Source: Branchiostoma floridae (taxonomy: Eukaryota > Chordata > Leptocardii > Amphioxiformes > Branchiostomatidae). Taken from it: 64,000 nucleotides of DNA. The DNA lies in the NCBI RefSeq assembly GCF_000003815.2, contig NC_049990.1, positions 18,041,199-18,105,198 on the forward strand, given 5' to 3'. The position numbers and the translations under genes were made by a program. Shown here piece by piece: positions 1 through 64,000 of this stretch. Below the pieces are notes generated by a model, which searched no databases, was not told the DNA's origin, and saw only the letters and a program-made list of their open reading frames with translations. How positions within the stretch are numbered: the stretch's first letter is position 1; every line of letters begins with the position of its first letter.

Positions 1-154
1 AAAAAAGAATCTCGTTTATAGCCAGTGATTTTCCTACCTTATGAAATTATTCACAACTGCAGTTTCTTACCAGACTGTGCAAATCAGTACAATGTAACCC
101 CAAATCAAAGTCATTAAGTATCATTTAATCTTAACGGAGTCAAAATGAGCATAC

Positions 155-3100
155 CTGTCTTAAAATGGCTGACAAGCTTGTCCATGGTCACACCAGGAAC
201 CCTGTGAGCCGAGAACATGCTGCGAAACTGATCCATACAGAACGGCTGTCCTGTCAGCACAGCCTTGTCTACCGGTATCTGCTCTCTAATGTTACAAAAC
301 ATAATTAATGTCCTCACCTTCTGTACAAACTTCAGACTTCAGGAAGATGAAGTAGAAAGATGGATAAAGGTTAACACCATTCCAAATCATGGGTTAACTA
401 CAAAATACTAAAAACACAATATGGATATTAGTGACTTGGTTGAATAAGACATAGATATTGAATACGTCTATATAAATAGCGTACATTGACCTGAATAAGA
501 ACGACTAATCATGATAGAAAATGTGTTTAGATGAGTTTTATGCAACTTTATCAAATTATATTGATTAGATGTGATAGTAAAACTTCATTTTCTGTTTTCT
601 ACAGGTTCATCCAGACATACATTCTCTTGGGCTTACTTCCTGAGGAGTTTCCACAGATAGAGAGATGCCGAGAGGAACAGTGGAACCCTGTCTGCCGGTT
701 CCACTCCTATGGCAGACCACATGTGGTCCATGACGGGTACAAACCCGACAACGTTGGAAGTCAGGGGAAGGGAGTGCCGTGACTGAAGGTACATCAGATC
801 CACCCACCAGTCTTCAAGCTGAGGACATTACGATACAGAAAAATATTCAAACAAGCTTTACATGGTTTCTATAATATATTGTTGCTGGGAAAATACGATC
901 TTGTTTTCCCAAGTTTTAGGGCTATGTCGCCTGTAGATGTAACATCCATTGGCATAATACCGGTCGGTTTACTGCAATTTCTCAAGCAATGCTAATTTGG
1001 CAAATGATCAACGCATCATTTTCTCCAGTTACATGTTGCTGTTACAGCTTACCTTTGCCACTTCTTCTGTGTAAATTATTTTGTCTCTCTGGTCCTGCTA
1101 AAAACATAATATCGTAATTGGAACACACCGCGGAATTGCACGGAGAACGGGCCGGCGCGTGGTTGGAAGGGGGTGCACTTTACCGGCCGAACGAAACACG
1201 GCACAATTAACTGCCGCTATGTACCTTTATACATCCTCTGTTGTTCCTTTCTTTCCTGTTAGTAGTTGCACAAAACAAAAATCTGCATGAGCATACAAAA
1301 AGTCATGAGAAAATGGGCGTATACTGACAAGAATTTTCATTTAATTTTGGTCCGTCACAACCGCTATGACGTAAAACTTTACTGCTGGCCGTAGCATTAA
1401 AAATGGCGGGAAAATGGCGGCGTACGTTCAATTTGACCCATTCAGCCGTAGATCCGGGCGATAATGCAACGGTTCCTCACACTTTTACACGAGTTGTAGG
1501 TCACCAAAAGAAATTCAAGATTGCTGTTGAATCATGCTCGTCTTGTGCCGTGAGCATATGTGATTATTATCTACAAATCTGGCGATGAACGTGACAGTGT
1601 GTTNNNNNNNNNNNNNNNNNNNNNNNNNNNNNNNNNNNNNNNNNNNNNNNNNNNNNNNNNNNNNNNNNNNNNNNNNNNNNNNNNNNNNNNNNNNNNNNNN
1701 NNNAAACTTTTGGCCTTGTTGTCATTGAGGTACATCAGATCCACTTTGTAAATTATGTATTGGACATTACGATACAGAAAAATATACCTCAGAAATAACT
1801 ATTGTTGCATGTGTAGATCTCTTTAAGTTCCACTATTTTTAATCGACCGGTTTTAGCTATAGGGCTATGTCGCCTGTAGATGTACACGTCACAAGAAAAG
1901 CTAGCTATAAATTGACATGTATATACATTGATAATTTCTGTGAATAGTTTCAGGTTGGTACGTCACTGAATAAAGAGACTCTGTTTACACAACCATTGCT
2001 TTATTCACACTGACGTTTCGGTGGCGTGTGGAACAGTATTTTTAAGCAGTAGACAAACTGTTACATCTGTTCACCGCTAATTGACAACTGTTATTGATGT
2101 TGTACACTCCCTTGCGTTTGGCACCGCATTGTAAATATTTTGCATACATCTGTCTGTGCATATTGTTTGTTTGTTTGTAATATGCATTTGTAAATGTAAA
2201 TTTGTAATATGCATTTGTAAATGTAAATTTGCATATGTAAATACTTTGCGTTTTGTGACCGCATCTGAACTGTGAGCAGCGACACCTGTCCTGCAGTACA
2301 ATGTAAACCATTCAGTATTGCCCTGAAGAAGATGACAGACGGTCACCGAATCGTCGGTGTGAATAAAGCATTGGTTGTGTAGAAAGAGTCTCTTTATTCA
2401 TTTATAATTTCTGCTTTTCTGATATGGGATAGTACATACAGGGAAGTCGAAATTTCATCAAAGACGCAAAAAGTCAATAACTTGGAACACAACAGTCGAT
2501 CATGTTTGTCTCATTCATTAAAAGCCCAACTAGACTAACGCATTCTATATTAATTGAATTAATGTATATATATTGTACTCGATAAAGTTTAAACGTCAAG
2601 TCTTCTTTGGTTCATGGCTCAGATTTCACTCTAAACCAGAGACTCTGACACTAAACATAACACACGTTCTCTTACTTACCCAGTTCCTTTTAACCTTTGC
2701 CCTCTCCAGTAATTGCTGATGCAGGGATTGACCGACCCCTTGTTCAAACTCCCTCACCACCGTCTCTGTGTGCTTGTATTCCTCCGCCGTAACGAATGGT
2801 TTTACTGGTTACACAAAGACAATGCTAGCATTATTGTTGTTACTCCTTAATAATTGGTTTACTTTCAAATCTCTCCTCTAATGCATACACTTTAGTAGTC
2901 TTCGTTGTTATGATAATTGTGCTTCACTAAGTACGATGTAAAACTGGTAAACAGGACGAAAGGACTTGTTACGCAGTGTAGTTTGTACGTCAGTCACAAG
3001 CAATTTTATTGTTTCCCAATGCCAGATTGACACCCATACCTGACTCTAGATACTTGTCCAGAGTGTTCTTGAGAGGAGGTACAGGTAAATGTGGTATTGA

Positions 3101-3453
3101 GTCCTGGTACTTCCAGGTTCGCTCTCCAAACACTTGGATCGCTTTCTTCTGTAACCATTCTTGTAGAATTCCAGGTATCCACTTAAAGAAGAGACCACAG
3201 AAATACATTAATTCTGCCATTAGTCGTAAACATACTAACTTATTTCTAACGAAGAAGGATAACTGGAAATCTCACGTCTGTTCATCTAGCCAACTATTTA
3301 CACTTCACTTACATGCAGTTGCTTCAGTTCGTCGTCGCTGGCCGCAAACTGCCGCGCTAGCTGGAGTTTCCTGACGGCTTCGGTAAGCCCCGTGCGGGAG
3401 GCGACATACTGCAGCAGCTGGACGGCGTTTCGGTGTACTCTGGTCAGCGACAT
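155..3453 (-). CDS. CROT: Carnitine O-octanoyltransferase-like gene, 5' half only (cut by window start)
   Basis: Five coding exons are read on the minus strand: 3,313-3,453, 3,040-3,181, 2,690-2,814, 637-818 and 155-285. They are bounded by AG/GT sites and join in phase to about 240 residues matching the N-terminal half of the right-arm gene. The family signature LPVPPL followed by a DKYLES segment is in exon 2, and the WW motif of choline/carnitine acyltransferases opens exon 4. Exon 2 begins two codons later than in the right-arm copy because of a 6-bp difference at the acceptor. No stop or frameshift is seen in these exons. The catalytic histidine and the C-terminal half would lie beyond position 1, so whether the gene is functional cannot be judged. 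Intron 3 holds a gap, a MITE and a partial duplication of the exon 4 border. Confidence 0.85.
1604..1703. other. Assembly gap (100 N)
   Basis: Exactly 100 N, the usual placeholder for a gap of unknown size. It lies in intron 3 of the left CROT copy, and sequence duplicated from around exon 4 resumes just after it. Confidence 0.98.
1725..1890. repeat. Partial duplicate of the CROT exon 4 border
   Basis: After the gap the sequence repeats parts of 781-945. It contains the exon 4 start segment (GGTACATCAGATCCAC), then GGACATTACGATACAG, and later GGGCTATGTCGCCTGTAG, which also occurs near 920. The exon piece is broken, so it is a non-coding fragment or an assembly overlap across the gap. Confidence 0.6.
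1967..2400. mobile_element. Terminal-inverted-repeat element (MITE), left arm only
   Basis: The two ends read TGAATAAAGAGACTCT and its inverted partner, each followed by a matching ACACAACCA segment, with a 400-bp non-coding interior that contains a short direct repeat at 2,177-2,235. The corresponding place in the right arm (about 24,790) lacks the element and shows one copy of AGAAATTAT, which flanks the left-arm insertion on both sides. The copy therefore inserted after the arms separated. About 27 bp between the left flank copy and the inverted repeat also belong to the insertion. Confidence 0.7.
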
Positions 3454-3922
3454 GAGGGTCCCTAGTGCTGTTAGCGGGGACAGCTGATGGAAAGAGTACT
3501 TTTGTTGATCAACCTGTTCTAGAGAACAATTTACGCAGATGACACATAACGCATTATGCAAATTATCCTTTTTACAGGTCTTCCACTTGTACAAAAAATC
3601 TGTTCAAGTAGGACACGTAGGCAAGTGAACAGGTAGGATTAGGACTCACTTAAGATTGGACCATTGGCATTGGAGAGATGTTTACTCAATTAATTGTGCC
3701 AAAGGTAATCTTTATCCCCGGTTTCAGTCTCCTCACACATTTATGTACCGTTAATCTAAGTCTTTTTGTAACTTGCCTAATTGGAACGCACATGTAGTAT
3801 CGAAATGAAATGATAAAGCATATGGATAAAGAAGGAAGCAAAGATCATATTGGCGGAACTGTAAAGTATCCTCGTTGATTTAGGCTTCATTCAAGGAACA
3901 ACCAACGCATATTTTCATCACA

Positions 3923-4022
3923 NNNNNNNNNNNNNNNNNNNNNNNNNNNNNNNNNNNNNNNNNNNNNNNNNNNNNNNNNNNNNNNNNNNNNNNNNNNNNN
4001 NNNNNNNNNNNNNNNNNNNNNN
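3923..4022. other. Assembly gap (100 N)
   Basis: Exactly 100 N, upstream of the left CROT copy. Sequence on both sides is AT-rich and non-coding. Confidence 0.98.
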
Positions 4023-4320
4023 ATGAACCAAAACAGCCAATGAAAGGAAACAAAACAGAAAATATATCAATTACATACAAACGTCACTGCTCAGAAGCTG
4101 TTATCAACCAAATATTTTCGCGAAAATGCAGAATATTTCCCAGTAGCCCTTTGTCCAGTAACGCACAATACTAAATTACCATTAGGCTCGCCCTTAAGCA
4201 TTGTGTTGGAGTAAAAAAAGAGCCACCCTACATCTACTTGGTTTTGGGACCAGGTCATGGGTTTTAAAGCCTTCTTTCTGAACATAGATTGTGTACGTCT
4301 GTGTTTTGAGTGGAGGAGAT

Positions 4321-4545
4321 GATCAACTGATATGATTTATGAAAATGAGGAACTTATTTGCATAATCAATGACAAACACAATTAATACACCAATTGCAAA
4401 AGTAAAACCACTTTGCGAAGGTATGATGAGAAATGATCAACTGATATAATTTATGAAAATAAGGAACTTATTTGCACAATCAATGACAAGCACAATTAAT
4501 ACACCAATTGTAGAAGTAAAATTATTTTGCGAAGGTTTGGGTTCG
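4321..4545. repeat. Two tandem copies of a 114-bp unit
   Basis: The segment starting GATCAACTGATATGATTTAT at 4,321 recurs at 4,435 with a few substitutions. Both copies include ATTTGCA followed by AATCAATGACAA and AATTAATACACCAATTG. It is non-coding. Confidence 0.8.
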
Positions 4546-4569
4546 TGGAACACTAGATGTGTTATAACG

Positions 4570-4651
4570 TATGACCTGCCGAGAAGAGCTGGATGACAAT
4601 GCCATGACTGTTGTGGTCCCGACCCTGAAGGAGGATCTTCTCTGGGACCAT
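4570..4651 (-). pseudogene. Ghost of exon 1 of the transmembrane collagen-lectin gene
   Basis: Read on the minus strand from 4,651, the sequence begins ATGGTCCCAGAGAAG and encodes MVPEKILLQGRDHNSHGIV. Exon 1 of the collagen-lectin gene at 34,574 encodes [19 protein letters not shown]. Similarity continues upstream of the start codon (4,651-4,700 against 34,575-34,645) and into fold-back repeat sequence (4,700-4,870 against 34,900-35,040). It stops about 27 codons into the exon, before the end of the transmembrane segment, so no functional product is expected. It shows that the lectin locus and its flank were copied into this arm. Confidence 0.75.
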
Positions 4652-4689
4652 CTTTATCTACCAGTGATGCGCGATCTGAGACAGACTAA

Positions 4690-5590
4690 ATGGCGTGATT
4701 TGCATGAACTCTCATAGGTCGTTCCCCATTGGTTCAGAGTGAACATGACAAACCTGCTTGTGTCTATTGATCTCTATTGTCAACAAGCGCTGATGCCTGG
4801 GGAGTTTTGGTGGGGTTTAGCAAAATTGTCTGACCTCGCGTTTAAACGTTTGGTCACCTGAGGTCAAGTCACGCACACGATTTCTCCTTACCTTTTGCCT
4901 GATGACATCGGATTTACACAAGGTCTTCTATTTGTGCTCTATATATGTTTTACCTCAGGTGATCAAACCTGTTTATTCTCGTAGCAACTCAGTCAATGCA
5001 TGCCTGAAACGCCGCAGTGTATTTCGAATGATTATGACCTTCAATCAATGCCTGAAGGCCGGCTAAAACATACCACTATGTAATTAGCTATCATGGTTAC
5101 ATGCTTCGGCCAAGCGCCTCTACCCTACGTAAAGAAACGATAGAATTTACAAGGACCAGCCGTTTGAAACGGCTTTGCTTTGTCGCTAAAACATTGGCTG
5201 CCCATACGACGAGTCGACAAGTCATGTAAGATCCTCTCCGTCCGTTCTTGGTAACATCTTTAGCAGATGACAGATAGTCGCCTGGCTTCAGGGGGTCCCT
5301 CAACACCCATGACACTCGTCTGGTCGGGGTACGGTCAAAACCGCTGTGAATGCTAGTTTAGGCTCTCTGTAAGGCCTATTGACGAGGTCTCCTTACCCTG
5401 TACCAGCTCGGTCTTCCCTGCTGTCCAACCTTCAGATCACCGTCCAAATGTTGTGTCTCCTCCCGCGGCTCTACCCTTCCCCTGCGAGGATAGGGGAATT
5501 CGAACAGCTGCAGTCCGGAGCGACCATGAAAGCTGAAGACCTGACGGGAATCTGGCTGCAGTACCGCTGGGAGCAGATGTGATCATTCAG
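4690..5590. repeat. Non-coding arm sequence with fold-back-family repeat
   Basis: This stretch matches 22,120-23,060 of the right arm in inverted orientation. It includes a block (about 4,795-4,870) related to the ends of the 34,870-37,340 fold-back region, recognisable by GGAGTTTTGG and the CACCTGAGGTCAA segment. Open frames here and in the right arm translate similarly, but they have no splice context or family match, so I treat them as non-coding. Confidence 0.55.
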
Positions 5591-5599
5591 TAAAGCGGC

Positions 5600-5672
5600 T
5601 ACATAGAGTCTGAGTCTTCATCATCATTGTGTCTGCTCCTTCTCGCCGTAATCATAAGGAGTACTGATGAGC
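5600..5672 (-). pseudogene. Stump of the predicted myristoylated-protein gene (3' end only)
   Basis: On the minus strand the sequence corresponds to the last codons of the two-exon gene at 38,468-39,372, including the TPYDYGE segment and the acidic tail before TAG. Upstream it is cut by a MITE whose end lies at about 5,672. Exon 1 and most of exon 2 are missing. The acidic tail is also out of phase, since TGA occurs before the DED segment. This is a dead remnant. Confidence 0.7.
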
Positions 5673-6162
5673 AAATAACTTTTATGGACGACATCCACGA
5701 ACTCATGAATTTTCGCCAGATATCTAGAAAAAAAGTTTTTTTTCTTCTTCAGAGATGGTCAACATGACAAGAAAGTAGCGAAATGGGGAACTATGTTTTG
5801 TTGTAGCCTAATGATTGTACTTATAGAAGTGACAATAGTGAGCTAGCCAGGGCTGTAGTTAGAGAAGTGACACTAGTTGGAAATTGCAAAACTGTCAACA
5901 CTATGGAAGTAATTAGTATGCCAACTTAATAAGTGAATACTGGTGTAACTTTTACTACACTAGCTCAATTCCTGAATACAGGAATGAATGCCTTGTTATC
6001 GGTACTACCATGTTTTGTCACTTCAATTTTTATTACAACGTTTATGGTGTCTACTTCGAAAACTAAACCATCTTTTTTTTACCCATCTCTGTTTCGCCTT
6101 ATCACATTTTTTTTGCAATCTGCAAAGAATGCCATCCATAATATTTACTTGCTGTGGCCTAA
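5672..6162. mobile_element. MITE with GGATGACATCC/GCTGTGGCCTAA-type ends (degenerate)
   Basis: The right end reads GCCATCCATAATATTTACTT then GCTGTGGCCTAATC, and the left end carries the inverted ATGGACGACATCC segment. The same family occurs at 19,283 and 37,602. It is non-coding. Its insertion coincides with the truncation of the myristoylated-protein stump. Confidence 0.65.
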
Positions 6163-6502
6163 TCAATTTTAGCATTTTCTTCTTGTTTTACAGGGGATTT
6201 AGGTGGAATGTTGCTACAATTTAGGATTCAACAGTACCTTTCACATAATAAATATTGCTTCACATATCTGTTGGAAATGTCTATAAAAATGTTCTGTGTA
6301 CATCATAGTGTAAACAATCTGATGTAATACCTATTTCTTCAATATATATCAATCATTTAGGTAGCCAACCATACTCAAAGTCAAATACATAAAAAAGCCA
6401 GAGTCAACAACAGACGATGCAAAAGACCTCGATCATTAATATCTTAACTTGGAAATTGATATAGTTATCTAAGTATGCATAAATATATCCTGTTTTATCT
6501 GC

Positions 6503-6628
6503 NNNNNNNNNNNNNNNNNNNNNNNNNNNNNNNNNNNNNNNNNNNNNNNNNNNNNNNNNNNNNNNNNNNNNNNNNNNNNNNNNNNNNNNNNNNNNNNNNN
6601 NNNNNNNNNNNNNNNNNNNNNNNNNNNN
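6503..6628. other. Assembly gap (126 N)
   Basis: A run of 126 N downstream of the left sulfotransferase-like copy. Its length differs from the 100-N placeholders elsewhere, so it may be an estimated size. Confidence 0.98.
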
Positions 6629-7929
6629 TGATTAGATTGTCAACATTGTGACCTGTGTAAGTTAGTTACAGGTGTATGTAACCAAGCATAAATTAAGCAG
6701 ATGTGAAAGTCATTTGTATAATCATAATTTTTCATGGAGGTAAGAGGTCTCCGAACTCTTGTTGATGTACCTTCAGTTACGAATATTTTTCAAATGTGGG
6801 TGAGAGTCCCGTTGCTTACAAAGTCTGGTTGGTTGATTTCCATGTTAGCATGTTCAATAACCTTTAAGATGATCCCCATCTCCCAGTCCCCCACCCAGCT
6901 GCCTCCCCCACTTGGCCCCCTACTGGACAATCTATGGCCCGCCTGACTGTCAACACCGAAAACCTCTCGTATTTTCTGTTTTGCATCTTTATCCCGACAT
7001 CCGATTCCGAGAATATCCATGACTTTCAGAACCATGCCCTCCTTATATCTACATAACTCGTCGTATCTCAGTATCACATGGAAACATTTATGTGGGTCAT
7101 CTTTCGTCAGCTCATTTGCTTTTTTCATAAACATGAGCCAAATACAGGCAAAGAACCAGACGACACCATGGGTAACGGGAATGGAAGTAAACACAGGGAC
7201 ATCCCATGGAGCAGGGAACACTATATCACCTATGTTCTCAACATACTTGATATCACGTTTAAGAGCAATTTGGAGCCAGTACTTCCAATAGCGGCCCTCT
7301 GCCATGAGATGGAGGTTAGAGTCCACATATCCGACGACGTCCCGATACAGGAAGATGTTCTTCACTCTTGGCAATGCGGTTTGCAACAGGTCTGCAATGG
7401 GAAGAACCTGTGGATATAGAAACTGTCAGTGCAATGCGGGAACGAGGTTTAACGAGATGGAAATGAAGTCAGATAGTCAGATTATGAAACACATTCATTC
7501 AATCGTGATAACAGCAGGGTTTTGCCCCGCACAGCCTTAATAAATGCAGTCCATTTATATTGTGTAGCTTCCTTGTTGACTTACCTGGCCACGCAATTTG
7601 TAACAGGTTATTGTTTTGGAAGGATCGTCCTGTAACAGGGAGTAGTTGAAAAGGGTGTTGGTGTGTCTTATGACGGTCATGAGCATTTCCTTCTCATCCA
7701 AAGATGTATCCTTTTGGAGGGCGTAACGTGAGAAATTGGTGTGCACGTCGGATTCAGAAATTGTGTGCATCTCACCACTCGCCTGTAGAGCTTTGACCAG
7801 CAGTGTCGAGCCGCATCGCACTGTTTTTAAAAGAATGTAAGGCGTTAACGTAATGTCCTTTGGGATTTTTTTCAATGTTTGCTGCTTGTCAATCGTGTTT
7901 CGTATATAAGAACGGATATCCTACTTTAG

Positions 7930-9200
7930 TTGAGGCCTCGCCCCGTCTAACTCCTGTAACTCACAAACGACTTATCATATGACCCCTAATTTTTTAGAGA
8001 ATGACGTAGACATAAAAAATGAGTATTGTAGGAAATGTGACGTCATTATAACTTAATATTGCGTAATTATGACGTCATTAATGTGATTGTATTGGCTGGA
8101 ACCATGAAGAAAAGTGTATTCCCATGAAACTTCAAGTTGTGCTTCGAAAATGCAACAGCCATTGTAGGTAACAAAATAATCATGTCTGCTACGACTTCTG
8201 TTGTCAATAGCAACATCGGGTCAGGTAGTTACGAATTTTAAGGGATGATATTAAAGCTAGTTCTACTAGATCTGGTGTAATGGTCCGCCACCTTGGATCT
8301 AGGCCGATGACGTCGTTCAATTCGCATAATTCATGCACACTTAATTATGAAAAATAAACTTAATTAGAGAAGGTTTTATTCATGTATTAAGATAGCTTTT
8401 ATGTAGCAAGAAAACCTGAAAAATACAGTGTTGGAACCGAAATTAGCGAGATACAGTGTTGGAACCGAAATTAGCGAATACAGTGTTGGAACCGAAATTA
8501 GCGATTTTTGTAAAAAAAAATGCCTATTAATAACCGATTGCCATGGCAACACGAAAATAGAAATGTTTCCAAACTTTTTGAAATTGTTGCCAACTAAATT
8601 TTAGGAAAAGTCCTCGAATTTGGTGGCTGTAGGGTAAGCCGTTCGGGCGTTATGCGACATAAAAGTTGGCACAGGTCTCACCCCCCCCCCCGTCTGAATA
8701 GGGTTAAGCATACATTCATTTTTCTCTTCCTTTTGTAGCTAATGCTTCTGTACCATGCAACAATTACCTCATATAATTTCCTTCCGTTTGAACAAAAGAC
8801 ATTTAGCGTGATTTAGAGGAGACTCCTCCATATCAGATTTTATATAGAAACATCATTTCGTTATTGATAAGATGTTCCTGTCAATAACGCAAAATGGGTA
8901 ATTGGAAGGATACGGAGATTTTAGAACCACTCTGATAGATTTATTGAAATGTCTATTGTCTTTTCAGTCACCCTTCTAACGTTTTTTTAATGATATAGCC
9001 AGAATATAATCTATGTTTACAAACATCGACTTTACGTCGCTGTGAGAGCGCAGCGCGATCGCAGTCTTGTGGAAAGTACAGTATAGTACACAAGATTTTA
9101 TTTTTGTACGAAAATAACAGTAATATAGCAATTGATGAAATTTGGCGCAGGCCTTCAAAAACATTTAGAAAATAGATAGCACGCAATAAATCATTACTAA
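7930..9200. other. Intron of left sulfotransferase-like copy
   Basis: AT-rich sequence aligned in inverted orientation with 14,750-15,720. It contains the short tandem array at 8,423 and a poly-C run near 8,680. No exon is seen. Confidence 0.6.
8423..8504. repeat. Three tandem copies of a 27-28-bp unit
   Basis: The unit ATACAGTGTTGGAACCGAAA followed by TTAGCGA is repeated three times at 8,423, 8,451 and 8,478. It is not seen in the corresponding part of the right arm. Confidence 0.9.
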
Positions 9201-9544
9201 CCGGATCATCTTGGCAACAGCACTTCAGAAAAAATATTCTTATTGACAATAATACCAAACAAAATTATCAAAAGACCTAGGCCTCTGACAAGTAGAAATA
9301 TAAGCTTTACCTCTCTTATGAATGGAGCTGCCTTAACTTTAGACAAGTCCTTTGGCCTCGCCAACACAAGTACCTTGTCTTTAAAGTCAGCACAGCACAC
9401 GAGGTAGTCACGACCATGCTCGCGGAAAAACTTGGCCGGGTTGGAAACTGACACTTTTTCCTTCCTTGCTTCAAAATCGCTGAACTGCGTTGGGTTGAGG
9501 TGATTCAGACCCGCTTTCACGCAGACTTGCAGTAGGTACGCCAT

Positions 9545-10856
9545 TCTTTAAATCTGAATTTGGCACACAGTTATTTTAATGTAACGATAAAGTACGTGTA
9601 GCATAAAGGCTGAGACTGATCACAGGTTGTTAAATCTATGAGACACATTACGTATACGTGTTTACAGACTGGTGCCTATTTGCCAATGTGGGTCATTTAA
9701 CCCGATGATACGTTAATGATTAACGGTTGGTAAATTTCAAACAAGTCTTATCATTGTAAATCTTTGATTATCCGGGCATATTAATGCACACATTGCCATG
9801 AGTTGAGGTACATGTCTTGCAGGACACGAGTTGTAGGTACATGTACAACGGCAAGGCTAACATCCTTGCAACAATAAGAGGCACCTGTAAGGACTTGAGC
9901 CGGCCTATAGACTTCCTAAAATAGATAAGAAGTAGGTCAGGGGGCGGAGGAAAAGGGGAGGAATCCTGGGTCCCCGGGTAGGAACATGTCGGACGTAGTG
10001 TTGTATAAAAACTATAAGCCTAGGAAGTTCTTCTCCTGTCTATTATCGTTTTAGTTGACTGCAATCTTTGATCTCATTGGGTTATCGTAGGAACAAGTAA
10101 GAAATAAATGTTACGGTGTAGGTTTGCAGACCGTTATCATTGATCATGACAACATATGTGAACATATTTTTGCATGTTATGATCATGTACACAGCGTTGT
10201 ACAGTTGCCCTTTTTCCAGGGGCCATGTACTTCAACCTCTTTTCACCACACCTGGTAAAGGACTTAGCCAAACTCTTGAAGAAACTCGAGAACGACCTAC
10301 AAACACACAGTTTCATAGCAATTGCGTTTGGTTAAATCCGGTCAAACATGTAAATGGTAGTGTTTTCTGGGGGAAATTATAGTAATGTATTGTGTAACTT
10401 CCAAATGCTAATGCAAAGTTAACGTTTTGATGCCAGAAAACTCGCTCACAGTGACGATGCCTTACGTATGGCAAGATAGGGTTGGTGGTCCTGTTTATAA
10501 ATAACAGTTGTTATTGAGTAACACAGCCACACAAGTAAGGATATCCCGAAACGCCAAGTCATGCTAGTCTATGACAATCACACACGAAGCGACATGTCCG
10601 TACGTACCTGAGTAAATTTGATCTCTGGGTTGAAGTTCGGAGTAGGGAGGTACGGAGCGGCCATTTGCAGCCTGGCGAGCAGAAAAAGGGGCGTGTCCAT
10701 GCGGGGTCAGAGTCCACTGGCGCTTTGTTGAACGTCACTGACGGTAATCTCCAAGTAGATGTTGGGACGGCTAGAAACTGTTAAGTTTCCTAGCTGCCCT
10801 TCTTTAACCTTCACGGAAGGGAAACATGTTGTTTTTGCTCCGTTTCTTCCTCTCCA
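9545..10856. other. Upstream region of left sulfotransferase-like copy
   Basis: This stretch aligns with 12,642-14,491 in inverted orientation, apart from the MITE at 13,341 present only on the right and further right-only sequence near 14,030-14,330. No coding exon is convincing. A short frame beginning MAAPYLPTPNFNPEIKFTQ (10,612-10,665 on this arm, minus) is conserved in both arms and ends at a GTACGT or GTAAGT donor. It is not in phase with the next recognised exon, so it could be a 5' untranslated exon. Confidence 0.5.
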
Positions 10857-10960
10857 ATCTGCTCTGCTCCTTCCTGTGCACTTCGAACAGGTGGTAATGA
10901 AACACCACAGGGCAACCAACAACCATGGAGGTGGCCGTCTGGTCATTGACTTTATCGGTT
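10857..10960. other. Central loop of the palindrome, between divergent sulfotransferase-like genes
   Basis: About 100 bp lies between the innermost inverted sequences. The block at about 10,816-10,856 is the reverse complement, with about four mismatches, of 10,961-10,995 continued across the retrotransposon at 12,642. The loop therefore was the original centre before the retrotransposon inserted. It sits upstream of both divergent sulfotransferase genes, so a shared promoter is possible but not shown. A minus-strand open frame with a hydrophobic start crosses the loop but does not connect to either gene by visible splice sites. Confidence 0.6.
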
Positions 10961-10986
10961 TGGAGAAGAAGAAACGTAGCAAAAAC

Positions 10987-10995
10987 AACGTGTTT
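10987..10995. repeat. Target-site duplication, left copy
   Basis: AACGTGTTT at 10,987-10,995 recurs at 12,633-12,641, directly flanking the retrotransposon. The second copy continues into CCCTTCCGTGAAGG, the arm sequence. Removing the element and one copy restores a perfect palindrome partner for about 10,816-10,856. Confidence 0.7.
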
Positions 10996-12632
10996 TTTTT
11001 TTTTCTTTTCTTTTTTTTCCGTTTTTTTTCTGGTCTAGTTTTGAATAAAGAAAAAACAGTAGCCATGTGGCGAGGCCCTTGGAGACACTGCTCTGAACAA
11101 GCTAGTGGGCTAAAATGGTGCACCACAGCAAAATGTTTAGGGATTGTTTTCTCATCTGCATGTTGTGCCTCTGAAGTAGAAGTAAATTGGAGCAAAAAAT
11201 ACTGTAAGATGAAAAACATTTTATTATCTTGGGCTTCACGCAACCTTAGTCTTATAGGAAAAATAACAGTGCTCAAAAACCTTGTAGCTTCACAACTGTC
11301 TTACAGTTTTGGTGCACTTATACCACCGGATAGCTTCTTAAAGGATGTTAATTTGATGTTTTACAGATTTATCTGGAAAAGAGATAGAGTAAAGCGTAAT
11401 GTGATGGTTCAAGACTATTCAAAGGGAGGATTGAAAATGATAGATATAAGAATAATGCACAAATGTTGTTTATTACGATCGATAAAAAAATTGTTATCCG
11501 GTAGTGAAACTCCTACTCCTACATGGAAGAAGATACAACTGTATTATTTTAAGAAGTTAGGACCTGATCTTTGTATATTGAGACATAACTGCTCGGCAGT
11601 CCATGTGTCATCTAAAGATTCACTGTTGCCCTTACCTCTCTATTACCGTAAACTCATACTTACTTGGTATGAAATGAAACCTGTACAGAATGTCAATGAT
11701 ATTGAGGTAAATCAAGTAAATTGGCAATTGTTATGGAACAATGCTTGTATAAGTTACAAGGGCAACATGCTTTATTTTAAGAAATGGATTAGACGACATA
11801 TTCTTTATGTAAATGATATTGTGGATGATCAGGGTAACTTTATATCTTTTGATGATGTAAAAGCTATTGTTGGTAATGATGCACATGTATTACTACAGTA
11901 TCATGCTTTAATCAATTCAATTCCCAAACAATGGAAAGGTGTTTCTCGATTAGACAACGAAGAATCTCCTAGTATCAAACTTTGTGGTAAAGACATCCGC
12001 TTACTAGACTCTATCTTCTTTAAGAATTTCTGTATCATGCAATACCAAGCAGTCCCAGTCTCACAGAATTTCTGATAGAAACGATTTCCTATGTACGATT
12101 TTCGTTCCATTTCTTGGCATGTACTATGGAAATCTCCCTTCTTGACCACTAAAGAACCCAAACTTATTAGTTTGCAATGGAAGATCTTGCATAATATTTA
12201 TCCGACCAAAATATTGTTGCATAAGATGAGAATTGTAGAAAATAATAAGTGTATTTTTTGCGATATTATAGAATATATAGAGCATTTTTTCTTTGACTGT
12301 AAAATTGTTAAACCATTATGGGATTATGTGGAAAGTTTGTTTAGTTATTCCATATCTCTCACTGTACATGACATTATTTTTGGATACAACCCTCATATGT
12401 TAAACAAGTTTCGGTACATCAATGAACTGCTGCTAGTTGCGAAACTATCCATTGTAAAATATAAGTCTACAGTGTCATCCCCGAATTCACTATGTCAAGA
12501 TGCAGAAATCATCCTGAAAATTTTCAAATCAGAATGTATTCTTAGAAATATGATATAAGCTACATATTGTACAGCTTTCTGTGACATGCAATAAAGTGCC
12601 GTGACGAACACGGAATCAGGAAGAAAAAAAAA
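10996..12632 (+). mobile_element. 5'-truncated L1/Tx1-like non-LTR retrotransposon (dead)
   Basis: From about 11,035 an open frame encodes the C-terminal part of a reverse transcriptase ORF2. It shows the LGIVFS segment, then a SLIGKITVLKNL segment and FYRFIWKRDRVKRNV followed by GGLKMIDI, all typical of the thumb region of L1/Tx1-clade elements. A second block in the same frame (12,091-12,558) carries the tail motif C-X2-C with EHFFFDCKIV. TGA and TAG at 12,073-12,078 interrupt the frame. The 5' end is a T-rich run and the 3' end is an A-rich tail before the target-site duplication. The element lies in the right arm next to the palindrome centre and is absent from the left arm. Confidence 0.8.
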
Positions 12633-13340
12633 AACGTGTTTCCCTTCCGTGAAGGTTAAAGAAAGGGCAGCTAGTCCCAACATCTACTTGGAGATTACCG
12701 TCAGTGACGTTCAACAAAGCGCCAGTGGACCCTGACCCCGCATGGACACGCCCCTTTTTTCTGCTCGCCAGGCTGCAAATGGCCGCTCCGTACCTCCCTA
12801 CTCCGAACTTCAACCCAGAGATCAAATTTACCCAGGTAAGTACAGACATGTCACCTCGTGTGTGATTGTCATAGACTAGCATGACTTGGCGTTTCGGTGT
12901 ATCCTTACTTGTGTGGCTGTGTTACTCAATAACAACTCTTATTAATAAACAGGACCACCTACCCTCTCTTGCCACACGTAAGGCATCGTGTGGGCGAGTT
13001 TTCTGGCATCAAAACTTTAACTTTGCATTGAAGTTGCACAATACATAACTATAATTTCCCCCAGGAAACACTACCTTCTACATGTCTAAACGGCTTTAAC
13101 CAAATGCAATTGCGCTGAAAGTATGTTTGTAGATCGTTCCCAAGTTTCTTCTAGAGTTTGGCTAAGTGGTTTACCAGGTGTGGTGAAAACAGGTTCAAGT
13201 ACATGGTACAAAGGGCAACTGATTGTACAGTGCTGTGTACGTGATCAGAATGACATGCAAAAAAATGTTCACATATGTTGTCATGACGGTCTGCAAACCT
13301 ACACCGTAACATTCATTTCTTACTTGTTCCTACTATAACC

Positions 13341-13656
13341 TAACCTGGAATCCAGTCTCTCGCTGGCTCGGCCTACCGTATCTTAGTGCAGGCTCTCTAC
13401 GGGGCCACTGTGGGTCTGAGCCGCCGGGATAATCGGCCACACCCGGTAGAATTTTCACGCGGTTGGACTTTGCCCAGGGGGGGTTAATTGCCGGCCTAGC
13501 GAGGCCGGATAATTAACCCCCTGGGCTAAAGTCTAACCCCGTGAAAATACTACCGGGTGTGGCCGATTACCCCGGCGGCTGGGTGCTTCCCTGGCCCCGT
13601 AGAGAGCCTGCACTAACTACGGTATAAGGCCGAGCGAGAGACTGGATTCCAGGTTA
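13341..13656. mobile_element. 316-bp fold-back MITE with 9-bp target duplication
   Basis: The ends are TAACCTGGAATCCAG and its exact inverted partner, and almost the whole element folds on itself around GCCGGCCTAGCGAGGCCGG. ACTATAACC flanks both sides (13,332-13,340 and 13,657-13,665). The left palindrome arm has the empty site with a single ACGATAACC followed by CAATG (about 10,080, inverted). A 9-bp duplication fits Mutator-like transposition best. There is no coding capacity. Confidence 0.9.
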
Positions 13657-13739
13657 ACTATAACCCAATGAAATCAAAGATTGTAGTCAACTGAAACGAT
13701 AATAGACTGGAGAAGAACTTCCTAGGCTTACACAACACT

Positions 13740-14490
13740 GCTACCACAGCCCCCCCCCCCCCCCTTTCCGCCGCCCCCTGATCTACTTCTTATCTAATTT
13801 AAGAAATCTATAGGCCTGCTTAGAACCTTACAAGTGTCTCTTACTGTCTCTATTGCAAGGATGTTAGCATTAACCTTACCGTTGTACCTACAACTTTAAG
13901 TCCTGCAAGACATGTGCCTCAACTCATGGCAATGTGTGCATTAATGCCCGGATAATCAAAGATTTACAATGATAAGACTTGTTTACCAACCGTTAATCAT
14001 TGATGTATCACCGGGTTAAAATATAACATTATTGCACAACAATTGTAGAAGGTACAAATTATGGCATCTACATAACTACAGTTCTATAGCTTAACGTGAG
14101 CCTTATCTTAATACAGCAGTTGTAGTATGGGATAAGGTTTTTTTACCATCATTGGAGGCTTTTACAGTCATTGGAGGAATTTCTAATGTCTACACATTTT
14201 TTTATATACACAGTATTTTCCTATGTCTGCCATGCAGGGGTTGTCACATTGTGTCATTATGAATTCAAATTTGTACTTAAGGTCCATTGAGATGAATTGT
14301 TATAAAATGACAGTCTAGTGTATAGAAAATTGCGTGTATCAATGACCCACTTTGGCAAATGGGCACTAGTCTGTAAACACGTATACATTATGTGTCTCAT
14401 AGATTTAACAACTTGTGATCTTTATCATTTATGCTACACTTATTTATTCGTTACATTAAAACAACTGTATGCCAAATTTCAGATTTAAAA
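13740..14490. other. Upstream sequence of right sulfotransferase-like gene
   Basis: A poly-C run (about 13,749-13,764) and AT-rich sequence. Most aligns with 9,560-10,010 of the left arm. About 14,030-14,330 has no left-arm match and is probably an insertion. No gene is seen. Confidence 0.55.
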
Positions 14491-14491
14491 A

Positions 14492-17400
14492 ATGGCGTAC
14501 CTACTGCAAGTCTGCTGTAAGAAGATCTACCTGACAGCGGGAGGGCATCACACCGACCCAACACAGTTCAGCGATTTTGAAGCAAGGAAGGAGAAAGTGT
14601 CAGTTTCCAACCCGGCCAAGTTTTTCCGCGATCACGGTCGGGACTACCTCGTGTGCTGTGCTGACTTTGAAGACAAGGCACTTGTGTTGGCGAAGCCAAA
14701 GGATTTGTCTAAAGTAAAGGCAGCTCCATTCGTGAGAGAGGTAAAGTTTACATTTCTACTTGTCAGAGGCCTGTAAACAATTTTGTTTGGTATTATTGCT
14801 CTTGTGACTAAGAATGTTCTGAGGTGCTGTTGCAAAAATGATCCGGTTAGCAATTGTCTATTCTGCGCTATTTTTTTTAGATTCAGAATGCTACAGTAAA
14901 TAAGAACTATTATGCACTATTGACCGTAAGATGCCTTTCCGCAAGACTGTGATCGCGCTCTCACAATGAACATAGATTTTATTCTCGCTGCATTGTAAAA
15001 AAGTAAAAAAAATGCGAATAACAAGACAATAGAACAGTCACAAAGCGCGAAAAGATCCTTTTTTCTCTCAATGCATTTCGTCGAGCGATCTGTCGCTCGA
15101 TAGCGCTATAGATAGAGAGATAGCGCTATTAAATAGCCATTACGACATTTTAATAAATTCCAGAGTGGTTCTAACATCTCCGTATCCTTTTATTTACACA
15201 TTTTGTGCTATTGACAGGAACATCTTGTCAACAACGAAATGATGTTTCTATATAAAATCTGATAGGCATGAGCCTTTTCTAAATCACGCTAAATACCTTT
15301 TGTTCAAACAGAAGTACAATTCATTTTATGAGGTAATTGTTGCATGGCACAATTCGGTTCGGTGAGTAATCGGAAGCGTTGTAGCCCTTTGCCTTAACAG
15401 CATTAAGTATGAATATCAAAACCAGCGATATCGATACGTAAATATCTTGACGTAGCTTAAGTCTGAGTTGGCAGAAGCATTGGCTACAAATGAAAGAAAA
15501 AAAATAACTATTAACCTTTTTTAGCTTTTGTGTACGCCCTAGTCAGACAGGTTCATGGTCCCAGCCAATATAATCACACGAATGACGTCATAATGACGCA
15601 ATATTACGTCATAACGACGTCAACATTTTTACAATACTCATATTTTATGTCTACACCATTCTCTAAAAATTTAGTGGATAAATTGTTTAGAAGTTACAGG
15701 AGTTAGACGGGGCGAGGCCTCAACACCCCCCTCCCCCAATTCAACCAACTGTCCCAGATTGACCAAATATTAGCCAGGTCTGAATAGGGTTCAAGAAATA
15801 ATAATTGATGGGTGGAACTCATTCTAATGTTATCGGAGTGCAACAACAACGTTACATACATCGACAAACCTCGCTTCTCTGGCCCATAACTTTCCTCTGT
15901 CTTTTTAGACCTTGCGGTCAACAGCTGAAGAACTACTCGTGATACCATTTTCCGAGTTGGCAGATGTCGCTACTGAAGTTGCCAAAGACGTTGAACATGT
16001 CACAACTGTTTTCATCCACCATACAAGTAAGCAAGATAATACATACCCACAAAACAGGAATTGAGCCATTGATATTACCTACTTCATTAGATAACAATAT
16101 AGATCATTAAAAGAATTAACCGCGGCAATTAAGGCAACAAACAGCGCATAGGATTTTGCTATATTGTAGGCGTTTATTGTCAATATTGATATTACTTGAA
16201 TAAAGTAGGATATTCTTTTTCATATACAAAACACGATTAACAAACAGCAAACATTGAAAAAATTCCTAAAGGACAATACAATAACGCCTATAATTCGCAT
16301 TCTTTTTCCAACAGTGCGCTGCGGCTCGACACTGCTGGTCAAAGCTCTACAAGCGAGCGGCGAGATGCACACAATATCCGAACCCGACGTGCACACCAAT
16401 TTCGCACATTACGCTCTCCAAAAAGATCCATCTTCTGATGATGAGGAAATGCTCAAGACCGTCATTAGACACACCAACACCTTTTTCAACTATACCCTGT
16501 TACAGGACAATCCTTCCAAAACAATAACCTGTTATAAACTGCGTGGCCAGGTAAGTCAACAAGAAAGCTACACAATATAGATTGATTAAGGCAGTGCGGG
16601 GCACAACCCTGCTGTGAGATGAATGGAGATACAGTTTTGGGTGTGTCTGTGTGTCTGTCTGTGTGTTTGTGTTTCAGGACATTTGTGGTCAGCATAACGT
16701 AAGAACCTCTGGATGGATTGCAATGATATTTGATCTGTGAGTAGTTGTTAGGAAGACGGAGGTCAAGGGTTCCTGGTAACGTTACGTGACCTTGGTACTG
16801 CATCAGAAATTCCGTTCTTGTATCTTTTGACCTGGATGTGTCTTGAATTTTTAGTGGCAGATAGCTTGTGACATAAGGAATAATCAGACTTTTTCATGGG
16901 GATACGAGGTCTCCGAACTCTTGTTTCGAATGGAACCGTGTTTTCTAATATGACAATCTGACTTCATGTCCTTCTCCTTAAACCTAGTTCACGCATTGTA
17001 CTGACAGTTTCTATATCCACAGGTTGTTCCCATTGTGGACCTGTTGCAAACCGCATTGCCACGAGTGAAGAACATCTTCCTGTATCGGGACGTCATCGGA
17101 TATGTTGACTCCAGCATTCATCTCATGGCAGGCGGCCGCTATTGGAAGTACTGGCTTCAAACTACTCTGAAACGTGATGTCAAGTATGTTCAGAACGTAG
17201 GTGACATAGTGGTCCCTTCGCCATGGGATGTCCCTGTGTTTACTTCCGTTCCCGTTACTCATGGTGTCGTCTGGTTCTTTGCCTGTATTTGGCTCATACT
17301 CATGAAAAAAGCAAATGAGCTGACGAAAGAAGACCCACATAAATGTTTCCATGTGATACTAAGATACGATGAGTTATGTAGGTATAAGGAGGGCATGGTT

Positions 17401-17640
17401 CTGAAGGTAATGGATATTCTCGGAATCGGATGTCGAGATAAGGATGCCAAACATAAAATACGAGAAGTTTTCAGTGTGGACAGTCAGGCGGGCCATAGAT
17501 TGTCCAGTAGGGGGCCAAGTGGGGGAGGCAGCTGGGTGGGGGAGTGGGAGATGGGTATCATTTTAAAGGTTCTTGAACATGCTAACATGGAAATCCACCA
17601 ACCAGATTTTGTAATCAACGGAACTCTTACCCACATTTGA
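14492..17640 (+). CDS. Sulfotransferase-like protein, right-arm copy, intact
   Basis: Four coding exons, 14,492-14,740, 15,909-16,026, 16,315-16,550 and 17,023-17,640, have AG/GT borders and join in phase to 406 residues. The splice from exon 2 to exon 3 creates HHTMRCGSTLL around residues 119-130, a P-loop of the kind that binds the phosphate of the sulfate donor PAPS. YRDVIGYVD in the last exon resembles the second nucleotide-binding region. No signal peptide or membrane anchor is obvious, so a soluble protein is expected. The substrate cannot be told. The start at MAYLLQVC has a good context (AAAATGG). An upstream in-frame stop follows the acceptor, so translation probably begins here. The protein differs from the left-arm copy at many residues, which is more than expected for alleles. 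Membership of the sulfotransferase superfamily is inferred from motifs only. Confidence 0.75.
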
Positions 17641-17699
17641 AAATATTCGTCATTAAAGCTACATCAATTAAGTTCACAAGATGAAAAAAAATTATAAAA

Positions 17700-18160
17700 T
17701 CTGAGGTGTTATTTGTTAATACTGCTGCCTTTAATTCTTATTATCCTAATGCTGACGTATTTGGCAAAGTGCAGATAAAACAGGATATGTTATCTATTTA
17801 TGCATACTTAGATAACTCTATCAAATTGAAATATTGTGAACATTGTCATAAAAATGTATATACTAGATATAAAGACCTCCACTGTGTCTTTTCTCAATAT
17901 TGTCGGTATATCATAGAACCTTGGTGAAGTACTTACTAGTTTTATGTAATTAGCAAGTAGCCTGTTGCAACATTCCGGATTTGTTTCTCATTGTACACTG
18001 TGTTTCTTCGAATACTGCATAGCCTTAAATCTACATCTATTGTTACGTTATTAGTTTAATCATACTATATAGCTAGTTGTCGTATACAATATACCTATAA
18101 GTTTTCCTTACATTGTCACCGTTTTACAAATGTTGTGCAATAAACTTTGACTTGGCTTAA
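17700..18160 (+). mobile_element. Probable non-LTR element 3' remnant
   Basis: The segment ends GTTGTGCAATAAACTTTGAC followed by TTGGCTT, the style of tail seen inverted at 35,693-35,730 (AAGTCAAGTTTATTGCACAA). A short open frame precedes it without a recognisable domain. It begins where the homology between the palindrome arms ends. Confidence 0.45.
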
Positions 18161-18192
18161 TTATGATTGCTGTATTTTCCGTGATGGGTGCC

Positions 18193-19127
18193 TTATGACG
18201 TCATGAGAAGTTGGCGCATGTCCCTGAGTGACTGTTGTATACTAGCCGACATCTCCTCAGCACTGGTCTCCTTACAACTCTTCCAGGCACTCACACTGTA
18301 GGTCAACCTACAAGTAGAGGGAATTTATCAAAGAACATTTTCCATAAATCATATAAGATACTGAAAAGTCAGCGTTTCATAGTTCTTAATCTTATATGTA
18401 ATTTTGGTTAAGACTGAGCATTTTTACATTTTTATGCTAAAAAAGAGAAAATGACAAATATAGTTTTCTTCACATGAAGGCTAGCAAGGGTGCTATATCC
18501 TAGTTACTTAATCCCTGACTTCCTTGTACGCCATACAATATATCGCAACCAGATAGCTACGATGAGAAAAACGTATTGAAAAATAATTGTTAATTCCCTA
18601 CCGCACAGCAAAGCGAGAAATGTTTAGCTATCCTTGATATCAGGTTTCCAATTTTCATTATGAATGTAGGTATTGAAGTACGCAATACACAGAATGATAC
18701 CAAACCTGTCTGGTTGGATTTTGTATACGATGCAATAGCCGTGAGGCACCTTGGGAGTCACTGCCGCTGGGGCTGGTGTATAACCACTCATGGCATTAAG
18801 CATGACGTACCCGCCCCCCAAACTTCAGTCGCCAACAGAAGTTTGGAAGAGAGAATGTCAAAATTGTAAAGACAAATAAATAGCTAGAATACAATAAGTA
18901 ATATAAATCTTATTCGACATTTTACGTCTGTCGTACGTACTGAACTGTTTGTCATTTATTGTCTCAAAGATTGCATTGGCCGTCTAAAAGTAAGGACCAA
19001 ACGACGTCCGGGATTAGATAATTTTCGGCTTACCTCTTTGTATAGGCAGCATCTCTGAAGAGTGAAGGAAGAGGAATTCCTGCACTTTGAGATATAACTC
19101 GAAGACCAAGCAGGTGACGGTCACAGC
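18193..19127 (-). pseudogene. CROT 3' fragment: last three coding exons only
   Basis: Exons at 19,034-19,127, 18,706-18,822 and 18,193-18,307 (minus strand) match exons 15-17 of the full CROT gene in length, phase and splice sites. They include the CDRHLLGL segment, GGGYVMLN and SAWKSCKETSAEE, then TAA. No defects are visible in them. Homology with the full gene continues upstream to about 19,275 (29,805 in the full gene) and stops at a MITE (19,283), beyond which exons 1-14 are not found. It is therefore an isolated gene end, inverted relative to the neighbouring full gene, unless the missing part lies in the 19,639 gap. Confidence 0.85.
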
Positions 19128-19282
19128 CTGAAGAAAACAATAAAAGATTAAGAACACCTTTGCTACCCTCACTATAATATCTATGAAGTACATGAAAATT
19201 ATTCTAATCAATTAAAACAAAAGCGCGATGGCAATAAAAGCGGTGTATTTTCACTACTGCATGCCTACATGGCAATTCGCTA

Positions 19283-19638
19283 GTAAGGCCACAGCAAGTA
19301 AATTTTATGGATGACATCCTCTGCAGACTGTAATAATACTGCGATGGGGCGAAAAAAAACAAGACGGGGGAAAATAAACAAGATGGCTACATTTTCAAAA
19401 ATAGGCACCATAAAGTTGCGATGAATGTTGTAACAAGAATTAAAGGGACAAACCATGGTATCAGAGCCAACAAGGCGTTCATTCCTGTATTCAAGACATG
19501 TACTGGTGTAGTAAAAGTGACATTAGTGTGGTAGACTGGTATCACACGCATGGCTTCCATATTAGTGTCACTTTTAAAACTATCCAATAAGTTTCACTTT
19601 TACAACTACAGCCACTGGGTAAGTGTCACCTCTACAAG
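19283..19638. mobile_element. MITE of the GGCCACAGCAAGTAAATTTT family, cut by gap
   Basis: The left end TAAGGCCACAGCAAGTAAAT and the following GGATGACATCCTCTGCAGAC are identical to the element at 37,602. The interior matches about 37,680-37,920. The other end is lost in or after the gap at 19,639. Confidence 0.75.
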
Positions 19639-19738
19639 NNNNNNNNNNNNNNNNNNNNNNNNNNNNNNNNNNNNNNNNNNNNNNNNNNNNNNNNNNNNNN
19701 NNNNNNNNNNNNNNNNNNNNNNNNNNNNNNNNNNNNNN
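19639..19738. other. Assembly gap (100 N)
   Basis: Exactly 100 N inside a MITE copy. Confidence 0.98.
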
Positions 19739-19739
19739 C

Positions 19740-20240
19740 AGTATAATATCATCAATCAATAGTATTTTCGGAAAAATCACTGCTGTGTGGAGAAGTTTGG
19801 GCACAATGATATTACATGGCACAATTCCCTGGCTAGTGATATGAATGATATACACACATTGCATGGTGGGAAGGTAAAATGACACCACTTGAGTTTTGAA
19901 CTTGTATCCTTAGAGTCAATTCCACATTACCAAGAGGGTATTTTTTGCCTTTTGTCGTAACATTTTGGAAATCTTTGTAACAATCTAACTGTGATAAGTA
20001 ACTGTTTAGAACTGTTTATAACATCTGTGTGGTGTTCTTAATATTTTCTACAGTATCCATACATGTTAGAAGCATTTCTAATATAAAATACATTATTTCT
20101 GTTAAATTCTAAACTGTTCCAACATAGATTCATCATTTGTGATCACATGTTCGAACGTTGAAACAATATTGTGTAACTGGGTTTGGGAACAGAGCAATTC
20201 ACACATCCCTGCCAAGTACAGGAAATTAAGAAGTAAACAT
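19740..20240. other. Unassigned AT-rich interval
   Basis: No exon, terminal inverted repeat or homology to other parts of the window was recognised here. Confidence 0.5.
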
Positions 20241-20242
20241 TA

Positions 20243-20540
20243 ATTAGGGCACAGCTCATCGGACTGGGGACAGAAATGACAGGGTTACATACAGCAGGCA
20301 ACACTGGGAGTTCACCATATTAGGGTACAGCTCATCGGACTGGGGACAGAAATGATAGGGTTACATACAGCAGGCAACACTGGGAGTTCACCATATTAGG
20401 GCACAGCTCATCGGACTGGGGACAGAAATGACAGGGTTACATACAGCAGGCAACACTGGGAGTTCACCATATTAGGGTACAGTTCATCGGACTGGGGACA
20501 GAAATGATAGGGTTACATACAGCAGGCAACACTGGGAGGG
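20243..20540. repeat. Four tandem copies of a 76-bp minisatellite unit
   Basis: Units start at 20,243, 20,319, 20,395 and 20,471 with ATTAGGG(C/T)ACAG(C/T)TCATC and contain GGCAACACTGGGAG. Copies 1 and 3 share one variant and copies 2 and 4 another, so a two-unit block was probably duplicated. A lone partial unit, GGGAGTTCACCATATTAGGG then TACAG, lies at 21,003-21,028, next to the start of homology with 38,230. Confidence 0.95.
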
Positions 20541-21258
20541 CATGCTTTACCAAATATGTTCTAGTATGGTACTCTATTCAAATAACCACAGAAAGAGGGT
20601 GCCAAAATCTCACCTCTATGACTAAAAGTCCATGAAAACTCACCTCGACAGGATAGCCCACCTCCTGAAGTGTCTAAAAGCCAGTTTCTGACAATTTCCA
20701 CACTGCTCTTTAAAATTTAAACCTCCATAAACAGACGGAAACCTGACCTTTGACCTCAAGCATCCAAGAATTAACCTGATCACACCTCTTGGGACTACTT
20801 CTTCTAGTGGTCTCCAAACCCTTTCAAAACACAGTTTTGGGCCAAAATTATTGACTAGTAATCCTAACCTATAACATTAACCTCAAAAATGACAAAAAAG
20901 GCACCACATCTTCAAAGAAAAAGAAGTTTTATTGTTATATACCCTGTACTACATTCCACTCACCGGGCACCTTGCACGCATGCGCCAATAGAAATCCCTG
21001 CCCGGGAGTTCACCATATTAGGGTACAGCAATATGGGGAGAACCTTGCATTGTGACGTCTTAGATTTTGGAACGTCGAATCTGCCTGCGTTGCCATGGAG
21101 TGTATTTATTGTTTACAACGCTAGGTGTCGCCGTGATCGACAACACACATCGTTCGTTGCTCTTGCAGAATTAAAAAGTGCACGTGACTAACTAGCGTTT
21201 TATAACAAGACTGTCAGTTTTTCTTGGGTACGAAGGTCGTTTATATAGATCTTCAAAT
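20541..21258. other. Spacer and promoter-side sequence of the frameshifted myristoylated-protein copy
   Basis: From about 21,030 to 21,258 the sequence is a close copy of 38,245-38,467, the region upstream of the intact gene. It includes GGGAAGAACCTTGCATTG-type and GCCATGGAGTGTATTTATTG segments. Before that, nothing recognisable is seen. Confidence 0.6.
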
Positions 21259-22118
21259 ATGGGCAAGTATTGCTCTAAGTCAAAGGTTGACGTCGCGAAG
21301 CAAGCTCAGCCCCAAAATGGTGCCAGCATGTACAAGCCGCCAAAGGAGCATCGACCAAAAAGTGGCGGGAAGTCTCACAACAAGGTCATCGGTTCAGGTA
21401 AATTAAAATCAATCATTTTTTTTCACACAGGTTACCCTATCATATGCGTTGAATTTTGTATACTACTAAACATTGGTTTTAATTTCTGAAACGTCAATAA
21501 AAGAGCTTTTTAAAATGATACCTCAAAGGAGAACAGTTCTTGGTCCTAAGTTATAAACATGCCTCAATAGGGAGTTCTAGAACACCAGAGCAGAAGACAC
21601 GCTCTGATAAGTTGTACTATGAATCTGTCCGACTGTTCCAGACAAACCCGGCCCCCCTACCACCATCGTGGTGAAGAGCCGATCTCAGTCGGACGTAGAA
21701 AAACCTGCCGCCGCCGCCACCTTCAACTCATCTGAAGCAGACAAACCTCCCGCCCCTCCCCACAACTCCCGGCGGCTCCCCCCGTGGTCGGTACTTCCAA
21801 CACATTCCCACCACCGCCTTCCAGTGTCCCCCGCCCGAGAACACGTCCATGACCGCTCGGGCCTGCGGCTACTCCTCCAACCTGCACCGGCTACACAGCG
21901 ACCCCGCCTGCCTGAGAGAGGAGGATCCTATGGCTGACCCAATCGAATTTGAGTATCGCTACCAGCTGACGATGACGTCCTTGGTCAACCTGAGGCCACT
22001 TGAGCGCGGGTTTTATCTACCTAATGAAGCGCCCATCAACACTCCTTATGATTACGGTGAGAACAAGCAGCAGACATGGTACAGGAGAGAAGATGATGAA
22101 GACGCAGACTCTATGTAG
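21259..22118 (+). pseudogene. Predicted N-myristoylated protein gene, frameshifted copy
   Basis: Exon 1 (21,259-21,397) starts MGKYCSKSKVDV and is followed by a GTAAAT donor. Exon 2 begins at 21,642. Relative to the intact copy at 38,468, exon 2 lacks 8 bp at 21,733/21,734 (ACGGAGCT in the intact copy). The conserved second half (RACGYSSNLHRLHS through EYRYQLTMTSL to the acidic end at TAG 22,118) is thus thrown into another frame, and the spliced reading ends at 21,937. Both halves are otherwise well preserved, so the loss looks recent, unless the 8 bp are an assembly error. Confidence 0.75.
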
Positions 22119-23487
22119 CCGCTTCAATGATCACATCCGCTACTAGCGATTGGTGTCGGTACTACAGCCAGATCCCAGTCAGCGCTATGAGGTCTTCATT
22201 GTTCATGGCCGCTTGGGCCTGCAGCTGTTCTCCCAACCTCGCAGGGGAAGGGTAGGGCCGCGGGAGGAGACACAAAAGTTGGGCGGCGGTCTGAAGGTTG
22301 AACAGCAGGGAAGACAGAGCTGGTACAGGGTAAGGAGACCTCGTCAGTAGGCCTTATACAGAGAGAACGAGCATTCACAGTAGTAACTTTGACCGTACCC
22401 CGCCCATGGAGACGAGTGCCACAGGAGTCGATGAACCCAGGCGGCTATTTTTCATATGCTAAAGGCGCCAAGGACGGACGGAGAGGATCTTACATGAGTT
22501 GCCGACTAGTTGTCGTATTGGCAGCCTATGTTTTAGTGACAAAGCAAAGCCGTTTCAAACGGCTGGTCCTTGTAAATTCTATCGTTTCTTTGCGTAGGGT
22601 AGAGGCGCTTGGCAGAAGCATATAACCATGAGAGCTAATTACATAATGGTATGTTTTAGGACCGGACCGGTGAGGTGAGGTGATGTTTTAGTAGGCCTTC
22701 AGGCATTGATTGAAGGACATAATCATTATAAATACACTGCGGCGTTTCAGGCATTGAAATATTACTTATGAATGAGTTGCTACGAGAATAAACAGTTTTG
22801 ATCACCGGACTCAAAAATGATAGGTAAAAACATATCAGAGCACAAATAGAAGACTTAAAAACCCGATGTCATCAGGCGAACGGTAAGGAGAAATCGTGTG
22901 CGTGACTTGACCTCAGGTGACCAAACGTTTAAACGCGAGGTCAGACAATTTTGCTAACCCCACCAAAACTCCCCAGGCATCAGCGCTAGTTGACAATAGA
23001 CACAAGGAGGTTTGTCATGTTCCCTCTGAACCAATGAGAAACGACCCACAGTGGGATCATACCACTTTCTCATTAATTATACAAATTAGGTCTTTATTTG
23101 CATAATGTTTATCTATCAACATTCTTCTCCTTCTCAGTTACAAGTCACATGTTGCAATGGTCCTATAAAGGCACAGAACAATTATAAAATGTCCTAAATT
23201 ATTATGCAAATTCTGATTTGCATAGTTACCATCACATTATGTATCACTTAAGCTATCTGCATACCAAAAACCACGATGATCCGTTTATCCCTTTTTTGGT
23301 TATTCTCCTTCAAAGTCCTGCGATTGCAGTTCAAAAAAGCTGCTAGGGGGCTTACACATATAACACTTACTCTCTGCCCCAAGAGCTATCTACCACACAA
23401 AAATCACGACCATAGCATGTCCAGAACTCGAGATATCAAACCAGAGATTCCGCTGCAGTACCATAGCAAGCCGCTAGGGAGGACACA

Positions 23488-23570
23488 CTCACACACACAC
23501 ACACTCACACTCACACACACACACACTCACACTCACACACACACACTTCTCTCTCTCTCTCTCTCTCTCT

Positions 23571-23621
<51 letters not shown>

Positions 23622-23622
23622 G
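23488..23622. repeat. Compound microsatellite (CA)n then (CT)n
   Basis: ACACAC/ACTCAC runs followed by long TCTCTC tracts, just upstream of CROT exon 1. The sequence breaks local alignment with the left arm. Confidence 0.95.
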
Positions 23623-23736
23623 AGAGACCTGTAAAAAGCATAATTTGCATTACGCGTTATATTCCATATGCGTAAATTGTTCTCTAGCTCTAGAACAGGT
23701 GGATCAGCTGTCCCCGCTAACAGCACTACAGACCCC

Positions 23737-26700
23737 ATGTCGCTGACCAGAGTACATCGAAACGCCGTCCAGCTGCTGCAGTATGTCGCCTCCCGCACGG
23801 GGCTTACCGAAGCCGTCAGGAAACTCCAGCTAGCGCGGCAGTTTGCGGCCAGCGACGACGAACTGAAGCAACTGCATGTAAGTGAAGTGTAAATAGTTGG
23901 CTAGATGAACAGACGTGAGATTTCCAGTTATCCTTCTCCGTTAGAAATAATTTAGTATGTTTATGACTTATGGCAGACTTAATGCATTTCTGTGGTCTCT
24001 TCTTTAAGCTGAAGTGGATACCTGGAATTCTACAAGAATGGTTACAGAAGAAAGCGATCCAAGTGTTTGGAGAGAGAACCTGGAAGTACCAGGACTCCCT
24101 CCCACCTTTACCTGTGCCTGCTCTCAAGAACACTCTGGACAAGTATCTAGAGTCAGGTATGGTTGTCAATCTGGTATTGGGAAACCGTAAAATTGCTTGT
24201 GACTGACCTGCAAACTACACTGCGTAACAATTCCTTTCGTCCTGATTCCCAGTTTTAACGTTACATCGTACTTAGTGCATGCACAATTATCATAACAACA
24301 AAGACTACTAAAGCGTATACATGAGAGAGGAGAGATTTGAAAGCAAACAAAATATGAAGGAGTAACTAATAATGCTAGTATTAATAATATGTCTTTGTGT
24401 AACCAGTAAAACCATTCGTTACGGCGGAGGAATACAAGCACACAGAGACGGTGGTGAGGGAGTTTGAAGAAGGGGTCGGCCAATCGCTGCATCAGCAATT
24501 ACTGGAGAGGGCAAAGGTAAAAAGGAACTGGGTAAGTAAGAGAACGTGTGTTATGTGTAGTGTGAAAACTGAGCCATGGACCAAACAAGAGTTTACGTTT
24601 ACACGTTATTGAGTACAAAATGTATATTACTTTAATTGATATAGAAGATGTTAATTGAGTTGGACTTTTAATCAATGCGACATACATGATCGACCGTTGT
24701 GTTCCAAGTTACTGACTTTTTGCTTTTAACGTACAGTCTTTGGTGAAATTTCGCCTTCCCTGTATGTACTATCACATATTATAAAAGTAGAAATTATCAA
24801 TGCAATATGTATATACATGTCAATCTATAGCTAGCTTCTCTTTTTAGAGACGTACAAATGTACCGTGTCTACAGGCGGCATAGCCCTAAAACTTGGGAAA
24901 ACAAGATCGTATTTTTCCAGCAACAATAGTGTAAATGCATCTAAGTTCGCGGGGATTTAATTTCCCGGTAGCAGAAAAAAGGACTTTTCGCGGTGGTTTT
25001 AAGTTTGCGGTGAAGCGGCCACCGCGATAACCGCGAACATTAATCCATCGCGAAAGTTTCTGCATTTACAGTATATTATAGAAACCATGTAAAGGTTGTT
25101 TGAATATTTTTCTGTATCGTAATGTCCTCAGCTTGAAGATTGGTGGGTGGATCTGATGTACCTTCAATCACGGCACTCCCTCCCCCTGACTTCCAACGTT
25201 GTCGGGTTTGTACCCGTCATGGACCACATGTGGTCTGCCATAGGGGTGGAACCAGCAGACAGGGTTCCACTGTTCCTCTCGGCATCTCTCTATCTGTGGA
25301 AACTCCTCAGGAAGTAAGTCCAAGAGAATGTATGTCTGGATGAACCTGTGGAAAACAGAAAATTAAGTTTTACTGAGTAACATCTAATTAATGTTATTTG
25401 ATAAACTTGCATAAAACTCGCAAAGAAAGTTTATTTGCCTAAACGCATTTTCTATCATGATTATTCATTCTTTTTCAGGTCAATGTACGCTATAAACGTA
25501 TTTGATATCTATGTATTATTCAACAAAGTCACTAATATCAATATTGTGCTTTTAGTATTTTGTTGTTATCTAAGATTTGTAGGGATGGGTACAAAACCAG
25601 TTTTTCTTATTGGACCGGTCCGGAAAAACCGGACCTGAAAAATTAACTGGACCGGATGTTGGACCTATAAGAAAATTAATAGATTACTAGTATTTGATTA
25701 GTCATTCACATGTTTTCGCGCTTGCAGGTCGAAGAAAATAACACGAGCGAAGTTTATAGTCATTTCTACCAAACTTTACGGTCAGTCGTACAGAGACAGA
25801 TAGCGTTGTATGGTTTTAAAACGCCAGTGTAAGTCGATCACTCCACCGAACAGATTTCTTTGTGGTGAAATGGACCATTGTTATGAGTATCATCCATTCA
25901 CAAGTTTTTACATACTGAATCAGGTCCAGGTTCAGGTCCGGACCTGGACCTGATCCTCTGGACCTGAACCTGAACCGGACTTGGACCTGAATTTTCTGTA
26001 CCGGTACCCACCCCTAGTGCTAACCTTTATCCACCTTTCTACTTCATCTTCATGAAGTCTGAAGTTTGTACAGAAGATGAGGTCATGAATTGTATTTTCT
26101 TACATTAGAGAGCAGATACCAATTGACAAGGCTGTGCTGACAGGTCGACCGTTCTCTATGGACCAGTTTCGTAACATGTTCTCGGCTCACAGGGTTCCTG
26201 GTGTGGCCATGGACAAGCTTGTCAGCCATTTCAAGACAGGTATGCTCATTTTGACACCGTTAAGATTAAATGATAATTAACGACTTTGATTTGGGGTTCA
26301 TTGTACTGATTTGCACAGTCTGGTAAGACACTGCAGTCGTGAATAATTTCATAAGGTAGGAAAATCATTGGCTATAAACGAGGTTCTTTTTTAACAATCC
26401 TGAGTTCTATATTCAATCAACAACCTACGTTTCGGCGACTGTGACTCTACTCAGGGCAATACTGGCTGTTTCACCCAGCCGCTAGGCGTCGCTGCTATGT
26501 GGCACCAAACGTTACGTATAAAAACTATAATGGCAGTATTTATCCTGGACATTACTGTCATACATAGCAAATTGTCCGGCAACAATTGACTGTCGATTGT
26601 GTAGAGATCCTGGTTGTGAATACAGAACATAAGGTTACGCCTGATGCTACAGCATTTTGGCCACTGAGAACATGCATGAATCATGGAGTATGCTTACCAC

Positions 26701-29700
26701 TGTGAAGCATCTTTAAATGCTGACCCTTTTTCTGTAAACCATCTTTAAATGCTATGCACTGCAGTTGTTTGCCAGCTGTAGCAACAATATGCATAGTAGA
26801 TAAATATGTAGTGTGAACTTTTCTTCCCTGATTTTGCACAGAATCTGAAGGCCCATCACCCACCCACATCACGGTACTGTGTAAGGGTCGTGTGTTCAAG
26901 ATGGGGGTCATCGATCAAGATGGCGAACCTCTCACTCCTGCAGAACTTAAAATGTAATTATGATTTAATAATAAACTACGGATTGCGTTTAATCCTACAG
27001 CTCCAAATCTCAAACCAAGACACTCAATACATAAGTCACGTAAGAAACTAGATAAGTTTTAAAAACGGCGGGACGTTTCAAACCTTCATCTACCAAAAAA
27101 CAACTTGTTCTGATACTGATTAATCTATTGACAATCCGAGACATTCGTTTCGGTCTTGAGTATCGTTCACTTCAGGTTGCCTCAGATCAACTGATCTAGA
27201 TTGATATTAATTGTCTCGTTTCTCTTTTCCAGACAACTGGAAGGCGTGAAACAACAATGTGAGAACGTCTGTGAGGGACCACACATCTCTGTGCTAACTG
27301 CGGGAAACAGGACGCAATGGGCAAAGGTTTGTTAAGTTTAGAGAAAAATATCCACGTTGGCGAGAATGTTTTAGACATGAAAGTACAAGAAATATGAAAA
27401 TAAAGCGATGTAAGTGCGCATCAGCATCAATTAAAAAAGAACACCACAAGTTATTTTTTGAAAGTCTTGATGGTTGTCGACGCCCCAAAAAAAGTACAAA
27501 AATATATCTTACCTGCACAGAATAGAGAGAAGATGACGGAGATGGGCCCAGTCAATGCTCATAACCTGTCCGTCATTGAGAAGAGTATCTTAGTCTTAGC
27601 GTTTGACGATGCCACGCCGAAGGACAGTGGGGAGGTAAGGCGATGTTTTGAGCGTACATCTTAGAGCGTCTCCATGGTTCTCTATGTAGCATTTAGCAAA
27701 TTTGCCAAATTGTTTTCGCTGAAAGTCTATCTTTTGCATACTCAGTACAACATACTGAGTCTAGATATTCTAGTGCCTTACACCGTATCCAGACTCTTCA
27801 CCAGACGTTGGCAGGCAGTGGCAAGAACAGATGGTTTGACCATGTCAACACTGAGGTGGCCTTCAAGAACGGTCTTTTCGCTGGCAACTTCGAGGTTCGT
27901 TTTTTTTTTTTTTTTGGAACAGATCTTGCACATCATACGCATTCCTGAACAATTATCATGTACCAAAATCAGTTAACATTATCTGCATAAATTAGTCATC
28001 ATATACGTTTCCTAACCTCTGTACACAATTGTGGACAAGGGTTTCTGTGCTTTAGTTTCCATAACGTTTATATTTTCAGCATACACCAGCAGATGGCATG
28101 GTGGCTGCTTTTTTGGGATACTTCGTTTTTGCTCAGTCACAGAGGATTGGACCAATACGGAAGGTATTCATACTTGAAAGCCATTAAATAGAATTCTGTT
28201 TACAGCGTATTGGGGGTATATATTGTATACCTAGACTGACTTGCTACTTGTTCTGGATATCCCGAATGTGCTTCGATAATTAATTCTAAGCACGTTTGGA
28301 ATAGAAGTGCATATAGCTTCTTCACGTGCGAGACCGGTTACTTCTCACTGCATCGCCACCTAGCGGTAGGAAGAAAAAAGTTAGTATTGTCCTGTGGAAG
28401 GTGGCAGAAGGACTATCGAAGCCTGAAGATGTGCAACAAGAATTGTATCATCCATTTGACTTGTGTACCGGCCTAATCATTGCGGACATCGTTACTTTCA
28501 CAGGACAAGGTCTCTGACAGGTCCGTTCCAGAACCAGAGGAGCTGATTTTCGCCATAGATGACGAGATACGTGATGAAATTATACATACACAGGAGACAT
28601 TCATTAAACAGGTAGATCACTACTCTTATCAATAACTATATCAAGCTGTAGACCTATACATTGAACACAGATTAACTGCAAAAGTACTATAGATGATATG
28701 ACGAACATAAGAAATGAGTCCATCATCGTTGTGCAAATACTGTGTGTAGATTGTAATATCATATGTTCGACCCAGGCTTCGGACTTGGAACTAGTCTGCC
28801 CCAGCTTCACAGACTATGGGAAGAAGTTCATCCGTAGTTTCAAGCTCCACCCGGACTACTACATACAGACTGCACTACAGCTGGCCTACTTCAGGCTACA
28901 TGGGAAGTAAGTGCAATAGGTGCAGACTAAAGCTAAGGGCACAACCCGCCGTACGTGCTATTTGTCCGTGCGTTTCTTGGGATGCCACGTTCGCTCCGTA
29001 TTTCTGAAAACGTCCAGGCTGTACAGGACAGGCGCGTCGCCCGTACTGGCACGTACGGGGGGCGAGTCCGCAGCCCGATGACACGACGGCGTGTCTGCGT
29101 GCTCCAAACTCCGTCGGATTCCGTACGAGTTTGTACGGAAGCGATACTTACCACTAGCTTACGGATCCCAAATATTGCCCACGTCTTTGCACGTGGGCAG
29201 CATGTATTTGCACATACGCCGGGTTGTGCCCTTAATTAGCTTAACGTGGTGCTATAGGCGACGAGATCAATATACTAGTATCCAAATATATCTAAATCAT
29301 GGTGACCTTGGGTGCGAAGTTAACTATTCACTAGTAACGTTTGGGGTGTTCCCATACTTTTCCTTCCCAAATCATGACGTCAGACCAGCTCCCACGCACC
29401 AGCCGGCGACGCTGCGGCAGTACTACCACGGCCGGACCGAGACTGTCCGGTCCTGCACCATGGAAGTGGTCAACTGGTGTAAGGCCATGATGGACAACAC
29501 AGTACCGGTATGCTGCTGCTTATTACTTGATTACATGTATGGCATATTGAACGAATTCTGGTGGTTCAAGCTATGTCCCAAAATAAATGTATTTTCGTCC
29601 AAAATATTGCCTATTAACCTAATATGCTGTATATAGGAATATATCCGTCAACACACTTCATATGATATCATGTTTGTTTTCTTCCCTTGTTAGATTCAAG

Positions 29701-31044
29701 AGAAGAAAGAACTAATGATGGCGGCGTTGAAGAAGCATATACAACTTATGGAGGAGGCGAAAAACATGCTGGGTAATCATACTTTTATGACGTATCTATT
29801 ATTAGCAAATCGCCATGTAGGCATGCAGTAGTGAAAATACGCCGCTTTTGTTGCCATCGTGCCACAGCTCTTATTTTAATCGATTAAAATAATTTTCATG
29901 TACTTTATAGATATTGTAGTGAGGGTAGCAAAGTTTTCTTAATCTTTGATTGTTTTCTTCAGGCTGTGACCGTCACCTGCTTGGTCTTCGAGCTATATCT
30001 CAAAGTGCAGGAATTCCTCTTCCTTCACTCTTCAGAGATACTGCCTACACAAAGAGGTAAGCAGAAAATTCTCCAATCCCGGACGTCGTTCGGCCCTTAC
30101 TTTTAGACGGCCAATGCAAACTTTGAGACAATAAATGACAAACAGTTCAGTACGTACGACAGACGTAAAATGTTGAATAAGATTTAGATTACTTTATTTA
30201 TTTATTGAAAATGACAACAAATCATTACACTGGGACAGCCTAGGCAGGCTATGCAAGCTGATGACGGCTGACCCACAAAGATACAACAGACAAACAAATC
30301 TAAATTACACATATGTACATAATAGGCCACATAGGCTACGTAAGCTATGAGGAGCAGATGGAAGGTGCTGTAAATCGGTTTGTTGATGTTAAAAGTGAAT
30401 GCAGAGCGTCTGAGAGTTTTTGGTTTGTAGCAAAGTTATGACCTGGAATTTAGATTACTTATTGCATTCTAGCTATTTATTTGTCTTTACAATTTTGACA
30501 TTCTCTCTTCCAAACCTCTGATGACGACTGAAGTTTGGGGGGTGGGTACGTCATGCTCAATACTCTGATTGGCTATACACCAGCCCCAGCGGCAGTGGCT
30601 CCCAAGGTACCTCACGGCTATTGCATCGCATACAACATCCAACCAGATAGGTTTGTTAGTATTCTGTGTAATGTGTACTTCAATGACTACATTCATAATG
30701 AAAATTGGAAACCTGGAAAAATTGGAACTCATGCATAAAGTAACTAGGATATAGCACCCTGGCTAGCCTTCAGGTGAAGAAAACTGTCCTTTTCTCTTTT
30801 TTTATCATAAAAAATGGCATTGCTCAGTCTTAACCAAAATTACAGATAAGATTAAGAACTACGAAACGCTGACTTTTCAGTATCATATATGATTTAACGT
30901 TACGAAAAATGTTTTCGCTTTACTTTTAGGTTGACCTACAGTGTGAGTGCCTGGAAGAGCTGTAAGGAGACCAGTGCTGAGGAGATGTCGGCTAGTATAC
31001 ACCAGTCACTCAGGGACATGCATCAACTTCTCATGACGTCATAA
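23737..31044 (+). CDS. CROT: Carnitine O-octanoyltransferase (CROT-like), complete
   Basis: Seventeen coding exons join in phase to 662 codons: 23,737-23,877, 24,009-24,156, 24,407-24,531, 25,132-25,313, 26,109-26,239, 26,842-26,953, 27,233-27,326, 27,521-27,634, 27,805-27,894, 28,080-28,163, 28,504-28,611, 28,776-28,906, 29,384-29,507, 29,694-29,772, 29,963-30,056, 30,534-30,650 and 30,930-31,044. The product transfers medium-chain acyl groups between CoA and carnitine, typically in peroxisomes. The catalytic histidine lies in EHTPADG (His at about residue 380, formed across exons 9 and 10). Family hallmarks are LPVPAL, YYHGRTETVRSC and FGKK-like DYGKKF. The C-terminal SAWKSC segment and the overall match are closest to CROT rather than CRAT or CPT. 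The N-terminus is about 50 residues longer than in vertebrate CROT. The C-terminus ends MTS, not a clear peroxisomal signal. The start at 23,737 is the first ATG preserved in both palindrome arms. Confidence 0.92.
24929..25071. mobile_element. 143-bp MITE with TA duplication in CROT intron 3
   Basis: The ends GTGTAAATGCA and TGCATTTACAG are inverted repeats, and the element is flanked by TA on both sides. The left arm shows the empty site CAACAATATATTATAG (inverted, near 875). The interior is GC-rich with CGCGGTGGT-type motifs. Insertion at TA fits a mariner-like source. Confidence 0.8.
25581..26015. mobile_element. MITE with AGGGRTGGGTAC ends in CROT intron 4
   Basis: The ends are AGGGATGGGTAC and GTACCCACCCCT, with internal repeats of the type GGACCTGAACCTG. 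It is absent from the matching place in the left arm (about 380-410). The same family is present at 57,747-58,084. Confidence 0.8.
28935..29233. mobile_element. MITE with AAGGGCACAACCCG ends in CROT intron 12
   Basis: The terminal inverted repeats AAGGGCACAACCCGCCGTAC and its partner at 29,214-29,233 enclose a GC-rich interior full of CGTACG-type steps. Open frames inside are incidental. Confidence 0.75.
30195..30447. mobile_element. Retroposed element with 13-bp target duplication in CROT intron 15
   Basis: ATTTAGATTACTT flanks both sides (30,182-30,194 and 30,448-30,460). The element begins with an (ATTT)n run, so it lies tail-first, like a SINE or LINE end inserted on the minus strand. 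The inverted CROT fragment shows the empty site at about 18,900 (TTTATATTACTTATTG in gene sense). Confidence 0.75.
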
Positions 31045-31856
31045 GGCACCCATCACGGAAAATACAGCAATCATAATTTTACTGTTAAATTACAGTTCAT
31101 TGCTGCTATTTTGTTATTTAACATTCATAAGATTGATGTTACTTTGGATTATAGGCACAGCTGACCAGAATTATCTTAATTCATATAGTTGATTATGTCA
31201 ATGGTGCTTTAAAATTTCAGGGGTCAATTAATGCACTTGATTAAGTTGTTTTGATTGACTTTCTTCCTATTTTTCAAACATCTGTGGTCTCTCTATAATT
31301 TTGTTTTAAATTCAACGTCCACATATCGACTCATAAAGCTGTCAGAGGGAGAGTGTTCATTTTAGTTGTAAAGCCTTGAATTCAGCCGAAGTGGGCTGCC
31401 ACTGTATGTTGTTGTGTGTCGATCGATGACGTAAATAAACCATTCATTCATTCATCTGGGACATATGCAAAGCATGAGGGGCTCCTACGAGGCGGCTCAA
31501 TACGAAAGATGCAAATACACATGCAAATGCACATGCACATGCACACACTCACACACACATGTAAATGTACAAGCACACACACACACAAGAAAACAGAAAC
31601 ATAAGTTAACTCTCACAAACATTTTTATTGTCGGAAATTCATATCTTAAAGGCCACACAGCAAAAATGAACACAAGAAAGTTCCACTGTAAGAGGTTTAT
31701 TTGTTTCCAGACATTCTCTACAAACATGAAAGTATTGGAAATATACTTATATTTTGTCTACCATGTAATGTTATATTTCCATCTTTATTGTATGGAAAAT
31801 GAATCATGTAACTGATATTTGTGACATGACAACTAGCAGGTTGAGATCGCTTCTCT
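31045..31856. other. CROT 3' flank and 3' flank of the collagen-lectin gene
   Basis: These are the convergent 3' ends of two genes. For CROT, AATAAA occurs near 31,434. For the lectin gene, TTTATT at 31,624-31,629 is AATAAA on the minus strand. A (CA)n-rich patch lies at about 31,510-31,590. No exon is seen. Confidence 0.5.
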
Positions 31857-34574
31857 TCAGAGACAAGCTTGGATGTCGACCCCTACCCTAACCCATTGCG
31901 TATCAGCCCACGTGCGCATGCACACTTCAGCCATGGTTGTTGTAGCACGTTTCACATACGTGTGTATGCGTTCCTGACCAGCGTGGTGGTCAAGGTGGTA
32001 GAGACCGATATGGACGACCGGTACGCCAGGGAAGGCATTGCGGAAGCGAAAGATTTTGCAGACATCGCGGGTTCCGAGACCGGCATTGAGACTGTGGGGC
32101 GGTGCACCAGTGTCCACTCGTCCCTGGTCACCTGAAAGAATATCCAATGACATGATGTTATAGCTACTAGTAACTTCCTTTCCTTTTTAGAAAGACATTG
32201 TTTTTGTTATTTCTGAAAAGGAATAGCAGTACAGGATCGGTTTGTGAGAAAACTTATTGAGAAAAGGGATTCTTCCGACTTTGGATCAGTAGCTTATCAT
32301 TGTTTGTGAAATGTCTTGTAAAAATTTTCTCCTTCACGCAAGAAAAAAGGCATAAACATCAAGCAACATTTCAAATAATGTTTCACTGTGTTAAATATCA
32401 TGTCCACAACCCAATATGAAATGTTTTTATAATAAACTGACAAACACAAAGTGCCAATTCTTGAAAGATTCGGTTTCAAAGATGACGAAAAAATCACAAC
32501 ATCAGTAACAAGTATACTGAGTCACTCACATTGCCGGACGTGTGGACCGACTGGGCCCGGGGAACCCCTCTCTCCTTTGGCGCCAGGCAAGCCACGAGCA
32601 CCCCTGGGGCCGGCTGGGCCACGGTCACCCTTCTGTCCCCTGGGGCCGGGCAAGCCAGGGGGTCCCTGGTCACCCTTTTCCCCCTGGTGGAATGAAAAAC
32701 ATTTCTATATCAGGAAGGAAATCGAAATGTTGTCCGTGCTCTATCCCCAGTATCGCCATGCAAGTCAGACGGACCGGGAGCTCCAGTGTAAAGTAGAGTG
32801 GAACCATACCTCAAGCTACTTAACGTTACATCTTTCGTGGTCTAACAAGAAAACACCGAGAAGCACGGCGAGCCTTCAACAAAGACGTTCACTGAAAGAC
32901 CACACCGCCGCCAAGTCAAGCACAAGAAAGACACTCAGATACCTGAGTCACTGCCCACCACACCACCGAGAAAAGAGAATGAAGCCGGTTTGTGCGTGTG
33001 ACAGGCTGAATAAAAGTTCTTAGTAACAGGAACTATATGCGTCTGAAGAAGTGTTAGGACCCGGCCGGGTAGCTTTTGGAATCGAAAAATATTATATAAA
33101 AGGCAACAAAACACACAGAACGTAAACAAAATAGTCAGGAGCATAATTTGTGTATATTCCTTGGTAAACAGTCTCATTTTTCATTTCCGCAGACATCCCG
33201 GCCGGGGCCCGTTTAGGAAATGGAACCAAAGCCTTACTGTCAATATATACTGAGGGACGACTGTGGTGCAAAAGATGTTGACAGCTTGAAGTTCCTTCTA
33301 CTTCACAATACATAGTATCATGTGAAAAACACAATGTTCATTGTCTTTTCAATTATCGTTTTAAGCTTACCTTAAATCCCCGTGGTCCTCTCGGTCCTGG
33401 AAATCCCCTGGGTCCCCTGCACCTCGACGGGAGCCCCGGCGTGTTACACACTATGGATAGTTCTATTTGTAAAAGACGTCATACCGTTAACAGCAGAAAA
33501 ATCATTTTATACAACTGCTTTATTCTTGTGGGAGATTTGATAGAGATCTTAGACCAGAACCGCTAGATGTCTTGGTTTGAACTAGATCCGAACTATTTTC
33601 CTCTATCTTGGTCATAAAACCGTTAATACACAAACATATCTTGATCGATGCTTACTAGCACTCCTTTTCGACCTGCCGTGCAGTACATCTTCCAGTCGCC
33701 AGGGTGTGTCCTTCTCATCGTCCAAATCAACACTATCAGCATCACTGTCCGTAGATTCCGACTACAAAATAAAAGTAAGGATGAACATCATTAGGGCAGC
33801 TGGGACTATCCATTGAAGCGTAGCGTAAGAAACAATGAAGCAATACCTTGTTTGAGTGCTTACCCCAAAACCTCAAGTTTTTTCATAGGGCCTGCTTTAC
33901 AATTCAAAGAAAACAAGGGGTTGTCCAACTCCACCCACAGAACCCGACAACTCAAATCTGTCCTTCCGCCAGCTACACTGGTGAACTGAACACAATCTGA
34001 CCAAAATGGGAACGTTCACATATATATAGACCCCGGATACTGCACAACCCAACTCTGACGTCTGCCTATTGTCTATCCCACCCTTAGGCGAGACACTGGT
34101 TCAGGTCAAACTTCGAATCATTTCCAGTCTATAAAGATGTACATGTAACAACTATTTGTTCCACCCGAGTTCGCATCGATAGTTAGCTAAGCTGATAGTG
34201 GCGCCTCATTTGTGTCCACTGATTCCTTTATGTACGAATTTGCAACAACGAAATGGAAAAAAATGGATTCTTACTTCATTTTCTGCAGTCAGATCTTGAA
34301 GGCTGGTGTCTTCTTGGGTCTCAGAGTATGTGTTTTCGCCTTCTCTTTCTTTCTTCATCAAGTACACCTCCTCTCTCAGGTAGCGAATCTCCCCGCTTTG
34401 CAAGGCTACCTCGCCCAGCACCCTGTCCAGCACGGCCCGGCGTTCCCTCAGCTCAGCCCCCTGCCACAGCACCAGGCAGGCGGCAACCAAGAAAACACCG
34501 GCCGCCAAGAGCTGGATGACAAGGCCGCGGCTGCTGTGGTCCCTGCCCTGGAGGACGAGCTTCTCTGGGATCAT
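31857..34574 (-). CDS. Type II transmembrane collagen with C-terminal H-type lectin domain
   Basis: Five exons on the minus strand (34,275-34,574, 33,656-33,761, 33,371-33,450, 32,530-32,683 and 31,857-32,131) join in phase to 304 residues. Residues 1-17 are a short cytoplasmic tail, 18-37 a hydrophobic anchor ([19 protein letters not shown]), and about 40-75 a charged, heptad-like coiled coil. Residues 100-128 are acidic, then R-S-K-R at 130-133 is a furin-type site. Residues 141-207 are Gly-X-Y collagen with one short break. Residues 214-304 match the H-type lectin fold ([15 protein letters not shown], then [14 protein letters not shown]). The layout resembles membrane collagens such as XIII and XXV, but with a carbohydrate-binding head, so a trimeric, possibly shed, pattern-recognition molecule is likely. 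Ligand and function are inference. Confidence 0.88.
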
Positions 34575-34871
34575 TTTCTCTTAACAAACTGTCACCGATC
34601 TGCGACAGAGACGAAGTGGCGTGGGTTCTCAAATGTCGTGTCGGTGAGATGATCTTCTAGGTAGGCGATGTCGAACTTATGGTCTTGCACAAGTCTTCGG
34701 TCCTTTTTATACAGTTTTACACGTCTTATCCGTCATAGACGGTAGAAAGAAGGGAAAAACCCGCGGCGTATGTCCACCATTCTTCTATTGTTCAGTTTAC
34801 TATAAATATACAGCGACGTCACGTTTAGACATAAGCTGTCCAATTTTCCCTGTATTCTGTCCTAGTGATTC

Positions 34872-37338
34872 GTGACGTCACGGTCATAACGTCATCACCA
34901 AGCGCGCCCATTGGTTCAGAGTAAGGAGGAAAAGCCCTCCCGGTTCTATATTCGTATGGCCTTCAGCTGATGCCTGAGAAGTTTTGGCGGGGTTTGCAAA
35001 AACTGTCAACGTCACAGATCGAGATGGTTACCTGAGGTCAACACAAGTTTCCTCTAAACTTGCTTGGTACCGCAAAGCGAGAGGGGTATCTTGCCGAGAG
35101 TATTATACATGTTGGATATGGCATGGCAAGATGTTATTGATTTACACAAAATCTGCCTATGGCCATTTTTATTCGCATTTCTACCTATTTTTGTGCCCCG
35201 TCGTTTCAGACTAAGCTACACACACCTCCCTGTGACAAGTCACGCGCGAGTTATCTTTCTGTTAATGCATGACTCAATTGCAATGTTGTTTAAGTGTGCT
35301 GATCTGTAAGTAGCTCTCCTGTCCACGTATACTAAACTACTTCCTCCAAGCCCTTCGGTCCTGATTTGCAAAATCTCTTCACGTCACAGTTGACATGGTT
35401 ACCTGGGTCAGATTTGACCGTCTAACTGAGTGGGCATTATGGATACAGAGAGACATACATGTACATCTGGTACATTTTGACATGTATTTCAACCTGTTTC
35501 TTCCCATTGTTTTCGACTGCTGTGCCTCTCTGTATCCGTGACAAGTCACGCACTAGTTATATTCTGTCAATGCATGAAGGACTGTTCAAGTATACCACTG
35601 TAACTAAACTTATATTATTAGTTCGGATCGGTCACACATGTGATCAACTACAGAGGCGCTTGGAGGAAACACATTATAGACCACATGTGACAAGTCAAGT
35701 CAAGTTTATTGCACAACGATTGCATCAGGTACCGTGTATGGCAAATAACATGTATTACTAACAGCTACAAACTAACAACATTAGTATACCAATCTAACAT
35801 CATTAGTTAATAAAGAATATGGTGGTACAGTGTATTTCACATTGTGGCAGAGCCCCTCGGGCATTACGGATAACTTGTGCGTGAAGGATAACTTGTGCGT
35901 GACTTGTCACTGCGTACAGACACAGACTGGTGTGTCTAGCTCAGTCTGAAACTGACGGAATAAAAAATACAGGTAGGAATATAAGTAAAATGGTCAGGTT
36001 CCAAGCGTGTTAACCTGGCATATCTATATCTTACAATACCCACAATGCTGTCGGTAAGGTACCAGTCTTGCTTTGGTCAGAGTCAAACTGTCAGGAGGAA
36101 GCTTGTGTTGAAAAATCTCCAGGTAACCATGCCAACTGTGATGCAAAGAGTTTACGCAAAAGGAAACACGAAGGGCTTGGAGCTTGAGGAAACACGTAGT
36201 TGACCGTACGTGACCACAAAAGCTAGGTACAGAGTGGTACACTTTAACAGCCATTCATGCATTAACAGAAGGATAACTTGCGCGTGACTTGTCACGTACA
36301 GACACAGGCTGGTGTGTCTAGCTCAGTATGAAACTGGCGGGATAAAAAATACAGGTAGGAATATAAGTGAAATGGGCAGTTTTCAAGTTTGTAAACCTGA
36401 CATATCTATATCTTACAATATCCACAATGTCCTCGGTAAGGTACCAGTCTTGCTTTGGTCAGAGCCAAACTGTTTGGACGAACCTTCTGTTGAAAAATCT
36501 CCAGGTAACCATGACAACTGTGACGCAGAGAGTTTTGCAAATTGCACAAGGAAACGCGAAAAGCTTGGAGGAAACACGTAGTCGACCACACGTGACAATA
36601 AGAGCTAGTTACAGAGTGGTACACTTTAATAGCCATTCATACATTAACATAAGGATAACTTGTGCGTGACTTGTTACAGACATAGGGAGGTAGGTGTGTC
36701 CAACTCAATGGGGTAAAAAATCAGATCAACTAAAAATGGGCAGATTTCGTGTGAATCTTGCCACTATATCTTGCCATACCATGTCCATAAAGTGGAATGC
36801 CCTCGGTAAGCTACCCTTCTCGCTTGTGTTGACCAACTGTGAGGTGAACTTTGCAGAAGACCAGGCGCTTGGAGGAAGCTTGGACGCATTTGACCGCACG
36901 TGACCCCAAGAGCTAGTTGCTGAGCGGTACATTTGAACAGCCCCTGGGGCATTACCAGAAGGATAACCTGTGCGTGACTTGTCACAGACACAGGCTGGTG
37001 TGTCTAGCTCCGTCTGAAACGGCGGGGTAAAAAACAACAGATAGGAATACGAGCAAAAATTCGCAGATTTTGTGTAAATCTGACATTATCTTGCCGTATC
37101 CACAATGCTCTCGGCAAGATACCCTTCCAACCCTGCCAGAACCAAGCGGTTTGGAGGAAACTTGAGTTGACCTCAGGCAACCATCTAGATCTGTGACGTT
37201 AACAGTTTTTGCAAACCCCACCAAAACTCCTCAGGCATCAGCTGAAGGAAACACGATAATAGAAGCAAGCAGATTTTTTTCCTTCTTACTCTGAACCAAT
37301 GGGCGCGCTTGGTGATGACATAAGAACGTGACGTCACA
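34872..37338. repeat. 2.4-kb fold-back region with internal repeated blocks
   Basis: The ends are inverted copies. GTGACGTCAC followed by AAGCGCGCCCATTGGTTCAG at the left is matched by CTGAACCAATGGGCGCGCTT and GTGACGTCAC at the right. Inside, blocks of about 360 bp recur (35,870-36,300, 36,300-36,660, 36,660-36,970) with the signature ACTTGTCAC, ACAGACACAGGCTGGTGTGT and GGGATAAAAAATACAGG. A tail-like AAGTCAAGTTTATTGCACAA lies at about 35,698-35,720. No coding exon is recognised. The outer part is related to 4,700-4,870 and 22,900-23,050. Confidence 0.7.
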
Positions 37339-37498
37339 GATGATTGGGACAAAATACTGGGAATATTGGGCAGTTTGCAATGCTAATGTTTAGTGGCATA
37401 CCTACACGTTTATAGCAAGCTGAACAACAGAAAAGTGAAATCGCCGTGGGTATTTCCGTGCTGTTTACTTTTCATGCGTATAAGAGGTTAGCTTTGCG

Positions 37499-37528
37499 AG
37501 TGTGTGTTTGTGTGTGTGTGTTTGTATT

Positions 37529-37559
<31 letters not shown>

Positions 37560-37560
37560 A
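37499..37560. repeat. (TG)n microsatellite
   Basis: Runs of GTGTGTGT with a few interruptions. Confidence 0.95.
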
Positions 37561-37601
37561 GTTGCACACTGCCCGTGTATGGAAATGGTTGTGTCTACTC
37601 A

Positions 37602-38102
37602 TTAAGGCCACAGCAAGTAAATTTTATGGATGACATCCTCTGCAGACTGCAAAAATAATGAGATAGGGCGAAAAAAAACAAGATGGGTAAAAAAAACAAG
37701 ATGGCAAATTTTAAAATAGACGCTGTAACAAGACAAAATATGGCATCGCAGTCAACAAGGCATTCATTCCTGTACTTAAGAAGTGCACCAGTGTAGCTAA
37801 AGTGACACTAGTGTGGTAGACTGGTATCATTAACCATGTTGGCAACTACACTCATAGCTTCCATAGTTGTGCCACTTTTACAACTAACTATAAAGTTGCA
37901 CCTCTGCAACTACAGTCAATGCTACAGAGTCTCTAGTGTCAATTCTACATTCAATGATTAGGTTACAACACAACCTTTACCCATTTTCGTCTATCCGGCA
38001 TTCCCTGAAGAAGAAAAAAATTCTTGTTTTTTTTTCTGAAATCAGGCGAAAATTAATGAGCGCGCGGATGTCATCCACAAAATTTACTTGCTGTGGCCTA
38101 AT
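37602..38102. mobile_element. MITE with TTAAGGCCACAGCAAG ends
   Basis: The left end TAAGGCCACAGCAAGTAAAT then GGATGACATCC is mirrored at the right by GGATGTCATCC then ATTTACTTGCTGTGGCCTAA. It is a family member of the elements at 5,672 and 19,283, and more distantly of 45,743. It is non-coding. Confidence 0.85.
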
Positions 38103-38467
38103 TCTGACTTCTATTGCATCACTACAAGCACTTTAAGTAGTTTAAGATTCCGTTGAAATCAGTGAAATCACTTGCAACACAAGTAAGAGTAAACTCCATT
38201 TGCAACACGGAGGTACACCCAAATAACATGGGAAGAACCCACTGGGAAGAACCTTGCATTGTTACGTCGTTGATTTTGGAACGTCGAATCTGCCGCGTTG
38301 CCATGGAGTGTATTTATTGTTTAGAACGCTAGGTGTCGCCGTGACCGACAACACGCATCGTTGTTGCTCTTGCAGAAATAACTGTTGCACGTGAATAACT
38401 AGCGTTTTATTACAAGGCTGTTAGATTTTCTTGTGTAGGAAAGTCATTTATATCTCTCTCTTCAAAT

Positions 38468-39372
38468 ATGGGAAAATGTTGCTCCAAGTCAAAGGTTGAC
38501 GTCGCGAAGCAAGCTCAGCCCCAAAATGGTGCCAGCATGTACAAGCCGCCAAAGGAGCATCGACCAAAAAGTGTCGGGAAGTCTCACAACAAGGTCAAGG
38601 TCAATGGTTCAGGTAAATTAAAGTCCATAATGTATTCACATAGTTTAGCCAGCATAGGCGTTGAATCTATTACTACTAAACATTAGTTTTATGTTCTGAA
38701 ACGCCAATACATAATTATGTAATTAATGATACCTAAAGGAGGCAAAGGAGAACAGTTCTTGGTTCTAACTTGTAAACATGCCTCAGTAGTGAGTTCTAGA
38801 ACACTAGAGCAGAAGGTGACACGTTACGATATACGAAATAAGTTGTGCTATACTTAATACTATGAATCTATCCGACTGTTCCAGACAAAGTTGGCTCCCC
38901 TACCCGTATCGTGGTGAAGAGCCGATCTCAGTCGGACGTAGAAAAACCTGCCGCCGCCACCGTCAACTCATCTACGGAGCTGAAGCAGACAAACCTCCCG
39001 CCCCTCCCCACAACTCCCGGCGGCTCCCCCCGTGGTCGGTACTTCCAACACATTCCCAGCACCGCCTTCCAGTGTCCCCCGCCCGAGAACGCGTCCATGG
39101 CCGCTCGGGCCTGCGGCTACTCCTCCAACCTGCACCGGCTGCACAGCGACCCCGCCTGCCTGAGAGAGGAGGATCCTATGGCTGACCCAATCAACTGCGA
39201 GTATCGCTACCAGCTGACATTGACGTCATTGGTCAAGCTGAGGCCACTTGAGCGCGGGTTCCATCTACCCAATTATGAGCCCATCAACACTCCTTATATT
39301 TACTATCAGAACGAGCAGACATGGAGAGAAGAAGATGATGAAGACACAGACTCTATGAAGCCGCTTCAATGA
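38468..39372 (+). CDS. Predicted N-myristoylated, palmitoylated proline-rich protein (unrecognised family)
   Basis: Two exons, 38,468-38,612 and 38,885-39,372, join in phase 1 to 210 residues. The N-terminus MGKCCSKSK has Gly2 for myristoylation, Cys4 and Cys5 for palmitoylation, and a serine at position 6, the pattern of membrane-anchored signalling adaptors. A basic stretch follows, then a proline-rich part (LPPLPTTPGGSPRGR) that could bind SH3 domains. A conserved cysteine-containing region (RACGYSSNLHRLHS, PACLREEDP) and an acidic C-terminus (EEDDEDTDS) complete it. I do not recognise the family. Conservation of reading frame with the copy at 21,259 on both sides of that copy's 8-bp lesion supports that this is a real coding gene. 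The copy's retained upstream region suggests that the whole locus, promoter included, was duplicated. Confidence 0.7.
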
Positions 39373-40689
39373 TCACATCTACTACTAGCGATCGGTATCG
39401 GTACTGCAGGCAGATTCCTGTGGGCGCTGTCAGGTCTTCATGGCCGCTCGGGACTACAGCTATTCCCCAACCTCGCAGGGGCAGGGTAGGGCCGCGGGAG
39501 GAGACACACCCCCAGTTGGGCGGTGGTCTGTTCAAAGGTTAACCATCAGGGAAGACCGAGCTGGTACAGGGTAAGGAGACCTCTTCAATATGCATTAAAG
39601 AGAGAACGAGCAGTGACAGTAGTCGCTTGGTCGCTCCACAGATGGGCGTTACAGCCGCAGGGCTCTAGCCAGCTTGATTTCATTTCCGTCAGCCAATTCC
39701 CATTGTCGCGAAAACCGCGAAAATTGAGATAGGAAGACGGAACTGAGACCTTGAAGACCTTGAAAAGCGGGTTTTTAATGAGATTATCGTATGCGAAGGG
39801 GCGCCGACACACTAAGTCAACAATCATAATAATAGCAAAACAAATAGTGTGTGGCTTTCCGACCATGGACCGTCCCCAAGCCGCCTGTAGCTTCCACCAA
39901 GAATTTTTGTCCGCCAAGGTTGACGGATTGGTTTAAAAAATTTTCCGTCACACGCAGCAAATTTCCGTCAATTGACGGAAAAACGGACACTGGCTAACAG
40001 GAGCCAAGGAACAGCAAAACCCAGGTGGCAGCCTGTCGTCTGCTGAGTAAAAAGCGACGGAGAGGGTCCTACCGTTTTAGACTGCCCATTAGTAGCTGTA
40101 TGGGTAGCAGTAAGCTTGTATTCATCATTAGTGACAATGCAAAGTATCCTCAAATTTACGTAAACTGATTATTGTTATAATATTAAGAAGTTTCAGTCGC
40201 CCAGATCACCGTTACGCGTTACATAGCCAGAACCATAATCCATTGAAATATTCAGTAGTTCATCGCAGTTCGCCTCAAGTTTGTGTTAACATCGGTGTAC
40301 CTGCCATTATGACTAGAGTCAATGATATTCTACACGTACAGTACGTGATAGAAATGTTTTAGTTGGGTCGCCAAACCACGCGCCGGACACACAATGACCA
40401 TCTGGTGTTGTCCACGGTGCTGACCAACCGTTCCTCTGCCTAGTCTTGTACACGATAAACGTTGTCATATTCGCCAGTGGATATGATATGTTGTACGTTG
40501 TCATTTGATTATTTCTCAATTGTTACCAATGATCTATAAATCAATGCATTTGACGAAATTTTTGAGAAGATGTGATCGACTAGAATTGAATTTCCGAAAT
40601 GTTTGTGTCAAGTTTAGTAGCACCCCCCTCGCTGCAGATGGAATCGTCCAACGTCCGGATGACGTCCATTCCCTCTGACGTCATCCAAC
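39373..40689. other. 3' flank of the myristoylated-protein gene and spacer to GPATCH3
   Basis: 39,373-39,580 is still similar to 22,119-22,345 (shared 3' flank). About 39,890-39,990 contains a self-complementary TTTCCGTCAATTGACGGAAA core. No exon is seen. Confidence 0.5.
40660..40683. promoter_or_regulatory. CRE-like motifs just upstream of GPATCH3
   Basis: TGACGTCC at 40,660 and a perfect palindromic TGACGTCA at 40,676-40,683 lie within 30 bp of the GPATCH3 start codon. TGACGTCA is the ATF/CREB consensus. The role is inferred from motif and position only. Confidence 0.4.
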
Positions 40690-43600
40690 ATGGCTGACAC
40701 AAACACCAAGAAAGTCGTCTACGGAATCGTTGGCAATATTCCTGCACATTTTCACTCTGCGGATCTCAGAAACTACTTCTCCCAGTTCATAGAGAGCGGC
40801 GGCTTCGACTGTTTTCACTTCAGACATCGTCCGGAGGCGAGAGACGGAGATACAGCGGGGGAAAACAATGATGAAGAAAGTGTTTCGCAAGAAGGGAAGG
40901 GGGAGGGGGGCAAGTTCGTAGGTTCGGGAACAAATGTTTCGAAAGTAAGTGGAATTACGGACATTTTACCGTCTACGTCTACATCTGAACAGAAAGTCTT
41001 GACAGACTATAGAGCAACTGTGGATAGCGAGACTTCAAGAGATCCAAGCAGAAGTAAGACGAACAGAAGAAAAACTTTGTGCTGTGTTGTACGCGTTGTG
41101 GAACAGAGGTGGGACGAACTAGTGAAGATGTACCACGGGAAACACTGGGTGGACAGGCGGGGGGACTACCTCCGGCACCGGGCTACCGTCAGGAGGGTCA
41201 GGCTGGCAGAGGAAGGTGCGATAGACAGAAATCACACTGCTATATGATTTGATATCATATGTTGCTTTGATTGTGATGATTTCATTTTATAAGCGCTTTC
41301 ACAGAGGTCAGCATGCATGTGCAGCGAAAGGAATTCTAGGTACCGGTAATATGTCAAAGGCAAAGGCCTCAAAAAAAGAAAACAGTCCTTGTCTCGACCA
41401 TTGTTGCGATTTGCATAACAACGTCCAGACAGGTTCTGTTTTCATTTTGTGGGCCTTTACCTTTGACATATTATCTAGAATTCCTGTCGCCGCACATGTG
41501 TTCTGATTTCTGTGAAAGGGCTCATTGCTGATCAGATATTGCAGATTTTATAACATTTTATTGTCAACACTTACACTACAGGTTTTTCTTTCATAATTTT
41601 TGTTTGTAATTTTTTTCAATCAAATAAATGTTCTTGTTCTGGAATAGCACGTTTGGGAGTAATTTTCTTCTGAAAAAATCTTTAAAGTGACACAAAATGC
41701 ATTGTCCCAATCTTTTCCAGCTTGTATCTATCACTTCAGCCAAAATCTTTTTATTTTAATTAAATGATAGAATCCCTACTGAGTAATGACCAATTTTTTT
41801 CAGGAGCGTAACCAGAAACACAACATATTTTTTTCTAGGCCTTACAAACAATGTCCAATGTTTCAGGTTCTGATGCATTGAAGTACCAGACAAGAAAGGA
41901 AGTTGAGCAAAGACGGAAGAGGAAAGATGGAGAAACCATCAGCCAATCAGAGCTGCAGAAGCTCATCGAGCTCCACCCGCCCAACGTCATGCCTCGCGGG
42001 AACGTGGGAACGCCAATCAAAGTGTTTCTAGAACTGATCCGCACATGCAGGCTCCCCCCTATTCTCATCCACAAACTTGGACTGGTCTTCCCTTCCACTG
42101 GGTCTAGCAGGAGGTATGGGAACGTACCATTTGACTATGGGGGGAGTGTGAGGGAGGGAAGCATGGTGCTGACTGCTACAGGGGAGGAGCTGTCTGCCGA
42201 GGTGGGGTTTGTGGAACAGCAACAAAGAAGGAGGGAAGAAGAGAAGGAGGAAAGGAGGGAACAGGAGAGACAGCAGAAGGAGGAGGAAGATAAAGCAGAT
42301 GAGTCTCACTCTGATGATGTAAGTTTTAATAAGTGTGTACTGTATTTAAGGAGTACATATACTTAACTCCAGAAGTGGGCCTTCCATTAGATGTCTTGAT
42401 TCTGCTTGTTACAGGAAGTGTTTCTACCGGTAGATGCGAGTCAAATCTGTGTCTTCTTGTAACTTCACAGAAATGTTACTCAGAAACGCAAATTGCAAAA
42501 TACATGGAGATGTCAGTGAAATACATGTACCTATCTTGTGCCTAATAGCATTAGCATGGTTACGAAATTGGAAAACTAGTGATGTGCAGTACATATCACT
42601 GCATAGTTATAAAATGAATGCTGCGTGCAGTGTGTTAAACTCTCAAGTTATCCCCTTCCAACAGGACGATGACAGGTGTGAGGAATGGGAGCGCCACGAG
42701 GCCCTGTACGACGACGTGACCAAACAGGGGCGGAACAAGGAGCGACTGTTTGAGGAGGAGATCGAGCTGAAGTGGGAGAAGGGCGGGAGCGGGCTGGTGT
42801 TCTACACAGACGCGCAGTACTGGGACCAGCTCAGGGGGGACTTTGATGAGAGGACTACTGATGACTGGGATGTAGACATGAGTGTGTACTATGATCCAGG
42901 TAAGGTATAGAGGACTACTGATGACTGGGATGTAGACATGAGTGTGTACTATGATCCAGGTAAGGTATAGAGAACTACTGATGACTGGGATGTAGACATG
43001 AGTGTGTACTATGATCCAGGTAAGGTATAGAGGACTACTGATGACTGGGATGTAGACATGAGTGTGTACTATGATCCAGGTAAGGTATAGAGGACTACTG
43101 ATGACTGGGATGTAGACATGAGTGTGTACTATGATCCAGGTAAGGTATAGAGGACTACTGATGACTGGGATGTAGACATGAGTGTGTACTATGATCCAGG
43201 TAAGGTATAGAGAACTACCGATGACTGGGATGTAGACATTAGTGTGTACTATGATCCAGGTAAGGTATAGAGAACTACTGATGACTGGGATGTAGACATG
43301 AGTGTGTACTATGATCCAGGTAAGGTATAGAGGACTACTGATGACTGGGATGTAGACATTAGTGTGTACTATGATCCAGGTAAGGTATAGACAACTACTG
43401 ATGACTGGGATGTAGACATGAGTGTGTACTATGATCCAGGTATGGTCATCGTATTTGCCTTTCTTACCATCTTTGTTTATTACCAGTAGTACATGAAAAA
43501 TGTTTTTTGTTCTATCTGTATGTTTGTCTGCTTGGCAGTACTTGCCTATGTTTCCAGATATTTGTGGTCAGCATAACTTAAGAACCTTCATATGGATATG

Positions 43601-45641
43601 TGATGATATTTGGTTTGTAGGTCTGTGTTGAGAAGTGGAGGTTGAGGACAATGCATTATAGGCCTCCTGGCAGCTGACCTTGGTACTGCAGCAAAACTTT
43701 CCCAGTTTGGTATCTTTTGTTCTGGGCATGCTATTGTCTTGTTTTATAGCAACTTTTTTGTAACCAGCATTGGTCAGTTAATGAACAGGATAACTCACAA
43801 AATCATTTAAAAGGTTTTTGATTTTTGTTTGAAGGAAGAATTTAATTTTTAGCCCCCTACCAACGTCTTTCAAAGTGCAGCTTCCTATCTAACTACAGAT
43901 TAGTATACGTTGATTATAATTATGTTGCCTTTGCAGGCATTTGCCTTGTCCAAGGGTTGGGAATTTTCATAGTAATTGTTAGACTTCTTAATCTAATGTG
44001 AAAATGACTGATAAAAGATCTCTTGTATTGTTCTTACAGATGGAGGAGACAAGGATGCCCGTGACTATCTCCAGATGCGTCTTGAGCAGCGGCTACGGGC
44101 GGGTCTAGATGGGGAAGACGTCACCACAACGAAGAAAGACAAACGGAGGCAGCGGAAGGAACAGAAGGATCAAGAAGGAAAGATTGGACAGTTTGAGAAG
44201 CATACAAAGGTTCATGTCTTGTTTATGGTATCAATAATGTGACATAAAGTAAGGAAACAATAAATGTACAGTTTTTGATAAGTGTAAGTTGTACTTTCAT
44301 GTAGAATAAATCTAGAATACAACGTGATCTGACTCAAGAATTCACTGCGTAGTGATTTATTTTCATGTCCTGCCCTTCTGAGAAAACAGAAAATTCAAGG
44401 CAAAATATGCCGAAAGTTTAGCATGGGCAAACAAAAATGACAACAATAGCAATTTCAACGTCCCAATCTAGTATTTAAATTTACCATGTGATAACCCAAT
44501 TGTTGCCCTATATGGATTACCCATTTAGAACATAATCACAGCTTGGGTTGGGACATAATAGGGGATATCAGACAAGTCCCAAATCTCAGCCAGTTAGTTT
44601 TGGATGGTTGTTTCATAAAGGTATTTTCATAGATCATTTATGTGTATGTTTCCATCCCCAGGGTCTCGGGCGTAAGATAATGGAGAGGCAGGGCTGGCGA
44701 GACGGGGAGGGGCTGGGGTCCTGGAAGAAGGGGCCGGCGGACGCTCTGGGGAACGAAGGACAGGGACCCTGGGACAAGAGGGGCTTCGGGTGAGTAGAGA
44801 GATCCTTAATGTCAGATGTAGTAACATAATTACTACTTAAGTCTTCATGCATTGACCTCTTCTTGCATTCAATGACGTACATGTATACATATGTACAGGG
44901 CTTGAAATACCCTGTGCAGGTAAAATTTGAGCTGTGCAGGTGTTTTTAATGTATACCTGTACCTAAACTGCACAGGTCAATATACTGGGTTTTTATTATA
45001 CATGACTGTACTATGATGTAGGTGTATGTGAATTTTAACTAGCTTCATTAACTGGTATACCACCTATGAAGTATAAAAGAAATAATAGCAATGGTTTCTG
45101 AAAAGTTTTTAGTATGATCTATGCTTCCTAACTTTTGAGTGGACTGGTGCAGGTAAAATTTTTGTCTGGTGCAGGTAGTGTCCAACGTTACCTGCACCAG
45201 TGCAGGTATGCAGAAAAAAGTATTTCGAGCCCAGTAGGTTGTATCTTCATTGAGTCCGAGGGGTAGTCTGACAAGATACAGTAGCTGATATCTTGCGTAC
45301 CTTTACCGTTAAGTTGATAAATCAAGAAGTACACTACTGTCACTCAGTATCAGTACATAGTGTTTTGTGGTAGTTTTGTCATTCTTGAGTGGGTACATGT
45401 ACTAGTACACTAAACTGTGTTGTTGTTTTCTTTCTGCAGTTTCTATGGCGAGAAGCTTGACCGCCAGGCTGGAGGGAACAAACGCCGGCGCGTAGAGAAG
45501 GACGTTGTGATCTCTACCGTGTACGACGAGCCGCACCAACTGGATAACGCAGAAACGCTGACGAGACAGGCTGGGCCACATACGCTCAAGTACAGGACTA
45601 GTGTTCCCTTTGTCAGGGGCACACAGGAGGACAAGACATGA
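40690..45641 (+). CDS. GPATCH3: G patch domain-containing protein 3
   Basis: Six exons, 40,690-41,215, 41,867-42,318, 42,665-42,899, 44,040-44,209, 44,662-44,789 and 45,440-45,641, join in phase to 570 residues (human about 525). The N-terminal part has RSYFSQF-like RNYFSQFIES and FHFRHRPEA. The central hallmark is PRGNVGTPIKVFLELIR and SSRRYGNVPFDY. Then come an acidic and basic low-complexity region, EEWERHEALYDDVT, KWEKGGSGLVFYTDAQYW and DDWDVDMSVYYD. The G-patch (GLGRKIMERQGWRDGEGLG) opens exon 5 at about residue 462. The protein is a nuclear, probably RNA-associated factor; vertebrate GPATCH3 has been tied to antiviral signalling control. The exon 3 end and its 5' splice site are caught in a ten-copy minisatellite. 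The exon 4 donor (AAG|GTTCAT) is weak. Confidence 0.93.
42851..43440. repeat. Ten-copy 60-bp minisatellite containing a 5' splice site
   Basis: Each unit holds the last 49 bases of GPATCH3 exon 3 (ACTACTGATGACTGGGATGT onward), the donor CCAG|GTAAGG and the next few intron bases ending TATAG. Copies differ by only a few bases (GG/GA/CA at one place, ATG/ATT at another). The last copy ends CCAGGTATGG. The unit is 20 codons long, and GGT-AAG-GTA-TAG puts an in-frame stop right after each donor, so only use of the first donor yields the full protein. Confidence 0.97.
44897..45232. mobile_element. MITE with AGGGCTTGAAATAC ends in GPATCH3 intron 5
   Basis: The ends GGGCTTGAAATAC and TATTTCGAGCCC are inverted, and inner repeats of CTGCACAGGT/GTGCAGGTAAAATTT are mirrored. 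It has no coding capacity. Confidence 0.8.
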
Positions 45642-45742
45642 TGGAAAATAATTACTATAGTATAACAGGAAAAATTATTTTTGTGGGGATTCGATTTTGT
45701 GATAGCCAAAAAACGGTGTTTGCGGTGGTTGTAAGTTCACGG

Positions 45743-46135
45743 TTAGGCCATGTTAATTTGATTATATGGATGACATCCTGTGGGAATCCAAAAACTGATG
45801 CAAGCGTGCGAATAAAAAAGAAGTTTGCCAAAAAAACTTGCCTTTATTAAGAAATCAAAGTGGTCAAGAAGGTTGAACAAATGACTGAAAATAGTATACC
45901 AAACAAGAGAATTTTCATTTTTGTTCTTTCGTATCTTCTTTGACCTTGTAATGTTCTCTGACAATGGTGTACGTTTTACGATATCAATTTTTGCAATCCA
46001 CAGCTTATGTTTATGCTCATTTCGGAGCTGCTTTGTATGATTTAGAGTATGGTTGAAAACTTTTTTTTATTGGAAATGGCCAAAAATTGATGCGCGCATG
46101 GATGTCATCCATATCATGAAATCAACATGGCCTTA
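45743..46135. mobile_element. MITE with TTAGGCCATGTT ends downstream of GPATCH3
   Basis: TTAGGCCATGTTAATTTGAT with GGATGACATCC at the left is mirrored by GGATGTCATCC and AACATGGCCTTA at the right. It is a relative of the element at 37,602. Confidence 0.8.
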
Positions 46136-46619
46136 GAACTGCCACTTGGGTCTTACTGTAAAAGAGGAATTGTTTGTAATGGTTGTAAGTTTGCAGTAAA
46201 GAGGTCACTGTGTAATTTGCAACTTTTCATATAATTGTTGTGACATAGATAAGAATAAATCATTCCACATATTCTTTATGTCTGGACATAATTTCATCTT
46301 CAAACATGTTGTCACATTTTGTAAATCTACATTCACACTGCTAGAATATTCTCTTTACAACAATGTTGTAGCATTTCTTTTTATAGTTGCATAGTAGTCA
46401 ATACAACGATTCATACAAATATGTACATAATTGATATACATTTGTATTGCAATTATACTGTATTGCACAATCTATTTTTTGTGTATCATTTTTCTACTTA
46501 TTTACAAAAAGTTTTTTTACTACATTGTAGGATTTGGCCATGTGAAACAATGGCAAGATTGTCAGCCAATGAGGTAAAAGAATAAATTGCCCAATCAGGA
46601 AGGCTCTACCTTCCCCTCT

Positions 46620-49600
46620 TCAGTGCAAGGGTACAAACTTTTGACTCTGATTGGCTCCTATTTCTCCAACATAAAAGGCGCCTGTTGATTGGCTGACAGA
46701 AAGTAGGTGTGGTTTGACACCAGGAGCCATCTGGATGGTGTCAATCACTGTGCAGTTGCCAAGGAAACCAGGTTTTGAAGGAGCAGCCAGGATTAAGACA
46801 CGTGACAGGTTCAACTGAATGACCAGGAGGTACTTCTTGTCTGCACTGAATCTGAAACAGTGAAGAGAAAAAGATATTCCAAAATTTGAAAAGAAAAAAA
46901 TCATCATCACTCTACACAATGCATTGTGAACATATATGATTGTATAGTATATTACATAAATGTTATGGTCAGAAATAAATGACAGATCTGACCATGACTT
47001 TTGCAAACTATTGTATGAGATTTCATAATTTCAGATAGTTCTATCTACTTGTCCTGGAGCAGAGTTAAATTGTAACTTCCAATACCAAGAAATCTCCATA
47101 CACAAACTTTTGAATGACCAACTCCAGTCTTTGTCAAGGAATGAGCAATCTGACTACTTTTATGACATCAAGGAAGGGCGCCAAAGACTTTCTGCAACTC
47201 ATGATCCAATGCTCACTGAGTCGTGTTCTATCTGCATAATGTGACATCACAGAAGCGGTCAGATTGCCAATTTCTTGACAAAGACTGGAGTTTGTCAATT
47301 GAAAATTTGGGCAAGCCAATTTTTGTGTGTGTTGGAAGTTACAGTTAATTATGATCCAGAACTACTTTTACCAACACAGATACACATTAAAGTTACGTAT
47401 CTACTTGTTGCATACCTCACAGAATATGGGCCGTCCCCTTTAAAACAGGATGACCACTCCCCGATGAAGGTGGGCTGCTGTCCTCCATGGAACACCTGTG
47501 TCCTGTTGTTGGCCCTGTCTGCCACCCACACCTGCCCAAACATGTCCACCTCCACACTGTGGGGGATGTAGAACTCCCCTGTGTTGTTCCCCTTCCCTCC
47601 AGACACCCACTCCAGTTTGTAATCTGTTTATCGTGGTAGAAGGCGGTCATGTCGAGGAAAATATGCCCAAATGTCAAGAAAGTTAATCGCAAACTGAACC
47701 TACAAAATGCCAACCCCCTTAACAGAGGCAGCTAGAGACCAGTAATCAGACCTGAACGACATCCCAAAATGTCCATCGCTTGTAAGACAGGGAATAACAG
47801 ACGCTAAACTCAATAGTTCAGTTCAGTTCATGGTGTTTGAAGTTTACAGTCAAAACGATGGTCATACAGTAGTAAGACAGAGCACAGAGTCTGACATATT
47901 TTGGTGTGCTGAGTTTCCAGTGAGAGTTCACTGCAGAAACAAATTTTGAACCACTGCAAAGATTGCACAATTTACAGGGTAAAGGTAAAGGTAGTATCAT
48001 AGCCTTTTGAGGCTGTAGGGGCAGTGGGTTGTTCTCCACTGTGTGTGGGGCACGCAGGCTTTTAGCCAGGCATGCGTCAACGCGTCATCTGGACGCCCTT
48101 TTCTTAGAATAACAAGAAATTTGATGCCCCTGGACGCCCTATACTGGGGAGAAAATCCTCTGACAAGCATGAAATTCTGATTGACACAGACAAGGTCATC
48201 TGTGGTCACAGTCTTCTACTGTGACATCTGTAACAGTATTTTTGCCTCTTGGGATACCTTAGAATGCACTATTTTAACTTAAAATCGTCAAAAACTCTGC
48301 ACCATGGAAGGTGGATGCCCCCAGACCCCCCTACAAAAGTCACTTACCACGACTCACCAATAAGTTTGGACTCCCTATTATAAAATCTTAGCTAAAAGCC
48401 TGGGGGCACGGTATTAGGAGCCCGGAGGCAGAGCCCATTCCTCTTATCTACTCCTTTTACTTCCCCAAATGAAGTCAGGTACCCATTTTGACACCTCGCT
48501 GGAGTTAGGAAAGTCCTGTTAATCCCCCTTTATAAATCAAGAATTTAGCTTGGCCAACTTGTCAGCGAGCTCTAAATTACGAGGAGGCATGACCCCGATG
48601 CCTACGAACAAATGGCAGAGTTTCTTCGTCGGCATCAGGGTCATACCTCCTCGTAATTTAGAGCTTGCTGACAACTCGGCCGAGCTAAATTCTGGATTTG
48701 TAAAGGGGGCTTAAAGGACAGCATCAGAAAATTTTCAATTCTTTATTTTCCAGTAGTTTACTCATTAAAAAGTTGATGTACGTCAATTTTTACATTGATC
48801 CGCCTAATATGACCCTGTAGACACGTTTGAACTTCGCGCTCTCCTCCTCTCCCCGCCGGGCTGGCCAATGATGTAATGGCCTCGTTCTGATCGTCTGAGA
48901 TTGTATGACGTCACGGATCAGAAACTTCTAGCCAGCCATTTTGCTCGGTGAACCTCGGTCCTCTTAGCGGTAAATAATCACCCCGCCATTCTGGAGTTCA
49001 GTTTGTTGTTGTTGAAAATTACTTTCGTGGACCTGTAAGTCGCATTGTGAGCTGTCTACGAAGCCATAGTCCCCGGGAGACTGAACATGAATAAGCTTGC
49101 CTGCGAGTAAACCGCGCGGCGACGGGACGAAATTAAAACAATGGCGGTGGGGGAGGTTCACGCACCATGCCTTTCTGGACTTTTACAAGAGCGAGTTCGG
49201 GTCAGTTCTTACCTTCTCCTTTCCGGACAGCACAGCGATAATTACACGTAAGCTTCCACGAATTTTGGTTGAATTCACAATTGTCCAACTAGCAGGGACA
49301 TTAAAAAAAACAACATTTTTCCTCCGACAACATACCCTTGATCGCTACATATCGAACGATACCCCTTCCGCGCCGAAACATACATACAGCATTGTTGTTT
49401 TTACATACAACACAGGCCGGCATTGTGAATGGCGCGAAATGTCGGCTTCGTTTCAGAGTCCGTGATTTGTTTTGAATGAACCCCCAGCAATCTCAGCCAA
49501 AGCTACATGATTGAAAAACCGACCAGTCCAGATAATTTACCCGAGAAACAGAAAATAAAGTGAGAGGCGAGGCGTAACTCGCACGATCTGTACAAGTTGC

Positions 49601-52600
49601 GGTGCTATCTGTTTCAGCACGAAAAGGGGGTCGTTCGATATGTAGCGATCAAGGGTATGTTGTCAGAGGAAAAATGTTGTTTTTTTAATATCCCTGCCAG
49701 TTGGACAATTGTGAATTCAACCAAAATTCGTGGAAGCTTACGTGTAATTATCGCTGTGCTGTCCGGAAAGGAGAAGGTAAGAACTGACCCAAACTCGCTC
49801 TTGTAAAAGTCCAGAAAGGCACGGTGCGTGAACCTCCCCCACCGCCATTGTTTTGATATCGTCCCGTCGCCGCGCGGTTTACTCGCAGGCATGCTTATTC
49901 ATGTTCAGTCTCCCGGGGACTATGGCTTCGTAGACAGCTCACAATGCGACTTACAGGTCCACGAAAGTAATTTTCAACAACAACAAACTGAACTCCAGAA
50001 TGGCGGGGTGATTATTTACTGCTGAGAGTACCGAGGTTCACAGAGCAAAATGGCTAGCTAGAAGTTTCTGATCCGTGACGTCATACAATCTCAGACGATC
50101 AAAACGAGGCCATTACGTCATCGGCCAGCGCGGCGGGGAGAGGAGGAGAGCGCGAAGTTCAAACGTGTCTACAGGGTCATATTAGGCGGATCAATGTAAA
50201 AATTGACGTACATCAACTTTTTAATGAGTAAACTACTGGAAAATAAAGAATTGAAAATTTTCTGATGCTGTCCTTTAAAGACATTGCCTTTCTGGAGGAC
50301 ACAATGTCTAGCCAGGAAAGGCAGGAACTGAACCTGTGACTCCTGTTCACAAGCCTACATGAGTGTAAAAAATATTAGTCCTTACATTTCTCCTATCTGT
50401 TTCAAATGATTTACAGTTGTTAGTGATTTTCATGCTTACGACTGCATGCTTATGATTCTTGTGCGGAAATGGACACTGACCCGGTGAGAACTTGAGCAGC
50501 CTGTTGTTCATCCCTCCGTCCCCGTCTACCACGTACATTTCCCCTTTAGCATTGAAGGCCACATCCGCCGGTTGGTCGAACTGTAAGGGGTTCCTCCCTG
50601 TGCCCGCCTGCCCTGGTGTACCCAGGACGTGTATCAGTGTACCATCCCTGCCAAAGGCTTTAACTGTGTGACCCCAGGGACCTGTGTAGAGAAGTTATCA
50701 TAGATAAGTGAGACATGAAATGTTACATGTAGAAGTAGGCAACTGTTATTCAAATTTCAATCTCCAAGGCAAAGCAGATCGTACGGTAGCATAAGATAGT
50801 ATGAAAAGCTGGCCGAGGAGTGTAGCTGGCCTAGTAGGAGTGTGATTTGGCTACCGTGGCATTCTGTTACAGATCCTCCGGTAGCTATACACACTCCTAG
50901 GCTGGCTCCACACACTCCTTTGCTGACTTTTGATACTGATGCTTGGAGATTACTGCTTTCTTGCCTGTACATGCATTTTGCTGTAAATCATTACATAGCA
51001 ACTAAAACTTAACCAGTTGTAGTACTGTACTCTAAGCATTCAAAGCAGGGTCTGCAATGCACATCAATTTGGCATGTGCTTCTCTATTGTACAATTTAAA
51101 AGGCAGCTCCTCAAAAGCATTGTATTACTAGCCACCTTCACTGGCATCTCTGGTGGCCTTGGCGTAAGTTTTTATGTGTGTGGTGGTGGGGGGGGGGGGG
51201 GGGGGTGATTCGCCGGGAAAGGGAAATATGCCGGGAAAGGAAAAATGCCGGGAGAGGAATATACATGTATACCGGGAAGCTTGTACGCCTAGCATACAGC
51301 TAGATAGCATCCCTCAAAACCACTCTAATACTAATCTAGCTCTGTACTTTGAATATAAGTAGCTTAGGCAATACTAGGTCTTACTAGCTCTGTACTTTGA
51401 ATAATTGTGATGCCAGTCCCTCTAGTTTTGGAATAAATTCCTGTAAAAGGAACCTTCCTGCATCCATCTGAAGCTCTCTGATTTAAAGAGCAAGAACGTA
51501 ACGCCCAGTATCATATACAATAGACTAGAACTGACCACTGCCCACATCAGTGACCCATATCTCTGCCTCGGCTGCAGTCTTCCCTGCAGGGATGTGCACC
51601 CTGGTCCCGTGGGGCATGTCAATCCTCTCTATGTCGGACCAGCTACGCAGGAACGTGCCGTCCTCCGAGAACACGTTCATCTTGGTGCTGACATTTCCTC
51701 TCTGGAAACAAATCAATGGACATTAAATTTAACCCTTGTCCTGCTGAGCCTGTACTGTATACACGGGATCAACATTATATATATAATGCCTATAATGTGC
51801 GTACAGTATCTTTACAGGTTTGGGGCATTTCTCACTTGAATGTGGCATACCACAGCAAAGCTTATCGATTGGGGAGGTAAATCTGCAGCAGCAGCACAGA
51901 ATAGGTCAAATTTTACTGATCTGATTATTAGCCAGTTTTAAATAGGGTGGTTAAACTTAAAGTGGCAAAAAAATTCTCACCAGGACGGGTTAACCTTAAC
52001 TTTTAGCATCCTTATGGTGGGAAAAAAAAGCATCATTATGTTAACATCCTGGTATCCAAATCTATTGTTGGTGTCAAGTTCATTTATCCTGGGAAGTGGT
52101 CGGAAGAGACTCGACTGGGCTATAAAGTACTGAATTTCTTGAATTCCCACAGTTATGTTTGTGGCTTTTCACGATGACAACCGCAAACCTAAAACCGGTG
52201 TTTCCATTATTGTAAAGAATGCAACAGTGCTATGGCAAACTTAAAATCACTGCCTGTCTGCAAATGCTCCACATTTTCTCATAAATCCACACAAACCTAT
52301 GGGCATTTACAATAAAATAGGCTTGGAGCATTTGGATGTCTCTTGGCAAGAAATAGAATCGTGCTATCAAAAGCTGTTCAAAGTACATGTACATGTAGTT
52401 GTGAGCCAGGAATGATGCCATCACGACATCAAAAGTGTATGGGATGTTGATTCTCTGACTGGTGATGGCGAAAAAGAGTTACTAGTAGTTCAGTATGATG
52501 GAATTCAGCTGTTCAAAGAAGCACTTCTCAGTAGTGTCACCTAGCGACTTCACTCATACTTGCAGCTTCCCAGTCACAACAAGTGATCAAGTTGTGTTTG

Positions 52601-52956
52601 TACTATCCGTGAACGTATTTAAACCATGAATGTTCTATTTCTGGACTAAGCCACCACGCTGATGCTAGTGACGGACCAATACACCCTTTGAGCTCTAAAG
52701 GAATGCAAAAATCGATAAATCGTTACATGAAGTTGTGAAGTTTCTGTGTAGTGTTTACCTGTGCCACGAAGACTTCGTCCACATTTTCGCCTACCAAAAC
52801 GCCTGTGCTGAACTCCTGCGCTTGAAAGTGGGAGGGAACCAGCGGCCATGTCGGCACCAGCTTGTACAGCGGCGATCTGTACGAACTAACGATTCCTAGC
52901 AGCAAGAAGCACACAAAACCTCGACACACAGTTTCACAAGTTCGACTGGAAGCCAT
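46620..52956 (-). CDS. NHLRC3: NHL repeat-containing protein 3
   Basis: Five exons on the minus strand, 52,759-52,956, 51,536-51,701, 50,481-50,681, 47,416-47,623 and 46,620-46,851, join in phase to 334 residues (human 347). The N-terminus has a hydrophobic signal-like segment (FVCFLLLGIVSS). NHL beta-propeller hallmarks follow: EIWVTDVGSG, FDQPADVAFN, GEMYVVDGDGGMNNRL, IPHSVEVD with VWVADRANNR, and the end GEIGANQSQKFVPLH. The family is secreted or lysosomal with unknown biochemical role. The long introns hold two adjoining TTAA-flanked elements. The gene is divergent from VHL with 517 bp between start codons. Confidence 0.92.
48529..48714. mobile_element. 186-bp hairpin MITE flanked by TTAA
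   Basis: TTAA at 48,529-48,532 and 48,711-48,714 flank inverted ends TCCCCCTTTATAAATC and its partner. The stem continues through GAGCTCTAAATTACGAGGAG almost to the centre (about 48,615). TTAA targets are typical of piggyBac-type elements. It lies in NHLRC3 intron 3. Confidence 0.8.
48711..50278. mobile_element. 1.56-kb fold-back element with about 650-bp arms, flanked by TTAA
   Basis: It starts TTAA-AGGACAGCATCAG and ends CTGATGCTGTCCT-TTAA. The arms 48,715-49,365 and 49,625-50,274 are nearly perfect inverted copies around a 260-bp spacer. Each arm contains a CpG-containing block with GCGCGGCGACGGGACG. Open frames appear in mirror pairs and are therefore incidental. It shares its left TTAA with the hairpin MITE next to it. 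Confidence 0.88.
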
Positions 52957-53473
52957 CTTGGGACTTATCAGAACGAACTACTTCTATGAGGGTATAGACA
53001 AGTTTAAGTATTCTAGGTATTATATCCTACAGCCCAAATTAATTTACTAACTTAATTCTGTAAAATTTAAGTTACAATATTAAACATATTTCTTTGCATT
53101 GCTTTACAAAAAAATAATAAAAAGGCAAATTTTCAATGTTTGACATAATTTACTTGACCCCTATGTATAAAATGCGCTAGTCCAACTTGTGTCGTCATGC
53201 TACCTTGTGCACCCAAAACAACGGAACCTTTTCTTCTCTTTTCTTTTGTTCCCTCTTTATGTTTATCCTGTTAGAGTTTGTGTCTATAAGGAATAATTTC
53301 ATCTTCATCAAATCGTTTTATAATCTTTATTTCCTAAGCTTAGAAGTACTAAAGCTTTCTACGGGAATAAAAACACAGGTATTGATGACGTAGTACACAT
53401 CAACATCTGTAGTACATTTTGTGGAAGAAGACGACGGAGGTTGCCACGTTAGAGCTTCAACTTTGGCTGCGAA
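52957..53473. promoter_or_regulatory. Shared intergenic region between NHLRC3 and VHL start codons
   Basis: The two genes are head-to-head with 517 bp between ATGs, which is compact for this window. A bidirectional promoter is plausible. A TGATGACGTA motif, resembling a CRE/AP-1 site, lies at about 53,384. No TATA box is convincing. Confidence 0.4.
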
Positions 53474-55544
53474 ATGCCGAGTAACGAGGGCCACCAAGGC
53501 AACAGGGACAGGAAACTCGTATCAGGACCTTCCCTGGTACACTCTTTTACCAGATTTATCAACAAGAGCGAGCGCTGTGCGGATATAATCTGGATTGATT
53601 ACGAAGGGAAGCGAGTGACTTACACCACCGACCTAAGACCTGGCGAGTATTTCGATGTAAACACCTTCGTAGGACACCCGTGGATTTTTAGAGACAGTCT
53701 GGCCAGAGACAAGCTGACGGTCAGGAGTAAGGAGATTTACTTCCCCACACCGTGGAACGGGGACTGGCCACCACAGAGGACAATCATCAACATTGGCATA
53801 CCAGGTAAAATGATTTTTTTTACATAATCTTATACAAGTTAGTTACCTTCGCCAAGAAGGTTATGTTTTGACTTTTCGTTGTGTGTGTCTGTCAAATCTG
53901 TGTGTGTGCCCGTCTGCGAACATCATAACTCCAGAAGCCTTGGCATATGGTAGGTGCGTAGGGGTTATTGTTGTTGTCCTTGTTTAAATTTTAACGCCTA
54001 GTATTATTTTGCTAGACCCGTGTTCCACTTGGTTCAGCCTCTATGTACTACGCTCTTGGAGACTTGTGCTTGAGAGTCGCCCCTTGAGAGTTGCTGGAAG
54101 TGTTTTTAGGAGAGCACGTCAAGTCTGGGCATACTCACAATGTACCGAGAGAAGGCTAGGTACATCTGTTTGTTGGTTCCATCTGTAACGCCATCTCGCA
54201 TTCCGGCCATTGTGGCACCTCTGCTGTGTTGTACACTTGTATGTCCCTGATTGTCTCGTATATGCTCTCCACTTCTAGCAGCATGTGATGTCTTTCCTCT
54301 TTGTAGAGAAGGCAGTTACTGTGGTACAAATAGTGGTTGATGGTCTCTAGAGCACTGCAGTGTAAGCAGACCTCTGGGTTCTTCCAGTTTTGGTTGGCAT
54401 AGGGTGTAAAAATCTACACTTTATTAATTACTATGTACTGTAATTTCATGTGAATACACTTCCATTTGTAGAATGTTTAGTTGCTGTTTTTGTTGAAAAT
54501 CACAACACTGCATGCAAATACATGTATATGCTTTATACATGTAACGTTACTACTTGTTTTGTTAGTGCAGAGCTGTTAACCCCAACCTTAAAACACTGTG
54601 AAATCCCAGCAAAAATAGATGAATATACACTATACTGCCCATACATCAGGACAAGCGGGTTAATCTCCTTGATCAGAAGATGCATCGGGCCCGGCGCCCA
54701 TCTCAGCTTCAAGGGGGCACACACCAGTTTCTCGCCCCCATTGAAACCTATAGTTAAGAGACTTTTTTCAACGATGCCGCATTTAAAAAAAAAAATTTTC
54801 CCGGGAACTACGCCTATACAGAAAGTAAGCATGTACCATATGGTCTAACATATCTTATTTACAAGAAAATTCTAGTACTACAAATCTCATAATAATGAAT
54901 ATTCTAATGCATGTCGAAAGCCCATGGCGGTGACGTCATCGCTCAAGCGGCTCCGGCCCCTTCACTGTTTGCGGCCTCGGAGCGATACCCGGAAGCCAAG
55001 ATTCGGCGACAAAAACTTACCGAAAACAGCATATAGGGGTCGAATTTTATACTACCAGCGATTTGGATCCGCTACGCTAATTTTACACTGTGTAACTGGG
55101 CACAAAACGGATGCTAAAATCCCCTTACTCCGAAATAAGTTGGGACTACCACGGACCCCGGTCGCGGAAGAACTGGTGTGTGCACCGTCAAAGCCCTGGG
55201 TCACACATAGGTGCTAGCATTACAGCAGGGGGCTAGTCCACTGGTAGTGTAGTGTGTTTAGCTTCCATACTCAACCTCTTAGCAGAAAAAGAAGTATGTA
55301 CCATTTTGAAGAGTCTTTGGTATGACCCGGCTACTGCATCCAGTTTTTCTTGGTTGTCTCCCATCCAAGTATATATAGCATACTAACACTACCTTTTCCT
55401 TCCCACCCAGTGTACACATTGCGGGAGCGCTGCTCACAGGTCATCAGGCAGCTGGTGCCAAGGTCGCAGTATGACCTTCTGGAGATTCCCAAGACTCTGA
55501 AATTTGAGCTGGAAGGAGTGGATGACGCAATAATCATCTCATGA
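53474..55544 (+). CDS. VHL: von Hippel-Lindau tumour suppressor homologue
   Basis: Two exons, 53,474-53,804 and 55,411-55,544, join in phase 1 to 154 residues. The beta domain (about residues 18-110) shows ADIIWIDYEGKRV and FVGHPWIFRD, matching the human hydroxyproline-HIF-binding face that includes the GHLWLFRD segment. Exon 2 opens with VYTLRERCSQVIRQLV, the elongin-C-binding BC box, and the rest of the alpha domain is short. The product is the substrate receptor of the cullin-2 E3 ligase that marks hydroxylated HIF-alpha for destruction. The human exon 2/exon 3 junction is absent here, because beta-domain end and BC box are joined by one intron. The protein lacks the acidic repeats of human pVHL30 and is pVHL19-like. 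Confidence 0.93.
53805..55410. other. VHL intron
   Basis: It contains sequence of repetitive appearance (GCCAAGAAGGTTATG near 53,857). A possible fold-back lies at about 54,690-55,215, with GCACACACCAGTTTCT mirrored by AACTGGTGTGTGCACC near 55,175. No exon is recognised. Confidence 0.45.
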
Positions 55545-56900
55545 AGACAGGATAACTCAATAACGTCCTGTCTATTTCCGAATGATGGAAACATGGAGTT
55601 CCGACAACACCCTGTGCGTACCGAACAGTGAAGACAGGATGTCTGTAACTACTAGTACGTCCTTTATATGCCGAATGAGGAAATCAGCGCCCTAGATCTG
55701 CACCTTGATGCCAACGAGGACACGAATACTTTTGAATATAGTTTTCTTATGTACACAAAATTATTTTTCTCCTATAAAAATGTATCAATAGGCTGTCTGC
55801 TGTCTTCATCATGTAAAATAGTATTTGTGCTAACAGTGCTTTAGTGAACTTATCCTGTCAGTGCAAAGTAAAATTGACCTATTGTAGCGTAATTGCTGAC
55901 AAGAACGTGTTCTCTAACATAAATGTCATTACTTTTACTTCTCCTTGACACTTAGTGACGAAACAGTGAGGATGTGATCCCAAACATGACACAAGTACTA
56001 CTCAAGATATGATTTGAACCATATGTAATCGGTTAAGGTATAGTGATCCATCAGCATTTGTATTGTTTGCTTGATATCGTATCAATAACCATCATGTATA
56101 AGATGACAATAGTAATTAAGTATTTCATTTGGACAAATGTACACTAGATGTTAGCGTAGTTGTTTCCGAAGTCAGTTGGATTCCAGGAAAATTGGGTTGG
56201 AAGTTAAAACTTCTTTTTGGAAGTTATGAAGATGACAAAGCTTCTGCACTTGTGTGGACTGAAGATAGTTTTCTGTGGAAGTACAAGGAGCGATTGTTGC
56301 GAGCGATTGTTACACAAGTGACTGGATAGAGTGATTGACTATTTATAAATTCTATCCAGTTGCTTGAGTAAGTGGTACCTTGCACGGAGTAATGATGAAG
56401 CAAATCTACTAGTAAGTCCTTTTTGGCGACGCCTCAGGGATAGAGGCATTTGTGATAGAATTATGATCCCTTGAATATAATACAAACTCCCACCCAAAGT
56501 TTTACTACTACATGAAGTAGCCATATGCCAAAAAAGCAGTTACTCATGACAAGCAGCTGGTTATGAGTTTGGAAATGGTCAGAAGTTTTTATTGATGATC
56601 TATGATTATAACATGGAGTTACAGCGACAAAATATGATGATGATAACATAAAAAAGTTTTTCAAGGGGTCAAAAAATCTGCAAAAGTGTTAGTCTTACTG
56701 CATGACTTTGGAATGTCAGCCCACCGATGTTCAGGCAAGTACTTGTATGTTCCAGACCTTCTCATTGCATTAACTTATACTTTCCTGATGTTGAAATCCT
56801 CACAAATATATCCAGTACAGAGCAGTTATAAGAGTGTGGGTGTCATTATAGTGTTTGTTAAGTTCTCAGACTTGTATAAGCACCAACATATTATATGAGA
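55545..56900. other. VHL 3' flank
   Basis: AT-rich sequence with no recognisable exon or element. Confidence 0.5.
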
Positions 56901-56904
56901 TACT

Positions 56905-57100
56905 ACAGTCAAACCTGTCAAAAAACACCCCCCAAGAGGACCAATAAAGTCTGGTCTTTATGGACAGGTGGACAGACACTTATGATAAACAGGATTTTTA
57001 ATGCTCGTGTCAATGGTGAAAAATCCAAGGAACCACCAAAAAGTGGTCACATTGGCCAGGTGTCAGTAGACGTGGTCACTTGTACGGGTTTGACTGTACA
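56905..57100. mobile_element. MITE with ACAGTCAAACCTGT ends
   Basis: TACAGTCAAACCTGTCAAAA at the left is mirrored by ACGGGTTTGACTGTA at the right, about 195 bp apart. It is non-coding. Confidence 0.8.
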
Positions 57101-57746
57101 TAGATTCTCTAGGTGTCCAGGTAAAGCTGAAGACAAACAACTATGTTACCTGGCAAGAATGTATCAACGAGGTATACAATGTACAACACCAGTGTGGCTT
57201 AAAATACAGGTCAATTGTCTAGGTCAACTGTAAGAGTATAAAGTATTCTTGCCAATGAATTGTTACATTGTATCATATTGGACAGAAAGTGCAGTCATTG
57301 ATTTTTTTTCTCAAGAAAGATATTGTGTGCTTCTGTTCTTGAAATGAGAAGTAAATGATTATTCGAGCAATGGTATGAATTGTTGTCTTTTCATAGAATT
57401 TTGCAGCGGTCTGCAAGGAACTGGAAAAAAAACTACTGTGTTATGTACCTGTCTTTAGCCTTTCAGTAGATAGAACTTGACACCTTTGATAACATACAAG
57501 TTCATTGGTGTTGGTAGATGAGAAAAAGATTGAACTTTCCATAGCCAACACTTTGAAGAAATTGCAGGACACATTCAAGCCCACCATCTGACATTGAACC
57601 GAGACGGGGGACGCCGCAGGTTACCTGGCACTTATGACTGATTGCTGAGGTCATTTTCTGAAAGTAGCAGTAGACATGTCCATTCTGTGAACAAGGCTGA
57701 ACATTTGGGGTAAGTCACAATTTCTTCAAAGTGCTACTAAGCTATT

Positions 57747-58084
57747 AGGGGTGGGTAATGGTTCACAAAAGATTTGGGTCCAGTTCAGGTCCAGAAGTAC
57801 CTGGACCTAGTTGTGAAAAGCTGTAAATGGCCAATACTCATAAGTCTAAACCTGAGTGTTACTGCTGGTAAAATAAATAAACTAAACTAAACTAAAGCTA
57901 CAAAGGAATCTGTTTGGTGGAGTATCCAACACCCATTCTAAAATCCTATCTTCATGTAAACAATGCTAAGTTTGACTGTAGAAACTTGGCAGAAATGACT
58001 ATAACCTCTACTTTACTTGGCTCTTGTTACTGGCTTAGCACCAAAACATGTGAACGCCTGCCGATATAATCCGTACCCACCCCA
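57747..58084. mobile_element. MITE with AGGGGTGGGTA ends
   Basis: AGGGGTGGGTAATGG at the left and GTACCCACCCCA at the right are inverted, and the interior has the GTTCAGGTCCAG motif of the element at 25,581. Confidence 0.75.
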
Positions 58085-59790
58085 ACTAGCTATGTAAAGT
58101 TAGTTTTCTTTCATAAGACTTGATAGAGAAGAGGGCATGAATACGTCAACCAACAAATGTTGATGAAAAGAATACAAATGCTGAAGGCACCACATTCTGG
58201 TATATTTATATGTACTCATCACACAATTATAAACATCACCAAAACTGTTTAACAACATCATCATTGTACATAGAAAAATACAAGAGAATGAACAAGAAAT
58301 GTTCAAGTTTATCTAGTTCTTAACCTAACAGACTGCACTTCTTGGAGAATTTGTTTGAATTACTGCATATAATACCATAAAATATTCTGGTAAGGCCATT
58401 GTTGGTATGCTTTGGTCCATATTATTGTTTTCACAGTCATTAAGTGTAATACAATTGATATTCACACATCTTTTTACACCGAATAACATAATTTTGAATT
58501 CATAGAGTTCTATTATGTATGAAATAAAATGCATTGTTTCAGTTACCTCTTGTAAAGTTTTCACTGAATCAAAAAGAAAATGGTTGCCTTGCTTGCTTAA
58601 TAGAAATCTGAGCATATTGATGCTAACTGATTGTGGTCAACATACAATTTCGCTAAGAAAAACAGTATAATATACAATACATCCAATCATATAGTCATAG
58701 CACAAAGGTCATTTCAACAAAACTGCACAAAACACTAACATATTAAAAATAAAAGCAGCAAGGAAAAAACTGTACAATTTTAGGTTTTATCAATCTGAAC
58801 GAAAAAGGCAAAAAAATTACTTCCACATTCAGTTCTGAGTAGATCATGAAGTTAAACTGTTTGCATCAAAACATACTGTTAGTAATAGCTGCACCCAACA
58901 CATTTATTAGTCATTACACAACATTAACTATTGTTCTTGTATATTCTCTTTTGCTTCTGCAGTTTATGTAACAAAGCTAGACATTTGCTAATTCACCATT
59001 GAAAAACCAAGTACAAATTCGAAAGGTCATAAAGAGACAGAGCTCAGGGTTTTAGCTAGTGCATTTTAGCATTAACAGGCCATCATGCTATTATTCGTTA
59101 CCACCATGGTAAATTGAAGACCATTACACTTATTTTCAACGTGGAATGGTACTAATGTTAGATAAAATGTGAGAATTGTTGGTATGACCTTCCAAACTGA
59201 GAAAAAATTCTAATTTTACATATGGTCTGAAAAGAATTCATCCCCCCATTGGTGCCCACTGATTGTCTGCATTTTCAAAATCTCACTGTTAAACTGCCAA
59301 GACCTCCATTCCAAACCATTGCCGATAGGTCAGTTCTAGCTCAACCTTGAATTTACCATTATGAAACATTATCTAAAACCCTTGCTAGAAACCAGGAGCT
59401 CCATCAAATTCCTCAATCCTTTTGTTTGTAATTTTTCGTTACCCTTACTAGTGCTATAGAGCTGTACTTGTACTGGACACCAATTTTGGTAGTTTGTAAA
59501 TACAAATTACTACGAACATGTAGAACACTAGAAAGTTAACATGTGGCACCTGTATTTAATAAGACAAATTCCTCACTGGAACTTTCAAAGAGCTAAACAT
59601 CCATGAACACATACATGTACAGTACTACTCTGACTCCAACACTTTCGTAACAAAACTGTACAACATCCAAAATCATAGAAAGTTGGAGAACATTTAAAGA
59701 TGTTTATCCCCATTGCATAACATGACTTTACAAATGATAACATCTTAGTGTATTGGAATGATTGTGAGCCTGCAGTTAGGAATGTTTTCG
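58085..59790. other. AT-rich spacer, probable 3' UTR side of the FBXO36-like gene
   Basis: No exon, tandem repeat or inverted repeat was recognised. Confidence 0.45.
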
Positions 59791-61490
59791 CTAGTGGACA
59801 GGAGTGGGGCTGTCACCTGCATCCTCCCTGCGGCCCCTCTGTCTGCGCAGCTGCACCTGTAACAACAAAAACACAGATGATGAAACTATAGAGAAGGCTC
59901 TGCCCTAGAGGCATTACCAAACTATACAGTTTACCATAGAAAAATCATACAACTGTAACAATTGCAACTAACATGAATATGACATTCTGTGAAGCTACAT
60001 GATATGTACTGGCCAAAACTGTGTTGATTTTTTACGCTCACACAGTATGGTAATATGTATACTTCAGTCTAATAGACCGTGTTTGACTGTGTCTTGCAAA
60101 TTTTTAACTTTCCTTCAACAGATTGTTTAAGACATAACACCAAATTTTCCTCTAAAAGGCTGAAGGGGTCAAGGTAAATACCATAAATGTCATCTGGCCT
60201 CTAGATATACAACAAATTTGCTTCGCCCTAATGGTGCTTAGAGCTATATGGTCAAAGCCAAGGCCCAGCCAGGATGTTTTGTGTATTTTGTTGTCTTTTT
60301 ATTTATTCATTTATTTATTGATCTTTATGGTAGTCCCTTCAGTTAACGTAGTAACTGATTTCCAAGGGAGCCCTATAACAATAATAATAACTCAGAGTAC
60401 AAAAAATAACTACTAACATAGGATTGAACATAACAAAGCAATAATCCAATTCGGATTTGTAAATCATACAAGCAACTTAGGAAAACTCAAAAGAATAACA
60501 ACTCATACTTAATAACAAAAACAACTCAAGATCACAAACTCATAAGGTCATTGGGTCTTTTATATTATATTCACCTATTTCACACTTCCCAGAATCCTTT
60601 GCTTCAGGGATTCAGTTCCAGAACCTCAAAGAAAGGGATTCTGCAAATTCTAGAAAGCTACCCGACAGGGCCTCAGTTTGGAAATGTGACGGAAGCATTT
60701 GATGAGAAGAAAACACCCCACCTGCAGCTGCAGCTTGTTAGTGAAGAACATACTCTTCCAGCCCACATCTTTAGCCAGGTCTCGCATCTCCTCTGTCACG
60801 TTCTCACAGTGGCGCTCGTACACGTGCTCCCACAGCTCGTCCGAGTTACAGATCTGGGATATAGTAAAAGTCAAAGATGTAAGGATAATGGTGTATTCAT
60901 CAACATTGTGTTATACTTGATCAACTAGTTAAAGCAAATTTTGGACGAGGGCGCTGATTGGTCCCTACACATGAGCAAATCAAGCAATGGGTTCTTCAAG
61001 CGTTCATTCAAACAGGCATTCCAACACCAGAAACGGCCCTCCGTCCACTTGCGGGAGGGCCTGCTGTCATCGAACGAGCGCTCTAGAACCCATTCCTTAA
61101 TTCCCTCTTTAACTGACGTTACCACCAAATGTATTTTCTTGTTAGATCAGTTCAGTCCTACCTCTCTGAACAGCTTGTTGGTCTGTGGCTGATTTGATTG
61201 ACACATGTCTCACCTCTCTGAACAGCTTGTTGGTCTGTGCCTGATTTGATTGACACATGTCTCACCTCTCTGAACAGCTTGTTGGTCTGTGCCTGATTTG
61301 ATTGACACATGTCTTACCTCTCTGAACAGCTTGTTGGTCTGTGCCAGCTGAGAGATGTCCTCCAGCTCCAGGTACGACACCAGGAAGATCAGCATGGGCT
61401 TCGGCACACGTGTGATGAAATCAACGTGCCCGCGGCACAACCCCAGGGCATGTTCCAGCGTAGGCTCTCCGAACACCCTCCGCACATCCC
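59791..61490 (-). CDS. FBXO36: F-box protein FBXO36-like, 3' exons only
   Basis: Three exons on the minus strand, 61,318-61,490, 60,722-60,853 and 59,791-59,856, are in phase and give about 122 residues to TAG. They show GDVRRVFGEPTLEHALGLC, the F-box PKPMLIFLVSYLELEDISQL then AQTNKLFRE, and ELWEHVYERHCENVT, followed by the ending WKSMFFTNKLQLQ and a basic tail. This matches the C-terminal two thirds of FBXO36 in order and spacing. F-box proteins recruit substrates to SCF ubiquitin ligases through SKP1; the substrate is unknown. The first exon or exons (about 60-70 residues) are not found up to 64,000. They may lie outside the window or be separated by the repeats there. The 3' border of the 61,318 exon lies in a four-copy minisatellite. 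Confidence 0.85.
60290..60480. mobile_element. Probable LINE/SINE tail in FBXO36-like intron
   Basis: An (ATTT)n run followed by GATCTTTATGGTAGTCCCTT and a body ending in A-rich sequence. This resembles a retroposon lying antisense to the window. The other end is not defined. Confidence 0.4.
61161..61341. repeat. Four-copy 52-bp minisatellite containing a 5' splice site
   Basis: Units begin at 61,161, 61,213, 61,265 and 61,317 with CCTCTCTGAACAGCTTGTTG. On the minus strand each holds the exon end CAGACCAACAAGCTGTTCAG-AGAG followed by a donor: GTAAGA (first used), GTGAGA, GTGAGA and GTAGGA. The unit is not a multiple of three, so use of later donors shifts the frame or meets a stop at about 61,210. 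Confidence 0.95.
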
Positions 61491-61701
61491 CTACAAACAA
61501 CAACATCAACAGTCATTCATGTGGTTCCAAACAAGGGCTGGCTCCAGCTTCAAGTTTTTGTCTATCTAATCATCTATTTAGTGAATTTTCAGAAGCATTT
61601 CTTTCTAATTTGTTGTTGAATCTATCATTTTACTACTAGTAGGCTCATGTCAATATATCATGTTATATCATGTATCAGACTAAGTATTTTTCCAAGCAAG
61701 C

Positions 61702-61965
61702 CTAGCCTGAGTACCAGACTGCTGTGCTATTATGTATAATAGTGACTGTCGCTAATCATTTCGGCCCGGGAAACATCTAATGCTTCGCCACCAAACACAG
61801 CACGCGGGCCCTCTGATCTTAGACTGGGTGACAATTAGCTGTTGGTGCCAATAGAGGTCAGGCACCAGCTCTATATGGGCTTGTGACCTTTTGGGGTGAA
61901 AGGGCTATAGTTTAGTGCAAAAGGGCTATAGTTTATAGCAAGGGTCTACTATCCAGGCTAAAGCA
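61702..61965. mobile_element. Degenerate MITE with TAGCCTG ends
   Basis: TAGCCTGAGTACCAG at the left and CTACTATCCAGGCTA at the right are imperfect inverted repeats. The interior is non-coding. Confidence 0.45.
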
Positions 61966-64000
61966 AGCCATGTTCCAACAGAGGGTCTTTTATATGATAG
62001 TATATTGCTAAACCACAGAGAATCTCCTTGTACTTTCAAGTGAGTTACAAAGGGTGTGTGGCCTGTTTCCCTATTATACGTCGCTACCCTCCGAAATACA
62101 ATGGCGTTTTCCCTAGAAACCGCAAGGTGGCAGTTCTTCACAGTAAGAGCAAACACAACATCCGGGCACTGACCCTCCCATCATCCTCTTTCCCGAAACT
62201 GCCCTTCTTCGAAGTGGTTTGTGGTATCGTTTTGTCTCTCGCTTCGGTGGTATTTTCCTACCTTAGCGGGACATTTTCTGTCCTTTTTAGTTCACAGTAG
62301 GTTCTTGAGACTTCATAGTCTCTTTAGGTCGCTTTTGTGACTTTGGAACTGTTGTTTTGCATCACTATTCACCTTTTGCTGTTTTCTTTCACAGCGTTTC
62401 TTTTCAGGCTCACGTGCTAGACGGACATGTTCGAACATGCCCTGTTCTTCGTGTCTAGCGGTGATGATCAAAGTGATGATCCCAACCACGTCTACGGACC
62501 ATGGTTGGAATCTGTACCCTCCTGTATCTTTGTGCAGGCAGGGAGGCGTGACCCCTCCCACTGGCTGGGTTGTCACGCCTGAGTCTTACGCAATCCTCTG
62601 TCCTTCGTGGCAGCAGGTTTTCTGCGAGCAGTACCAGTGCTTGTCCGCCGCCACTTTGTTGCCGGCAGGCCTTCTTGAAGCACCCCCGCTGTTTTCCTAT
62701 TACAGCGGGGCCAGGTACTGGGGTTTTTATGACCCAATCCCCTGTTGAACACTTGTATTGGAACGTGTTCACGAAGTTTAGCCGTCTCATGACTGACTTG
62801 AGACCGGCATTAGTTCAGTCCCGTCAGTTTCACGTGGTTCACGTGCGTGGGTTTTTTCGTTTCAGACGATAAACGTTCGAGGCGCGCTTTGCGTCCTCCA
62901 CGTTATAAGCCCAGTTGCCCACTGAGAACATACTCAGGGGTGTGGTACACGGAGGCCAAGGACCAGTCGGTCATGCGCCTCCTCCAGATTCGGAAATGTT
63001 TTCCGAGAATGTGGAGTACTCCGGTGCTATTACTGAACAGGTAAGTAGTCAGACTTTTCTGTACTGGAGAGGCCTTTCACTTTCCTTTTAGACCTCACCA
63101 AACCTGAACACAGGGAATGTTGTTTTCCCCTGGAGTTCTGGGTTGGTTTATGAAGAAAGGCTTCACACCTGGAACGAGGATTTCCTCGCTGATAAACCGT
63201 ATCTTTTGACGGTTCCCAGGTGTAGGCGGTCTCCGCCTCATCTCATAGCCGGTATTGAAAGCGAAATGGCGGTCTGTGTAACAGACTTTTTTAGCTATGC
63301 ATGCCGCATAGCATGACGATTCGCTCCGGCTTAAACAATAAAGGCACTGCTTTGCAGGCCTTACAGTCCTTTTTGAAGGTCATTGACCTCTGGCAACCTC
63401 ATTGACTCGTTCATGAGGATGGATTTCCTTGCGAACAGGCAAGGGCCATGAATGACAGGTAGGACCACGAATGGCCACCTGAATTTTGCGGGACATTTGA
63501 ACGTTTGGGGTTTTGCCCCCATGTCACCCAAATCAGACGCTTCGTGCATGATTGGGTTAAAAATAGGTTCTTGTGTCTGGCTAACTACAGTCAAAGACAC
63601 AAATGATCACCTGACCAAAGCTAGCTGTAGCTAGTTTTGGGGACTTGCTATTCCCCAGAGGATAGCAGTCCGTAAGGCACCCAAGACGCCGATCGACAGG
63701 ACTGGTATAACAGTCCGTTGGCCACAGTAACGCCTAACCGTTTGGTTTTTGGGCGTGGCTGCGGGGAGAAATCCCTTTCCTTCCGTGGCTGCTACAGGCC
63801 GGAAGGGTGTAAGGGACACCGCAGTTGGTAGGCAATAAGTAATTGCCTCGCCTCTTGTGCTTGAGCACAGGTCGCTCTTTGTGTGTGGTACCTTGCTGCC
63901 CCAGCTACAAGTAGATTTGAGGGATTTCTTGTTCCCTCTTGTGGACAAACATCTGTTCAGACCCTTGGGTACTGGGCGTTGTGTTGTCAGCTCGAGATGG
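61966..64000. other. Unassigned, repeat-like sequence at window end
   Basis: Base composition changes here (more C and G, few A runs), and many medium open frames occur on both strands without a domain I recognise. No splice-supported exon or terminal repeat was identified. It could be part of a long retroelement extending past 64,000. Confidence 0.4.

Follow-up and report, generated by a model that had tools for sequence, protein, structure and literature searches.

The window analysed here, a stretch of 64,000 nucleotides of the Branchiostoma floridae genome (C12:18041199-18105198), contains a gene on the minus strand that runs from 34574 to 31857. Enumeration of GT and AG sites gives five in-phase exons encoding a protein of 304 amino acids. 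This is as the original prediction had it; the coordinates were right, and all four introns are GT-AG, with phases 0, 1, 0 and 1. The gene and its flanking signals are laid out as follows.

Exon 1, 34275-34574, minus strand: 300 nt, encoding a 17-residue N-terminus, one hydrophobic segment, a four-heptad repeat and the start of an acidic linker.
Exon 2, 33656-33761, minus strand: 106 nt, encoding acidic linker that ends in RSKR-SA, a furin-type site.
Exon 3, 33371-33450, minus strand: 80 nt, encoding Gly-X-Y triplets 1 to 5; 33462 is an alternative acceptor.
Exon 4, 32530-32683, minus strand: 154 nt, encoding the other 16 Gly-X-Y triplets and VRQC.
Exon 5, 31857-32131, minus strand: 275 nt, encoding an H-type lectin domain and the stop codon.
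TATAAAAA, 34704-34711, minus strand: candidate TATA box, beginning 137 nt upstream of the ATG.
AATAAA, 31784-31789, minus strand: candidate poly-A signal; its first base is 68 nt past the stop codon.

An in-frame stop codon lies three codons 5′ of the ATG. In all, 11 splice combinations across the five exons stay in frame, and the 304-residue model is among them. Scored with splice-site consensus matrices, its donors rank 6, 10, 1 and 2 among the 185 GT dinucleotides of the gene, and the acceptors of exons 2, 4 and 5 rank 3, 2 and 5 among the 165 AG dinucleotides. The acceptor of exon 3 is uncertain; by the same matrices the site at 33450 scores 1.43 (rank 61) compared with 5.09 (rank 19) for that at 33462, which is 12 nt upstream. 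Use of the latter gives a protein of 308 amino acids that retains all the features listed above. If exon 4 is read unspliced it terminates in QCE and a stop codon, which may allow for a collagen isoform that lacks the head. Intron 4 contains neither AATAAA nor ATTAAA. The genomic tests that were run support this being a real gene.

The N-terminal half of the protein has a single hydrophobic segment (peak window residues 18-36), with a KD19 maximum of 2.77 at residue 18, while the best KD19 window starting after residue 45 reaches 0.81. The net charge is +1 both before and after the segment. It is followed at residues 49-76 by a four-heptad repeat in which the a and d positions are LVVQILVM. 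The coiled coil of the original prediction is borne out as far as these heptads go, the label being given by the heptad count. The acidic linker then occupies 55 residues (78-132), with 19 acidic and 4 basic side chains, and leads into the furin-type motif RSKR at 130-133, N-terminal to the collagen that begins at 148. Anchor, acidic linker and RSKR occur in the order that had been proposed. A second match to the furin pattern, RERR at 43, lies directly after the membrane segment. The 304-residue protein contains seven cysteines, of which one is inside the membrane segment.

The collagen comprises 21 unbroken Gly-X-Y triplets (residues 148-210), over which the Pfam Collagen family scores 41.2 bits (cut-off 27.2). 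Exon 5 by itself matches Pfam H_lectin (PF09458) with 30.4 bits, and the spliced protein does so with 27.0 bits (cut-off 24), so that a domain search of the spliced protein recovers both of the families that had been called, and the last exon has the lectin profile ascribed to it. In this search, taken to E values of 1, the spliced protein has no domain besides Collagen and H_lectin, hence no C-type lectin. In the PDB the match is to discoidin-2 (discoidin II), with E values of 7.5e-4 for exon 5 and 0.0038 for the whole protein, and with 34% identity between exon 5 and discoidin II across the aligned part. A two-sequence profile that includes discoidin II matches discoidin I at 1.6e-12, and Helix agglutinin weakly (E 0.064). 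Searched against the 2154 open segments of at least 20 amino acids in the window, the lectin profile matched exon 5 alone, which is itself in the profile, and the reversed-sequence control in the window gave zero matches.

The residues of the putative sugar site were compared in an alignment of 28 H_lectin domains of the genome with discoidin II. The partial domains L027 and L028 are left out of the residue counts, and seven matches lie outside the alignment input. Asp47, Arg54 and Trp74 of exon 5 are invariant in 26 of 26 counted domains; one of them, L012, lacks its N-terminal part. Several rows are near-identical, and the 26 domains therefore do not count as independent tests. In the numbering of the two-sequence profile, the Arg and Trp align with R63 and W83 of snail agglutinin, which we take to be sugar-loop residues with sugar-binding roles; His84 is presumably a sugar contact. 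In the excerpt of PMC6363177 the distal loop network of agglutinin comprises three loops, and Arg63 and Trp83-His84 lie in two of these. The residue following the conserved Trp is variable among the 26 domains (H 6, S 5, A 5, E 3, G 2, V 2, and D, T and N 1 each). It is Ala in the gene under study and His in its paralogue, described below. Alanine at the His84 position is within the range of the family, yet the loss of this presumed sugar contact still speaks against strong GalNAc binding. The single-sequence AlphaFold2 prediction for the lectin exon had a pLDDT of 46.9 and contained a long helix foreign to the fold, and we regard it as uninformative.

The paralogue, L009 (C12:18002506), is about 70 kb away on the opposite (plus) strand, and is convergent with the window gene. 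Its exons have the same order, i.e. membrane segment and coil, acidic linker with RSKR, collagen, and lectin. A relic of exon 1 is located between the two genes.

L009 exon 1, L009:685-1053, plus strand: membrane segment and coil.
L009 exon 2, L009:1640-1751, plus strand: acidic linker with RSKR.
L009 collagen exons, plus strand: three exons.
L009 lectin exon, L009:4412 to the stop codon at 4698, plus strand.
Relic, window 4565-4657, minus strand: truncated copy covering the promoter and the opening 26-29 codons of exon 1; not a gene.

Eight splice models fit L009, giving proteins of 795-806 amino acids. In all eight there is one Gly-X-Y run of 178-182 triplets whose register is kept across two introns, so that by these models the stalk is more than eight times longer than that of 21 triplets. 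Most of the run is encoded by a collagen exon (L009:2226-3565) that is a 27-base repeat of 49.6 copies with 87% matches, and that is possibly variable in length between individuals. Taking a collagen rise of ~0.29 nm per residue, the two stalks would measure about 18 nm and 155 nm. Of the two collagens the short one is basic (12 K+R and 4 D+E) and the long one net acidic (61 K+R and 78 D+E), and for this reason charge is unlikely to be a common function of both. Collagen lectins that bind MASPs carry the motif Hyp-Gly-Lys-Xaa-Gly-Pro, with Lys in the X position. The short collagen has no G-K-X-G; the long one has a single GKPG, which is preceded by Gly and followed by Lys and so is not the motif.

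Between the window gene and L009 the protein identity is 70% in exon 1 (100 codons), 71% in exon 2 (35 codons, with RSKR kept) and 81% in the lectin exon (90 codons). The corresponding dN/dS values of 0.37, 0.41 and 0.48, obtained by a crude method that counts few changes between two genes, are consistent with constraint on each of these exons. The coil of L009 has an insertion of 14 residues, i.e. exactly two heptads, and its membrane segment has three extra residues. The two lectins are identical at 90% of the 67 codons that start at CKIF and diverge most in the N-terminal loop, and the junction between collagen and lectin, VRQC to DLGRVDTG, is common to both genes. The similarity continues upstream, ~700 aligned bases that take in the proximal promoter and the first part of exon 1 being 72% identical. 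L009 scores 35.1 bits with H_lectin (cut-off 24). In a tree of the lectin domains the short and long pair group together with 99/100 support; the branches are 8.85 to the pair and 9.8 to discoidin II, and placement among the others is meaningless. The claim that lectin and collagen exons belong to one gene is upheld as far as genomic DNA goes, since L009 repeats both the order and the junction. To judge from this independent copy, the architecture is confirmed.

A search of the genome (513,431,437 bases) gave 34 H_lectin matches, all over the cut-off, and none of 14 control genomes has a match. The score of the window gene is the second weakest of the 34. A collagen run, taken as at least six Gly-X-Y triplets in the locus, was found for two of the 28 matches examined, the window gene and L009, by a criterion that distant collagen exons could escape. 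Besides the window gene, those examined are the 27 of 33 that fall within loci of 8.5-9.9 kb, six being outside; the flanks are mostly ~4 kb, with some of less than 1.5 kb on one side, and two loci (L012 and L013) have runs of N. We note separately that 22 of the 34 matches form a cluster at 4.24-4.78 Mb of C3, with one more elsewhere on C3. The cluster includes loci L010-L016, L019, L020 and L025, and some of the protein sequences are identical.

Searching the genome with exon 1 returned six matches: the window gene, two pieces of L009 exon 1, the relic, and two weaker matches with E values of 0.0023 each, at L032 (C18:12778499-12781702) and L033/L035 (C12:21067006-21077000). Both weaker loci have an alignable anchor-coil frame with a furin-type motif downstream (RAKR and REKR), and their reading frames include a very short collagen frame with GMPGRDCPCG. 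No H_lectin match of the genome list is near either locus, and Pfam searches of six reading frames of L033 and L035 gave no head over the cut-off. These two weak matches, with no listed H_lectin neighbour, suggest that a module of anchor, coil, furin site and collagen is older in the genome, and that the H-type lectin may be one of its heads.

Several other features of the window can be recorded here. Just upstream of the lectin gene there are two copies of a 382-base repeat (35883-36674), with inverted pieces at 35186-35599. At 42849-43446 a 60-base unit is repeated ten times (97% matches) across the 3′ end of an open frame together with a donor-like CCAG|GTAAGG, so that an apparent exon-intron border is tandemly repeated; the open frame stops just past the first donor. 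On the plus strand two open frames at 28665-29633 match choline/carnitine acyltransferase, and the remains of a retrotransposon with a zf-RVT match lie at 12079-12555.

On balance we think it likely that the gene encodes a trimeric type II membrane glycan receptor, releasable by furin and built like collectin-12 or gliomedin with another head. The original description of a 'cell-surface or sheddable trimeric glycan receptor' is one that we too infer from the parts. If the gene is expressed, the short N-terminus would lie in the cytosol and the one hydrophobic segment would anchor the protein in type II orientation. The juxtamembrane coiled coil would gather three chains, and the collagen helix would then zip from N to C, presenting three H-type lectin domains whose fold is itself trimeric in known relatives. 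A trimer is indicated by the coil, by the collagen and by the family of the head, in which the snail agglutinin consists of two homotrimers with binding sites at the top of each (PMC8431231, excerpt). The sugar site would be formed by loops carrying Arg268 and Trp288, and the conserved Arg and Trp point to a glycan ligand, most likely of Gal/GalNAc type and borne by microbes or by cells of the animal itself. Cleavage after RSKR, just ahead of the collagen, by a furin-like protease may set free a soluble collagen-lectin trimer, cysteine-headed, and such trimers could assemble into larger bundles. For N-to-C folding and furin release the precedent is provided by collagens XIII, XXIII and XXV, in which a furin site lies just before the first collagen domain (PMC7848082, excerpt). 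For membrane and soluble forms with an opsonin-like use it is collectin-12, which occurs in both forms (PMC7511233, excerpt). The receptor may have an immune role. The L009 protein would do likewise on a stalk of ~180 triplets in place of 21.

The receptor reading is supported by the Pfam matches, the single hydrophobic segment, the heptad a and d positions, RSKR, the 21 triplets, the shared plan of L009 with its Gly-X-Y register kept over two introns, the dN/dS values of 0.37-0.48, the two-heptad insertion and the invariant Asp47, Arg54 and Trp74 of exon 5. Against it we count the alanine at the snail His84 position with the second-weakest lectin score of the 34, the +1 charge on either side of the hydrophobic segment, which may be a cleaved signal peptide instead of an anchor, and the QCE-stop of unspliced exon 4 with the head-less isoform that it might allow.

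These last points bear on other explanations, which are compatible with one another and with the receptor. It can be tentatively entertained that the protein is a membrane collagen with a structural or adhesive task, as are gliomedin and collagens XIII and XXV, its lectin being a trimeric cap that would bind a host protein or a matrix glycan and organise tissue, with no immune role. The N-terminal half fits the membrane-collagen plan, two more loci have an anchor-coil exon with no listed H_lectin match nearby, and the window gene has Ala in place of His84; but the sugar-loop Arg and Trp are kept in 26 of 26 aligned domains, and L009 has His at the variable position. It is rather unlikely that the protein is secreted like a collectin, the hydrophobic segment being a signal peptide and there being no membrane form. 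The equal charges flanking the segment do not settle its orientation, yet the ~17 residues ahead of this long segment exceed what signal peptides usually have there, and the presence of a coil and furin site between segment and collagen follows the membrane-collagen plan.

We give little credence to a logic of the class A scavenger receptor kind, where the lectin is secondary and polyanions are bound by the basic collagen, which the acidic linker may keep covered until the protein is cleaved. The excess of basic residues in the short collagen and of acidic residues in the linker would suit this, but the long collagen is net acidic, so a basic stalk is not common to the pair. Finally, exon 4 followed by its QCE-stop could be the end of a membrane collagen (VRQCE) that has been misjoined to a neighbouring gene for a discoidin-like lectin without a signal peptide; discoidins lack signal peptides in general. 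Such a false joining of two unrelated genes is very unlikely because L009, 70 kb away, repeats the same exon plan and the VRQC to DLGRVDTG junction; moreover the donor and acceptor concerned rank second of 185 GT and fifth of 165 AG, and the intron between them has no AATAAA or ATTAAA.

Returning to the receptor reading, the gene pair provides a natural test of stalk length, with the same anchor, the same cleavage site and a near-identical head on 21 or ~180 triplets. More speculatively, the type II membrane-collagen module (anchor, coil and furin exon) may have taken an H-type lectin head in this lineage, giving a pair of glycan receptors that differ chiefly in reach (~18 and ~155 nm) and have different sugar loops, the 27-base repeat of the long stalk being able to grow or shrink; the furin-cut forms might then serve the animal as collectins assembled from different parts. 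We hold this scenario to be possible but doubtful. A simple account in which such a protein fills a gap is opposed by the excerpt of PMC11312191. While its discussion has collagen-bearing ficolins lost in Cephalochordata, MBL with collagen is found there, and amphioxus is named in its introduction as one of the animals that have collagen-bearing ficolins.

The original prediction found the combination unfamiliar. This stands in that no membrane collagen with an H-type lectin head was found in the titles, abstract openings and excerpts of the open literature searched; domain-architecture lists may hold the architecture, and it would not surprise us if it were already there without a paper. The searches described next gave no sign of a viral or bacterial source. 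Kinship with phage tail fibres that combine collagen and H-type lectin was considered and rejected; there the two are separate genes, gp17 and gp19 (PMC3094311, excerpt). A tblastn search of phage records with exon 5 gave five records with a best E value of 2, and a PHROGs search gave none. Nine pattern matches in viral contigs and 29 in prokaryote genomes included no relative, and matches to the NCBIfam bacterial collagen-like adhesins were far below their cut-offs.

Among known proteins, collectin-12 (CL-P1, SRCL; COLEC12) is alike in having an anchor, coiled coil, collagen and C-terminal carbohydrate domain (PMC7511233, excerpt), but its head is a C-type lectin where that of the window gene is H_lectin. 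The MACITs (collagens XIII, XXIII and XXV) have the type II plan that is proposed here and a coiled coil (PMC7848082, excerpt), and their single N-terminal membrane segment and furin motif N-terminal to the collagen recur in the window gene. By contrast, their collagen is divided into several domains bordered by non-collagen parts, and they have no lectin head, while the window gene and L009 have one unbroken run, of 21 and 178-182 triplets respectively. Gliomedin and the colmedins, and ectodysplasin A, are type II proteins that join collagen to a functional domain and have a secreted ectodomain, with olfactomedin and TNF-like heads respectively in place of the H-type lectin (PMC7848082, excerpt). 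The gastropod HREPs likewise fuse an H-type lectin to another extracellular module, for which the partner named in the excerpt of PMC8878817 is immunoglobulin-like domains, with no collagen. The cnidarian nematogalectins differ in having a signal peptide and a lectin of another family, and in being nematocyst proteins. Discoidins I and II, Helix agglutinin and the octocoral lectin have the same head domain, and are soluble lectins not known to carry collagen or a membrane anchor. Collagen-stalked glycan receptors such as the collectins, ficolins and collectin-12 are textbook innate immunity, with heads of C-type or fibrinogen type. What we describe is a new combination of known parts and not a new kind of system, in which the logic of the collagen-stalked receptor would recur in the lancelet with an unrelated head.
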